Assembly: GCA_023151275.1 (NCBI GenBank)
Contig: JAKLJI010000031.1
Location: 1-35,581, forward strand
DNA from: Bacteroidia bacterium
Lineage (GTDB): Bacteria; Bacteroidota; Bacteroidia; UKL13-3
Reading direction: 5' to 3'
Length of the DNA stretch: 35,581 bases
The translations under genes and the position numbers were made by a program. Every line of letters begins with the position of its first letter. Position 1 is the first letter of the stretch. The notes below the pieces were generated by a model. It saw only the letters and a program-made list of their open reading frames with translations. It had not been told where the DNA came from and made no database searches. Positions 1 to 35,581 of the stretch are shown here, one piece after another.

Positions 1-5
1 CTCCA

Positions 6-275
6 TAATAATCCATGATTGCTTCAGTGATTAGAATCGGGCAAGCTAACTCTTCATTTCCTTCATCCCTTCATGGTTAACCTTCCACCAATGCGCTTCT
101 TCAAACTAATCCATTATTGATTCATTGATTAGCATCGTGCACGCAACTCTTCATTTCCTTCATCCCTTCATGGTTAACCTTCCAACAATGCGCTTCTTCA
201 AACTAATCCATTATTGATTCATTGATTAGCATCGTGCACGCAACCCTTCATTTCCTTCATCTCTTCATGGTAAAA
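6..275. repeat. 97-bp tandem repeat array, about 2.8 copies
   Basis: Two full near-identical units occupy 51-147 and 148-244, followed by a partial unit 245-275 and preceded by a degenerate partial unit from about 6 to 50. Each unit begins with a 25-nt core built from three CTTCAT hexamers (copies at 52-76, 149-173 and 246-270) and continues with a region containing GCGCTTCTTCAAACTAATCC and an internal ATTGATTCATTGATT motif. The rest of 1-457 up to the lipoprotein gene shows no gene. Function unknown. The spacing of exactly 97 between units is read directly from the sequence. Confidence 0.9.
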
Positions 276-457
276 TTAACTGTACCCAATCTAAATCCAT
301 TAACCCTTCTTTCTTTTTGTATTCTGGCCAGCATAAAGTCCTTCAAGTTCATTTTCCGGCCTGGTTCAATTCATGAGTTGCATTTTTGCTGATTTGTTCC
401 AAAATTTACGCTTGAAATGTCTCTGTAGTTTTCAAAATCTATCCCATCTAGAAAACC

Positions 458-1300
458 ATGTATAGCCTAAAACCTATTCATCTATCTACCCTATTCCTGA
501 TAGGAACCTTAGCCTGCAATTCTCCCTTGGGTCAAACTGGTCCAGAAAATGCAGCATCAAGTGATAGCCTATTGATTGCAAAGTCCGAGCAGTTGACCGA
601 GGATTCTCCAGCTTACGACATGAGCTCTTATCCAATTGACACGCTGTTTACAACGGATATCATCGGCACGGGAACTTATCATGCTGAGGAGTTTTCTGAG
701 GACTCCAAAACCCAAAAATGGATTGGATTATTTTATAACAAATTGGGATACTACCTCGAGTTTGCCAAGCTCAAAACAGCCAGAGTTCATGACCCAATTG
801 TTGACGAAAATGAAACCACCAAAACAGGTTGGGAGATAGCTACCACAAACCCAGATACAGCCGTAGTTTTGATAGCTGCTAGCGATTTGCTAAAGCCTCA
901 TCAAGTGCAACATGTTCAACTTTCCGAACAACAACTCTTTCCCGGAGATTCCATCCAATTCACCTTCCTGGGACAATCCTATAAACTCTTGGCAACTGGA
1001 GAAAAGAAGAAAGTTAGACCTGATTCAGATGAAATTGAAGTGCGGAATTATAAACTTTACCTGATTGCAAACCTCGATGGTCAAGAAAGAAAAACCTTAT
1101 TGGTAGCAAAGCCTTACTTCGATGATAACATGATTAGCATTTTGTTTGCCGGCGATATAGATGATGATGGTAGGTTGGATTTGATTCTTGATACATCAAT
1201 AAAGTACAACGCCACCAGTCCCACTTTGTACCTATCTAAACCGGCTTTGCAAAAGGAGCTTGTTATTCCAATTGGTCAGCATACTAGCGTAGGCTGTTAA
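458..1300 (+). CDS. Putative lipoprotein of unknown function
   Basis: The 280-residue product starts with a hydrophobic signal (residues 7-19) followed by Cys20, so it is probably exported and lipidated; the residue at -3 is Thr, a relaxed lipobox. The mature protein is mostly polar. Near the C-terminus (about 230-245) it carries a D-x-D-D-D-G-x-x-D-hydrophobic stretch (motif FAGDIDDDGRLDLILD), which resembles the calcium-binding loop of FG-GAP/VCBS or EF-hand-like repeats. I recognise no enzyme family. It stands alone on the plus strand, flanked on both sides by repeat arrays and facing the minus-strand protease operon. The coding assignment is supported by its length, the signal sequence and the Ca-loop; function is not inferable. 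Confidence 0.75.
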   Translation: MYSLKPIHLSTLFLIGTLACNSPLGQTGPENAASSDSLLIAKSEQLTEDSPAYDMSSYPIDTLFTTDIIGTGTYHAEEFSEDSKTQKWIGLFYNKLGYYLEFAKLKTARVHDPIVDENETTKTGWEIATTNPDTAVVLIAASDLLKPHQVQHVQLSEQQLFPGDSIQFTFLGQSYKLLATGEKKKVRPDSDEIEVRNYKLYLIANLDGQERKTLLVAKPYFDDNMISILFAGDIDDDGRLDLILDTSIKYNATSPTLYLSKPALQKELVIPIGQHTSVGC

Positions 1301-1311
1301 CTAGAGTAGAA

Positions 1312-1336
1312 CCATGAAGGGATGAAGAAAATGAAG
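1312..1336 (-). repeat. Inverted copy of the 25-nt CTTCAT core repeat
   Basis: The reverse complement of this segment matches the core of the upstream array at 23 or more of 25 positions (starts CTTCATTTTC, ends CCCTTCATGG). It begins 12 nt after the stop codon of the lipoprotein gene and is oriented opposite to all six other copies, so transcripts across it could pair with transcripts of the direct copies. Confidence 0.8.
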
Positions 1337-1430
1337 CTCCGTCTTAAAGCTCTAATTGTGTTTTCCTTTTGCTTGGCTTCTTGATAGAAAATCTCAAATC
1401 GTTGAGGGTTTAAAAGCCACAGTTTAAATA

Positions 1431-1690
1431 CCTCTTCATTCCCTTCATCCCTTCATGGATACCAATCCACTTCTAGAGATAAATCCAATTAACTTCTTCC
1501 AAGTATAGCTTAACAGTTCAGAGATAAAAATTGAGAATGAAACCTCTTCATTCCCGTCATCCCTTCATGGTTTCCATTTCACTTCTAGAGATAGATCAAT
1601 TTACTTTCTTCCTTGTAACCATAACAGGTTCCTGGAAAATTGGTGGGGGATCCCTCTTCATTCCCTTCATACCTTCATGGTTAACTTTCT
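1431..1690. repeat. Degenerate 110-112-bp tandem array sharing the 25-nt core
   Basis: Three units start at 1431, 1543 and 1653. Each opens with CC/TCC then the 25-nt CTTCAT core (1434-1458, 1546-1570, 1656-1680). The first two also share CACTTCTAGAGATA about 12 nt after the core. The unit length and the sequence between cores differ from the 97-bp array at 6-275, so only the core is common. The remainder of 1301-1756 contains no convincing gene; a 65-codon open frame at 1531-1728 runs through the repeats and is not credible. Confidence 0.85.
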
Positions 1691-1756
1691 ATATTCTTGG
1701 TAATCCTACGAACAAAACCAATCCTTGATTCTGCTACCATCTCAAGGTTTCAAACT

Positions 1757-2551
1757 TTAATACATCACATCCACACGTCTTGTTGCCCATGTGCTGCCTA
1801 GTAACAAAAATTTATATCCATTCACTTCAAGTACCTTGGAATTTTTCCTTCCTGCCTCCATGCGCATATAGCTGTTCGCTGGAAAACTATACAAGGTTTT
1901 AGAGCTAATTACATATTCACCCCTGTCCCAATGGTTTTGTGGTGGTAAAGCATAACTTACCCACGACAAGTTTCTATCTCTGCTTGCAGAAGGAATTCCT
2001 AAATAAGAAAGAATTATGGTAACGGAATCGTTGTTTAAATCATAGTTCCAACGCATGGGGAAGGTTGCCTTCCGGATGATTTGACCGGAGCAAATGCATA
2101 GCGAATCGTATTTAAGGGCTTCGGGAAGTTGTAATGAGAGCTCAAAGCTATCCAATGTGCTGCTTCCATCGTGTTTGATTAAAAGCATACTACCAAACGG
2201 AGAAGGAGAGGAGCCTTGTTCAAAAACTGCACTTGAATACCTGTTTGAATTTGGTTCCCGCTGAACTTCAATTCCATTTATCCGTAGGCCTTTAAAATCC
2301 GGTATGGTGCTTTTAAGTGGATTAGGGAAAAGGTGCGCCCTGGCTTGCCACCATATTTTACTTAAATCGGCTTCACGGTCGTGCCAGGCTTCTATTTCAA
2401 TTAGTCCATCGTAATTTTTTTCCAAATCACGAAGCAGGTATTCCCTGTAATTTAATGGTTGGTTATTAGGCATACTGGCTGTTTCTGCTTCCTTTTTACA
2501 GGAAACAAAAACAACCAGAGCGCCTAGAAATGTTAGAAACCTAGAGCTCAC
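1757..2551 (-). CDS. Putative lipoprotein encoded with the T9SS protease
   Basis: This 264-residue protein has a short basic N-terminus, a hydrophobic core (about 5-16) and a cysteine at position 18 followed by KKE, consistent with a lipoprotein. I recognise no catalytic domain. The start is a GTG whose first base is the last base of the TAG stop of the upstream protease gene (TAGTG), a one-base stop-start overlap that argues for translational coupling. As last gene of the operon it may be a surface or periplasmic partner of the protease, but that is inference from position only. Confidence 0.75.
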   Translation of the reverse strand: MSSRFLTFLGALVVFVSCKKEAETASMPNNQPLNYREYLLRDLEKNYDGLIEIEAWHDREADLSKIWWQARAHLFPNPLKSTIPDFKGLRINGIEVQREPNSNRYSSAVFEQGSSPSPFGSMLLIKHDGSSTLDSFELSLQLPEALKYDSLCICSGQIIRKATFPMRWNYDLNNDSVTIILSYLGIPSASRDRNLSWVSYALPPQNHWDRGEYVISSKTLYSFPANSYMRMEAGRKNSKVLEVNGYKFLLLGSTWATRRVDVMY

Positions 2552-5500
2552 TACCTACCAGATTTTATTAGGGTGCGACTAACCTGAACTCCGTTCGATT
2601 CAAATTGAATGATATAAAGTCCTTCTGCAAGTGCATTTACAGGAATCAGTTTGCTTTGCTTTCCGGCTTGGGCTTTCCAGGTTTCAGTTTGAAGAACTTG
2701 TCCCTGTATAGTTTGAATACTTACTTGAATGGTGGATGCTTTTGGCAGGTCGATTTCAAGTGTCAATTCATTCACAACAGGGTTTGGATATACTTGAATT
2801 GCATTGAGCATGGAAGCTTCGCGGATTCCGGTATTTACCAGGCCTACGGTAAGGCTTTGCAAGATGCCTTTGCAGTTGTTTGAGCCTGTTTCCAACACTG
2901 TAACCAAGCTGCTTGCGGCAGTCTTTGAAAAAATCAACTGCATGGTGTCTCTTCCATTTGGACTATTCAGTGTGGCATTAGTTGCCGTCCATGCAAAGGT
3001 TGATCCTGAACTTCCATTCACCTTAAAGGTTATGGTATCCCCTTTAACGGCCCATGGTTTAGCTAAAATTTCACTGGTATTTGGACGAGCAAGCTTCTCG
3101 ATTTTCATGGCATCTGAAAGATTCGTACAACCCTTATCACTAACTTCAACAGTGAAACTTCCTGAATCAGTGTAATTAAGTGTTTTCGCGGTTTGACCAT
3201 CCAGTGCGATGCCATTTCTGTACCATTGGTTATTCGCTGCAGCACTTGATGTTAAGGTAAAGCTGCCTCCATCACAAAATGCATTACCGGTTAAGTTTTT
3301 GGTTACAATAGGTTTTGCAGGGGTTGAACCAGCAGCAATGTTTAATACTTCCGATTGCGAATAGCACAAACCATCATAAACCCGAACAAAGTATTTCCCT
3401 TCCATTTTGGTGGTAAAGCTGGTAGCTGCTTGTCCGCTCATCTGCATACTGTCTTTAAACCAAATGAAATTGCTGCCCGCAGTAGTGCTCAAAATTGTGC
3501 TGTCGCCATTGCAGAGGACCAAACCTTTACTGCTACTTACAGTTGGAATGGCAGGACCTGCAAGAACTGTAATCAAATTGGCTTTGTGCAAACTGTCTCT
3601 ACCATTGGCATTGCTTACTGCCAATGCAACGGAGTACGAACCTGCTGTAGGGAAACTCAAAATTGGATTTTTTTCATTCGATACCAATACCCCGTTGAGG
3701 TACCATGACCAACTTGTTACCTGATTCAGCGATGAATCGAGCAGTTGTAGTCTGCCTTTGGCACAAGTGGTATTCAGGACAGGATAAAATGCAGCCACGG
3801 GGTTTGAGGTTAATGTACCTGTAATGGAAATATCATCTAAGAACAAGTTGTTTCCTGCATAACCTTTTTGTTCGAAACGGATGCGAACATTGGCATTGCC
3901 AACATAAGGGCTTAGATTAAGTGTATTGCAAGGGGCACCAACTCCGCCACCACACCAGTTTGCTGCCGTGGTTGGAACAAATGCATTGTCTGTATAGAAA
4001 TTTGAATTGGGTGCAGTAGCAAAATTACCACTTCCATTCTCGCCCAATGCTGCTAGTCGGTTCCAGGTGTTTCCGCAGTTCGTACTTATCATAACCAACA
4101 GGGAATCGGTAGCGGTATTGTCGTAACGGGTATAGGCATGTTTGAAACTAAGACTTGCTGCCGACAAACCCCTGAAATCAAGCGGAGGAGAATTCAAACG
4201 GTCCAGCCCTTCAAAGGTAGGATTGTCATAATTGTTGATTCCCACGCTTGTTGTTCCTGTGCTCAATCCTCCTGTTGTCCAAAAGCGCCAGGTGCTATCT
4301 GCACCAACATTCTGAACACTCCATAGCATTCGTGTGGTTGAATTTGGTTCAAACGATTCAATCAATGGAAGGTTAGCGCCTCCTACTGTAATGTAATCTT
4401 TGAAGTACACAGAATCTACACCAACAACACTGCTAATGGCAAGTGCTACTGGATAAACTCCCGGGGAAGGATAAACAACTGTAGGATTTGCTAAAGTTGA
4501 TGTGCCTGGTGTGGCACCCGGGAAATACCACCTGCGGCTTTGAACACCTGCAGATTGGTCCTGAAATGTAATGGAAGTATTGCTGCAAACACTGCGAAAC
4601 TGCGTGCTGAATGCAGCACTAGGCTTAGGTGTAAAGCCGGAGATTAGCAGTGCAAAAGGTTGTGGGCCTCCAACCAGCGTCTTTTTGTGTCCTATGCTAA
4701 TGGTATAAGTACCGGCTTGAGGTGCGGCAATCAAAACCTGTTCGATATTATCAACCACATTATCACCGGTAGTTGCAGCAGCAGATGGATTTTCAGGATT
4801 CAACTTAAAAGGAAAGAAAACCTGATTATCTGAAATGCGAGTTACACGGATGTCTAAATCGTTTACAAGTGAAGGAGTGCGGTCATTCAAAGCAGCAGTG
4901 CGCACGTTCCCTGAAATATCGGTCCAGCAAATGGTAGCGCGTAAGGGTTTGGTTCCGTCGGTATAAATATTGAATTGGATTGTGCTGGAATTGTTCAAGC
5001 TATTTTCGAATAGCATATTTGAGTTTGAATCATTGATGTGCTGTACAGCTTTTGCGGTATTCATCAATCCCCAACCAAAAGAATAATCCGGTCCGGGGGT
5101 AGTACCGGCTTCATCTGCCGTGTGAATAATTAAACCTTTTAATGTAGAGGAGCGCATGAAGCGACCTTTTACATTATTAAAATGTTGCTGGATAAGCAGG
5201 GCAGAACCACTTGCATTAGGCGTTGCCATAGAGGTTCCGTCCTTGGTTGTATAGTTGGTATTACTTGCTGATCCTGCTGAATAGACATCAACTCCGTTGG
5301 CAACTACATCCGGTTTAATGCGTCCATCATCTGTTGGGCCCCATCCAGAGAATGAACTCATTACAACCTGACCTGAACTGATATAGCCTCCTGGTATAGG
5401 GTTAACTGCTCCAATGGTAATTACATTCTTTCCGTTGGCTGCTCCGCCACTGATGCAATCATAAGGCCCAACTTTGGGTGGCATGGTACCTGTTCCCTGT

Positions 5501-6354
5501 GCCCATTGTCCATTTGAGTTTCTTACCCACCAGGTGCCTGAACTCGGGCCGTTTCCTCTGTCGTTACCAGCAGCGCGGAAGATGAGGTAATTGGGGTTGT
5601 TGCGTGCAACATCATCTATGCTTTTCGAATCATCGTCGTAAAATCCGTACCTGTAATCTGTGGTTGCAGAAATGGCTGCCAATCCATAAAACTCCCAGCG
5701 AGACATATTGGAATTGTAATACCATCCTGTAATTTGTCCGTAACTGTGATTAGATACCAACATGCCTACTCCGGCAGCAGCGCTCATTTCGGCATCGTCA
5801 TTGGTCCAATCGTAGCATTTAATCGGGGCTTGGTAACTCATGCCTTTTGCATTGGCAGAAACGCCTCCTGCTACCATAGTACCCGCTACGTGGGTAGCAT
5901 GGTCACTCAAATCGGTTGCTCCATCGGTTTGAACGGCACGTCCCTGAAACTCTTGGTGTGTCAAACGAACGGCACCTCCATCCCAAATGCCAAGCCTATT
6001 CGTCATTCCTGAACCGGTGAGGTTAAGACCTAATGAGCCTCCGGGCCAAACTTTGTTTGTGGATATGGTTTTTGCTGCGTCAATATTGTTTCCGGTGATA
6101 TAGTAAATCGGAAAGCCTAATTGGTCCAGCTTAACTGCTTCACGAATTACCCCGTTAGCGAATACTTCTCGCTTAGGAAGATTATTACGCGATAGTGCTT
6201 CATTCAGCAAAGCCTGCTGTTTCAGAAACTTTTCCTGAAGTTCGGCCTCCCTGCTTTGTGTTGCCTGCTGGGTTGTTTGGTTTGATTGCTGTGCAAGAGC
6301 GCCAAAGTGCAAACCCAAAGCCAGACTAAGAATACTGAGTCTAATTCGATTCAT
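2551..6354 (-). CDS. T9SS-exported subtilisin-like serine protease (S8 family)
   Basis: The 1267-residue protein has a Sec signal peptide (about 1-21, ending ALA-Q), then a Gln-rich, helical propeptide-like stretch. The S8 catalytic domain spans about 100-450: Asp125 in GIWDGG, His152 in DHATHVAG, oxyanion Asn264 in AAGND and Ser375 in GTSMATPN, so the triad is complete. A beta-sandwich C-terminal to the protease (about 450-573, with LVNDLDIRV) is like that of KP-43-type subtilases. Then come a PKD domain (579-657), a MAM/jelly-roll-like module ending FLDDISITG (661-847), a second PKD (851-930), Ig-like segments (about 933-1090) and a T9SS type A sorting domain (about 1185-1267, starting VYPNPV). 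Expected to be released to, or attached at, the cell surface and to degrade extracellular protein. It overlaps the upstream secreted-protein gene by 14 nt. Confidence 0.95.
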   Translation of the reverse strand: MNRIRLSILSLALGLHFGALAQQSNQTTQQATQSREAELQEKFLKQQALLNEALSRNNLPKREVFANGVIREAVKLDQLGFPIYYITGNNIDAAKTISTNKVWPGGSLGLNLTGSGMTNRLGIWDGGAVRLTHQEFQGRAVQTDGATDLSDHATHVAGTMVAGGVSANAKGMSYQAPIKCYDWTNDDAEMSAAAGVGMLVSNHSYGQITGWYYNSNMSRWEFYGLAAISATTDYRYGFYDDDSKSIDDVARNNPNYLIFRAAGNDRGNGPSSGTWWVRNSNGQWAQGTGTMPPKVGPYDCISGGAANGKNVITIGAVNPIPGGYISSGQVVMSSFSGWGPTDDGRIKPDVVANGVDVYSAGSASNTNYTTKDGTSMATPNASGSALLIQQHFNNVKGRFMRSSTLKGLIIHTADEAGTTPGPDYSFGWGLMNTAKAVQHINDSNSNMLFENSLNNSSTIQFNIYTDGTKPLRATICWTDISGNVRTAALNDRTPSLVNDLDIRVTRISDNQVFFPFKLNPENPSAAATTGDNVVDNIEQVLIAAPQAGTYTISIGHKKTLVGGPQPFALLISGFTPKPSAAFSTQFRSVCSNTSITFQDQSAGVQSRRWYFPGATPGTSTLANPTVVYPSPGVYPVALAISSVVGVDSVYFKDYITVGGANLPLIESFEPNSTTRMLWSVQNVGADSTWRFWTTGGLSTGTTSVGINNYDNPTFEGLDRLNSPPLDFRGLSAASLSFKHAYTRYDNTATDSLLVMISTNCGNTWNRLAALGENGSGNFATAPNSNFYTDNAFVPTTAANWCGGGVGAPCNTLNLSPYVGNANVRIRFEQKGYAGNNLFLDDISITGTLTSNPVAAFYPVLNTTCAKGRLQLLDSSLNQVTSWSWYLNGVLVSNEKNPILSFPTAGSYSVALAVSNANGRDSLHKANLITVLAGPAIPTVSSSKGLVLCNGDSTILSTTAGSNFIWFKDSMQMSGQAATSFTTKMEGKYFVRVYDGLCYSQSEVLNIAAGSTPAKPIVTKNLTGNAFCDGGSFTLTSSAAANNQWYRNGIALDGQTAKTLNYTDSGSFTVEVSDKGCTNLSDAMKIEKLARPNTSEILAKPWAVKGDTITFKVNGSSGSTFAWTATNATLNSPNGRDTMQLIFSKTAASSLVTVLETGSNNCKGILQSLTVGLVNTGIREASMLNAIQVYPNPVVNELTLEIDLPKASTIQVSIQTIQGQVLQTETWKAQAGKQSKLIPVNALAEGLYIIQFESNGVQVSRTLIKSGR

Positions 6355-6826
6355 ATTGTTGCGTTTGATAGTTTTTATCTGATGTTATTTTCCCTTGAAG
6401 AGTTGCCTGAATGCTAACCTTGATTTTGTCTTTTCCAAAAATTTTACCTTTTACTTTCAATCGGTACATACCATTCTCCAGGCAAATAATGCCAACCGAA
6501 TTGTGATAATCTCCTGATTGGGAAGTATAGGTGCGACCCAAACTTTCATCAATAAGCACTAGTTTAAAGCGTGAAGGTGCAATTACCTCACCGCATTTGA
6601 ACTCAGCGGCAGGTATGCCATTCACTTGAAACACATAGCCATTTGCCGATTCGATAGCCACATTTATTTTTCCGCTTTGCTTGGTGAATTTACTGGGTTT
6701 ATGGTAGTGAAATTCACGAAGCGGTGCGGCTCTGAAAACCTTAAAGCGCAGCCATTCACTTTGCGCAAGGTTAGTGCTAAAAGGAGCAATTACCAGAAAA
6801 ACCAGAAAGTGTTTCAAGCGGAGCAT
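6341..6826 (-). CDS. Small secreted protein, first gene of protease operon
   Basis: I place the start at the ATG at 6826, giving 161 residues that begin with a typical signal peptide (MLRLKHFLVFLVIAPFS..LAQ). A longer reading frame to 6982 would add 52 residues without export features and run into the divergent pssA promoter. The start is also supported by a well-formed promoter 5 nt upstream. The mature protein is predicted to be mainly beta and Lys-rich with two cysteines; no family is recognised. Its 3' end overlaps the start of the T9SS protease by 14 nt, so the two are probably cotranscribed. Confidence 0.7.
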   Translation of the reverse strand: MLRLKHFLVFLVIAPFSTNLAQSEWLRFKVFRAAPLREFHYHKPSKFTKQSGKINVAIESANGYVFQVNGIPAAEFKCGEVIAPSRFKLVLIDESLGRTYTSQSGDYHNSVGIICLENGMYRLKVKGKIFGKDKIKVSIQATLQGKITSDKNYQTQQYESN

Positions 6827-6831
6827 TCCAC

Positions 6832-6862
6832 CAAAAATAAGAACCACGGCCCTAAACTCAAA
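6832..6862 (-). promoter_or_regulatory. Bacteroidota-type promoter of protease operon
   Basis: On the minus strand TTTG (6862-6859) is followed by 19 nt and then TATTTTTG (6839-6832), a perfect match to the TTTG / TAnnTTTG consensus known for Bacteroidota sigma-A-type promoters. The -7 element ends 5 nt before the ATG at 6826, so the transcript would have almost no leader. Confidence 0.65.
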
Positions 6863-6925
6863 CATAATTAGGAATTTAACTGGAACAGAGTGCCGATCCC
6901 GATTATCAAGTAGCCAAAAGCAAAC

Positions 6926-6956
6926 TTGGGAGCTAGCATTTCCCTGACTATCTTGC
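6926..6956 (+). promoter_or_regulatory. Possible promoter of pssA-purS
   Basis: TTG (6926-6928) is separated by 20 nt from TATCTTGC (6949-6956), a near match to TAnnTTTG. It lies 14 nt before the GTG start at 6971 and in the divergent gap to the protease operon. The -7 element deviates at the last two positions. Confidence 0.35.
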
Positions 6957-6970
6957 GCAAAAATCAGAAT

Positions 6971-7696
6971 GTGAAAAAGCATATCCCCAATGCCCTTACT
7001 TCAGGAAACCTATTCCTGGGTTGTTTAGCAATCATCGCCTCAAACGAAGGCAATCCTGTTGCTGCTGCCTGGTTTATTATTGCAGCGGCAGTGCTCGATT
7101 TTCTGGATGGCTTTGTGGCCCGTTTATTAAAGGCCCATTCTGAAATCGGCAAGCAACTCGATTCACTTGCCGACGTAGTTAGTTTTGGAGTGGCACCTGG
7201 AATGATTTTTTACCAGCATTACCAAACTGAGCTCTACTTTGGAAACGGATTTCCGCAGTTCGTTCCACTGCTCATTGTTCTTTCCTATCTGCCTTTCCTT
7301 ATTCCCGTATTTTCGGCAATTCGTTTGGCAAAGTTCAATATTGATACACGCCAAACCGATTCCTTTATTGGTGTTCCTACTCCGGCAAACGCCTTGTTCA
7401 TCCTTTCAATTCCCTTGGTAATTCAAAGCGGTGGACCTGAATGGATGATTGCCATTTTCAATTCAAAAGCCTTTTTGTTTTCATTCCCCTTCATTAGCGC
7501 GTGGCTTTTGGTTGCCGAATTGCCTCTTTTTGCGCTCAAGTTCAAATCCTTTGCCTGGAAGGGAAATGAGATTCGTTTTGGGTTCCTGCTGGCAAGTATT
7601 TTGCTTTTGTTGGTATTTCACTATGCAGGGATTAGTCTGAGCATTTTACTTTATGTACTTTTGTCAACCTATATCCACTTTTCGCGAAAATCATGA
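6971..7696 (+). CDS. pssA: CDP-diacylglycerol--serine O-phosphatidyltransferase
   Basis: Makes phosphatidylserine from CDP-diacylglycerol and serine, the precursor of phosphatidylethanolamine, in the inner membrane. The 241-residue protein (from GTG at 6971; VKKHIPNALTSGNLF) contains the CDP-alcohol phosphotransferase signature D46-G-x2-A50-R51-x8-G60-x3-D64-x3-D68 and several further membrane segments. I prefer the GTG over an upstream TTG at 6926 because family members begin at this conserved MKK(H)IPN-like position and the usual length is about 240. Its stop overlaps the start of purS by 4 nt (ATGA). Which alcohol it uses is inferred from overall similarity to the bacterial type II PssA branch; phosphatidylglycerophosphate synthase is a less likely alternative. 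Confidence 0.9.
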   Translation: MKKHIPNALTSGNLFLGCLAIIASNEGNPVAAAWFIIAAAVLDFLDGFVARLLKAHSEIGKQLDSLADVVSFGVAPGMIFYQHYQTELYFGNGFPQFVPLLIVLSYLPFLIPVFSAIRLAKFNIDTRQTDSFIGVPTPANALFILSIPLVIQSGGPEWMIAIFNSKAFLFSFPFISAWLLVAELPLFALKFKSFAWKGNEIRFGFLLASILLLLVFHYAGISLSILLYVLLSTYIHFSRKS

Positions 7697-7944
7697 AATT
7701 CAAAGCTGAAATTGACGTAATGCCGCATGCGGCTCTTCTAGACCCTCAAGGCAAAGCAGTTACCGGCTCAATGGCCAATATTGGACTTCCACAAGTTTCT
7801 CAAGTGCGCATTGGAAAACACATGAGCATGGAACTTGACGCAGCAACTGAGTCGGAGGCCCATGAAATTGTAGATACAGCCTGCAAAAAGCTTTTGGCTA
7901 ATCTTATCATGGAAACCTATACATTTAGCATCACTGCACTTTAA
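7693..7944 (+). CDS. purS: Phosphoribosylformylglycinamidine synthase subunit PurS
   Basis: An 83-residue protein matching the small PurS subunit in size and in the pattern of an N-terminal beta strand (KAEIDVMP), the bend L-D-P-Q-G-K-A and the central motif QVRIGKHMSMEL, ending in ANLIMETYTF. PurS bridges PurL and PurQ in the complex that converts FGAR to FGAM in purine synthesis. The partners purL and purQ are not in this window. The start ATG overlaps the pssA stop (ATGA), suggesting cotranscription with a functionally unrelated gene. Confidence 0.93.
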   Translation: MKFKAEIDVMPHAALLDPQGKAVTGSMANIGLPQVSQVRIGKHMSMELDAATESEAHEIVDTACKKLLANLIMETYTFSITAL

Positions 7945-7950
7945 TTCGTT

Positions 7951-9222
7951 ATGGGTTTACCATACAGGCTTTTGCTCTTTTGTATTCTGGGCATTGGTTT
8001 GAAACTGGGGGCCCAAGATGTTTTGCAGGCCCGCAAAGTTGTTCGTGAACTTTGTTCGGACGATTTTGCCGGAAGAGGTTACGTAGAGGAGGGAACCTCC
8101 AAAACACTCAAATTCCTTCAGCAGGAATTCAAAAAATACAAGCTGCAACCCATGTCAGACGGTTTCCTGCAGCCGTTTGCTTATCAGGCCGTAGCCTATC
8201 CTGAAATGGTAAGGTTGGTGGCCGATGGAATTGATTTAATTCCGGGTGAAGAATTTTTGGCAGACGCGGGATTCCCAACCTTGAAGGGCATCTTTCAGCT
8301 GCTTCGAGTTGATTCTGCCATGCTCGACAACGGGATTCAGTTTGAAAAACTGAAGAAGCAAAACCTTCGAAATACATTTTTGATTGTTGATGAAGTAAAG
8401 TCTTGGAATTTACTTCATCCGGAACGAGCCCAAGTTATTCTTACCAATGAAATTGGTGCAAGAGGACATGCCTATGTTAAGGTTGAGAATTTAGTTTGGA
8501 GTGTGGCGCATGAGTTTTCAAAATTGCCTGTATTGCGCATTAAAAAGGGTGTTTTGAAAGAGCCTGTTTTGAAGCTTGAAATGAATATCGAAGCACAAAT
8601 AACGGTTCTCTCCTCAGCCAATGCTGTTGGATATGTAAAGGGCAAGAAATATCCCGATAGCTTTTTGGTGGTTACTGCACACTTTGACCATCTTGGTAAG
8701 TTCGGAGCAAATACCATTTTCCCCGGTGCCAACGATAATGCCTCCGGCATTGCTATGATGCTGGATTTGGCCGCTTGGTTCAGCAAAAATCAACCCGATT
8801 TCTCTGTAGTCTTTATCGCATTTGGTGGTGAGGAGGCCGGACTTCTTGGCTCTTTGTATTTTACTGAAAACCCATTGGTTCCATTAACTAAAATTCGCTT
8901 CCTGCTCAATCTCGATTTGATGGGAACCGGTGATAAAGGACTTACTGCAGTTAACGGCAGCATTTTTCCCAATGAATTTTCGCTGCTTCAAACCTGCAAT
9001 AGCATTGGCAGCTATTTGCCTGCAATACATGCGCGTGGTAAGGCAGCAAATAGCGACCATTATTACTTCAGCGAAAAGGGAGTACCGGCTCTTTTTGTTT
9101 ACCTCATGGGAGATTACCATCATTACCATGATCCGGGAGATAGCTACGAGAATCTTCCCTTTAGCAAATACACCGAAAGCTTTTTATTACTTAAGGATTT
9201 TTTAGAAGCCTTGCAAGACTAA
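7951..9222 (+). CDS. Secreted M28-family zinc aminopeptidase
   Basis: The 423-residue protein starts with a signal peptide (about 1-21, ending LGAQ). The C-terminal half is an M28 co-catalytic zinc peptidase domain: His244 in TAHFDH, Asp262 in GANDNASG bridging the metals, Glu294 (general base) and Glu295 in GGEEAGLLGS, Asp322 in LNLDLMG and His393 in HYHDPGD. All five ligands are present, so it should be active, probably releasing N-terminal residues of peptides in the periplasm or outside. The N-terminal 100-220 residues may be a PA-like insert. It lies 6 nt after purS and ends at a strong terminator. Confidence 0.93.
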   Translation: MGLPYRLLLFCILGIGLKLGAQDVLQARKVVRELCSDDFAGRGYVEEGTSKTLKFLQQEFKKYKLQPMSDGFLQPFAYQAVAYPEMVRLVADGIDLIPGEEFLADAGFPTLKGIFQLLRVDSAMLDNGIQFEKLKKQNLRNTFLIVDEVKSWNLLHPERAQVILTNEIGARGHAYVKVENLVWSVAHEFSKLPVLRIKKGVLKEPVLKLEMNIEAQITVLSSANAVGYVKGKKYPDSFLVVTAHFDHLGKFGANTIFPGANDNASGIAMMLDLAAWFSKNQPDFSVVFIAFGGEEAGLLGSLYFTENPLVPLTKIRFLLNLDLMGTGDKGLTAVNGSIFPNEFSLLQTCNSIGSYLPAIHARGKAANSDHYYFSEKGVPALFVYLMGDYHHYHDPGDSYENLPFSKYTESFLLLKDFLEALQD

Positions 9223-9234
9223 GGGTGATGGCAT

Positions 9235-9273
9235 AAAAAATCCGCAACGAATGGAATTCGTTGCGGATTTTTT
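9235..9273. terminator. Bidirectional intrinsic terminator
   Basis: A perfect 18-bp stem (9235-9252 with 9256-9273) around a 3-nt loop, GC-rich in the middle with A6 on one side and T6 on the other. It serves the plus-strand M28 gene (stop 9222) and the convergent minus-strand DUF2795 gene (stop 9295). Confidence 0.93.
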
Positions 9274-9294
9274 GGTTACGCAATTCAAAAGAGC

Positions 9295-9516
9295 TTACAG
9301 CTCATCTTCGTTGTAGAAGTAATCTTCATTGGTTGGATAGTCTGGCCAAATTTCCTCAATGGTTTCAAAAGGCTCTCCGTCATCCTCCAACTCCTGCAGA
9401 TTTTCTATCACTTCCAATGGAGCCCCTGAGCGGATTGAATAGTCAATCAGCTCATCTTTGGTTGCAGGCCATGGCGCATCGTCCAGGTAAGAAGCTAATT
9501 CTAGTGTCCAATACAT
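9295..9516 (-). CDS. DUF2795 domain-containing protein
   Basis: A 73-residue acidic protein (MYWTLELASYLDDAPWPATKDELIDYSIRSG in two parts: tryptophan motif DAPWPATKDELIDY, then GAPLEVIENLQELED). This matches the DUF2795 family that is widely conserved in Bacteroidota, always short and highly acidic. No biochemical role is established to my knowledge. It is likely expressed on its own: the menE stop is 67 nt upstream and a TAAATTCG element (9546-9539 on minus) lies 22 nt before the ATG. Confidence 0.9.
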   Translation of the reverse strand: MYWTLELASYLDDAPWPATKDELIDYSIRSGAPLEVIENLQELEDDGEPFETIEEIWPDYPTNEDYFYNEDEL

Positions 9517-9583
9517 AGTGTTTTGTTTTAACTTAACGCGAATTTAAAAAATTCCACACCTAAATGCATCAAGAAATCTTTAA

Positions 9584-10681
9584 TCATTTAGTTGCCTGAA
9601 TATGAATAAGATGAATTGTTTTTTTTCGATTTAACTTCAAATTTTCAGTGCGAATGAATTGCTCAATCTGCCAATTTTCTCTTGGAATGGCCTGTGGTTT
9701 GGAAAATCCTCTACAAATGAATTGAAGGTTTTCAAAATCAGTGCTATCCAATAAGCCTCCTTCTGTAATGAGTACCAACTTCTGTCCAAGTTGCTTATCG
9801 GGTACCCAACCAATCATCCAATTTAGTTGTGGATGCCATGCCTGAGAACGTATAAATTCTTCCAACTCCAAAGGATTTATTTTCAAACCTCCTGAGTTGA
9901 TTATATCATCTTTCCTCCCCACTATCCGGAATCGACAATCGGGTAGGAGTTCTGCTAAATCATTTGTTTGTAGTTCTTCAGCAAGGGCAGGTGTTTGAAT
10001 GCATAGGCACGACTCTTCATTCAGCCTCAATTTTACGCCATCAAGTGGTTTGAAGTAGGCGTCTTCCAAAGGATTTCTTAGCGCTATATGACTCAGGGTT
10101 TCAGTCATGCCATAGCTGTGTAGGCAATTCAATTTTTCATGCCTAAGCTTCCTGATTAAGGATTCATCCAGCGCGGCTCCTCCAAGTAATAGACACGAAA
10201 ACCGCTTGAATTTAGTGGCCGCCTCCGGGTCTTCTTCAAAGCTTTTGTCAAGCTGAAAAGGCACCAGTGATACTTGGGTAAATTTATGGTCAATGGGTAT
10301 TTGTTTGCTTATTGCAGCTTCCAATGGAATTAAACTCAAATGGGCATCAAGCAAAGCTGCACGAATAACCAATAGTGCTGCACCAACAAATCGAGCATCC
10401 ATGGCTAAAAGAAAATGGTCTGAAAAGTTCAAGTGCATGGCACGAATACTGCTCGTTGCACTCCATTCCACTTGCTTGGCGCTGAATCGGAATTCCTTTG
10501 GTGTTCCGGTTGAGCCCGAGCTGTGAAACACAAATTCAGTTAAAGCGTACCATCGCCTTAAGGTATTAAGAACTCGGCCTTCCTGTTCATCCAAGTATTG
10601 GCTTAAGTCTGTATATGCAGTTTCAATCGTATTAACATTGATTTCAACTGCATGTTCTAAGCTGTAAAACTTTACCTGCAT
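9584..10681 (-). CDS. menE: O-succinylbenzoate--CoA ligase
   Basis: Activates o-succinylbenzoate to its CoA thioester in menaquinone biosynthesis. The 365-residue protein has the adenylate-forming enzyme core: P-loop SSGSTGTPK (54-62), YGMTET (190-195) and GRKDDIINSGGLKI (255-268). It is shorter than MenE of E. coli because most of the N-terminal subdomain is missing, as is usual in Bacteroidota MenE. The start overlaps the upstream glycosyltransferase gene by 10 nt. A different acyl-CoA synthetase specificity is possible because no other men gene lies in the window; the polyprenyl synthase gene 3.4 kb upstream would supply the quinone side chain. Confidence 0.85.
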   Translation of the reverse strand: MQVKFYSLEHAVEINVNTIETAYTDLSQYLDEQEGRVLNTLRRWYALTEFVFHSSGSTGTPKEFRFSAKQVEWSATSSIRAMHLNFSDHFLLAMDARFVGAALLVIRAALLDAHLSLIPLEAAISKQIPIDHKFTQVSLVPFQLDKSFEEDPEAATKFKRFSCLLLGGAALDESLIRKLRHEKLNCLHSYGMTETLSHIALRNPLEDAYFKPLDGVKLRLNEESCLCIQTPALAEELQTNDLAELLPDCRFRIVGRKDDIINSGGLKINPLELEEFIRSQAWHPQLNWMIGWVPDKQLGQKLVLITEGGLLDSTDFENLQFICRGFSKPQAIPRENWQIEQFIRTENLKLNRKKTIHLIHIQATK

Positions 10682-11739
10682 AGGCCTTTTTCAAAGTCAT
10701 CAAGCCAGGTATCCAATTGCTGAAAAAGCTGCTGGTTGCCATTTTGCTTGTAGTTGGCCAGGTTTGCATCAAACACATTCAAATCGTATAAAAAGGCTTT
10801 GAGTTGGTCTGTTGTCAATTCCTTGAAATGACGGCCAAAGCCACATTTTTCGATATAAGCCGCATTCATGTATTGTTCAAATTGCCCCGGTAAGGGAAAT
10901 GAATACACAGGCTTTTTGAGGTAAACAGCTTCACTGATGAAGGAGAATCCTCCATTGGCTATGACGGCTTTGGCTGAGGCAAAATCAGCAATAAAGCCTT
11001 CCTCTGAAAAAGGCATATAGCTGATGTTTTTGGATTGGCCGGATGCTGCTTTTCCATAAACTTTAAAGGCTTCATTGGGTAAGGCATTTAATACTTCTTC
11101 CAGGTTTGATTTGCCACCGGATGATTGATAAACCAGGATATGGTTTCCTCTTGTGCATTGTGCATCAACTATGGATTGTCGAATGATGGGTGGAACCAAA
11201 CTCGAGTTCTTTTTTTGCACTTCGGCATCAAAGAATGAGCTGATGAAATAATGTGAGGCTCCCGGAACTTTTGCTTTTACTATCTGCCTTGCTAATTTAA
11301 AATCTGATTTGGCGGTTGAATCCATTGGGATTTCGAGCTTGCAGCGATCCATCACCTGCATGTTATCAATGCTTATGAATGGAATACCATGCAATTTGGC
11401 ATATACAAAGCTGAAGCTTTCAAAGTCGGATATAACTAAATCAGGAATAAAATCAGCATCGAGCCTAAAGAACTCGCGAAAATTGGTACGTAGTGTTTTG
11501 GGAAGATTTCTTAGGTTCTTTTCAAGTGTTGCTGTCTTTGAAACCTTTCCGTCTTTAAAACCAAAATGCAATCCTTCAATTTCAACTACCTTATCAGGAT
11601 ACCTTTTGTTGAGAAACTGAAATGCCCGATCACTCGCAACCAACCGAAGCTCGTGGTGCTGAATCAAATGATCAACAATTACAGCTGTTCGGGTGGCATG
11701 TCCCATGCCCTCGCCGGGTACTCCGTATAAGATATTCAT
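10672..11739 (-). CDS. Glycosyltransferase of MJ1255/VC2487 family (GT-B fold)
   Basis: The 355-residue protein opens with the nucleotide-sugar-like loop GVPGEGMGHATRT, followed by the conserved FEGLHFGFKDG-type region and ISDFESFSF, and has a second Rossmann domain with ANGGFSFISEAVYLKKPVYSFP (donor-binding side). This is the layout of MJ1255-type glycosyltransferases related to the MurG/UGT superfamily. No signal peptide, so cytoplasmic. The acceptor is unknown; coupling to a PAP2 lipid phosphatase gene (4-nt ATGA overlap) suggests a lipid-linked or envelope glycan substrate, as inference. Confidence 0.82.
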   Translation of the reverse strand: MNILYGVPGEGMGHATRTAVIVDHLIQHHELRLVASDRAFQFLNKRYPDKVVEIEGLHFGFKDGKVSKTATLEKNLRNLPKTLRTNFREFFRLDADFIPDLVISDFESFSFVYAKLHGIPFISIDNMQVMDRCKLEIPMDSTAKSDFKLARQIVKAKVPGASHYFISSFFDAEVQKKNSSLVPPIIRQSIVDAQCTRGNHILVYQSSGGKSNLEEVLNALPNEAFKVYGKAASGQSKNISYMPFSEEGFIADFASAKAVIANGGFSFISEAVYLKKPVYSFPLPGQFEQYMNAAYIEKCGFGRHFKELTTDQLKAFLYDLNVFDANLANYKQNGNQQLFQQLDTWLDDFEKGLCR

Positions 11740-12542
11740 GCTCGTTTTCTGAAGATAAACTTTCTCGTACTGTCGAGATACAAGGCAAGGCTTGCAATCA
11801 ATAAGCCAATCAGACTACCTGCTGCCACATCAATCAGGGTATGAACACCCAATGCTATCCTTGATATTCCTACCAAAGAACTCCAAATAAAGGGAACAAA
11901 ATACCATTTATGCAGCCAGGTAGTTGAACGCAACCTTAGCATTGAAAAGCTTAATAGGGTTGCAAGCATCCAGGCGTTAAAACTATGTCCGGATGGAAAA
12001 GATAAACCTGATTCTTCAACCCAGTGCTGAAGCAGATACGGGTCGATTCCTGCAAATTTCTTGGCATTATTGGCAATCAAATTTCCTAAAATCAAACTTC
12101 GCTGTTCTGAGCTTCGTTCGTAGAAATCTATGCTTTCATCCGGCCAGTTGGTTTGATTGAAAATGTAGAAATGGCTTGGTCTCATTTTCCCTACCAGTGG
12201 CTTGGTAAGTTTTTCATTGATTAATGCAAAAACACCCAAAAATAGCAGCAAGAAAAGGAAGGATAGAACAAAGCTTTTCACTTGTTCTTTTTTTGATTCG
12301 AGCCGAATTCCGTACAACCAAGCCGTTAGGGCTATGATGATAAGTGAACCGTATTTTCCTGCTGTTTCAGTAAGCAACATTGAAACTCCGAAATAGGGAG
12401 AATTCGAGTAAATAGCTGTGTTCAATATCGGAAACAAAAGCATTAAGCTGAGACTTCCCATCCAAGCAGAAATGCCGGCTCGGAAATGCGCATGCTCTAT
12501 TTCTGTTGCTTTGCTCAAGACAATAGTGTTTTCCAGCTGCAC
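11736..12542 (-). CDS. PAP2-family membrane phosphatase
   Basis: A polytopic membrane protein with all three PAP2 motifs: K114-x6-R121-P122, P183-SGH186, and S227-R228-x5-H234-x3-D238. Such enzymes dephosphorylate lipid pyrophosphates or phosphatidic/undecaprenyl phosphates at the membrane. The hydrophobic segments include about 30-48, 64-80, 90-108 and 190-260. The 268-residue reading uses GTG at 12542 and overlaps glyS by 28 nt; an alternative TTG at 12518 gives a 4-nt TTGA overlap with the glyS stop and a 260-residue product, which I find equally plausible. The 3' end overlaps the glycosyltransferase start by 4 nt. Confidence 0.88.
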   Translation of the reverse strand: MQLENTIVLSKATEIEHAHFRAGISAWMGSLSLMLLFPILNTAIYSNSPYFGVSMLLTETAGKYGSLIIIALTAWLYGIRLESKKEQVKSFVLSFLFLLLFLGVFALINEKLTKPLVGKMRPSHFYIFNQTNWPDESIDFYERSSEQRSLILGNLIANNAKKFAGIDPYLLQHWVEESGLSFPSGHSFNAWMLATLLSFSMLRLRSTTWLHKWYFVPFIWSSLVGISRIALGVHTLIDVAAGSLIGLLIASLALYLDSTRKFIFRKRA

Positions 12543-13987
12543 GAATCCGCAAGGATGTTTCTGATTTGTTCAACCGGAACACGCTCCTGAATCATGCTGT
12601 CTCTATGACGAATGGTAACAGTTCTGTTTTCAAGCGATTCATGGTCAACTGTTACACAGAAAGGGGTTCCCAATGCATCTTGGCGACGGTAACGTTTTCC
12701 GATAGCATCTTTTTCTTCGTAGAAACAATTGAAATCCATGCGTAGGTCGTTCATGATTTCTCTTGCCAGTTCAGGAAGTCCATCCTTTTTGGTTAATGGG
12801 AAAATAGCCAACTTAATAGGCGCCAATGCAGGAGGAAGACTCAATACAACGCGTGTATCTTTTTTATCTCCTTCTCCCACTTCTTCTTCTTTATAAGCTG
12901 CACATAATGTGGCTAAGAACAAGCGATCCAGACCAATTGAGGTTTCAATTACATACGGAATATAGTTTCCGTAATCTTTTCCATTTTCGTATTTTTCGGC
13001 ATCAAAATACTGAAGCTTTTTACCAGAAAGTTCGGCATGGTTGCGGAGGTCAAAATCGGTGCGGCTGTGAATGCCTTCCAATTCTTTGAAGCCAAATGGG
13101 AAGTTAAATTCAATATCAACAGCCGCATCTGCATAATGGGCGAGCTTTACGTGATCGTGGAAGCGATACATGTTTTCTCCAAAGCCCAGTTTGTGATGCC
13201 ATTTCATGCGGGTTTCTTTCCAATGTGCGTACCATTCTTTTTGTGTGCCCGGACGAACAAAGAATTGCATTTCCATTTGTTCAAATTCACGCATGCGCAT
13301 GATGAATTGGCGTGCAATAATTTCGTTCCTAAATGCTTTTCCTGTTTGCGCAATACCAAAGGGTACTTTCATTCTACCTGTTTTCTGCACATTTAAAAAG
13401 TTAACGAAAATACCTTGAGCCGTTTCGGGTCTTAGGTATACTTTATCAGCATCAGTTCCGGCCATGGCGCCCATTTCGGTGGCAAACATCAGATTGAACT
13501 GACGTACATCTGTCCAATTGCGTGTTCCACTTACCGGACATGCAATTTCATGGCTAACAATCAGGTTCTTTAATTCTTCCAGGTTGCTGTCGAGCATGGC
13601 TTTATCAAGCGCTGCTTGCAATTCCTCGGCTTTGGCAGTTTTGCCATCTTTGGAATAGCGATCAATTTTGTCTTCTAACAGTTGATCTGCCCTGTATCTT
13701 TTCTTTGAATCTTTGTTGTCGATCATAGGGTCTGAAAAACCATCCACGTGCCCGCTGGCCTTCCAAACTTTAGGATGCATAAAGATAGCGGCGTCAAGTC
13801 CAACAATATTTTCGTTGAGCTGCACCATGGATTTCCACCAGTATTGACGCAGGTTGTTTTTTAACTCAACCCCATTTTGTCCGTAATCATAAACAGCTCC
13901 AAGACCTTCATAGATTTCGGAAGATGGAAATACAAAACCATATTCTTTGCAGTGTGAAACTACTTTCTTAAACAATTCTTCAGACAT
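12515..13987 (-). CDS. glyS: Glycine--tRNA ligase, homodimeric type
   Basis: Charges tRNA-Gly. The 490-residue protein starts MSEELFKKVVSHCKEYGFVF and shows the GlyRS hallmarks SSEIYEGLGAVYDYG, an insertion LVSHEIACPVSGTRNWTDVR, class II motif 2 (FRNEIIARQFIMRMREFEQ) and motif 3 (SIGLDRLFLATL), followed by the anticodon-binding domain from about 385. This is the alpha2 single-chain form, not GlyQ+GlyS. First gene of a run with the PAP2, glycosyltransferase and menE genes, all with overlaps. A TAnnTTTG-like element lies 4 nt before the ATG. Confidence 0.97.
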   Translation of the reverse strand: MSEELFKKVVSHCKEYGFVFPSSEIYEGLGAVYDYGQNGVELKNNLRQYWWKSMVQLNENIVGLDAAIFMHPKVWKASGHVDGFSDPMIDNKDSKKRYRADQLLEDKIDRYSKDGKTAKAEELQAALDKAMLDSNLEELKNLIVSHEIACPVSGTRNWTDVRQFNLMFATEMGAMAGTDADKVYLRPETAQGIFVNFLNVQKTGRMKVPFGIAQTGKAFRNEIIARQFIMRMREFEQMEMQFFVRPGTQKEWYAHWKETRMKWHHKLGFGENMYRFHDHVKLAHYADAAVDIEFNFPFGFKELEGIHSRTDFDLRNHAELSGKKLQYFDAEKYENGKDYGNYIPYVIETSIGLDRLFLATLCAAYKEEEVGEGDKKDTRVVLSLPPALAPIKLAIFPLTKKDGLPELAREIMNDLRMDFNCFYEEKDAIGKRYRRQDALGTPFCVTVDHESLENRTVTIRHRDSMIQERVPVEQIRNILADSCSWKTLLS

Positions 13988-13991
13988 GCCG

Positions 13992-13999
13992 CGAAAATA
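13992..13999 (-). promoter_or_regulatory. -7 element of glyS promoter
   Basis: Minus-strand TATTTTCG, one mismatch to TAnnTTTG, ends 4 nt before the glyS ATG at 13987. No clear -33 TTTG at the expected distance. Confidence 0.35.
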
Positions 14000-14066
14000 G
14001 TGAAATTCAAGACTCGGGAAAGGGAAACTAAACCCGGTAGCTATTTCTACCTGAAAAAATCAGGGA

Positions 14067-15038
14067 TTATTTTTTTCGGTCAATAACGTATTCCACAAGC
14101 ATGGCCAATCGTTCTGCCGCTTCATTGCCCGGAAATTCTTTCAAAATATCCAATGCCTCCTGCTTGTATCTACGCATGGCTTCTCGGGTGTAAGCAATCC
14201 CTTCGTGCTCATTCACATACTTAATCACCTCATCTACTTTCCGTTTATTGGTATGGTGATTTTTGATGGTATTGATGATAGCATTGCGGGTGCTTTTGTC
14301 CGCATTGTTGATGGTGTAAATGATTGGGAGCGTAAGTTTTTTCTCTTTGATATCAATTCCGTGTGGCTTACCAATATCGTCGTCGCCGTAATCCAGCAAG
14401 TCATCCTTTATTTGAAAGGCAATGCCAATCTTTTCGCCAAAGAGTTTCATTTTTTCAATTTGCTCCTGACTAGCGCCGGCGCTTGCTGCACCAATTCCAC
14501 AACACGATGAAATTAAAGAGGCGGTTTTCTTTCGGATAATATCGTAGTAAACTTCTTCAGACAAATTCAGGTTTCTGGCTTTTTCAATCTGCAGCAATTC
14601 GCCTTCACTCATGGCTTCAACAGCTTCGCTAACAATTTCAAGCAGGTGAAACTCTTTGTGTTTTACGCTAAGCAACAAGCCTTTAGAGAGTAGATAGTCG
14701 CCAACAAGCACCGCAATTTTGTTTTTCCATAGTGCATTGATGCTGAAAAAACCACGACGCTCGTTGCTGTCATCTACTACATCATCGTGCACCAATGTTG
14801 CGGTATGCAGCAATTCTACCAACGATGCTGCGCGATAAGTAGATTCGTTAACTCCTCCAAATACCTTAGCGCAATAAAACACAAACATGGGTCTTATTTG
14901 CTTCCCTTTTCGTTTCACAATGTAGGTCATGATGGTGTCCAAAAGTGGAACAGCACTTTTCATGGCCTCGCGGAACTTGCTTTCAAAAAGCTCGAGTTCG
15001 TTTGAAATTGGGGCTTTTATGTAATCTATCTGGCTCAA
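14067..15038 (-). CDS. ispB: Long-chain polyprenyl diphosphate synthase
   Basis: An all-trans prenyl chain elongating enzyme of 323 residues. The first Asp-rich motif is D85-D-V-V-D89 within LVHDDVVDDSNERRG and the second D212-D-L-L-D216; GKQIRP (45-50) binds isopentenyl diphosphate. Length and the residues before the first motif fit the long-chain (octaprenyl/heptaprenyl-type) class that makes the menaquinone side chain, rather than farnesyl synthase. Start is TTG at 15038, since no ATG or GTG is available before the conserved IKAPI segment. Chain length cannot be set from sequence alone. Confidence 0.9.
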   Translation of the reverse strand: MSQIDYIKAPISNELELFESKFREAMKSAVPLLDTIMTYIVKRKGKQIRPMFVFYCAKVFGGVNESTYRAASLVELLHTATLVHDDVVDDSNERRGFFSINALWKNKIAVLVGDYLLSKGLLLSVKHKEFHLLEIVSEAVEAMSEGELLQIEKARNLNLSEEVYYDIIRKKTASLISSCCGIGAASAGASQEQIEKMKLFGEKIGIAFQIKDDLLDYGDDDIGKPHGIDIKEKKLTLPIIYTINNADKSTRNAIINTIKNHHTNKRKVDEVIKYVNEHEGIAYTREAMRRYKQEALDILKEFPGNEAAERLAMLVEYVIDRKK

Positions 15039-15066
15039 GAAGGATGCAAATAAAGGTTTTTAAGGT

Positions 15067-15087
15067 GACTTGAAAAAACATCAAGTC
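15067..15087. repeat. Short inverted repeat between ispB and membrane protein gene
   Basis: GACTTGA (15067-15073) and TCAAGTC (15081-15087) form perfect 7-bp arms around a 7-nt A-rich loop. It lies 29 nt upstream of the ispB start and 27 nt after the stop of the membrane protein gene. It could be an operator of ispB or a weak terminator; there is no T-tract directly after the stem on the minus strand. Confidence 0.4.
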
Positions 15088-15113
15088 AATACAACTAAAA
15101 CAACTAAGAGAAC

Positions 15114-16730
15114 TTAATGATTTGGAGATTGCTGATTCTGGATGGAATTGTCGGTCCAAAAACCTTCTTCAGGCCTGTTACCGCGCAGTTTACAGCCTTC
15201 AACCATGTAGTAGGTGCATGGAAATTGGTCCCAGCAACTGTTGTTTTGCTTGCTGATTTTCACTTTAAATCCATCCATATCGCTTTCTTCAACCTGCACT
15301 TTCGGGTAATCTACCGGTTTTATCAAGGCTAAAGTACTTGAACCCAAACCGGGTATAAAGCGTATAAGACTAACCAGTAGACCTAATGCCGCTAGATATA
15401 GAGGTAATTTTTGGGGCAATAGGGCTGTAAATTTTTGGGGCATAAACCACAGAAGCAATCCAATTTGAATCCACATGTAGCCAAATGCATAGCGAATATG
15501 TGGTCCATTGCTGAGGCAAAAAATCAAACCTACTAAGCTGAAACCATAAACCAGAAGTACGTTCTTGTCTTTGTACAAATGCTTGTTGAATGGATTGATT
15601 AAAATGGCGAGGCAGGTTAACAAAATGATGAGCTGATTGAATTTATCGTGAAAGGCAAACCAGCCCGGAAGCCATTCTAGCAAGGAGAGCTTAGCCGTTT
15701 CTTCAATGGGCATTCCCGGTGCTTTTCCCCATTGAATAATGCTGTATCGTTCAAATTGCAATACGGATTTGGGTACTTTCCAATCAAAGGGAAACAGGTC
15801 AACACTGTCTAATGGGTAAACGAGCCAGCCCGATACCAGAATATTTCCCATAAGCCAGGTTAGCATCATCAAAAAGCCAAGCCATATGCCTTTTATGGCA
15901 AAAGATACTTTTGCCTTTGCTTGAAAATCATAAACCAATGCAGCCAATACCAATAGACCAAGTGGGGCCGAGTTAAGTTTGATACTGAAAGCAAAACAGC
16001 TAAGCAGAATCAACCAAAAACTGCGGTCGGGAATATTCTCCAGAAAGATGAACACCAAAATAAAAAGCAAAACAGTTACTGCAAAATCGGGAGTCACACT
16101 GCCAATAAAGGCGGTTTTGGCACTTGCAGTAAGGAATAGCAATGCACCCAAATAAATGGGTTTATAAGGTGAATTTCTGAAGAGCCCGTCGGCTAATAAG
16201 CTGAATGCAAGTACCAGTAAAAAACCATTCTGAACATAAACACTCCATTGGTTGCCCAGTTTAAAGGCATTCAAGGCCTGAAGGTTGAACCACCAATTGT
16301 TGTTGGCCAATGGACGGTTGAAATTTCCAAGTCCCGGAATCGTGGGGAATAGCTCGGCCCATTTCATGGCTTGCAGGTGGTAATCCGCAATATCTCCGGT
16401 TCCTGGTCGGGTCAAAATGCTGAATAGTGCAATTCCCCAAGCTACCAAACTTAATGGCTGAATGGCCCATTTTACCCAAACGCTGAATTCGGTACGAATA
16501 AACCATAATCCTATCAATGCAATGCCGCTAAAGCAAAGCTGCATCCACAGGTTTATTGGAAAAAAAAAGTGAGCACCTGCGGTGGCAAAGGCCAGAAATG
16601 CTAATCCTCCCAGCTGAACAAGAGCTGGATGTTGAACAGCGGAATCAGCCAAAAACAAACGAAAACCCAATCTGCCCCAAGCAAAGGCAAGCAAAGACGA
16701 CAGCAGGAGCAAAACTAAAACCAGGATCAT
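15114..16730 (-). CDS. LIC_10190-like polytopic membrane protein
   Basis: A 538-residue protein with about twelve hydrophobic segments spread from residue 1 to about 465 and a short soluble tail. The segment after the third or fourth helix, GTGDIADYHLQAMKW with PGLGNFNRP, looks like the catalytic extracytoplasmic loop of GT-C glycosyltransferases, and the tail contains a Cys-x5-Cys region followed by LRGNRPEEGFW, as I recall for LIC_10190-type family members. Its action would be transfer of a sugar from a polyprenyl-linked donor on the periplasmic side, which is inference. It follows the 2OG oxygenase gene by 22 nt on the same strand. Confidence 0.7.
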   Translation of the reverse strand: MILVLVLLLLSSLLAFAWGRLGFRLFLADSAVQHPALVQLGGLAFLAFATAGAHFFFPINLWMQLCFSGIALIGLWFIRTEFSVWVKWAIQPLSLVAWGIALFSILTRPGTGDIADYHLQAMKWAELFPTIPGLGNFNRPLANNNWWFNLQALNAFKLGNQWSVYVQNGFLLVLAFSLLADGLFRNSPYKPIYLGALLFLTASAKTAFIGSVTPDFAVTVLLFILVFIFLENIPDRSFWLILLSCFAFSIKLNSAPLGLLVLAALVYDFQAKAKVSFAIKGIWLGFLMMLTWLMGNILVSGWLVYPLDSVDLFPFDWKVPKSVLQFERYSIIQWGKAPGMPIEETAKLSLLEWLPGWFAFHDKFNQLIILLTCLAILINPFNKHLYKDKNVLLVYGFSLVGLIFCLSNGPHIRYAFGYMWIQIGLLLWFMPQKFTALLPQKLPLYLAALGLLVSLIRFIPGLGSSTLALIKPVDYPKVQVEESDMDGFKVKISKQNNSCWDQFPCTYYMVEGCKLRGNRPEEGFWTDNSIQNQQSPNH

Positions 16731-16734
16731 GCTG

Positions 16735-16742
16735 CAATCTTA
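16735..16742 (-). promoter_or_regulatory. Possible -7 element before membrane protein gene
   Basis: Minus-strand TAAGATTG, one mismatch to TAnnTTTG, followed by CAGC and the ATG at 16730. The 4-nt CAGC spacing and sequence are the same as before the lytic transglycosylase gene. It lies at the very end of the upstream gene's 3' side. Confidence 0.3.
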
Positions 16743-16752
16743 CACAATTCTG

Positions 16753-17544
16753 TTACTTAAAGGTAATGCCCAGGTTTCTGAGCTGTCGCTTCACAAAGTT
16801 TTTGCTGCCTTCTTTTAAGGGCGTAAAAAACTTTTTCAATGAGCTGTCACTGGGTCTTGCCTTAAAAACAGTGTCGTGGTATTTGGCGGCATCTTCCCGC
16901 AAATCGGTGTAGAAATAGGCATAGAATGATTTTCGCGTAACCCCTTGTGGAAGCTTTACCGGCGCGTAACCGTGGTAGGAAATTTCGTTGGTTTCAAATA
17001 TCAAGCAACGATTGAGCGAAGGGAATACCTTTTTATCCAAATTGGTCATATCTGCATTCCAAAGCTCGGTATGTCCTCCATATTCCTCTTTCCAATCTTT
17101 GTTGAAAAAGATCAGGAGATTTACCCTGCGGTGAATGCCTTTGTCGGCATGGATATTGAAATCAATATGAATGTCCAAAAAGCTGCCATTTCCGCCTTGG
17201 TGCAAGCCGGAACCCAACGCATCAGGAACTGAATATAGCCCCTCAATGCCGGTAATTCGACTCATTATTTCGCACCATTCCGAACCTTGAATTTCATCTC
17301 TCAAACGCGAGAATAGTTCTGGAAAATCTTGAAAATTTGAGCCCTCGGCCTTGTATTCATTAACGCCTTTGTACTTTTTGTTGAAGACTTCCTCAGCCGG
17401 AAATCCGGAGAATATTTCCTCAGCAATTTCAGGTCGAAGAAAATTATCAATGACCAAATGGCGGTACGGTTTGGCTTGATTGAATGCTTCGGAAAACGCC
17501 TGAATGGAGGAGTCCGAAAAGTTAGTGATGTTGATGAGGTTCAT
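16753..17544 (-). CDS. 2OG-Fe(II) oxygenase (prolyl hydroxylase-like)
   Basis: The 263-residue protein has a double-stranded beta-helix iron site: His126-x-Asp128 in DIHIDFN, distal His191 in ISYHGY, and Arg204 in GVTRKSFYAYFY positioned to hold 2-oxoglutarate. Similar bacterial proteins are prolyl-4-hydroxylase-like and often sit in surface polysaccharide loci. No signal peptide, so cytoplasmic. The target (protein, glycan or small molecule) is unknown. Its promoter region has a TAGTTTTG -7 element and a striking palindrome. Confidence 0.85.
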   Translation of the reverse strand: MNLINITNFSDSSIQAFSEAFNQAKPYRHLVIDNFLRPEIAEEIFSGFPAEEVFNKKYKGVNEYKAEGSNFQDFPELFSRLRDEIQGSEWCEIMSRITGIEGLYSVPDALGSGLHQGGNGSFLDIHIDFNIHADKGIHRRVNLLIFFNKDWKEEYGGHTELWNADMTNLDKKVFPSLNRCLIFETNEISYHGYAPVKLPQGVTRKSFYAYFYTDLREDAAKYHDTVFKARPSDSSLKKFFTPLKEGSKNFVKRQLRNLGITFK

Positions 17545-17555
17545 ATTGGTTCAAA

Positions 17556-17563
17556 CAAAACTA
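17556..17563 (-). promoter_or_regulatory. -7 element of 2OG oxygenase promoter
   Basis: Minus-strand TAGTTTTG is a perfect TAnnTTTG, 11 nt before the ATG at 17544. The spacer and expected -33 region upstream are taken up by the palindrome at 17563-17593. Confidence 0.5.
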
Positions 17564-17593
17564 AACTTATTTAGAATTTTTCTAAATAAGTTT
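17563..17593. promoter_or_regulatory. 14-bp perfect palindrome, candidate operator
   Basis: AAACTTATTTAGAA (17563-17576) and its exact reverse complement (17580-17593) flank a 3-nt TTT loop. It touches the -7 element of the divergent 2OG oxygenase promoter and covers its spacer, so it could bind a dimeric regulator. It is AT-rich with no T-tract of terminator type on either side, and lies between divergent genes, where terminators are not expected. Confidence 0.5.
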
Positions 17594-17722
17594 GGACTGA
17601 TTTTACTTAAAAGATTCTCAACAGGGCAATCGGGATGCTAAAAATTTGCTCCATACAGCCCAATTCACTCGGAACGGAAACAAAATGAAGCTAAAGAACC
17701 TGTTTAAATCCTGATTTTAACG

Positions 17723-17730
17723 CATATTTG
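17723..17730 (+). promoter_or_regulatory. -7 element of rbfA promoter
   Basis: CATATTTG, one mismatch to TAnnTTTG, ends 6 nt before the rbfA ATG at 17737. Confidence 0.4.
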
Positions 17731-17736
17731 CAAACT

Positions 17737-18108
17737 ATGAGTGTACGTCAGGAAAAGTTCGCGGGGCTGATTCAGGAGCATCTGGCCGATATCTTTATGC
17801 GCCACAAAGAATATGTGAGCGGTGTTTTTGTAACCATTAGCCGGGTTCAGGTTTCTCCCGACCTGGGTTATGCAAAAATTTACCTGAGTTTGTTTAAAGC
17901 TCCGGATAAAAATTTGCTTTTGGAAACATTGAAGCTGCACGCTAGGGAAATCAGAAAACAACTCGCTTCAAAAATAAAAAATCAGGTAAGGGTAATTCCC
18001 GAGCTTGAGTTTTTTGTTGACGATAGCCTTGATTATGTTTTTCACATGGAAGAAGTTTTCAAGGAAATAAACAAACAGGACGAAAAACGCAATCAAAACA
18101 AGGAATAG
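17737..18108 (+). CDS. rbfA: 30S ribosome-binding factor RbfA
   Basis: A 123-residue KH-fold protein that matures the 16S rRNA 5' end region of 30S subunits. The family signature is visible in the N-terminal helix VRQEKFAGLIQEHLADIF, the strand VFVTISRVQVSPDLGYAKIYLS, and the C-terminal VRVIPELEFFVDDSLDY. I start at the ATG at 17737 rather than an upstream TTG at 17728, which would fall inside the promoter element and add three residues. A Lys/Glu-rich tail follows. It is 12 nt ahead of the methyltransferase gene. Confidence 0.95.
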   Translation: MSVRQEKFAGLIQEHLADIFMRHKEYVSGVFVTISRVQVSPDLGYAKIYLSLFKAPDKNLLLETLKLHAREIRKQLASKIKNQVRVIPELEFFVDDSLDYVFHMEEVFKEINKQDEKRNQNKE

Positions 18109-18120
18109 GCATCTCCAGAA

Positions 18121-18927
18121 ATGAATTACGACCCAATTAAAAAAGACCTGGGTGTGGTCTTCAATCAGCGCCCCTTTTTACGCAAGCTTTTTTATCGTTT
18201 GCTTGATTTATTGCTTTTGCGCAGTTGGCATGTTCATCGCGAACTGAAAGCCTGGAAAAAATTGAATCCGAAAGCCTTGATTCTGGATGCAGGTTCGGGT
18301 TTTGGGCAATATTCCTACTACCTGGCCAGCACCAATTCCAATTTTACTATCGATGCTGTAGATGTAAAAGAAGAGCAGATTGCAGATTGCAACCGTTTCT
18401 TTGGAAAAGTAGGTTTGAACAATGCTGTTTTTCGCTTTGGCGATTTAACGCAACCTATTGCCCTCAATAAATATGATTTGGTGCTTTGTGTGGATGTAAT
18501 GGAGCATATTCTTGAAGACGTTACTGTTTTCAAAAATTTCAATCAGGCCATGCGCCCGGGTGCTATGTTGTTGATTTCAACCCCAAGCGATCAAGGCGGT
18601 AGTGACGTGCATGAAGATACCGGAGAAAGTTTTATTGGCGAACACGTAAGAGACGGATACAACGTAAACGAAATGGCAGATAAACTGAAGCAGGCCGGTT
18701 TCGAGAAAATGGAAATCCTTTACAGCTACGGAGCTCCCGGAAAAATTGCTTGGAGATTGAGCATGAAGTATCCCATGCTGATGCTGAATGCAAGTAAATT
18801 GTTCTTCGTTATCCTTCCTGTGTATTATATCCTAACCTATCCGATTAGCTATTTGCTGAATTGGCTTGATACGAACAGCAAACACAAAACCGGAACAGGT
18901 TTGATTGTGAAGGCCTGGAAAAGCTAA
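18121..18927 (+). CDS. Class I SAM-dependent methyltransferase
   Basis: The 268-residue protein has motif I LILDAGSGFGQYSYYLA (53-69), an acidic residue after strand 2 (AVDVKEEQ) and motif IV-like LVLCVDVMEHILED, so it binds S-adenosylmethionine. A hydrophobic stretch near the C-terminus (about 216-240, FFVILPVYYILTYPISYLL) suggests membrane association, as in methyltransferases acting on quinone or lipid substrates. The substrate is not identifiable. Six nt separate its stop from the permease gene. Confidence 0.8.
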   Translation: MNYDPIKKDLGVVFNQRPFLRKLFYRLLDLLLLRSWHVHRELKAWKKLNPKALILDAGSGFGQYSYYLASTNSNFTIDAVDVKEEQIADCNRFFGKVGLNNAVFRFGDLTQPIALNKYDLVLCVDVMEHILEDVTVFKNFNQAMRPGAMLLISTPSDQGGSDVHEDTGESFIGEHVRDGYNVNEMADKLKQAGFEKMEILYSYGAPGKIAWRLSMKYPMLMLNASKLFFVILPVYYILTYPISYLLNWLDTNSKHKTGTGLIVKAWKS

Positions 18928-18933
18928 GCAGCA

Positions 18934-20151
18934 ATGAATCTTCCTATCCGTATTGCCTGGCGTTATTTCCTTTCACGTAGAAAGGGTGGCGGCTTCAATG
19001 CGGTTAGTCTTATTAGCTGGATTTCGCTAAGTGGCTATTTGGTTGGTGCAGCAGCCCTGCTAATTGTCCTTTCTGTTTTCAATGGTTTTGGCGACCTCTT
19101 TGGTAAGATGTATGCCCATTTTGATGCAGATATTCGCATTCAGGCTGCAGAAGGAAAGGTGTTTGCAGCAGGAAGCATTAATCCGAATTCCTTTCAGGGA
19201 ATAGAAGGCATTGCCAATGCAGAATTTCTGCTCGAGGAGAATGTATTGCTCCGGTACAATAACCGTCAAGGCATTGCTACCATTCGCGCTGTATCTGCAA
19301 ATTACATCCAACATGCACATCTCGATACCAATATTCTAAGAGGTGAACCCCTGCTTGAAAGTGGTGATACTTTTTTTGCCATGATTGGTATGGGCATTGC
19401 CTACCAATTGGGCATAGACCCCGCAGATCCTTACCTCAAACTCGGTATCTTTATGCCAAGAGATGGCGAGATTCAGGTAACAAATCCAGATGGGGCTTTC
19501 GCAAAAGCGTATATTAATCCTTCTGCTATTTTTAGTGTACAAGAAGAGGTAGATAACAAGTTCCTTCTTATTCCCTACCGCTTTGCCAGCGAGAATCTTG
19601 AGCGAGGAAATGTTTATAGTGCCTGTGATATTCGCTTGAAATCGGGTTCTAACATGAATCAGGTTCAAGAACAACTTCAGGAAAAATTGGGGAATGACTT
19701 TGTGGTGCTGAACCGGTTTGAACAGCGGGCTTCTTTTTACAAAATCATGCAAAGCGAAAAGATAATCTCCTATTTCATTTTGGTTTTTATCTTACTGATT
19801 GCAGCCTTCAATACCATTGGTTCCTTGTACATGCTTGTGCTTGAAAAACGTCAAGACCTGAGCATACTTTCCGGTATGGGTTTTAAGTCCAGACAGCTGT
19901 TTTCCCTCTTTGTTTGGGAAGGATTAATCATTGCTATAATTGGTGGATTAAGCGGTATTTTGCTCGGGCTTTTTGTGGTTTGGGGCCAATCGCATTACGG
20001 ATGGGTAGGCCTACAAAATGCGGAGAGTTTTATCATATCTGCTTATCCGGTAAAACTAATCTGGACGGATGTAATTGCCGTATTTTTTACCTTGTTGGTA
20101 CTTGGTGTAATAACTGCAATTTATCCCGCACTAAAAGCTGCACGGCATTAA
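18934..20151 (+). CDS. LolC/E-type ABC transporter permease
   Basis: The 405-residue protein has the FtsX/MacB-family permease layout: an N-terminal membrane segment (about 25-48) after IAWRYFLSRRKGGGFNAVSLISW, a large periplasmic domain (about 50-270) and three C-terminal membrane segments (about 274-298, 325-350, 370-395). The N-terminal sequence resembles LolC/LolE subunits that extract lipoproteins from the inner membrane. The matching ATPase (LolD) is not adjacent, so the assignment to lipoprotein release is by similarity only. It converges on the DUF1444 gene with only 10 nt between stops. Confidence 0.85.
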   Translation: MNLPIRIAWRYFLSRRKGGGFNAVSLISWISLSGYLVGAAALLIVLSVFNGFGDLFGKMYAHFDADIRIQAAEGKVFAAGSINPNSFQGIEGIANAEFLLEENVLLRYNNRQGIATIRAVSANYIQHAHLDTNILRGEPLLESGDTFFAMIGMGIAYQLGIDPADPYLKLGIFMPRDGEIQVTNPDGAFAKAYINPSAIFSVQEEVDNKFLLIPYRFASENLERGNVYSACDIRLKSGSNMNQVQEQLQEKLGNDFVVLNRFEQRASFYKIMQSEKIISYFILVFILLIAAFNTIGSLYMLVLEKRQDLSILSGMGFKSRQLFSLFVWEGLIIAIIGGLSGILLGLFVVWGQSHYGWVGLQNAESFIISAYPVKLIWTDVIAVFFTLLVLGVITAIYPALKAARH

Positions 20152-20161
20152 GTTTTTCGTA

Positions 20162-20965
20162 CTAGGCTTCTTCACTAAGAGCCTCAAATCGACCCTCTTT
20201 AAAAACAAACAACTCAGGAGAAACACTGTACGAACCATTGAAGTAAATGTCCTCAACCGCTTTTCGCATTTGGTCAATTCCCTCTTTGTGGTTTGAACCT
20301 GTAATGAGTAAAACATCCCGAGCGGGAATTGCCGTAACAAGTTCTCCATCTACCGGGAAATTCTCCTGGTTCCAAATGGAATCTGCAAGCAACAAGGAGG
20401 CTTCATAATTTCCTCCGGCTGTTAACATGTAATAGCCATCTTCTCCTTGCCGCTCCATATCGGGAATGAGATTAAGCAAATTCCCCACTGCAAGGTCACG
20501 CAGGTCTTCCAAGGGAATGCCCAATGCGTTTAGTTCAGATTGCTTGAGGTATCGTATCGAATCATCCTGATCAAGGGCATAAAAAATGGATAAGGCATTC
20601 GTGTATTCTTCCCAAACATAAGGGTCATTTTGCTCCGACAGTTGAGAGATAAGTTCATGTGAAGTCGCTACACCCTTCACGATGGGAACGATTCGTGAGG
20701 TATCAAAATCAGTATCGGGCTGATAAAGTGAAACAGCTGCTTTGGTAAAGCGCGCCAGAACATCAGCTTCCTGGCTGGGGTCAAGTTGCCGCTCAGCCCA
20801 GGCGTTATCCAGGTTATGGGTAAAGGTTCCTGATTCATGGTTTACCACCACTTGAAGCTCCTCAAGCTTTTCAAGTTTGATGCCCTTTACATGGGCTTGA
20901 AGAAGCTCAAGAAATTTTTGAGTGAATGCAAGTTCAGGACTTTTCTTTTTGAATAAATTAAACAT
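20162..20965 (-). CDS. DUF1444 family protein
   Basis: A 267-residue cytoplasmic acidic protein matching DUF1444 (YtpQ-like): IVPIVKG in the middle, then WEEYTNALSIFYALDQDDSIRYL and DGYYMLTAGGNYEASLLLADSIW, ending in a region ARDVLLITGSN. Members are widely conserved without an assigned biochemical role. It follows the pseudouridine synthase by 14 nt on the same strand, so it is probably cotranscribed. Confidence 0.85.
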   Translation of the reverse strand: MFNLFKKKSPELAFTQKFLELLQAHVKGIKLEKLEELQVVVNHESGTFTHNLDNAWAERQLDPSQEADVLARFTKAAVSLYQPDTDFDTSRIVPIVKGVATSHELISQLSEQNDPYVWEEYTNALSIFYALDQDDSIRYLKQSELNALGIPLEDLRDLAVGNLLNLIPDMERQGEDGYYMLTAGGNYEASLLLADSIWNQENFPVDGELVTAIPARDVLLITGSNHKEGIDQMRKAVEDIYFNGSYSVSPELFVFKEGRFEALSEEA

Positions 20966-20979
20966 GGATGTAAGTGGAA

Positions 20980-22041
20980 TTAGGCTAGTTCGGCATCGGG
21001 ATGAAACGCGGAGTATTTTCTCAACTTCTCCAGTACTGCTTGAAAATCTTCGGGCAGTTCGCTGTTGAAAAACACTTTTTCTTTGCTTGAAGGGTGAACG
21101 AATCCAAGACTTTGAGCATGCAGGCCCTGCCTTGGCATCAATTCAAAACAATTGCGTATAAACTGCTTGAATTTATTTCCTTCCGGACCACAAACCACCT
21201 CCGCTCCGCCATAGGTATCATCGGCAAAAAGAGGATGTCCTGTACTTCTTAAATGTACCCGAATTTGATGCGTACGTCCGGTCTCTAAGCGGCATTCAAT
21301 TAACGTAGCAAATCCAAATCGCTCCAGTACTGTGAAATGGGTTACGCTCCACTTTCCTTTGCTTTCATCGGAATACAATTGAAACACCCGCCTGTCGCGC
21401 GGACTGCGGCCAATAAAGCCGGTTATGGTGCCGCCGTTTTCTTCAAAATCACCCCAAACCAAGGCCTTGTAACTGCGTTCAATACTATGGTCATAAAATT
21501 GCTTAGCCAGTTTGGCCATGCTGATTTCATTCTTGGCAATTACCAAAAGTCCGCTGGTATTTTTATCAATGCGATGAACCAAACCGGGACGAACATTGTG
21601 TTCCTTCATGAACTCATTGCCTTGCAAATGAAAAGCCAATGCATTCACCAAAGTACCACTTGCATTGTTGTATCCGGGGTGAACAACCATACCTGCTTTT
21701 TTATTCACCAAAAGCAAGTCATCATCTTCATACACAATGTTAAGCGGAATATCTTCCGGATATACTTCGGTGTCCTTTGGAGGATTGGGAAGAACAATTT
21801 GGATGACATCAAAAGGCTTAACCTTGTAACTTGACTTTACCGGTTTTTCATTTACCAAAATGGAACCGGCATCGGCAGCAGCTTGTATTTTGGTGCGGCT
21901 TGCATTTTCAATACGGTTCATCAGGTATTTGTCAATCCGCAGTAGGCCCTGACCTTTATCCGTAACAATCCGCAGGTGCTCGTATAATTCCTGTTCTTCC
22001 CCCTGTTCTAGTTCATCATCAAATGCGTCTTCAGCTTTCAT
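20980..22041 (-). CDS. rluD: RluA/RluD-family 23S rRNA pseudouridine synthase
   Basis: The 353-residue protein (from ATG at 22041) has an S4 RNA-binding domain (about 31-93, LLRIDKYLMNRIENASRTKIQ) and a pseudouridine synthase domain with the catalytic aspartate D159 in LVHRIDKNTSGLLV, plus a C-terminal THQIRVHLRSTGHPLFADDTYG block. The layout matches RluD, which modifies helix 69 of 23S rRNA, but RluC is not excluded. An upstream alternative start at 22092 adds 17 residues not typical of the family, while the 22041 start has a perfect TATATTTG promoter element 6 nt in front. Confidence 0.9.
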   Translation of the reverse strand: MKAEDAFDDELEQGEEQELYEHLRIVTDKGQGLLRIDKYLMNRIENASRTKIQAAADAGSILVNEKPVKSSYKVKPFDVIQIVLPNPPKDTEVYPEDIPLNIVYEDDDLLLVNKKAGMVVHPGYNNASGTLVNALAFHLQGNEFMKEHNVRPGLVHRIDKNTSGLLVIAKNEISMAKLAKQFYDHSIERSYKALVWGDFEENGGTITGFIGRSPRDRRVFQLYSDESKGKWSVTHFTVLERFGFATLIECRLETGRTHQIRVHLRSTGHPLFADDTYGGAEVVCGPEGNKFKQFIRNCFELMPRQGLHAQSLGFVHPSSKEKVFFNSELPEDFQAVLEKLRKYSAFHPDAELA

Positions 22042-22047
22042 CTTGGG

Positions 22048-22055
22048 CAAATATA
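22048..22055 (-). promoter_or_regulatory. -7 element of rluD promoter
   Basis: Minus-strand TATATTTG fits TAnnTTTG exactly and ends 6 nt before the ATG at 22041; it supports that start. Confidence 0.5.
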
Positions 22056-22092
22056 GGCCACTTATGCAATCAGGAATAGTTTTGTTCACCAA

Positions 22093-22679
22093 CTGAAAAG
22101 AATTGCAGGCTTACGGATTATGCCTGATATTGGCAGTAAAGTTACTTGCACCTAAACGAGTGTGTTCGCCAGAAAAGGATAACCGTATGAACCAAACACA
22201 TCATTGAATGGAAATTGCATAATAAGACGAAGCTAATACAATACCAAACAGCAATACCGAGTCTATGAATGCGCCTGGATTGTTACTTAGGGCTTGCTGT
22301 TAAATTCAGATCTACATTAGATTCGAGGATAAGCCTGGTGGATAGCACTCCTGTAAAGCCTTTCTGGCTTATCTGAAGAAGATGATGCGGAGCTGGATTA
22401 GCGTTTTTGCAAGAATGCTGCAAAGTAAAATCAAATTTTACCCAAAAGAATCGTTTAAAAACCTTGCAGAAGAATTCATTTTTTCTGGCTTATAATCTAC
22501 TCAATCAATAAATTACGCGTTAATCAGCAGACCCTATTTAAATACTTTTCAATCAGCAAATTGAACGTTAATCAGCAAGCCCTACTTAATGGTGTTGACC
22601 AAATTCAAGCACCAAACATGCACTGCAATTTTACGTAGCATTGTGCCGTTTAATAAGCATTCTTATGGATTCAATTTCA
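22093..22679. other. Gene-free stretch with degenerate direct and inverted repeats
   Basis: No convincing gene is visible; the longest short frame noted (22385-22495, 36 codons) has no supporting signal. A 24-nt motif CGTTAATCAGCARRCCCTAY is present at 22518-22541 and 22566-22589 (about 20 of 24 identical, 48 nt apart). An inverted copy of its AGGGCTTGCTG part is at 22289-22299. TTTCTGGCTTAT occurs twice (22361-22372, 22483-22494), and GATAAGCC / GGCTTATC (22328-22335, 22366-22373) form 8-bp arms. AATCAGCAAGC recurs at 24085-24095, on the other side of the transglycosylase gene. Confidence 0.6.
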
Positions 22680-22687
22680 CATATTTG
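22680..22687 (+). promoter_or_regulatory. -7 element of lytic transglycosylase promoter
   Basis: CATATTTG, one mismatch to TAnnTTTG, followed by CAGC and the ATG at 22692. Confidence 0.4.
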
Positions 22688-22691
22688 CAGC

Positions 22692-23861
22692 ATGAAAAAG
22701 CGCATTTCGCTAAGGTCTTTGGCTACTGTAGCCCTCTTTTTAGTAGTCGGAATCAGTTTAGGTTTATTTATTCAGGCAGGAAAAACCGAAGATGCTAAAG
22801 CTGTTGCAGGCTTTCAATCAAATTACCGCGTGTATTCCGTTCCTATTCCGGAGAAACTGCAATTTGCAGGTAAAACTATATCCCTCAAAGATCCTGATGT
22901 GGCCGAGCGCTACGACAGGGAATTGCTTACCAATATTTACTGGCAAAGTCAGACCTTGCTTTTCATCAAACGTGCCAATAAATTCTTCCCTACCATTGAG
23001 CGTATTCTTCGCGAAGAAAATGTGCCTACCGATTTTAAATACCTGGCCATTGCCGAAAGTGGACTCCAGTTGGTGGTTTCCCCGGCAGGAGCAGCAGGCT
23101 ATTGGCAGTTTCTTGACAAAACCGGAAAGCGTTATGGTCTTGAAGTAAACGAGGAAGTTGATGAACGTTATCACCTCGAAAAATCAACACGTGCTGCTTG
23201 CAAATACCTTAAAGAAGCTTATGGTTCATTCAACGATTGGGCCTTGGTAGCCGCTAGCTATAACATGGGCATTGAAGGTGTACGCAGGCAAATTCGCAGC
23301 CAGGAGATAAGAACCTATGAAGATCTATACCTCAATACAGAAACATCCCGATACCTGTTTCGCATATTGGCCATCAAAGAAATCATCGAACACCCCGAAA
23401 ATTATGGCTTCCAAATTCCCTTCAATCAACTTTACAAAGAGGAACCTACCATTGCGGTTAAAACCGATTTAAGTATTGCAAGCCTGAATAAATTTGCACT
23501 CGAGAACTATTGCAATTACAAATTACTCAAGTGGCATAATCCTTGGTTGCGCAAGCCTTACCTAAATGTAAAGCCGGGCAAAGTGTATGAAATTCGCCTT
23601 CCTTATGAGCGCATCATGAATTCACCGCTTGCATCCAAAGTAAAAGATGGGATGCTGAATTTAAGCGATATGCAAATGGATAGCACCCTCAAAGAAGATT
23701 TAATTCCAGAGCCCGTTTATACCATCCAAAAGGGTGATAACCTGGAAAGCATTGCCCGTAAATTCAATATTAGCAAAGAAGATTTAATGCTTGCCAATGG
23801 CATGACCTACGAAAAAGAGCTCAAGGTAGGCGGTACCCTGAAAATTCCACGCACAGAATAA
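22692..23861 (+). CDS. mltD: MltD-like lytic transglycosylase with LysM domain
   Basis: Cleaves peptidoglycan glycan strands. The 389-residue protein has an N-terminal signal or membrane anchor (about 9-28), an SLT domain (about 95-230) with catalytic Glu122 in LAIAESGLQ and the downstream SPAGAAGYWQF and AAGSYN-like (AASYNMG) motifs, and a C-terminal LysM domain (about 344-387, YTIQKGDNLESIARKF). I start at the ATG at 22692 because the signal sequence begins there and a -7 element precedes it; an in-frame ATG at 22641 adds 17 residues. The following DNA contains a GC-rich palindromic repeat that may act as its terminator. Confidence 0.92.
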   Translation: MKKRISLRSLATVALFLVVGISLGLFIQAGKTEDAKAVAGFQSNYRVYSVPIPEKLQFAGKTISLKDPDVAERYDRELLTNIYWQSQTLLFIKRANKFFPTIERILREENVPTDFKYLAIAESGLQLVVSPAGAAGYWQFLDKTGKRYGLEVNEEVDERYHLEKSTRAACKYLKEAYGSFNDWALVAASYNMGIEGVRRQIRSQEIRTYEDLYLNTETSRYLFRILAIKEIIEHPENYGFQIPFNQLYKEEPTIAVKTDLSIASLNKFALENYCNYKLLKWHNPWLRKPYLNVKPGKVYEIRLPYERIMNSPLASKVKDGMLNLSDMQMDSTLKEDLIPEPVYTIQKGDNLESIARKFNISKEDLMLANGMTYEKELKVGGTLKIPRTE

Positions 23862-23876
23862 GTTCATGTTTGGTTT

Positions 23877-24011
23877 GGGCGTTCCCCCAACGAAGGCCGA
23901 AGGCCTTGTTGGGGGCGGGCTTTCCGGTCCAATCTTTTTTGCCGACCCTAGCCGCCGGCCCCAACCGCGCAAAAAAGGATTTCCCCTGCAATCCCTAACG
24001 CGAGGGGCGTT
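23877..24011. repeat. GC-rich palindromic intergenic repeat
   Basis: Begins GGGCGTTCCCCCAACG and ends near CCCTAACGCGAGGGGCGTT. It holds two hairpins: a near-perfect stem of 23884-23898 with 23902-23915 (one bulged base), and an outer pair TTTTTTGC (23935-23942) with GCAAAAAA (23969-23976). Sequences of this design (GGGCTTTCC..CAATC..GCAAAAAAGGATT..CCCTAACGCG) are familiar to me as dispersed intergenic repeats of Bacteroidota; this is from memory. It differs in composition from both neighbours. The rest of 23862-24119 shows no gene. Confidence 0.7.
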
Positions 24012-24119
24012 GCCAATTGAAATGTATGCCTATGCTCCCAACGCGTTCACACAAATGGTTGGGTTTGTCATAACATTCAATACGAATCAGCAAGCTCCCA
24101 TTACCGCATAAGCACAAAC

Positions 24120-24656
24120 TTACCCTGCTTTTAAAACAGAATCTATTTGATAAGGAAGTCCTGCAATTACACCACCACTATTCATTCCAAAAATCATGTA
24201 GTTCCTATCTATGGTATCTCCAATTGCCCTGCGGTAGCGAATTGTGGCCCCCTGCTCTATATAAACAAAAGCACCTGCTTCTGCATAAAACTCCCCATAG
24301 CCCGCCGTGCCACTATCGCCAATTTCGAGTAATGCACCGCTTTTTACAACCAGACTTCCATTTTGTTTGATGTATAAACCTGCACCATTTTTGATATACG
24401 TTTTGCTAGTGGCATCTAAAACCAAAGCCGCATAAGGCGACACCACCAACATGCTGTTTTTGCTGTATTTTTTGAGGTTATCAACGCCAGTGCAAGATGG
24501 GATATTCATAGGTTCTGATTGAGGTGGACCTTCAACCAGAATAGAATCTGTATTGTGCAAAATAACACCCGGACACATCTCAATTTGGGTTGAATTGGTA
24601 ATGTTTACTTGTCCATAGTTAGCAGTGATTTTTTTGCTATCTTGGTGGAACCACAA
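24120..24656 (-). pseudogene. Fragment of a secreted repeat-rich protein, N-terminus missing
   Basis: The frame encodes about 178 residues reaching a stop at 24120, with no signal peptide and no ATG near its 5' end (only TTG at 24656; the frame is closed by TAA about 15 nt further). The sequence is rich in short beta-strand-like units with alternating G and hydrophobic residues (GAGLYIKQNGSLVVKSGALLEIGD), like a right-handed beta-helix or adhesin segment. It ends DSVLKAG. It looks like the C-terminal part of a larger extracellular protein cut off at about 24660, directly facing the truncated RHS gene. Confidence 0.5.
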
Positions 24657-24661
24657 ATCTC

Positions 24662-27600
24662 GTGTCGATTAATTCACTAGATGGTTATTGTTTCTTTATT
24701 TCAGGAAATACTACCTCAACTGCCAGTACCAGTACGCCATTGAAATTGTATGATAGAAGTGATGAAATAACCAGTCGCTTTTATTATGATGCATTGGGAA
24801 GATTAGTTGTTTCGCAGAATGCCAAACAATTTTATTCCGGAGCTGCTTTAAGTAAAAATGTCTATTCCTATACTTTATATGATGCAATAGGGAGAATAAC
24901 GGAGGTTGGTGAAATTACATCAACATCTCCAATTGAAACTGCTTATAACGGGAGTAAAATGGACCAAAGTCTTTTTAACTCATGGATTAACCAATCTGGT
25001 AGTTCCCGCAAGCAAGTAACCAAAACTTTTTACGATCAGGCAGTATTTACATCTACTCCAATTGGTACAGCCCCATATTTAAGACATCGGGTGAGCAGTA
25101 CTACTTATACGGAAAACTTTACTGGAAATATAAATGCGTACAATTCAGCTACTCATTATGCTTATGATGTTCACGGAAATGTAAACAAAATTGTAAATGA
25201 TTTGCCAGAACTTGAAGTGTATGAAGCACGTTATAAGGTAACTGAATACGAATATGACGTTTTAAGTGGGAAGGTGAACCAGGTTATTTTTCAGAAGAAT
25301 AAAAATGACCAGTTTGCACATCATTATGAATACGATAACCTCAATAGGTTAACCGGTGTATATACCTCACAAAAAAGTTCCGTGTTTTATGGAGAGCAAT
25401 ACCATTCTCTATGGCAAAAAGATGCAAAGTATAGTTATTATTTGCATGGACCATTGGCCAGAATAGAAATAGGAAATGATAGGGTGCAGGGATTGGATTA
25501 TGCCTATAATTTGCAAGGTTGGTTGAAAGGGGTGAATTCTGCCACATTATTAGCTGAACGCGATATGGGTAAAGATGGGTGTGTTACCTGTGCGACAAAT
25601 CTAAACTCAAATTTTGCGAAAGATGAAATGGGTTTTGTTTTGGGTTATTTTGAAGGAGATTATACTCCTGTAACTACTTTTGCTTCAAATGCATATTTTG
25701 ATATATCAACAAAAGACCCTAGCCAGACTAACAGCGAATTGCTGAATGAAAAAAAGGACTTGTTTAATGGCAATATCAGTTATATGACCACCGCAATTGG
25801 CAAGTTTATGGAGGGATTAGATACCAAACCAAATTCAATGGTTTATGGATATGACCAGTTAAATAGGCTATTAAGCACTAAGCGTTTTAACAATATCAAT
25901 GTAATAGATAATTTTTGGGAACAAAGTGGTCAATCGAATACCGATTATAATGAAACATTTAGCTATGATGAAAATGGAAATATTTTATCGTTGCGAAGAA
26001 ATGGAATTGATGCTGGAGGAACCAATGAAATGGATGTGCTGAGGTATCGTTATGAAAGTATTAACGAAAACCAAAAGAAAAATACCAATAAACTACTTTC
26101 AGTTGCTGATGATATTACAAATTATAATTTAACTGGTACTAGCGATTTTCCAAGTGGGCAAAGTTTTATTACTGGTTCACTTAATGGAAATAATTACCAA
26201 TACGATGAAATTGGGAATTTAGTAAAGGATTTACAAGAAGAAATTGAGGAAATTTCATGGAATGTTTATGGAAAGATATCAAAAATTAAGAGAAAAGAAG
26301 AAAGTACAAAACCTGATTTGGAATTTGCATATGATGCATCAGGATATCGAATTAAAAAGATAGTAAAACCTGTAGGAAGTGAGATATGGGATATAACTTA
26401 TTATTTAAGAGATGCACAGGGTAATGTAATGAGTACTTATACCTTGAAAGAGAATTCTCTGAAACAAGATAGACTTTATATTTATGGTTCCTCACGCCTT
26501 GGTGAATTAGTCGCTGATGCAAAGAACCAGGATGTATGCAGTATTTCAATTTCTGAGGATGAGTTATTGAATTCCAGAGAACAAGCCATTGATGGTTTCA
26601 TTCGAAATTTATTTTCTAATTTACAAGATCCTGCATTTACTGAACAAATTGTTTCCTATTGGAATGTAAAATGGAATGACTATTTTAGTCAAACAGGAAC
26701 AATGCATCCAAATACTAACAACATACAAACTCACAAATTTAACTGGAATGCTTGGGTGGAATGGATGTGCAAAATGAAGTGTTATGAAAATTTGAATAGC
26801 GAAGTTTTTGGAATTTGGGAAAATCATTGGAATGGCAGATTGCAAGCGTTTTATAATGGTACAATAACCTGTGGTTATGTAGAATGTCCGGAAACATACA
26901 CTGAATTATTAACTGAATGGACTGTAAACCTAAACAATGAAGTCATTCCACAAATGCACGCGCACAATTTTGTAAGTTCATGTAGTGTTCAAAACAATGT
27001 TTATGTAAAAGGAAGCAGGCGTTATGAATTAAGTAATCATTTGGGGAATGTATTGGCAGTTGTGAGCGACAGAAAAATTGAATCAGACGAAGATTATTTT
27101 TATGCTGGACCGGGCAGTGGTTATAAATTTGAAAATGGAACTTATATAGCAGTTGTTGATGGCGAATACAGACAAGACAGCGGCCCGGATGGAGTTATCA
27201 GTTCTTACTTCGCCGAAGTCATTTCTGCCAATGATTATTATGCTTTTGGTTCATTGATGCCGGGTAGAAGTTTTAGTGGAGGGGGGTATAGGTTCGGGTT
27301 TAATGGGCAGGAACAGGATTGTCAAACCTATGGAGCAGGAAATACCTTTGATTTTGGAGCAAGAGTTTATGATTCTAGATTAGGTCGTTTTTTATCAGTT
27401 GATCCACTTTTAAATGTAAAGGCGGGAAGTAACCTATTTTCTTTCGGAGGTAATTCTCCTTTGAAAAATATTGATCTAGATGGCCTTATAGAAATAGAAA
27501 TTGTAAGGAGAGTATATAATACATCAGGGAAGCTTTTAAGAGTAGAAAGATCTACCACAACAGTTATTACCTGTGAGGATATAGAAGGTATAACGAGAGA

Positions 27601-28237
27601 TAAAGTAACGGTAAATGTTAATTTTGTTGAAACTCCCTATGAAACTATTCATAAATCCATAGCCTATGAAGAAAAGTATTCTGGTTATGAGGTAGTCTCA
27701 GGAGGAAGGACTCCTAGAGAACAATTCAGAGACGATAATCCTGTATCTTATTATTTGGCACAGTTCATGATGAATAATCCTTTAGGAACTGGTAAGATAG
27801 TAGGAGCTACCCTAAATCGAGATTTTTTTACTGGAAAGTATTTAACTAATTTGGATAAAGCAGCGAGTGCATTAAGTGGAGTATTAGATATGTTTAGTCT
27901 GGGCGCAGCAACTGTAAAAGGAAAAGGAGGTCAAGCGGTAATTAAATGGGCTATAGGATGGTCCGCTGATAGGGCTTTTGAGGAAATAGCAGATAGGTTA
28001 GATATTGGAGTAGAGAAAAGTGGGAAATTTGTAGCCTACATGGTGCGTTTCGCAGCTTATGGAGACTATAAAAAGATAACTGAAATTATGACTGCTTTAA
28101 AACTTGGTGTAGATGGAGGGAAAAAGGGTTATGATGCCTACAAAGAAATATTTAGTAAATATGATATAAATTTAGATATCCCAATGAATATGAATGAGGC
28201 TATTAAACAGGAGATTATAAATAATGGCGGTAACTAA
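24662..28237 (+). CDS. RHS repeat protein with variable C-terminal domain, 5'-truncated
   Basis: The frame encodes 1191 residues without a signal peptide, from a GTG at 24662; an in-frame stop lies at 24626-24628. YD-type repeats run through 40-600 (YYDALGRLVV, YEYDNLNRLTG, FSYDENGNIL, FAYDASGYRIK). An unusual insertion fills about 622-785. The RHS core follows (about 788-942: YELSNHLGNVLAV, NDYYAFGSLMPGR, FGFNGQEQD, GARVYDSRLGRFLSVDPL, NIDLDG). After the core a unique domain of about 249 residues extends to the stop, with hydrophobic helices at 1064-1100. In this protein class that position holds the toxin or effector. The N-terminal, secretion-directing part is missing, so the gene may be a remnant or displaced tip, or start elsewhere. 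Confidence 0.85.
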   Translation: MSINSLDGYCFFISGNTTSTASTSTPLKLYDRSDEITSRFYYDALGRLVVSQNAKQFYSGAALSKNVYSYTLYDAIGRITEVGEITSTSPIETAYNGSKMDQSLFNSWINQSGSSRKQVTKTFYDQAVFTSTPIGTAPYLRHRVSSTTYTENFTGNINAYNSATHYAYDVHGNVNKIVNDLPELEVYEARYKVTEYEYDVLSGKVNQVIFQKNKNDQFAHHYEYDNLNRLTGVYTSQKSSVFYGEQYHSLWQKDAKYSYYLHGPLARIEIGNDRVQGLDYAYNLQGWLKGVNSATLLAERDMGKDGCVTCATNLNSNFAKDEMGFVLGYFEGDYTPVTTFASNAYFDISTKDPSQTNSELLNEKKDLFNGNISYMTTAIGKFMEGLDTKPNSMVYGYDQLNRLLSTKRFNNINVIDNFWEQSGQSNTDYNETFSYDENGNILSLRRNGIDAGGTNEMDVLRYRYESINENQKKNTNKLLSVADDITNYNLTGTSDFPSGQSFITGSLNGNNYQYDEIGNLVKDLQEEIEEISWNVYGKISKIKRKEESTKPDLEFAYDASGYRIKKIVKPVGSEIWDITYYLRDAQGNVMSTYTLKENSLKQDRLYIYGSSRLGELVADAKNQDVCSISISEDELLNSREQAIDGFIRNLFSNLQDPAFTEQIVSYWNVKWNDYFSQTGTMHPNTNNIQTHKFNWNAWVEWMCKMKCYENLNSEVFGIWENHWNGRLQAFYNGTITCGYVECPETYTELLTEWTVNLNNEVIPQMHAHNFVSSCSVQNNVYVKGSRRYELSNHLGNVLAVVSDRKIESDEDYFYAGPGSGYKFENGTYIAVVDGEYRQDSGPDGVISSYFAEVISANDYYAFGSLMPGRSFSGGGYRFGFNGQEQDCQTYGAGNTFDFGARVYDSRLGRFLSVDPLLNVKAGSNLFSFGGNSPLKNIDLDGLIEIEIVRRVYNTSGKLLRVERSTTTVITCEDIEGITRDKVTVNVNFVETPYETIHKSIAYEEKYSGYEVVSGGRTPREQFRDDNPVSYYLAQFMMNNPLGTGKIVGATLNRDFFTGKYLTNLDKAASALSGVLDMFSLGAATVKGKGGQAVIKWAIGWSADRAFEEIADRLDIGVEKSGKFVAYMVRFAAYGDYKKITEIMTALKLGVDGGKKGYDAYKEIFSKYDINLDIPMNMNEAIKQEIINNGGN

Positions 28238-28766
28238 AATGTCAAGCTATAAAAGTTCAGATATTAAGGCATACTTGTCCAATGAAGTATTGGTTATTGA
28301 AAGAAACGGAATGATATCAAGTATGAAAATTTCAATGATGATGATTTTTTTGTTTTGGTTGGTGTTTTTTTTAGTTGAACTGTTAAGGAAAAATAGTATT
28401 AGTGTTTTTGTTTTAATTATTTTACTGCTCTTTATTGGATACAATCTTTATCATGTTATTAAGGAGATTTCTTGGATGCGTTCTTTTAAAAGACTCATTT
28501 TAGAGCCATCTAATATGATAATTAAGATCAATAATAAATCACATACATATAAAAACCTAACAATTAAATTTATAGAATTTTATGGAGTAACAGAAACTAG
28601 TGGAGTGCCTTTTAAACGGTCGAAGATTGTAGTTAATTTTGAATTAGACAATATGAACAATAGGATAATAATTGATCGAGAGGCTCGTCAGAAAAAAGTT
28701 ACTGTTTTAAAAGAAATATTAGTCCATTTAGGAATTAGATATGAAGAATTGTATATTGGTAAGTAA
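28224..28766 (+). CDS. Two-TM membrane protein, candidate immunity protein
   Basis: The 180-residue product starts at an ATG at 28224, overlapping the RHS stop by 14 nt; an alternative ATG at 28239 starts one base after that stop. It has two membrane segments (about 34-54 and 60-78) joined by a short Lys/Arg-Asn loop, then a soluble domain of about 100 residues with strand-rich character (LILEPSNMIIKINN, IVVNFELDN, RIIIDRE). I recognise no family. Position directly behind a variable RHS C-terminus fits an immunity protein for a membrane-acting toxin. That role is inference from arrangement. Confidence 0.7.
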   Translation: MAVTKMSSYKSSDIKAYLSNEVLVIERNGMISSMKISMMMIFLFWLVFFLVELLRKNSISVFVLIILLLFIGYNLYHVIKEISWMRSFKRLILEPSNMIIKINNKSHTYKNLTIKFIEFYGVTETSGVPFKRSKIVVNFELDNMNNRIIIDREARQKKVTVLKEILVHLGIRYEELYIGK

Positions 28767-28897
28767 TGTTCGTTAATTTACCACTTATTAGTTTTGAGAG
28801 ATGGCAAAATGAAGGGACGGTTAAATAGATAATTTTAAAATTTAATTAATAGTAGGATAGAATGTTAATATTTTCGTGTATTAGAAATAAAATATTG

Positions 28898-28959
28898 GTA
28901 AATATATACAAAGATTTACATTAGATTAAAAGGTCATTGATTTGTTTGTATATATTTAC
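28898..28959. repeat. 15-bp perfect inverted repeat upstream of VCBS protein gene
   Basis: GTAAATATATACAAA (28898-28912) is exactly complementary to TTTGTATATATTTAC (28945-28959), with a 32-nt spacer. Each arm is itself a near-palindrome of TTTGTA..TACAAA type, so these look like two binding sites of one regulator in the 290-nt gap 28767-29056, which has no gene. Nothing else is seen in the gap. Confidence 0.55.
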
Positions 28960-29056
28960 AAAATTAACTTGTGATTTTTAAGGAAAAAATTAGGCATTCA
29001 ATAAACTTCTGAAACAATACTTCTTTTACTAATTTATTGAAAAATAATAATTACCA

Positions 29057-31594
29057 ATGATAATCCATATCAAACACCTCTTAACCCTTCTCTTTTTTAG
29101 CTTATTTCTGCTAAAAAATGCAAGTGCCATTCATACCATCACTTCTTTTTCGCCGGTATCTGCTTACCCGCGGGCTGTGGTTACCATTAAGGGCACAAAT
29201 TTGGCACCAACTGCGGGAGCTGTGCATGTGTTTTTTGGTAATGCCAAAGCACAGTTATTGGCTGTTTACAATGATTCATTAAAGGTTAGGGTTCCATTTG
29301 GTGCAACAGTAGCACCCATTACCATTTCAGTAAATGGGTTTACAGTGGCTACCTTAAATCACTTTGTACCTTCCTATCCGGCAAGTACCGCTACACCTAC
29401 CAATCTCAATTTCTGGCCAACAGAAGGCAATTTGAATTTGAGTTATACGGGGCAAAGATTGAGGCAATATGCCTCTGCGGATATTGATAATGATGGGAAG
29501 TTGGACTTGGTTAGTACGGTAGATTTCATATCTACAAGTACAAATGGGACTTTGAATAATCCTTATTACAATAGATTAAGAGTGTTTAAAAATATTTCAG
29601 GAAACGGAGGTGGAATAAGCAATAGTTTAATTGACCCAGATTTTTTGGACTTGGTAGGGGATTCAACGGTTTATTCATACAAGTTTAGTGCATTATGGGG
29701 ATTCAAAGTGGGTGATATCAATAGTGATGGTTTTTTGGATATTGTTGCAAGAATGGATTCAGGAATTACCGTTTTTATTAATAAAGGATTGGGGTTTTCC
29801 CATACAATGTTCCACAGAATTCACATACAACATCCTTTATTAGATTCAAAGCCACTTGCAAGTTTTTCTGAGCAATTTGCTTTAAATGATTTTGATGGAA
29901 ATGGGAAGTTAGATATCTTGCTTTTAACTGCGAGAAATATCATGTTGCTTTCAAATAATTCGATTGGAACAACTGTTAATCTTACAAATTTTACAATTAA
30001 TACAATAAGGACCTTTCCAAATGTGTCGCCCTACTATTCCATATTTGTAACTGGGTTAAATAGTGATAATAAGCCAGATATATTTTATCATTATAATAGT
30101 TCAAATAATGACTCAATATTTTTTCTTACCAATGAATTCGGAATTAACTCAATGGTTCTGGATTCCGCAGCATTCTCTGGACCAAGTTTTATAAAAACAG
30201 TACCTCAACCCAAAACAAGTCAAGTTTGTGATTTGAATAATGATGGACTTATGGATATTGCAACAGTATATCAAAACTTTAATGGATTCATACAAAATGG
30301 GAGTGGTACAGTTATTAATTTCCTTCCTGTTAGCTCTGTTGCCCAAGGTTCACCATTGAATCAAATGTTATTGGGTGATATTACAGGAGATGGAATTGTT
30401 GATATTGTTACTGCTTGGGGTGGCGGTATTGTAGTAAGAAGAAACAAACATCAAGCTTTTTCAATTTTAAGTGCAGATTCATTTACCAATACCACATATA
30501 GCAGACCTACTTATGGTTTACAGGAAATGGCAAATACTTTATTTGATTTAGACAATGATGGCAGACCGGATTTGGTTACTACAAGACAAGTTATCACTGG
30601 AGTTACTGCCACCAATCCCACAGCCAATTTGTTGATTTCTAGAAATACCTATGCACTCAGAACTCCAACAGTTAATGTGTCTTCTGCAACTTATAATAAT
30701 TTAAGTCCAACCTCTATCCGAATCACCATCAGTACTCCGGGAAATGGAACAGGAAGGGCAGTATTAATAAAATCAGGAACCGCTGCTATTACCAGCTTTC
30801 CAGTTAATTATACTTATTATGCCGCCACCCAGGTTTTTGGAACTTCACCCACCTTAGCAGATGGCTCAAGAGTAGTTTATGTGGGAGATACCAATGTGGT
30901 TGATATAACAGGATTGAGTCCATTTACCACTTATAGAATTGCCATAGTTGAAATGAATGGTTGGGCCAATGCAACTACCTTTTTAACAACAGGTGTTTAT
31001 ACGCTAACTGGAACAACCTTACCAGTAAGCTGGCTCAGTTTCGAAGGTAATAAAACCCAAGAAGGCATAGAACTATTTTGGAAAACAGCATCAGAAAAAA
31101 ACAATGATTATTTTGAAGTACAAAGAAGCTTCAATATGGAAAATTGGCAAACAATTGGAAAGGTAAAAGGCAGAGGAACTACCAATACAACTACACACTA
31201 TTCCTATACAGACAATGAAGCCATTTTAACAGCCAACAACGAAAACTATCCTGTTGTCTATTACCGTTTAAAACAAGTAGACTATGATGGAAGTACAGAC
31301 TATTCAACCGCCATCTCATTCGATCTTTACCAAAATGAAGAAGTAAAAGAAGAATTCGTAGTAGAAGTTTACCCGGTTCCATTTAACGAAACTCTCACAC
31401 TTCAAACCAACGCCGAAAGCGGTTTTGATTATTCCATTATAGACAACCAAGGCTTAGAAGTTTTAAAAGGAAGTTCAAAAAATAAAACACATGAACTTTA
31501 TACTTCAGAGTTTGGGAATGGAATGTATGTGGTTTTGGTGAAGAATTCGGTAACACAAGAATTGAGAACGGTGAAAGTGTTGAAAGTGGAATAG
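29057..31594 (+). CDS. T9SS-secreted TIG/VCBS-repeat protein
   Basis: The 845-residue protein has a signal peptide (about 1-24, ending NASA), an IPT/TIG Ig-like domain (about 26-104), then seven FG-GAP/VCBS-type calcium loops in which D-x-D-x-D-G recurs at about 142, 220, 278, 336, 392, 441 and 497, suggesting a seven-bladed integrin-alpha-like propeller. A fibronectin-like part follows (about 540-660, ending LSPFTTYRIAIVEMN), then a beta domain with WKTASEKNNDYFEVQRS, and a T9SS sorting domain (about 770-845, starting VYPVPF). Expected at the cell surface, possibly in adhesion or carbohydrate binding. No catalytic residues recognised. Confidence 0.9.
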   Translation: MIIHIKHLLTLLFFSLFLLKNASAIHTITSFSPVSAYPRAVVTIKGTNLAPTAGAVHVFFGNAKAQLLAVYNDSLKVRVPFGATVAPITISVNGFTVATLNHFVPSYPASTATPTNLNFWPTEGNLNLSYTGQRLRQYASADIDNDGKLDLVSTVDFISTSTNGTLNNPYYNRLRVFKNISGNGGGISNSLIDPDFLDLVGDSTVYSYKFSALWGFKVGDINSDGFLDIVARMDSGITVFINKGLGFSHTMFHRIHIQHPLLDSKPLASFSEQFALNDFDGNGKLDILLLTARNIMLLSNNSIGTTVNLTNFTINTIRTFPNVSPYYSIFVTGLNSDNKPDIFYHYNSSNNDSIFFLTNEFGINSMVLDSAAFSGPSFIKTVPQPKTSQVCDLNNDGLMDIATVYQNFNGFIQNGSGTVINFLPVSSVAQGSPLNQMLLGDITGDGIVDIVTAWGGGIVVRRNKHQAFSILSADSFTNTTYSRPTYGLQEMANTLFDLDNDGRPDLVTTRQVITGVTATNPTANLLISRNTYALRTPTVNVSSATYNNLSPTSIRITISTPGNGTGRAVLIKSGTAAITSFPVNYTYYAATQVFGTSPTLADGSRVVYVGDTNVVDITGLSPFTTYRIAIVEMNGWANATTFLTTGVYTLTGTTLPVSWLSFEGNKTQEGIELFWKTASEKNNDYFEVQRSFNMENWQTIGKVKGRGTTNTTTHYSYTDNEAILTANNENYPVVYYRLKQVDYDGSTDYSTAISFDLYQNEEVKEEFVVEVYPVPFNETLTLQTNAESGFDYSIIDNQGLEVLKGSSKNKTHELYTSEFGNGMYVVLVKNSVTQELRTVKVLKVE

Positions 31595-31957
31595 AGTTGC
31601 TCATTATTTCCATTTGAAGTTTGATATTATAAATTAATTTGATGGAATATTTTAGTAACATAATATTCAAAAAACAACTTATATCTATTTTAAAAGAAAA
31701 AACAATAAAAAAGAAAGCTTTGGTAATAGTTGGCACTGGTTAAAAGCAAGTCCGGAATGAAATGAAGCTTGTATAGTCTTGCTTTTAAAAATGATAGGTA
31801 TTGCAAGCCAACTTTCTTTGCGGCCTTTTTTATTGTTTTACTCAAGTTGCTAAAGGTAAATGAGCCATCAGCGTGCGGTGGGAAAAACAAATGCAAAAAC
31901 ATCCAATTTATGCGCGGACCGGTTTGTAAGATTAGTTTTTTAATTCAACATAAAACT
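31595..31957. other. Gene-free stretch
   Basis: I see no supported gene in this 363-nt AT-rich stretch. A minus-strand frame at 31690-31902 contains a Lys-rich helix (SKTIKKAAKKVGLQ) of the sort found near the active site of tyrosine recombinases, but without the H-x-x-R segment that should follow. It may be decayed mobile DNA. Confidence 0.5.
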
Positions 31958-32431
31958 ATGGGCGGTAGAACTGAATCTGAAATGCAACGACAATATCGTG
32001 AAGCGTTAGAACAAGAGCGTAGCGAAGAGTTGATAAAGAAGGGAGATATAATTCAAAGTTTTATTGACTTTTGTAAGGGAAAGGACATACTACTTACGAA
32101 AGATAACTTTGATTATATCCCAACAATTGGTGTTATTGCTACAACACCTAATTTACTGAAACGCCTTAATCCCAATATTCAATTAGATAAAGAAGAATTG
32201 GTACAAGTTCCATTGTTAGAAAAAGAGTATAATCGAAAATCTTTTGGTCCTGGTTATTATATCGGAGAGAATTATATAGCGATGGTTCATCCATATTTTA
32301 GAAGAGGACATGATCCATTAAACAATTTTGCTCCGGATTTCGTTTTAATTTTTCTGAACTTTAGCCAGCCTGAAAAGTATATAGCAGTTGATTTTGATAG
32401 AGTTAGAATTGATTTGGAGGGTGGGATGTAG
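31958..32431 (+). CDS. Hypothetical cytoplasmic protein, 157 residues
   Basis: I take the ATG at 31958 as start (MGGRTESEMQRQYREALEQER), since the frame upstream to 31769 has no family-like features and passes through gene-free sequence. The N-terminal 35 residues form a charged helix, followed by a compact alpha/beta part containing GPGYYIGENYIAMVHPYFRRGHDP and PDFVLIFLNF, ending in FDRVRIDLEGGM. No signal peptide or membrane segment. I do not recognise a family. Its isolation between secreted-protein genes near an RHS locus makes an orphan immunity protein conceivable. Confidence 0.55.
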   Translation: MGGRTESEMQRQYREALEQERSEELIKKGDIIQSFIDFCKGKDILLTKDNFDYIPTIGVIATTPNLLKRLNPNIQLDKEELVQVPLLEKEYNRKSFGPGYYIGENYIAMVHPYFRRGHDPLNNFAPDFVLIFLNFSQPEKYIAVDFDRVRIDLEGGM

Positions 32432-32831
32432 AAATTTAGACTCAAAACCAGCTACCAAAATCTATCGGGCATTATGAACCAGAGGGAAACATCTTGCAAA
32501 AATAAACGTGCGAAGCACACCGATTTAACTGAAAAAAGCGAGCCTGAAATAAACAGACCCGCCTTTGACTTTGAACCATCGGTATATTAATCACCATCGG
32601 TCACATCTTGCAAGAGCAAATCTAAATTGAAAAAATTAATTATATTTATAACCAAATAAGATTGTCCGATTAATAGGGGGGCAATCCACTATTCCTGAAA
32701 GCCATCAGTATTAATTTTTTATTCTCCTTGAAATTCTATTTAGCTACATTTATTTCAGAGCATTTTTTGAAAAAATTGCTTATTAGAAATGGTTAGATTA
32801 AAATTTTGAAATTTTAAAAGGGGATTTGAAA
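32432..32831. other. Gene-free stretch
   Basis: A 400-nt gap between convergent genes. A 38-codon frame (32474-32590, beginning MNQRETSCKNK) is less AT-rich than its surroundings but has no other support. CATCTTGCAA (near 32490 and 32604) and CACCATCGGT/ACCATCGGT (near 32566 and 32592) each occur twice, hinting at a decayed duplicated segment. No clear terminator was found. Confidence 0.45.
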
Positions 32832-33362
32832 TTAATCCTTGAGAAACCCTAATATTTTCATTTTCGATTCTGAAGTTAGATAAATTCCATTAAACAGTTT
32901 ATGATATGGAATAAATTCAAATTTCCCTTCAATCAAATTAATAAACACCAAACAGGGAGTTCTTTGGATTTTTAATTCTTTAAGAACTCCGTCATTATTT
33001 AAAAGTATTCCTTCCAGATTATTACTTGTGGTGTAATCATAATATAGTTCATCATAAATATCACAATAATAATTTAATTCTGACAAATTGGTCCAATAAT
33101 TTGAGATCGAAAACTTTGCACGAATAATTGAATAATACTTAGTATTTGAGTCTTTTGTTGAACAAAGGAAATTATTCAGTTCAATTTTACATCCAGTGCA
33201 ACAGTTTGCACTGTAAATTACAAAAATGCCTTTTTTAAATTTGATTTGGTTAATTTTTATAGTATCTCCTTTTAAAATTAATTTTTGATTTAACAAATCT
33301 TGAGAAACTGATAATTTACTTAATAAAATAAGTAAAAAAAGCAATCTGAATTTAATCTGCAT
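32832..33362 (-). CDS. Secreted thioredoxin-like protein
   Basis: The 176-residue protein has a signal peptide (about 1-20, ending SVSQ) and a C54-C55-T-G-C58 site after a beta strand GIFVIYSAN, with T135-P136 before LVFI at the position of the thioredoxin cis-proline. These features suggest a thioredoxin/redoxin fold acting on periplasmic disulfides, similar to the ResA/TlpA or AhpC/TSA group, though the sequence around the site is divergent. An extra Cys54 next to the CxxC is odd. The start overlaps the upstream secreted protein by 11 nt. Confidence 0.6.
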   Translation of the reverse strand: MQIKFRLLFLLILLSKLSVSQDLLNQKLILKGDTIKINQIKFKKGIFVIYSANCCTGCKIELNNFLCSTKDSNTKYYSIIRAKFSISNYWTNLSELNYYCDIYDELYYDYTTSNNLEGILLNNDGVLKELKIQRTPCLVFINLIEGKFEFIPYHKLFNGIYLTSESKMKILGFLKD

Positions 33363-34581
33363 TTTTATTCCATTTAAAAATCCACAATCCAGTTTTGGGT
33401 TGAGTATTTAATAAAACTTCATTTTGTTCTTTTATAATTTCGCGAAGTGGCCTGTTAAAATAATTGATATCAACAGTTGTTTTCAGAATAATAATAAAAT
33501 CTTTTAAAAAGAATGTTTTGTGCATCCAAGTTAAAAGGTAAGTATTACATTTTTGCACTGTATCGGCAACGTTTAATTGTTTATTTCCATCTTTAATATT
33601 TACAGTAAGTGTTTTATGGTCAACAAACCTGTCTTCCTTTTGTATAAGCTGATAAACATCGAAATAAATTTGAGGATGTTCAAATGAATCATTATTTTCT
33701 TTTGGCATCTGATATCTAACAAAGAGCTTATTCCCGTTCAATAGCCAAACACCATCAACTTTACTTATTTTATGATTTATAGAACCCAAATGTTTGATTA
33801 TATAATGAGGATTATTTGCATTTTTATTTTTCCTAAGAAAATTTAAAGTATCTTGATTTATTTTTGACCATTTGGGTTCAAATTTTAAAATTGAATCAAC
33901 AACATTTAAATCTAAATCGAATATGGTAATTTTGTATTCACATGTTTGAGAAAATGCTATATATTTTTCATTTATTTCAAACCAATGATTTGGAGCAAAA
34001 TGAGAAAATTCAATGCAGTCAAAATTTGGATATACACTCTTAATTGGTTCAGTTTTATTTGCCAAAAATTTAGAAATAATAACTTTATCTTGAGGTAAAG
34101 ATGTATTATAAAGAAAAGTTGAAATAAAGGTAGAATCATTCAAAACATAATAGTTATTATATGTCCTATTTAGATTCACGATTTGTTTAAATGACGCGAT
34201 TTTTTTTTCAACACTAAAATCAAAAAGAAAGTAGAATTTTCCGTAAAATAGAAAAAGAATCTTTTCTCCTACACCTATTCCAAATATTCCATTTCGATTG
34301 TCAATATCAATTGAATCTGGAATTTTCAAGGTAATTTCTGTTAAATTAAGATTTGAATCTATAATTGTAATGGGAACAGTATTTTTAACTTTAATACTAT
34401 TAGTATGAATTATACCCTTTTTGAATTGAGTAAATACAATATTAGGGCCCTTTAAATCTTTTAATGCAATTCTTTGATTTACTAAAATTGTATCCAAGCA
34501 AAACATGTTCTTTATATCTTGACTGAAAACATTATTTGAGAAAGAAAATAAGTAAATATATAGAATTGTAATTATTCGCAT
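33352..34581 (-). CDS. Secreted protein of unknown function (possible beta-propeller)
   Basis: The 409-residue protein has a signal peptide (about 1-20, ending VFSQ). The remainder is strand-rich with repeating units such as ITIFDLDLNVVDSILKF and WLLNGNKLFVRYQMP, consistent with a six-bladed propeller of the type common in Bacteroidota secreted proteins; this is from pattern only. No catalytic motif found. It overlaps the thioredoxin-like gene by 11 nt and lies downstream of an intrinsic terminator, so the pair probably has its own promoter. Confidence 0.55.
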   Translation of the reverse strand: MRIITILYIYLFSFSNNVFSQDIKNMFCLDTILVNQRIALKDLKGPNIVFTQFKKGIIHTNSIKVKNTVPITIIDSNLNLTEITLKIPDSIDIDNRNGIFGIGVGEKILFLFYGKFYFLFDFSVEKKIASFKQIVNLNRTYNNYYVLNDSTFISTFLYNTSLPQDKVIISKFLANKTEPIKSVYPNFDCIEFSHFAPNHWFEINEKYIAFSQTCEYKITIFDLDLNVVDSILKFEPKWSKINQDTLNFLRKNKNANNPHYIIKHLGSINHKISKVDGVWLLNGNKLFVRYQMPKENNDSFEHPQIYFDVYQLIQKEDRFVDHKTLTVNIKDGNKQLNVADTVQKCNTYLLTWMHKTFFLKDFIIILKTTVDINYFNRPLREIIKEQNEVLLNTQPKTGLWIFKWNKNAD

Positions 34582-34600
34582 TATGATTTATTTTAATAAC

Positions 34601-34637
34601 AAAAAGAATGACCAAATTACAATTGGTCATTCTTTTT
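34601..34637. terminator. Intrinsic terminator
   Basis: A 15-bp perfect stem (34601-34615 with 34623-34637) and 7-nt loop, ending in A5/T5 on either strand. On the minus strand it lies 24 nt after the stop of the gene at 34661-35146 and separates it from the next gene. Confidence 0.85.
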
Positions 34638-34660
34638 ATTTACGATAAAAAGTTAAGCAA

Positions 34661-35146
34661 TTAAGGGTAAGGGACAATTTCGACAGTGTAGCCTTCAATT
34701 AAGCAATTATTCTCATTGTAATGAGCATTCCAAGTTAATGTAATTAAATAATCTTGGTCACCAGGTACCATTAAATGTAAATTTTCAGAACCCGTCATGA
34801 TACCATTACCTTCAACTTCATTGTTTGCATTAATTATCATATTTTCAATTGCATCATTAATTGATGGCACTGCTACATCACTAACTTCCCCAGAATTCCC
34901 AATTTCCAATGGTCTACCGGGATATGATACAGGACAATTATTATTGCCAGGTTCATGACAGTTAATAAATTGGTTAACTCTGTATACTTTTCCTTCAGCA
35001 TTTACAATGTCATCTTGTGTCCAATTCACATATTCATATCCATTAGGGCCTTTTGAACAAGTAGACCTTGTAAGTGATACAATAATGCAAAATGCATTAT
35101 TAAAGGTAAATAGTAGTAATGATAAAAGAATAAATTTTGTTTTCAT
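34661..35146 (-). CDS. Small secreted protein with CxEPGNxxC motif
   Basis: The 161-residue protein has a signal peptide (about 1-19). A cysteine pair Cys63-x7-Cys71 is set in the motif C-H-E-P-G-N-N-N-C, and further cysteines at 30 and near 148 may form disulfides. The C-terminal half has a helix (INDAIENMIINANNEV) and strands ending EGYTVEIVPYP. The same architecture, including the motif, is found in the neighbouring partial gene, so the two are tandem paralogues. I recognise no family. It lies 10 nt after the paralogue and ends at an intrinsic terminator. Confidence 0.65.
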   Translation of the reverse strand: MKTKFILLSLLLFTFNNAFCIIVSLTRSTCSKGPNGYEYVNWTQDDIVNAEGKVYRVNQFINCHEPGNNNCPVSYPGRPLEIGNSGEVSDVAVPSINDAIENMIINANNEVEGNGIMTGSENLHLMVPGDQDYLITLTWNAHYNENNCLIEGYTVEIVPYP

Positions 35147-35156
35147 TTAATTTTTT

Positions 35157-35581
35157 TTACAGGATTATGTTTGTAATTTCAATTGTGCTAGTTCCACTAT
35201 CATTTTGATTCCAAGTAATAGTAAAACAAATTGTATAAGCAGGATTACCTCCTTGTTGAATTGTAATACTTTCATTATGACTACCTTGAGTAACTCCACT
35301 ATCTATTTGATTTTTGACATACTCCTTTAAATTATGAATAGTATTAAGTTCAGATTCATTGTACCAATCACCTTCTTCTCCTGTTCCATTCACAGGAATA
35401 AATGCAGCTTCACATGTTGTATTACCTGGTTCCCTGCAAATGACCTCAACGGAAGTTAATTTGTCACCTTCATAATAGTTCCATTGTTCAATGCAATCAT
35501 AACCTCCGAGCCAAAATCTAAAAATGGAACCATCATAATCATACTTGATTTTAGGCTTTGCTTCTAATACATTTAAAGATA
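35157..35581 (-). CDS. Paralogue of the CxEPGNxxC secreted protein, 5'-partial
   Basis: The frame is open from the stop at 35157 to the window edge, giving at least 141 residues; a GTG at 35393 is only internal. Reading from the edge it contains KIKYDYDGSIFRFWLGGYD, then C-R-E-P-G-N-T-T-C with the same 8-residue cysteine spacing as its neighbour, followed by a helix (IHNLKEYVKNQIDSG) and strands (ITIQQGGNPAYTICFTITWNQ). Alignment by eye to the 34661-35146 gene holds over the whole motif and the ITLTW/ITFTITW strand. The N-terminus and any signal peptide lie outside the window. Confidence 0.65.
   Translation of the reverse strand, partial: SLNVLEAKPKIKYDYDGSIFRFWLGGYDCIEQWNYYEGDKLTSVEVICREPGNTTCEAAFIPVNGTGEEGDWYNESELNTIHNLKEYVKNQIDSGVTQGSHNESITIQQGGNPAYTICFTITWNQNDSGTSTIEITNIIL

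Follow-up and report, generated by a model that had tools for sequence, protein, structure and literature searches.

The window, the whole stretch of DNA analysed here (35,581 nucleotides of contig JAKLJI010000031.1 from a Bacteroidia bacterium), carries an open reading frame (ORF) of the RHS type with a variable C-terminal tip, directly followed by a gene for a small protein with two membrane segments. The features of the locus are as follows.

23874-24130, minus strand: piece of the 3' end, with downstream flank, of a gene on contig C66, carrying a Flavo-1 RNA (95% DNA identity)
24125-24640, minus strand: inverted fragment of the 1942-residue C66 open frame, ending at the RHS 5' end (85% DNA and 90% protein identity)
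24662-28237, plus strand: RHS ORF of 1191 aa, called from a GTG start, shortened at its 5' end by comparison with same-family RHS open frames of 3,011-3,699 aa
27236-27487, plus strand: RHS repeat-associated core, residues 859-942 (TIGR03696)
27488-28234, plus strand: variable C-terminal toxin region (the tip), residues 943-1191, 249 aa, with relatives at three other loci
27488-27751, plus strand: N-terminal portion of the tip, roughly residues 943-1030, with some beta structure in a low-confidence model
27797-27922, plus strand: PT-TG-like pre-toxin stretch, residues 1046-1087, adjoining an invariant NPLGTG (sub-cut-off match to PF14449)
27923-28234, plus strand: presumed warhead, residues 1088-1191, about 104 aa, helical in the low-confidence model, with few invariant positions
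28224-28766, plus strand: predicted immunity protein (the partner), 180 aa, with two membrane helices and a further C-terminal part (hydrophobicity, AlphaFold2), overlapping the RHS ORF by 14 nt
28329-28385, plus strand: the partner's first transmembrane segment, residues 36-54 (Kyte-Doolittle 2.53)
28404-28460, plus strand: the partner's second transmembrane segment, residues 61-79 (Kyte-Doolittle 2.39)
29057-31594, plus strand: gene with FG-GAP and T9SS sorting domains, downstream context outside the pair, with a 47% relative beside an RHS tip in another genome (G042)

The Rhs_assc_core model TIGR03696 matched residues 859-942 of the RHS ORF (E 1.1e-12, 48.3 bits, cut-off 32.5), confirming the end of the core near residue 942 and the 249-residue tip that an earlier note on this DNA had described. 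The giant RHS frames of the family align to the window from position 24740 onward only, and no trace of their first 1,296-2,332 residues was found in the window. In addition, residues 1 to 19-26 of the ORF have no counterpart among the RHS relatives found, and no signal peptide is visible at its start, as judged by eye without a predictor. Two further RHS genes in the same genome, of 1468 and 1519 aa, are shorter than the giants and have signal-peptide-like starts (by eye); JAKLJI010000031.1 itself showed no other gene with an RHS core. These alignments mark the ORF as the 3' remainder of an RHS gene of a much longer type. Because the front part of the giants is missing and a signal peptide is not visible, we read it as a displaced cassette rather than a working effector; with its truncated RHS frame, intact tip and adjoining gene, the locus has the make-up of an orphan Rhs cassette.

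The start of the ORF abuts inverted debris of the gene on C66, another contig of the same genome. Two fragments of this gene are joined directly and the intervening part is missing, and the boundary between 24125-24640 and the RHS 5' end is, on this comparison, a rearrangement junction. Assembly collapse at the junction was ruled out, since the C66 copies (85% and 95% identical in DNA) are too diverged, and the frame at 24120-24656 (minus strand) was ruled out as an independent gene, since it derives from the interior of the C66 gene; the contig may be chimeric at this point.

Our comparisons show that the tip varies between related RHS cores. A search found it in none of 57 other genomes of the family; conservation with orthologous cores, which the earlier note had named as an argument against its reading, is thus not what is seen. 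We also assembled a panel of the window and 20 hand-picked, non-random loci, in which BLAST with core residues 841-942 picks out 46 ORFs at E 1e-4, spread over the window and 19 of the loci; 41 of the 46 have a tip of at least 100 aa, and for 38 of these 41 there is an ORF on the same strand, 80 aa or longer, whose start falls between -60 and +150 nt, all ORFs being called mechanically, so that some of the 'downstream genes' may be spurious. Six related pairs were detected by BLAST among the 41 tips, none involving the window tip, which is unrelated to all 40 others, and the 14 of the 41 that come from this genome are likewise unrelated to one another. G042 has a partly matching site, where the FG-GAP neighbour is 47% identical and the RHS core 51-60%, and the tip and partner have no similarity to those of the window. 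As a side observation, 10 of the 41 panel tips, chosen mainly for partners with hydrophobic segments, were scanned against Pfam without a control, and the outcome is given no weight: of the four whose partners have at least two segments, two looked lipid-active, one matching an alpha/beta hydrolase and the other giving a sub-threshold phospholipase A2 match, and two had no Pfam match, and one more tip, without a counted partner, also gave a sub-threshold phospholipase A2 match.

Three relatives of the tip were found in other lineages (genome G318, F. profundi and a Flavobacterium MAG). The window tip aligns over almost its full length with relatives in two other families at about 33% identity, and the RHS cores that precede the three relatives score 52.9 (G318), 30.3 (F. 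profundi, marginally below the cut-off of 32.5) and 35.3 bits (Flavobacterium MAG) with TIGR03696. The RHS ORFs bearing these tips are also short (592, 326 and 211 aa), and the copy in the Flavobacterium MAG is frame-broken. A further match at E 0.0088 (G1032) was removed before counting; its ORF is not RHS and is presumably a MiaB-type enzyme. Neither the tip nor the partner matched any Pfam or NCBIfam model above its curated cut-off, in agreement with the earlier remark that the tail is unlike recognised toxin domains, and neither gave anything better than E 0.05 in PHROGs or E 1 in PADLOC. Viral contigs searched with both profiles, and plasmids, yielded nothing useful for tip or partner; sequence searches of the PDB with the tip, the partner and both profiles gave weak matches alone, which were judged to be chance; and literature text searches, which cannot query by sequence and covered few subscription papers, found no description of either family. 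Judging from these searches, the best reading is that the tip represents a new toxin family, of rare occurrence, within the polymorphic RHS systems, which are themselves a well-known kind of toxin-immunity system.

Within the tip, the N-terminal part contains an E-D-I-x-G-I-x-R motif kept at all four loci and is a candidate entry domain. The next stretch matched PT-TG (PF14449, curated cut-off 23.5) at 13.0 bits (E 0.11) in the window, and its F. profundi counterpart reached 20.2 bits (E 0.00057), with no match listed for the G318 and Flavobacterium MAG pieces; because the cut-off was not reached, 'PT-TG-like' denotes a resemblance only. The hydrophobic helices that had been placed near residues 1064-1100 did not hold up: the most hydrophobic 19-residue window (residues 1067-1085) reaches 1.37 on the Kyte-Doolittle scale against a cut of 1.6, the maxima of the relatives lie below 1.0, and the stretch falls inside the weak PT-TG match. 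A GxxxGxxxG glycine zipper is absent from the tip and its relatives, no His or Cys is conserved across the four loci, and the last 104 residues hold 6 of the 33 positions that are invariant among them. Of the structure predictions called for earlier, the AlphaFold2 model of the tip (four-row alignment) is helical with a pLDDT of only 43.5, for which reason the fold of the warhead is not readable from it, and a PDB fold search with this model (95 matches at E 10, none at E 0.001) was uninformative and was discarded.

For the partner, AlphaFold2 prediction from the single sequence resolved only two long helices, around the hydrophobic segments at residues 36-54 and 61-79 (pLDDT about 82-87), and its earlier description as a 180-aa protein with two membrane segments stands. 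A bacterial PH-like or YcxB-like fold is one conceivable candidate for it. The 14-nt overlap with the RHS ORF is present in the ORF calls and may not be real: one relative begins at the position aligned with the partner's second Met, one nt past the toxin stop, which makes the partner start uncertain. Relatives of the partner were found in three other genomes, all three without an RHS gene (11-19 kb read per locus, in which an RHS core was absent), and the two nearest share with it a T-E-T-S-G-x-P motif past the membrane helices. Four matches at E 0.006-0.008 were dropped as chance, three lying in open frames of 561-864 aa (G005, G018, G079) and one containing internal stops (G057). The concern that the partner might be widespread apart from RHS genes applies in part: it occurs without RHS in all three other genomes found, but it is rare, and the lone relatives look more like orphan immunity genes than like a widespread RHS-independent gene.

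A small protein with two hydrophobic segments adjoins the tip at all four loci, against 4 of 37 in the panel background (Fisher p 0.0035, or 0.02 when the two related Flavobacterium partners count once), in a post hoc test on a small, hand-picked panel. These partners have 180 aa in the window, 158-160 aa in Flavobacterium and 107 aa in G318. The layout of the Flavobacterium partners is like that of the window partner, and homology with it is unproven for them (BLASTP E 0.23, hhalign probability 2.4%), for the G318 partner (E 1.4) and for the G042 gene (E 0.90). As to whether both genes recur together behind different RHS cores, a check that the earlier note had proposed, the tip lies at three more cores but not with the same partner, and the combination of window tip and window partner was found once. 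The position and overlap of the downstream gene, and a small gene after the tip at 4/4 loci, fit a predicted immunity gene. Thus, context (variability, linkage to RHS cores and a recurrent two-helix neighbour) supports the toxin/immunity pair proposed in the earlier note at a variable RHS C-terminus.

Several known systems resemble this locus in part. Polymorphic RHS systems, as surveyed by Zhang et al. (2012, PMC3482391), likewise have an RHS core, a variable tip, an adjoining small gene and tips that differ between relatives, whereas the window tip and partner match no family model above cut-off; by that survey's account nearly all immunity proteins are soluble, the two-helix Imm-CdiI and Imm17 being exceptions. 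The orphan Rhs of Salmonella LT2, as described by Koskiniemi et al. (2014, PMC3967940), is also an Rhs fragment with toxin and immunity, the toxin being without initiation and export signals, and the window ORF has no visible export signal; evidence is given there for recombination with the main rhs gene upstream of it, whereas we infer recombination for the window, the contig of which shows no second RHS core gene. The CDI ionophore toxins and their CdiI proteins, in the description of Halvorsen et al. (2024, PMC11630599), share a two-part tip, a helical toxin domain, two-helix membrane immunity and diverse immunity proteins per toxin class, a likeness of layout, but their carrier is CdiA and CdiI has 72-100 aa, in contrast to an RHS carrier and a 180-aa partner with an extra C-terminal part. 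They and EsxX are described with a glycine zipper, which the window tip lacks; with regard to the five-helix membrane bundle of the glycine-zipper ionophores, the tip is helical by prediction at low pLDDT, which speaks neither for nor against such a bundle. Tse5 (PMC10684867) is an RHS-borne C-terminal toxin for which action at the cytoplasmic membrane, proposed for the window tip, is reported as demonstrated, but it is a T6SS effector; when we queried PDB sequences with the tip and with its profile, no RHS or pore-forming toxin was matched, in a PDB copy that may lack Tse5. EsxX/ExiCD, according to the account in PMC12744356, similarly combines membrane immunity found also in toxin-free strains with distinct immunity families per toxin, but has a T7SS LXG carrier, a glycine-zipper toxin and a Gram-positive host. 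The TANFOR toxins, as presented in PMC7073777, share Bacteroidota hosts, large carriers, nearby T9SS-type genes and diverse immunity behind one toxin, but the toxin studied there is a DNase; the TANFOR domain (TIGR02542) was found in none of the four related RHS proteins, nor in the window ORF, the front part of which is missing.

Starting from the observed anatomy, variability, RHS-core linkage, recurrent two-helix partner and truncation, we propose with better than even confidence that the locus is a displaced RHS toxin cassette with a new, rare tip family and a two-helix membrane immunity partner. A rearrangement would have cut the RHS 3' end (core and tip) and the immunity gene from the front of the gene, and the cassette would stay silent until recombined, through the RHS core, with an RHS gene whose product is exported, a step that we consider likely and for which the genes of 1468 and 1519 aa, with their signal-peptide-like starts, could serve as acceptors. 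The tip would run from a partly beta N-terminal part through the PT-TG-like stretch to a helical warhead of about 100 residues, and the partner would sit in the inner membrane with its two helices and confer immunity there. The warhead would have the cytoplasmic membrane as its site of action, the simplest mechanism being insertion with loss of the membrane potential, and the partner would block it there; we give this part about an even chance. It is suggested by the membrane partner and by the lack of any His or Cys conserved across the four loci; against it, the tip has neither a transmembrane segment above the 1.6 cut nor a glycine zipper, so that the membrane-targeting effector of the earlier note is plausible from its partner and less so from the tip itself.

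Part of this evidence would also fit a toxin with a soluble target, its helical warhead being an enzyme or binder in the cytoplasm or periplasm and its partner a membrane-tethered inhibitor, which would bind the warhead through residues about 90-180 or stop its entry at the inner membrane. A PT-TG stretch also precedes a soluble nuclease in EsaD, as described in PMC10941976 and PMC10653861, two-helix immunity proteins may prevent membrane uptake according to Zhang et al. (2012, PMC3482391), the conserved TETSGxP motif of the partner sits outside the membrane helices, and the tip has no strong transmembrane segments. However, the absence of a conserved His or Cys and the few invariant residues of the warhead speak against this reading, as do two-helix partners at 4/4 loci despite sequences not recognisably related across lineages, and we regard a soluble target as possible but doubtful. 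That the ORF is a complete, working short effector starting at or near 24662, with an undefined export route, is unlikely: its 1191 codons are open and the 1468- and 1519-aa genes likewise fall below the size of the giants, but these start signal-peptide-like (by eye) and the ORF does not, its start lies at the boundary to the inverted debris, and the RHS relatives found do not match it over the initial 19-26 residues. Still less probable, in our opinion, is a decaying relic, with a pair no longer selected or a downstream gene that is not immunity; the 5' truncation and adjoining debris, the frame-broken tip of the Flavobacterium MAG and the short RHS ORFs of the other three tips would agree with decay, whereas tip and partner are both open frames in the window and the tip aligns at nearly full length with relatives in two other families.

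Within the displaced cassette with a membrane immunity partner, we tentatively suggest that the tip may represent a new membrane-acting toxin family against which protection arose or was swapped more than once. The same toxin would then be answered in each lineage by two-helix membrane proteins that belong to separate sequence families, and selection would keep the place of protection, the membrane, and not a particular fold. If the tip is membrane-acting, the RHS toxins of Bacteroidota would gain a type of warhead that has no glycine zipper and is apparently not an enzyme, and the three partner types for one toxin would be a small natural test set for membrane immunity. The genome itself, with 14 tips among which BLAST found no related pair, is a store of RHS cassettes.

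The two open reading frames described in the earlier note, and the 14-nt overlap between the RHS ORF and the partner ORF, were recovered as given; together with neighbouring gene debris, they are arranged as follows.

23874-24130, minus strand: 3' end and flank of a gene on contig C66 of the same genome, with Flavo-1 RNA (95% identity), joined to the next feature
24125-24640, minus strand: inverted internal fragment of the same C66 gene, a 1942-residue open frame (85% DNA and 90% protein identity)
24662-28237, plus strand: RHS ORF, 1191 aa, GTG start
28224-28766, plus strand: partner ORF (predicted immunity protein), 180 aa

The end of the RHS core at residue 942 was also borne out, as Rhs_assc_core (TIGR03696, NCBIfam) matches residues 859-942 (E 1.1e-12), and thus the candidate toxin region, the tip, comprises residues 943-1191. 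The two membrane segments proposed for the partner correspond to strong hydrophobic segments at residues 36-54 and 61-79 (cut-off 1.6, Kyte-Doolittle scale), which structure prediction modelled with good confidence as two long helices; judging from the alignment, its start codon is uncertain, because the second Met lines up with the start of one relative. Against Pfam and NCBIfam, tip and partner both gave no match above a curated cut-off, and nothing convincing came from PHROGs or PADLOC.

A feature that the earlier note missed looks to be the displaced state of the pair. Among the best twelve other RHS matches in the family, eleven lay in frames of 1,599-4,869 residues, and the twelfth (446) was in the own genome. 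Six RHS frames of 3,011-3,699 aa, some of them cut by locus ends, were compared with the window; four have a signal-peptide-like start by eye, and the long frames align to the window from 24740 onward only, their first 1,296-2,332 residues having no counterpart in it. Because this front part is absent, the RHS ORF begins at the junction with the C66-gene fragments and no signal peptide is visible on it by eye, the window unit looks like a displaced cassette. The same genome carries RHS genes of 1468 and 1519 aa with signal-peptide-like starts, and its other 14 RHS core ORFs measure 123-901 aa, three running to the contig end. An orphan Rhs toxin of Salmonella LT2, without initiation and export signals, is described as gaining expression and delivery via recombination with the main rhs gene, on its authors' evidence (PMC3967940).

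The Flavo-1 RNA (RF01705, 23909-24006, minus strand, E 2e-8) lies in the C66-type debris, and the intact C66 gene also has one just beyond its 3' end; it may be that this RNA accompanies genes of this type at their 3' ends. Positions 22285-22555 match a dispersed repeat, about 250 bp long, that has 27 matches in the own genome (67-100% identity); a further copy is found on contig C20, between RHS ORFs. Loci on the own contigs C23, C20 and C33 (L045, L046, L048) contain groups of RHS core-tip-immunity units, one tip being TseH-like (L046:17227-17859; PF25218, E 3.7e-28).

The tip proved variable, as the earlier proposal required, being found in 0/57 other genomes searched of its own family. A profile search of 64 genomes of the order, all from the same family, gave only the own genome and one match judged chance, and BLAST of the tip against the remaining ORFs in the loci read gave nothing below E 0.5. 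A panel made up of the window plus 20 selected loci yielded 46 RHS core ORFs, of which 41 have a tip no shorter than 100 aa. When these tips were compared all against all by BLAST (E 1e-3), six pairs were related; none included the window tip, and none lay within the own genome's 14 tips of that length. The best natural experiment on tip exchange is locus L062 (G042:C61), whose RHS core is 51-60% identical to that of the window and scores above the family cut-off. Its tip is unrelated to the window tip (sub-threshold AHH-nuclease hint, E 0.14), and the first ORF after it to reach 80 aa encodes 213 aa with no hydrophobic segment over the cut-off and no similarity to the partner. The FG-GAP/T9SS gene of the window (29057-31594) has a relative (47%) there, on the matching side of the core; synteny is partial, since the opposite flank carries different genes. 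Such an FG-GAP/T9SS sorting-domain gene (in the window and at L062:809-3334) is found in two genera directly past an RHS tip-immunity unit, and might flag a place where cassettes of this sort insert.

Across 395 genomes of the class, two tip relatives were found, in G318 (34%) and G296 (33%), and a three-row profile (A2) against GTDB genome contigs matched Flavobacterium profundi NZ_VDCZ01000015.1 (G296) and a Flavobacterium MAG, NZ_JAIXYH010000089.1. Only G296 besides the own genome appeared among 395 genomes of the phylum, only G296 among 199 Flavobacterium genomes, only G318 among 70 genomes of its family, and none in viral contigs and plasmids; judging by so few relatives, the tip family is rare and patchy. 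An RHS core precedes the tip in all three other loci (G318, 52.9 bits; MAG, 35.3; F. profundi, 30.3, just below the 32.5-bit cut-off, its called ORF beginning inside the core). Because the tip-carrying ORFs are short (592, 326 and 211 aa), these loci may likewise be displaced cassettes; the MAG tip has a broken reading frame. In G318, adjoining RHS ORFs (L066:2-961, 1486-3264) have near-identical first parts and different ends, forming an array of RHS cassettes around the tip relative.

These tips are followed 3' by proteins of 107 aa (G318), 160 aa (F. profundi) and 158 aa (MAG), all with two hydrophobic segments above the cut-off, spaced differently in G318. The two Flavobacterium proteins are related (35%); no recognisable relation was found between them and the window partner (BLASTP E 0.23; hhalign probability 2.4%), between the G318 protein and the window partner (BLASTP E 1.4), or between those of G318 and F. 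profundi (E 5.7). In the panel without the window, two or more such segments occur in 4/37 downstream genes, against 3/3 at these other tip loci (Fisher p 0.0035; 0.02 with the two related partners counted once), a comparison that is post hoc and small and uses a non-random panel.

For the partner, a search of 97 genomes including the own gave seven with a match at E 0.01, of which those in G043 (E 2e-15) and G008 (E 1.7e-10) were convincing besides the own; the four others were dropped as chance. The partner profile found the own genome, G008 and G133 among 395 genomes of the class. No RHS core lay near any of these three partner relatives (0/3; stretches of 19, 11.3 and 18 kb read; tblastn at E 0.1). 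The G008 relative has a CdiI_3 immunity gene close by (E 2.2e-26), one ORF in between, and that of G133 is flanked on both sides by DNA-identical copies of a 244-aa gene (L070:7503-9881). L009:7951-9862, where a CdiI_3 gene lies close to a relative of the partner and the 19 kb read hold no RHS core, is a possible immunity island. Window tip and window partner were seen together once only. Of the pairing proposed earlier, a two-helix neighbour beside the tip recurs in the other loci. The settings of the window partner's own relatives tell against the two genes being a fixed pair and are in keeping with orphan immunity genes.

Along the tip, a part with an E-D-I-x-G-I-x-R motif, partly beta in a low-confidence model (pLDDT 43.5), is followed by NPLGTG, a PT-TG-like stretch and the last hundred residues; of 33 positions invariant across four loci, 27 fall within its first 145 residues, and its last 104, the presumed warhead, hold 6. 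The PT-TG-like match (PF14449) is below the curated cut-off both in F. profundi (E 0.00057) and in the window (E 0.11), with none listed for the G318 or MAG pieces. The hydrophobic helices earlier assigned to the tip were not upheld, no segment exceeding 1.6 (top window 1067-1085, 1.37). Published accounts present PT-TG domains as linkers of unknown function in many bacterial toxins, including the nuclease EsaD (PMC10941976, PMC10653861); given this and the match, the hydrophobic stretch probably belongs to a pre-toxin region, and so is by itself no demonstration of membrane action. The warhead is helical in the same model with few invariant positions, no conserved His or Cys and no glycine zipper were seen over the four tip loci, and a fold search gave no match, which is uninformative at pLDDT 43.5. 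This pattern suits a non-enzymatic warhead, short of proof.

Two systems offer models for the mechanism proposed below: the CDI ionophores, whose CdiI proteins have two helices (PMC11630599), and EsxX, whose membrane immunity proteins are reported also in strains without the toxin (PMC12744356). Unlike these, the window tip has no glycine zipper, and membership in either family is not claimed. We propose that recombination via the conserved core would join the tip to an exported RHS protein, that contact with a neighbouring cell would release it, and that its first part and the PT-TG-like stretch would assist entry. Action of the helical warhead at the cytoplasmic membrane is, in our judgement, an evenly balanced prospect; the partner, in the membrane of siblings, would stop it there. 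The main rival to this reading, in which the toxin has a soluble target and its inhibitor is tethered to the membrane, we consider less likely. The window pair is a real, well-placed candidate toxin-immunity pair of a well-known kind and, on the evidence of the family libraries and text searches consulted, new at the family level.
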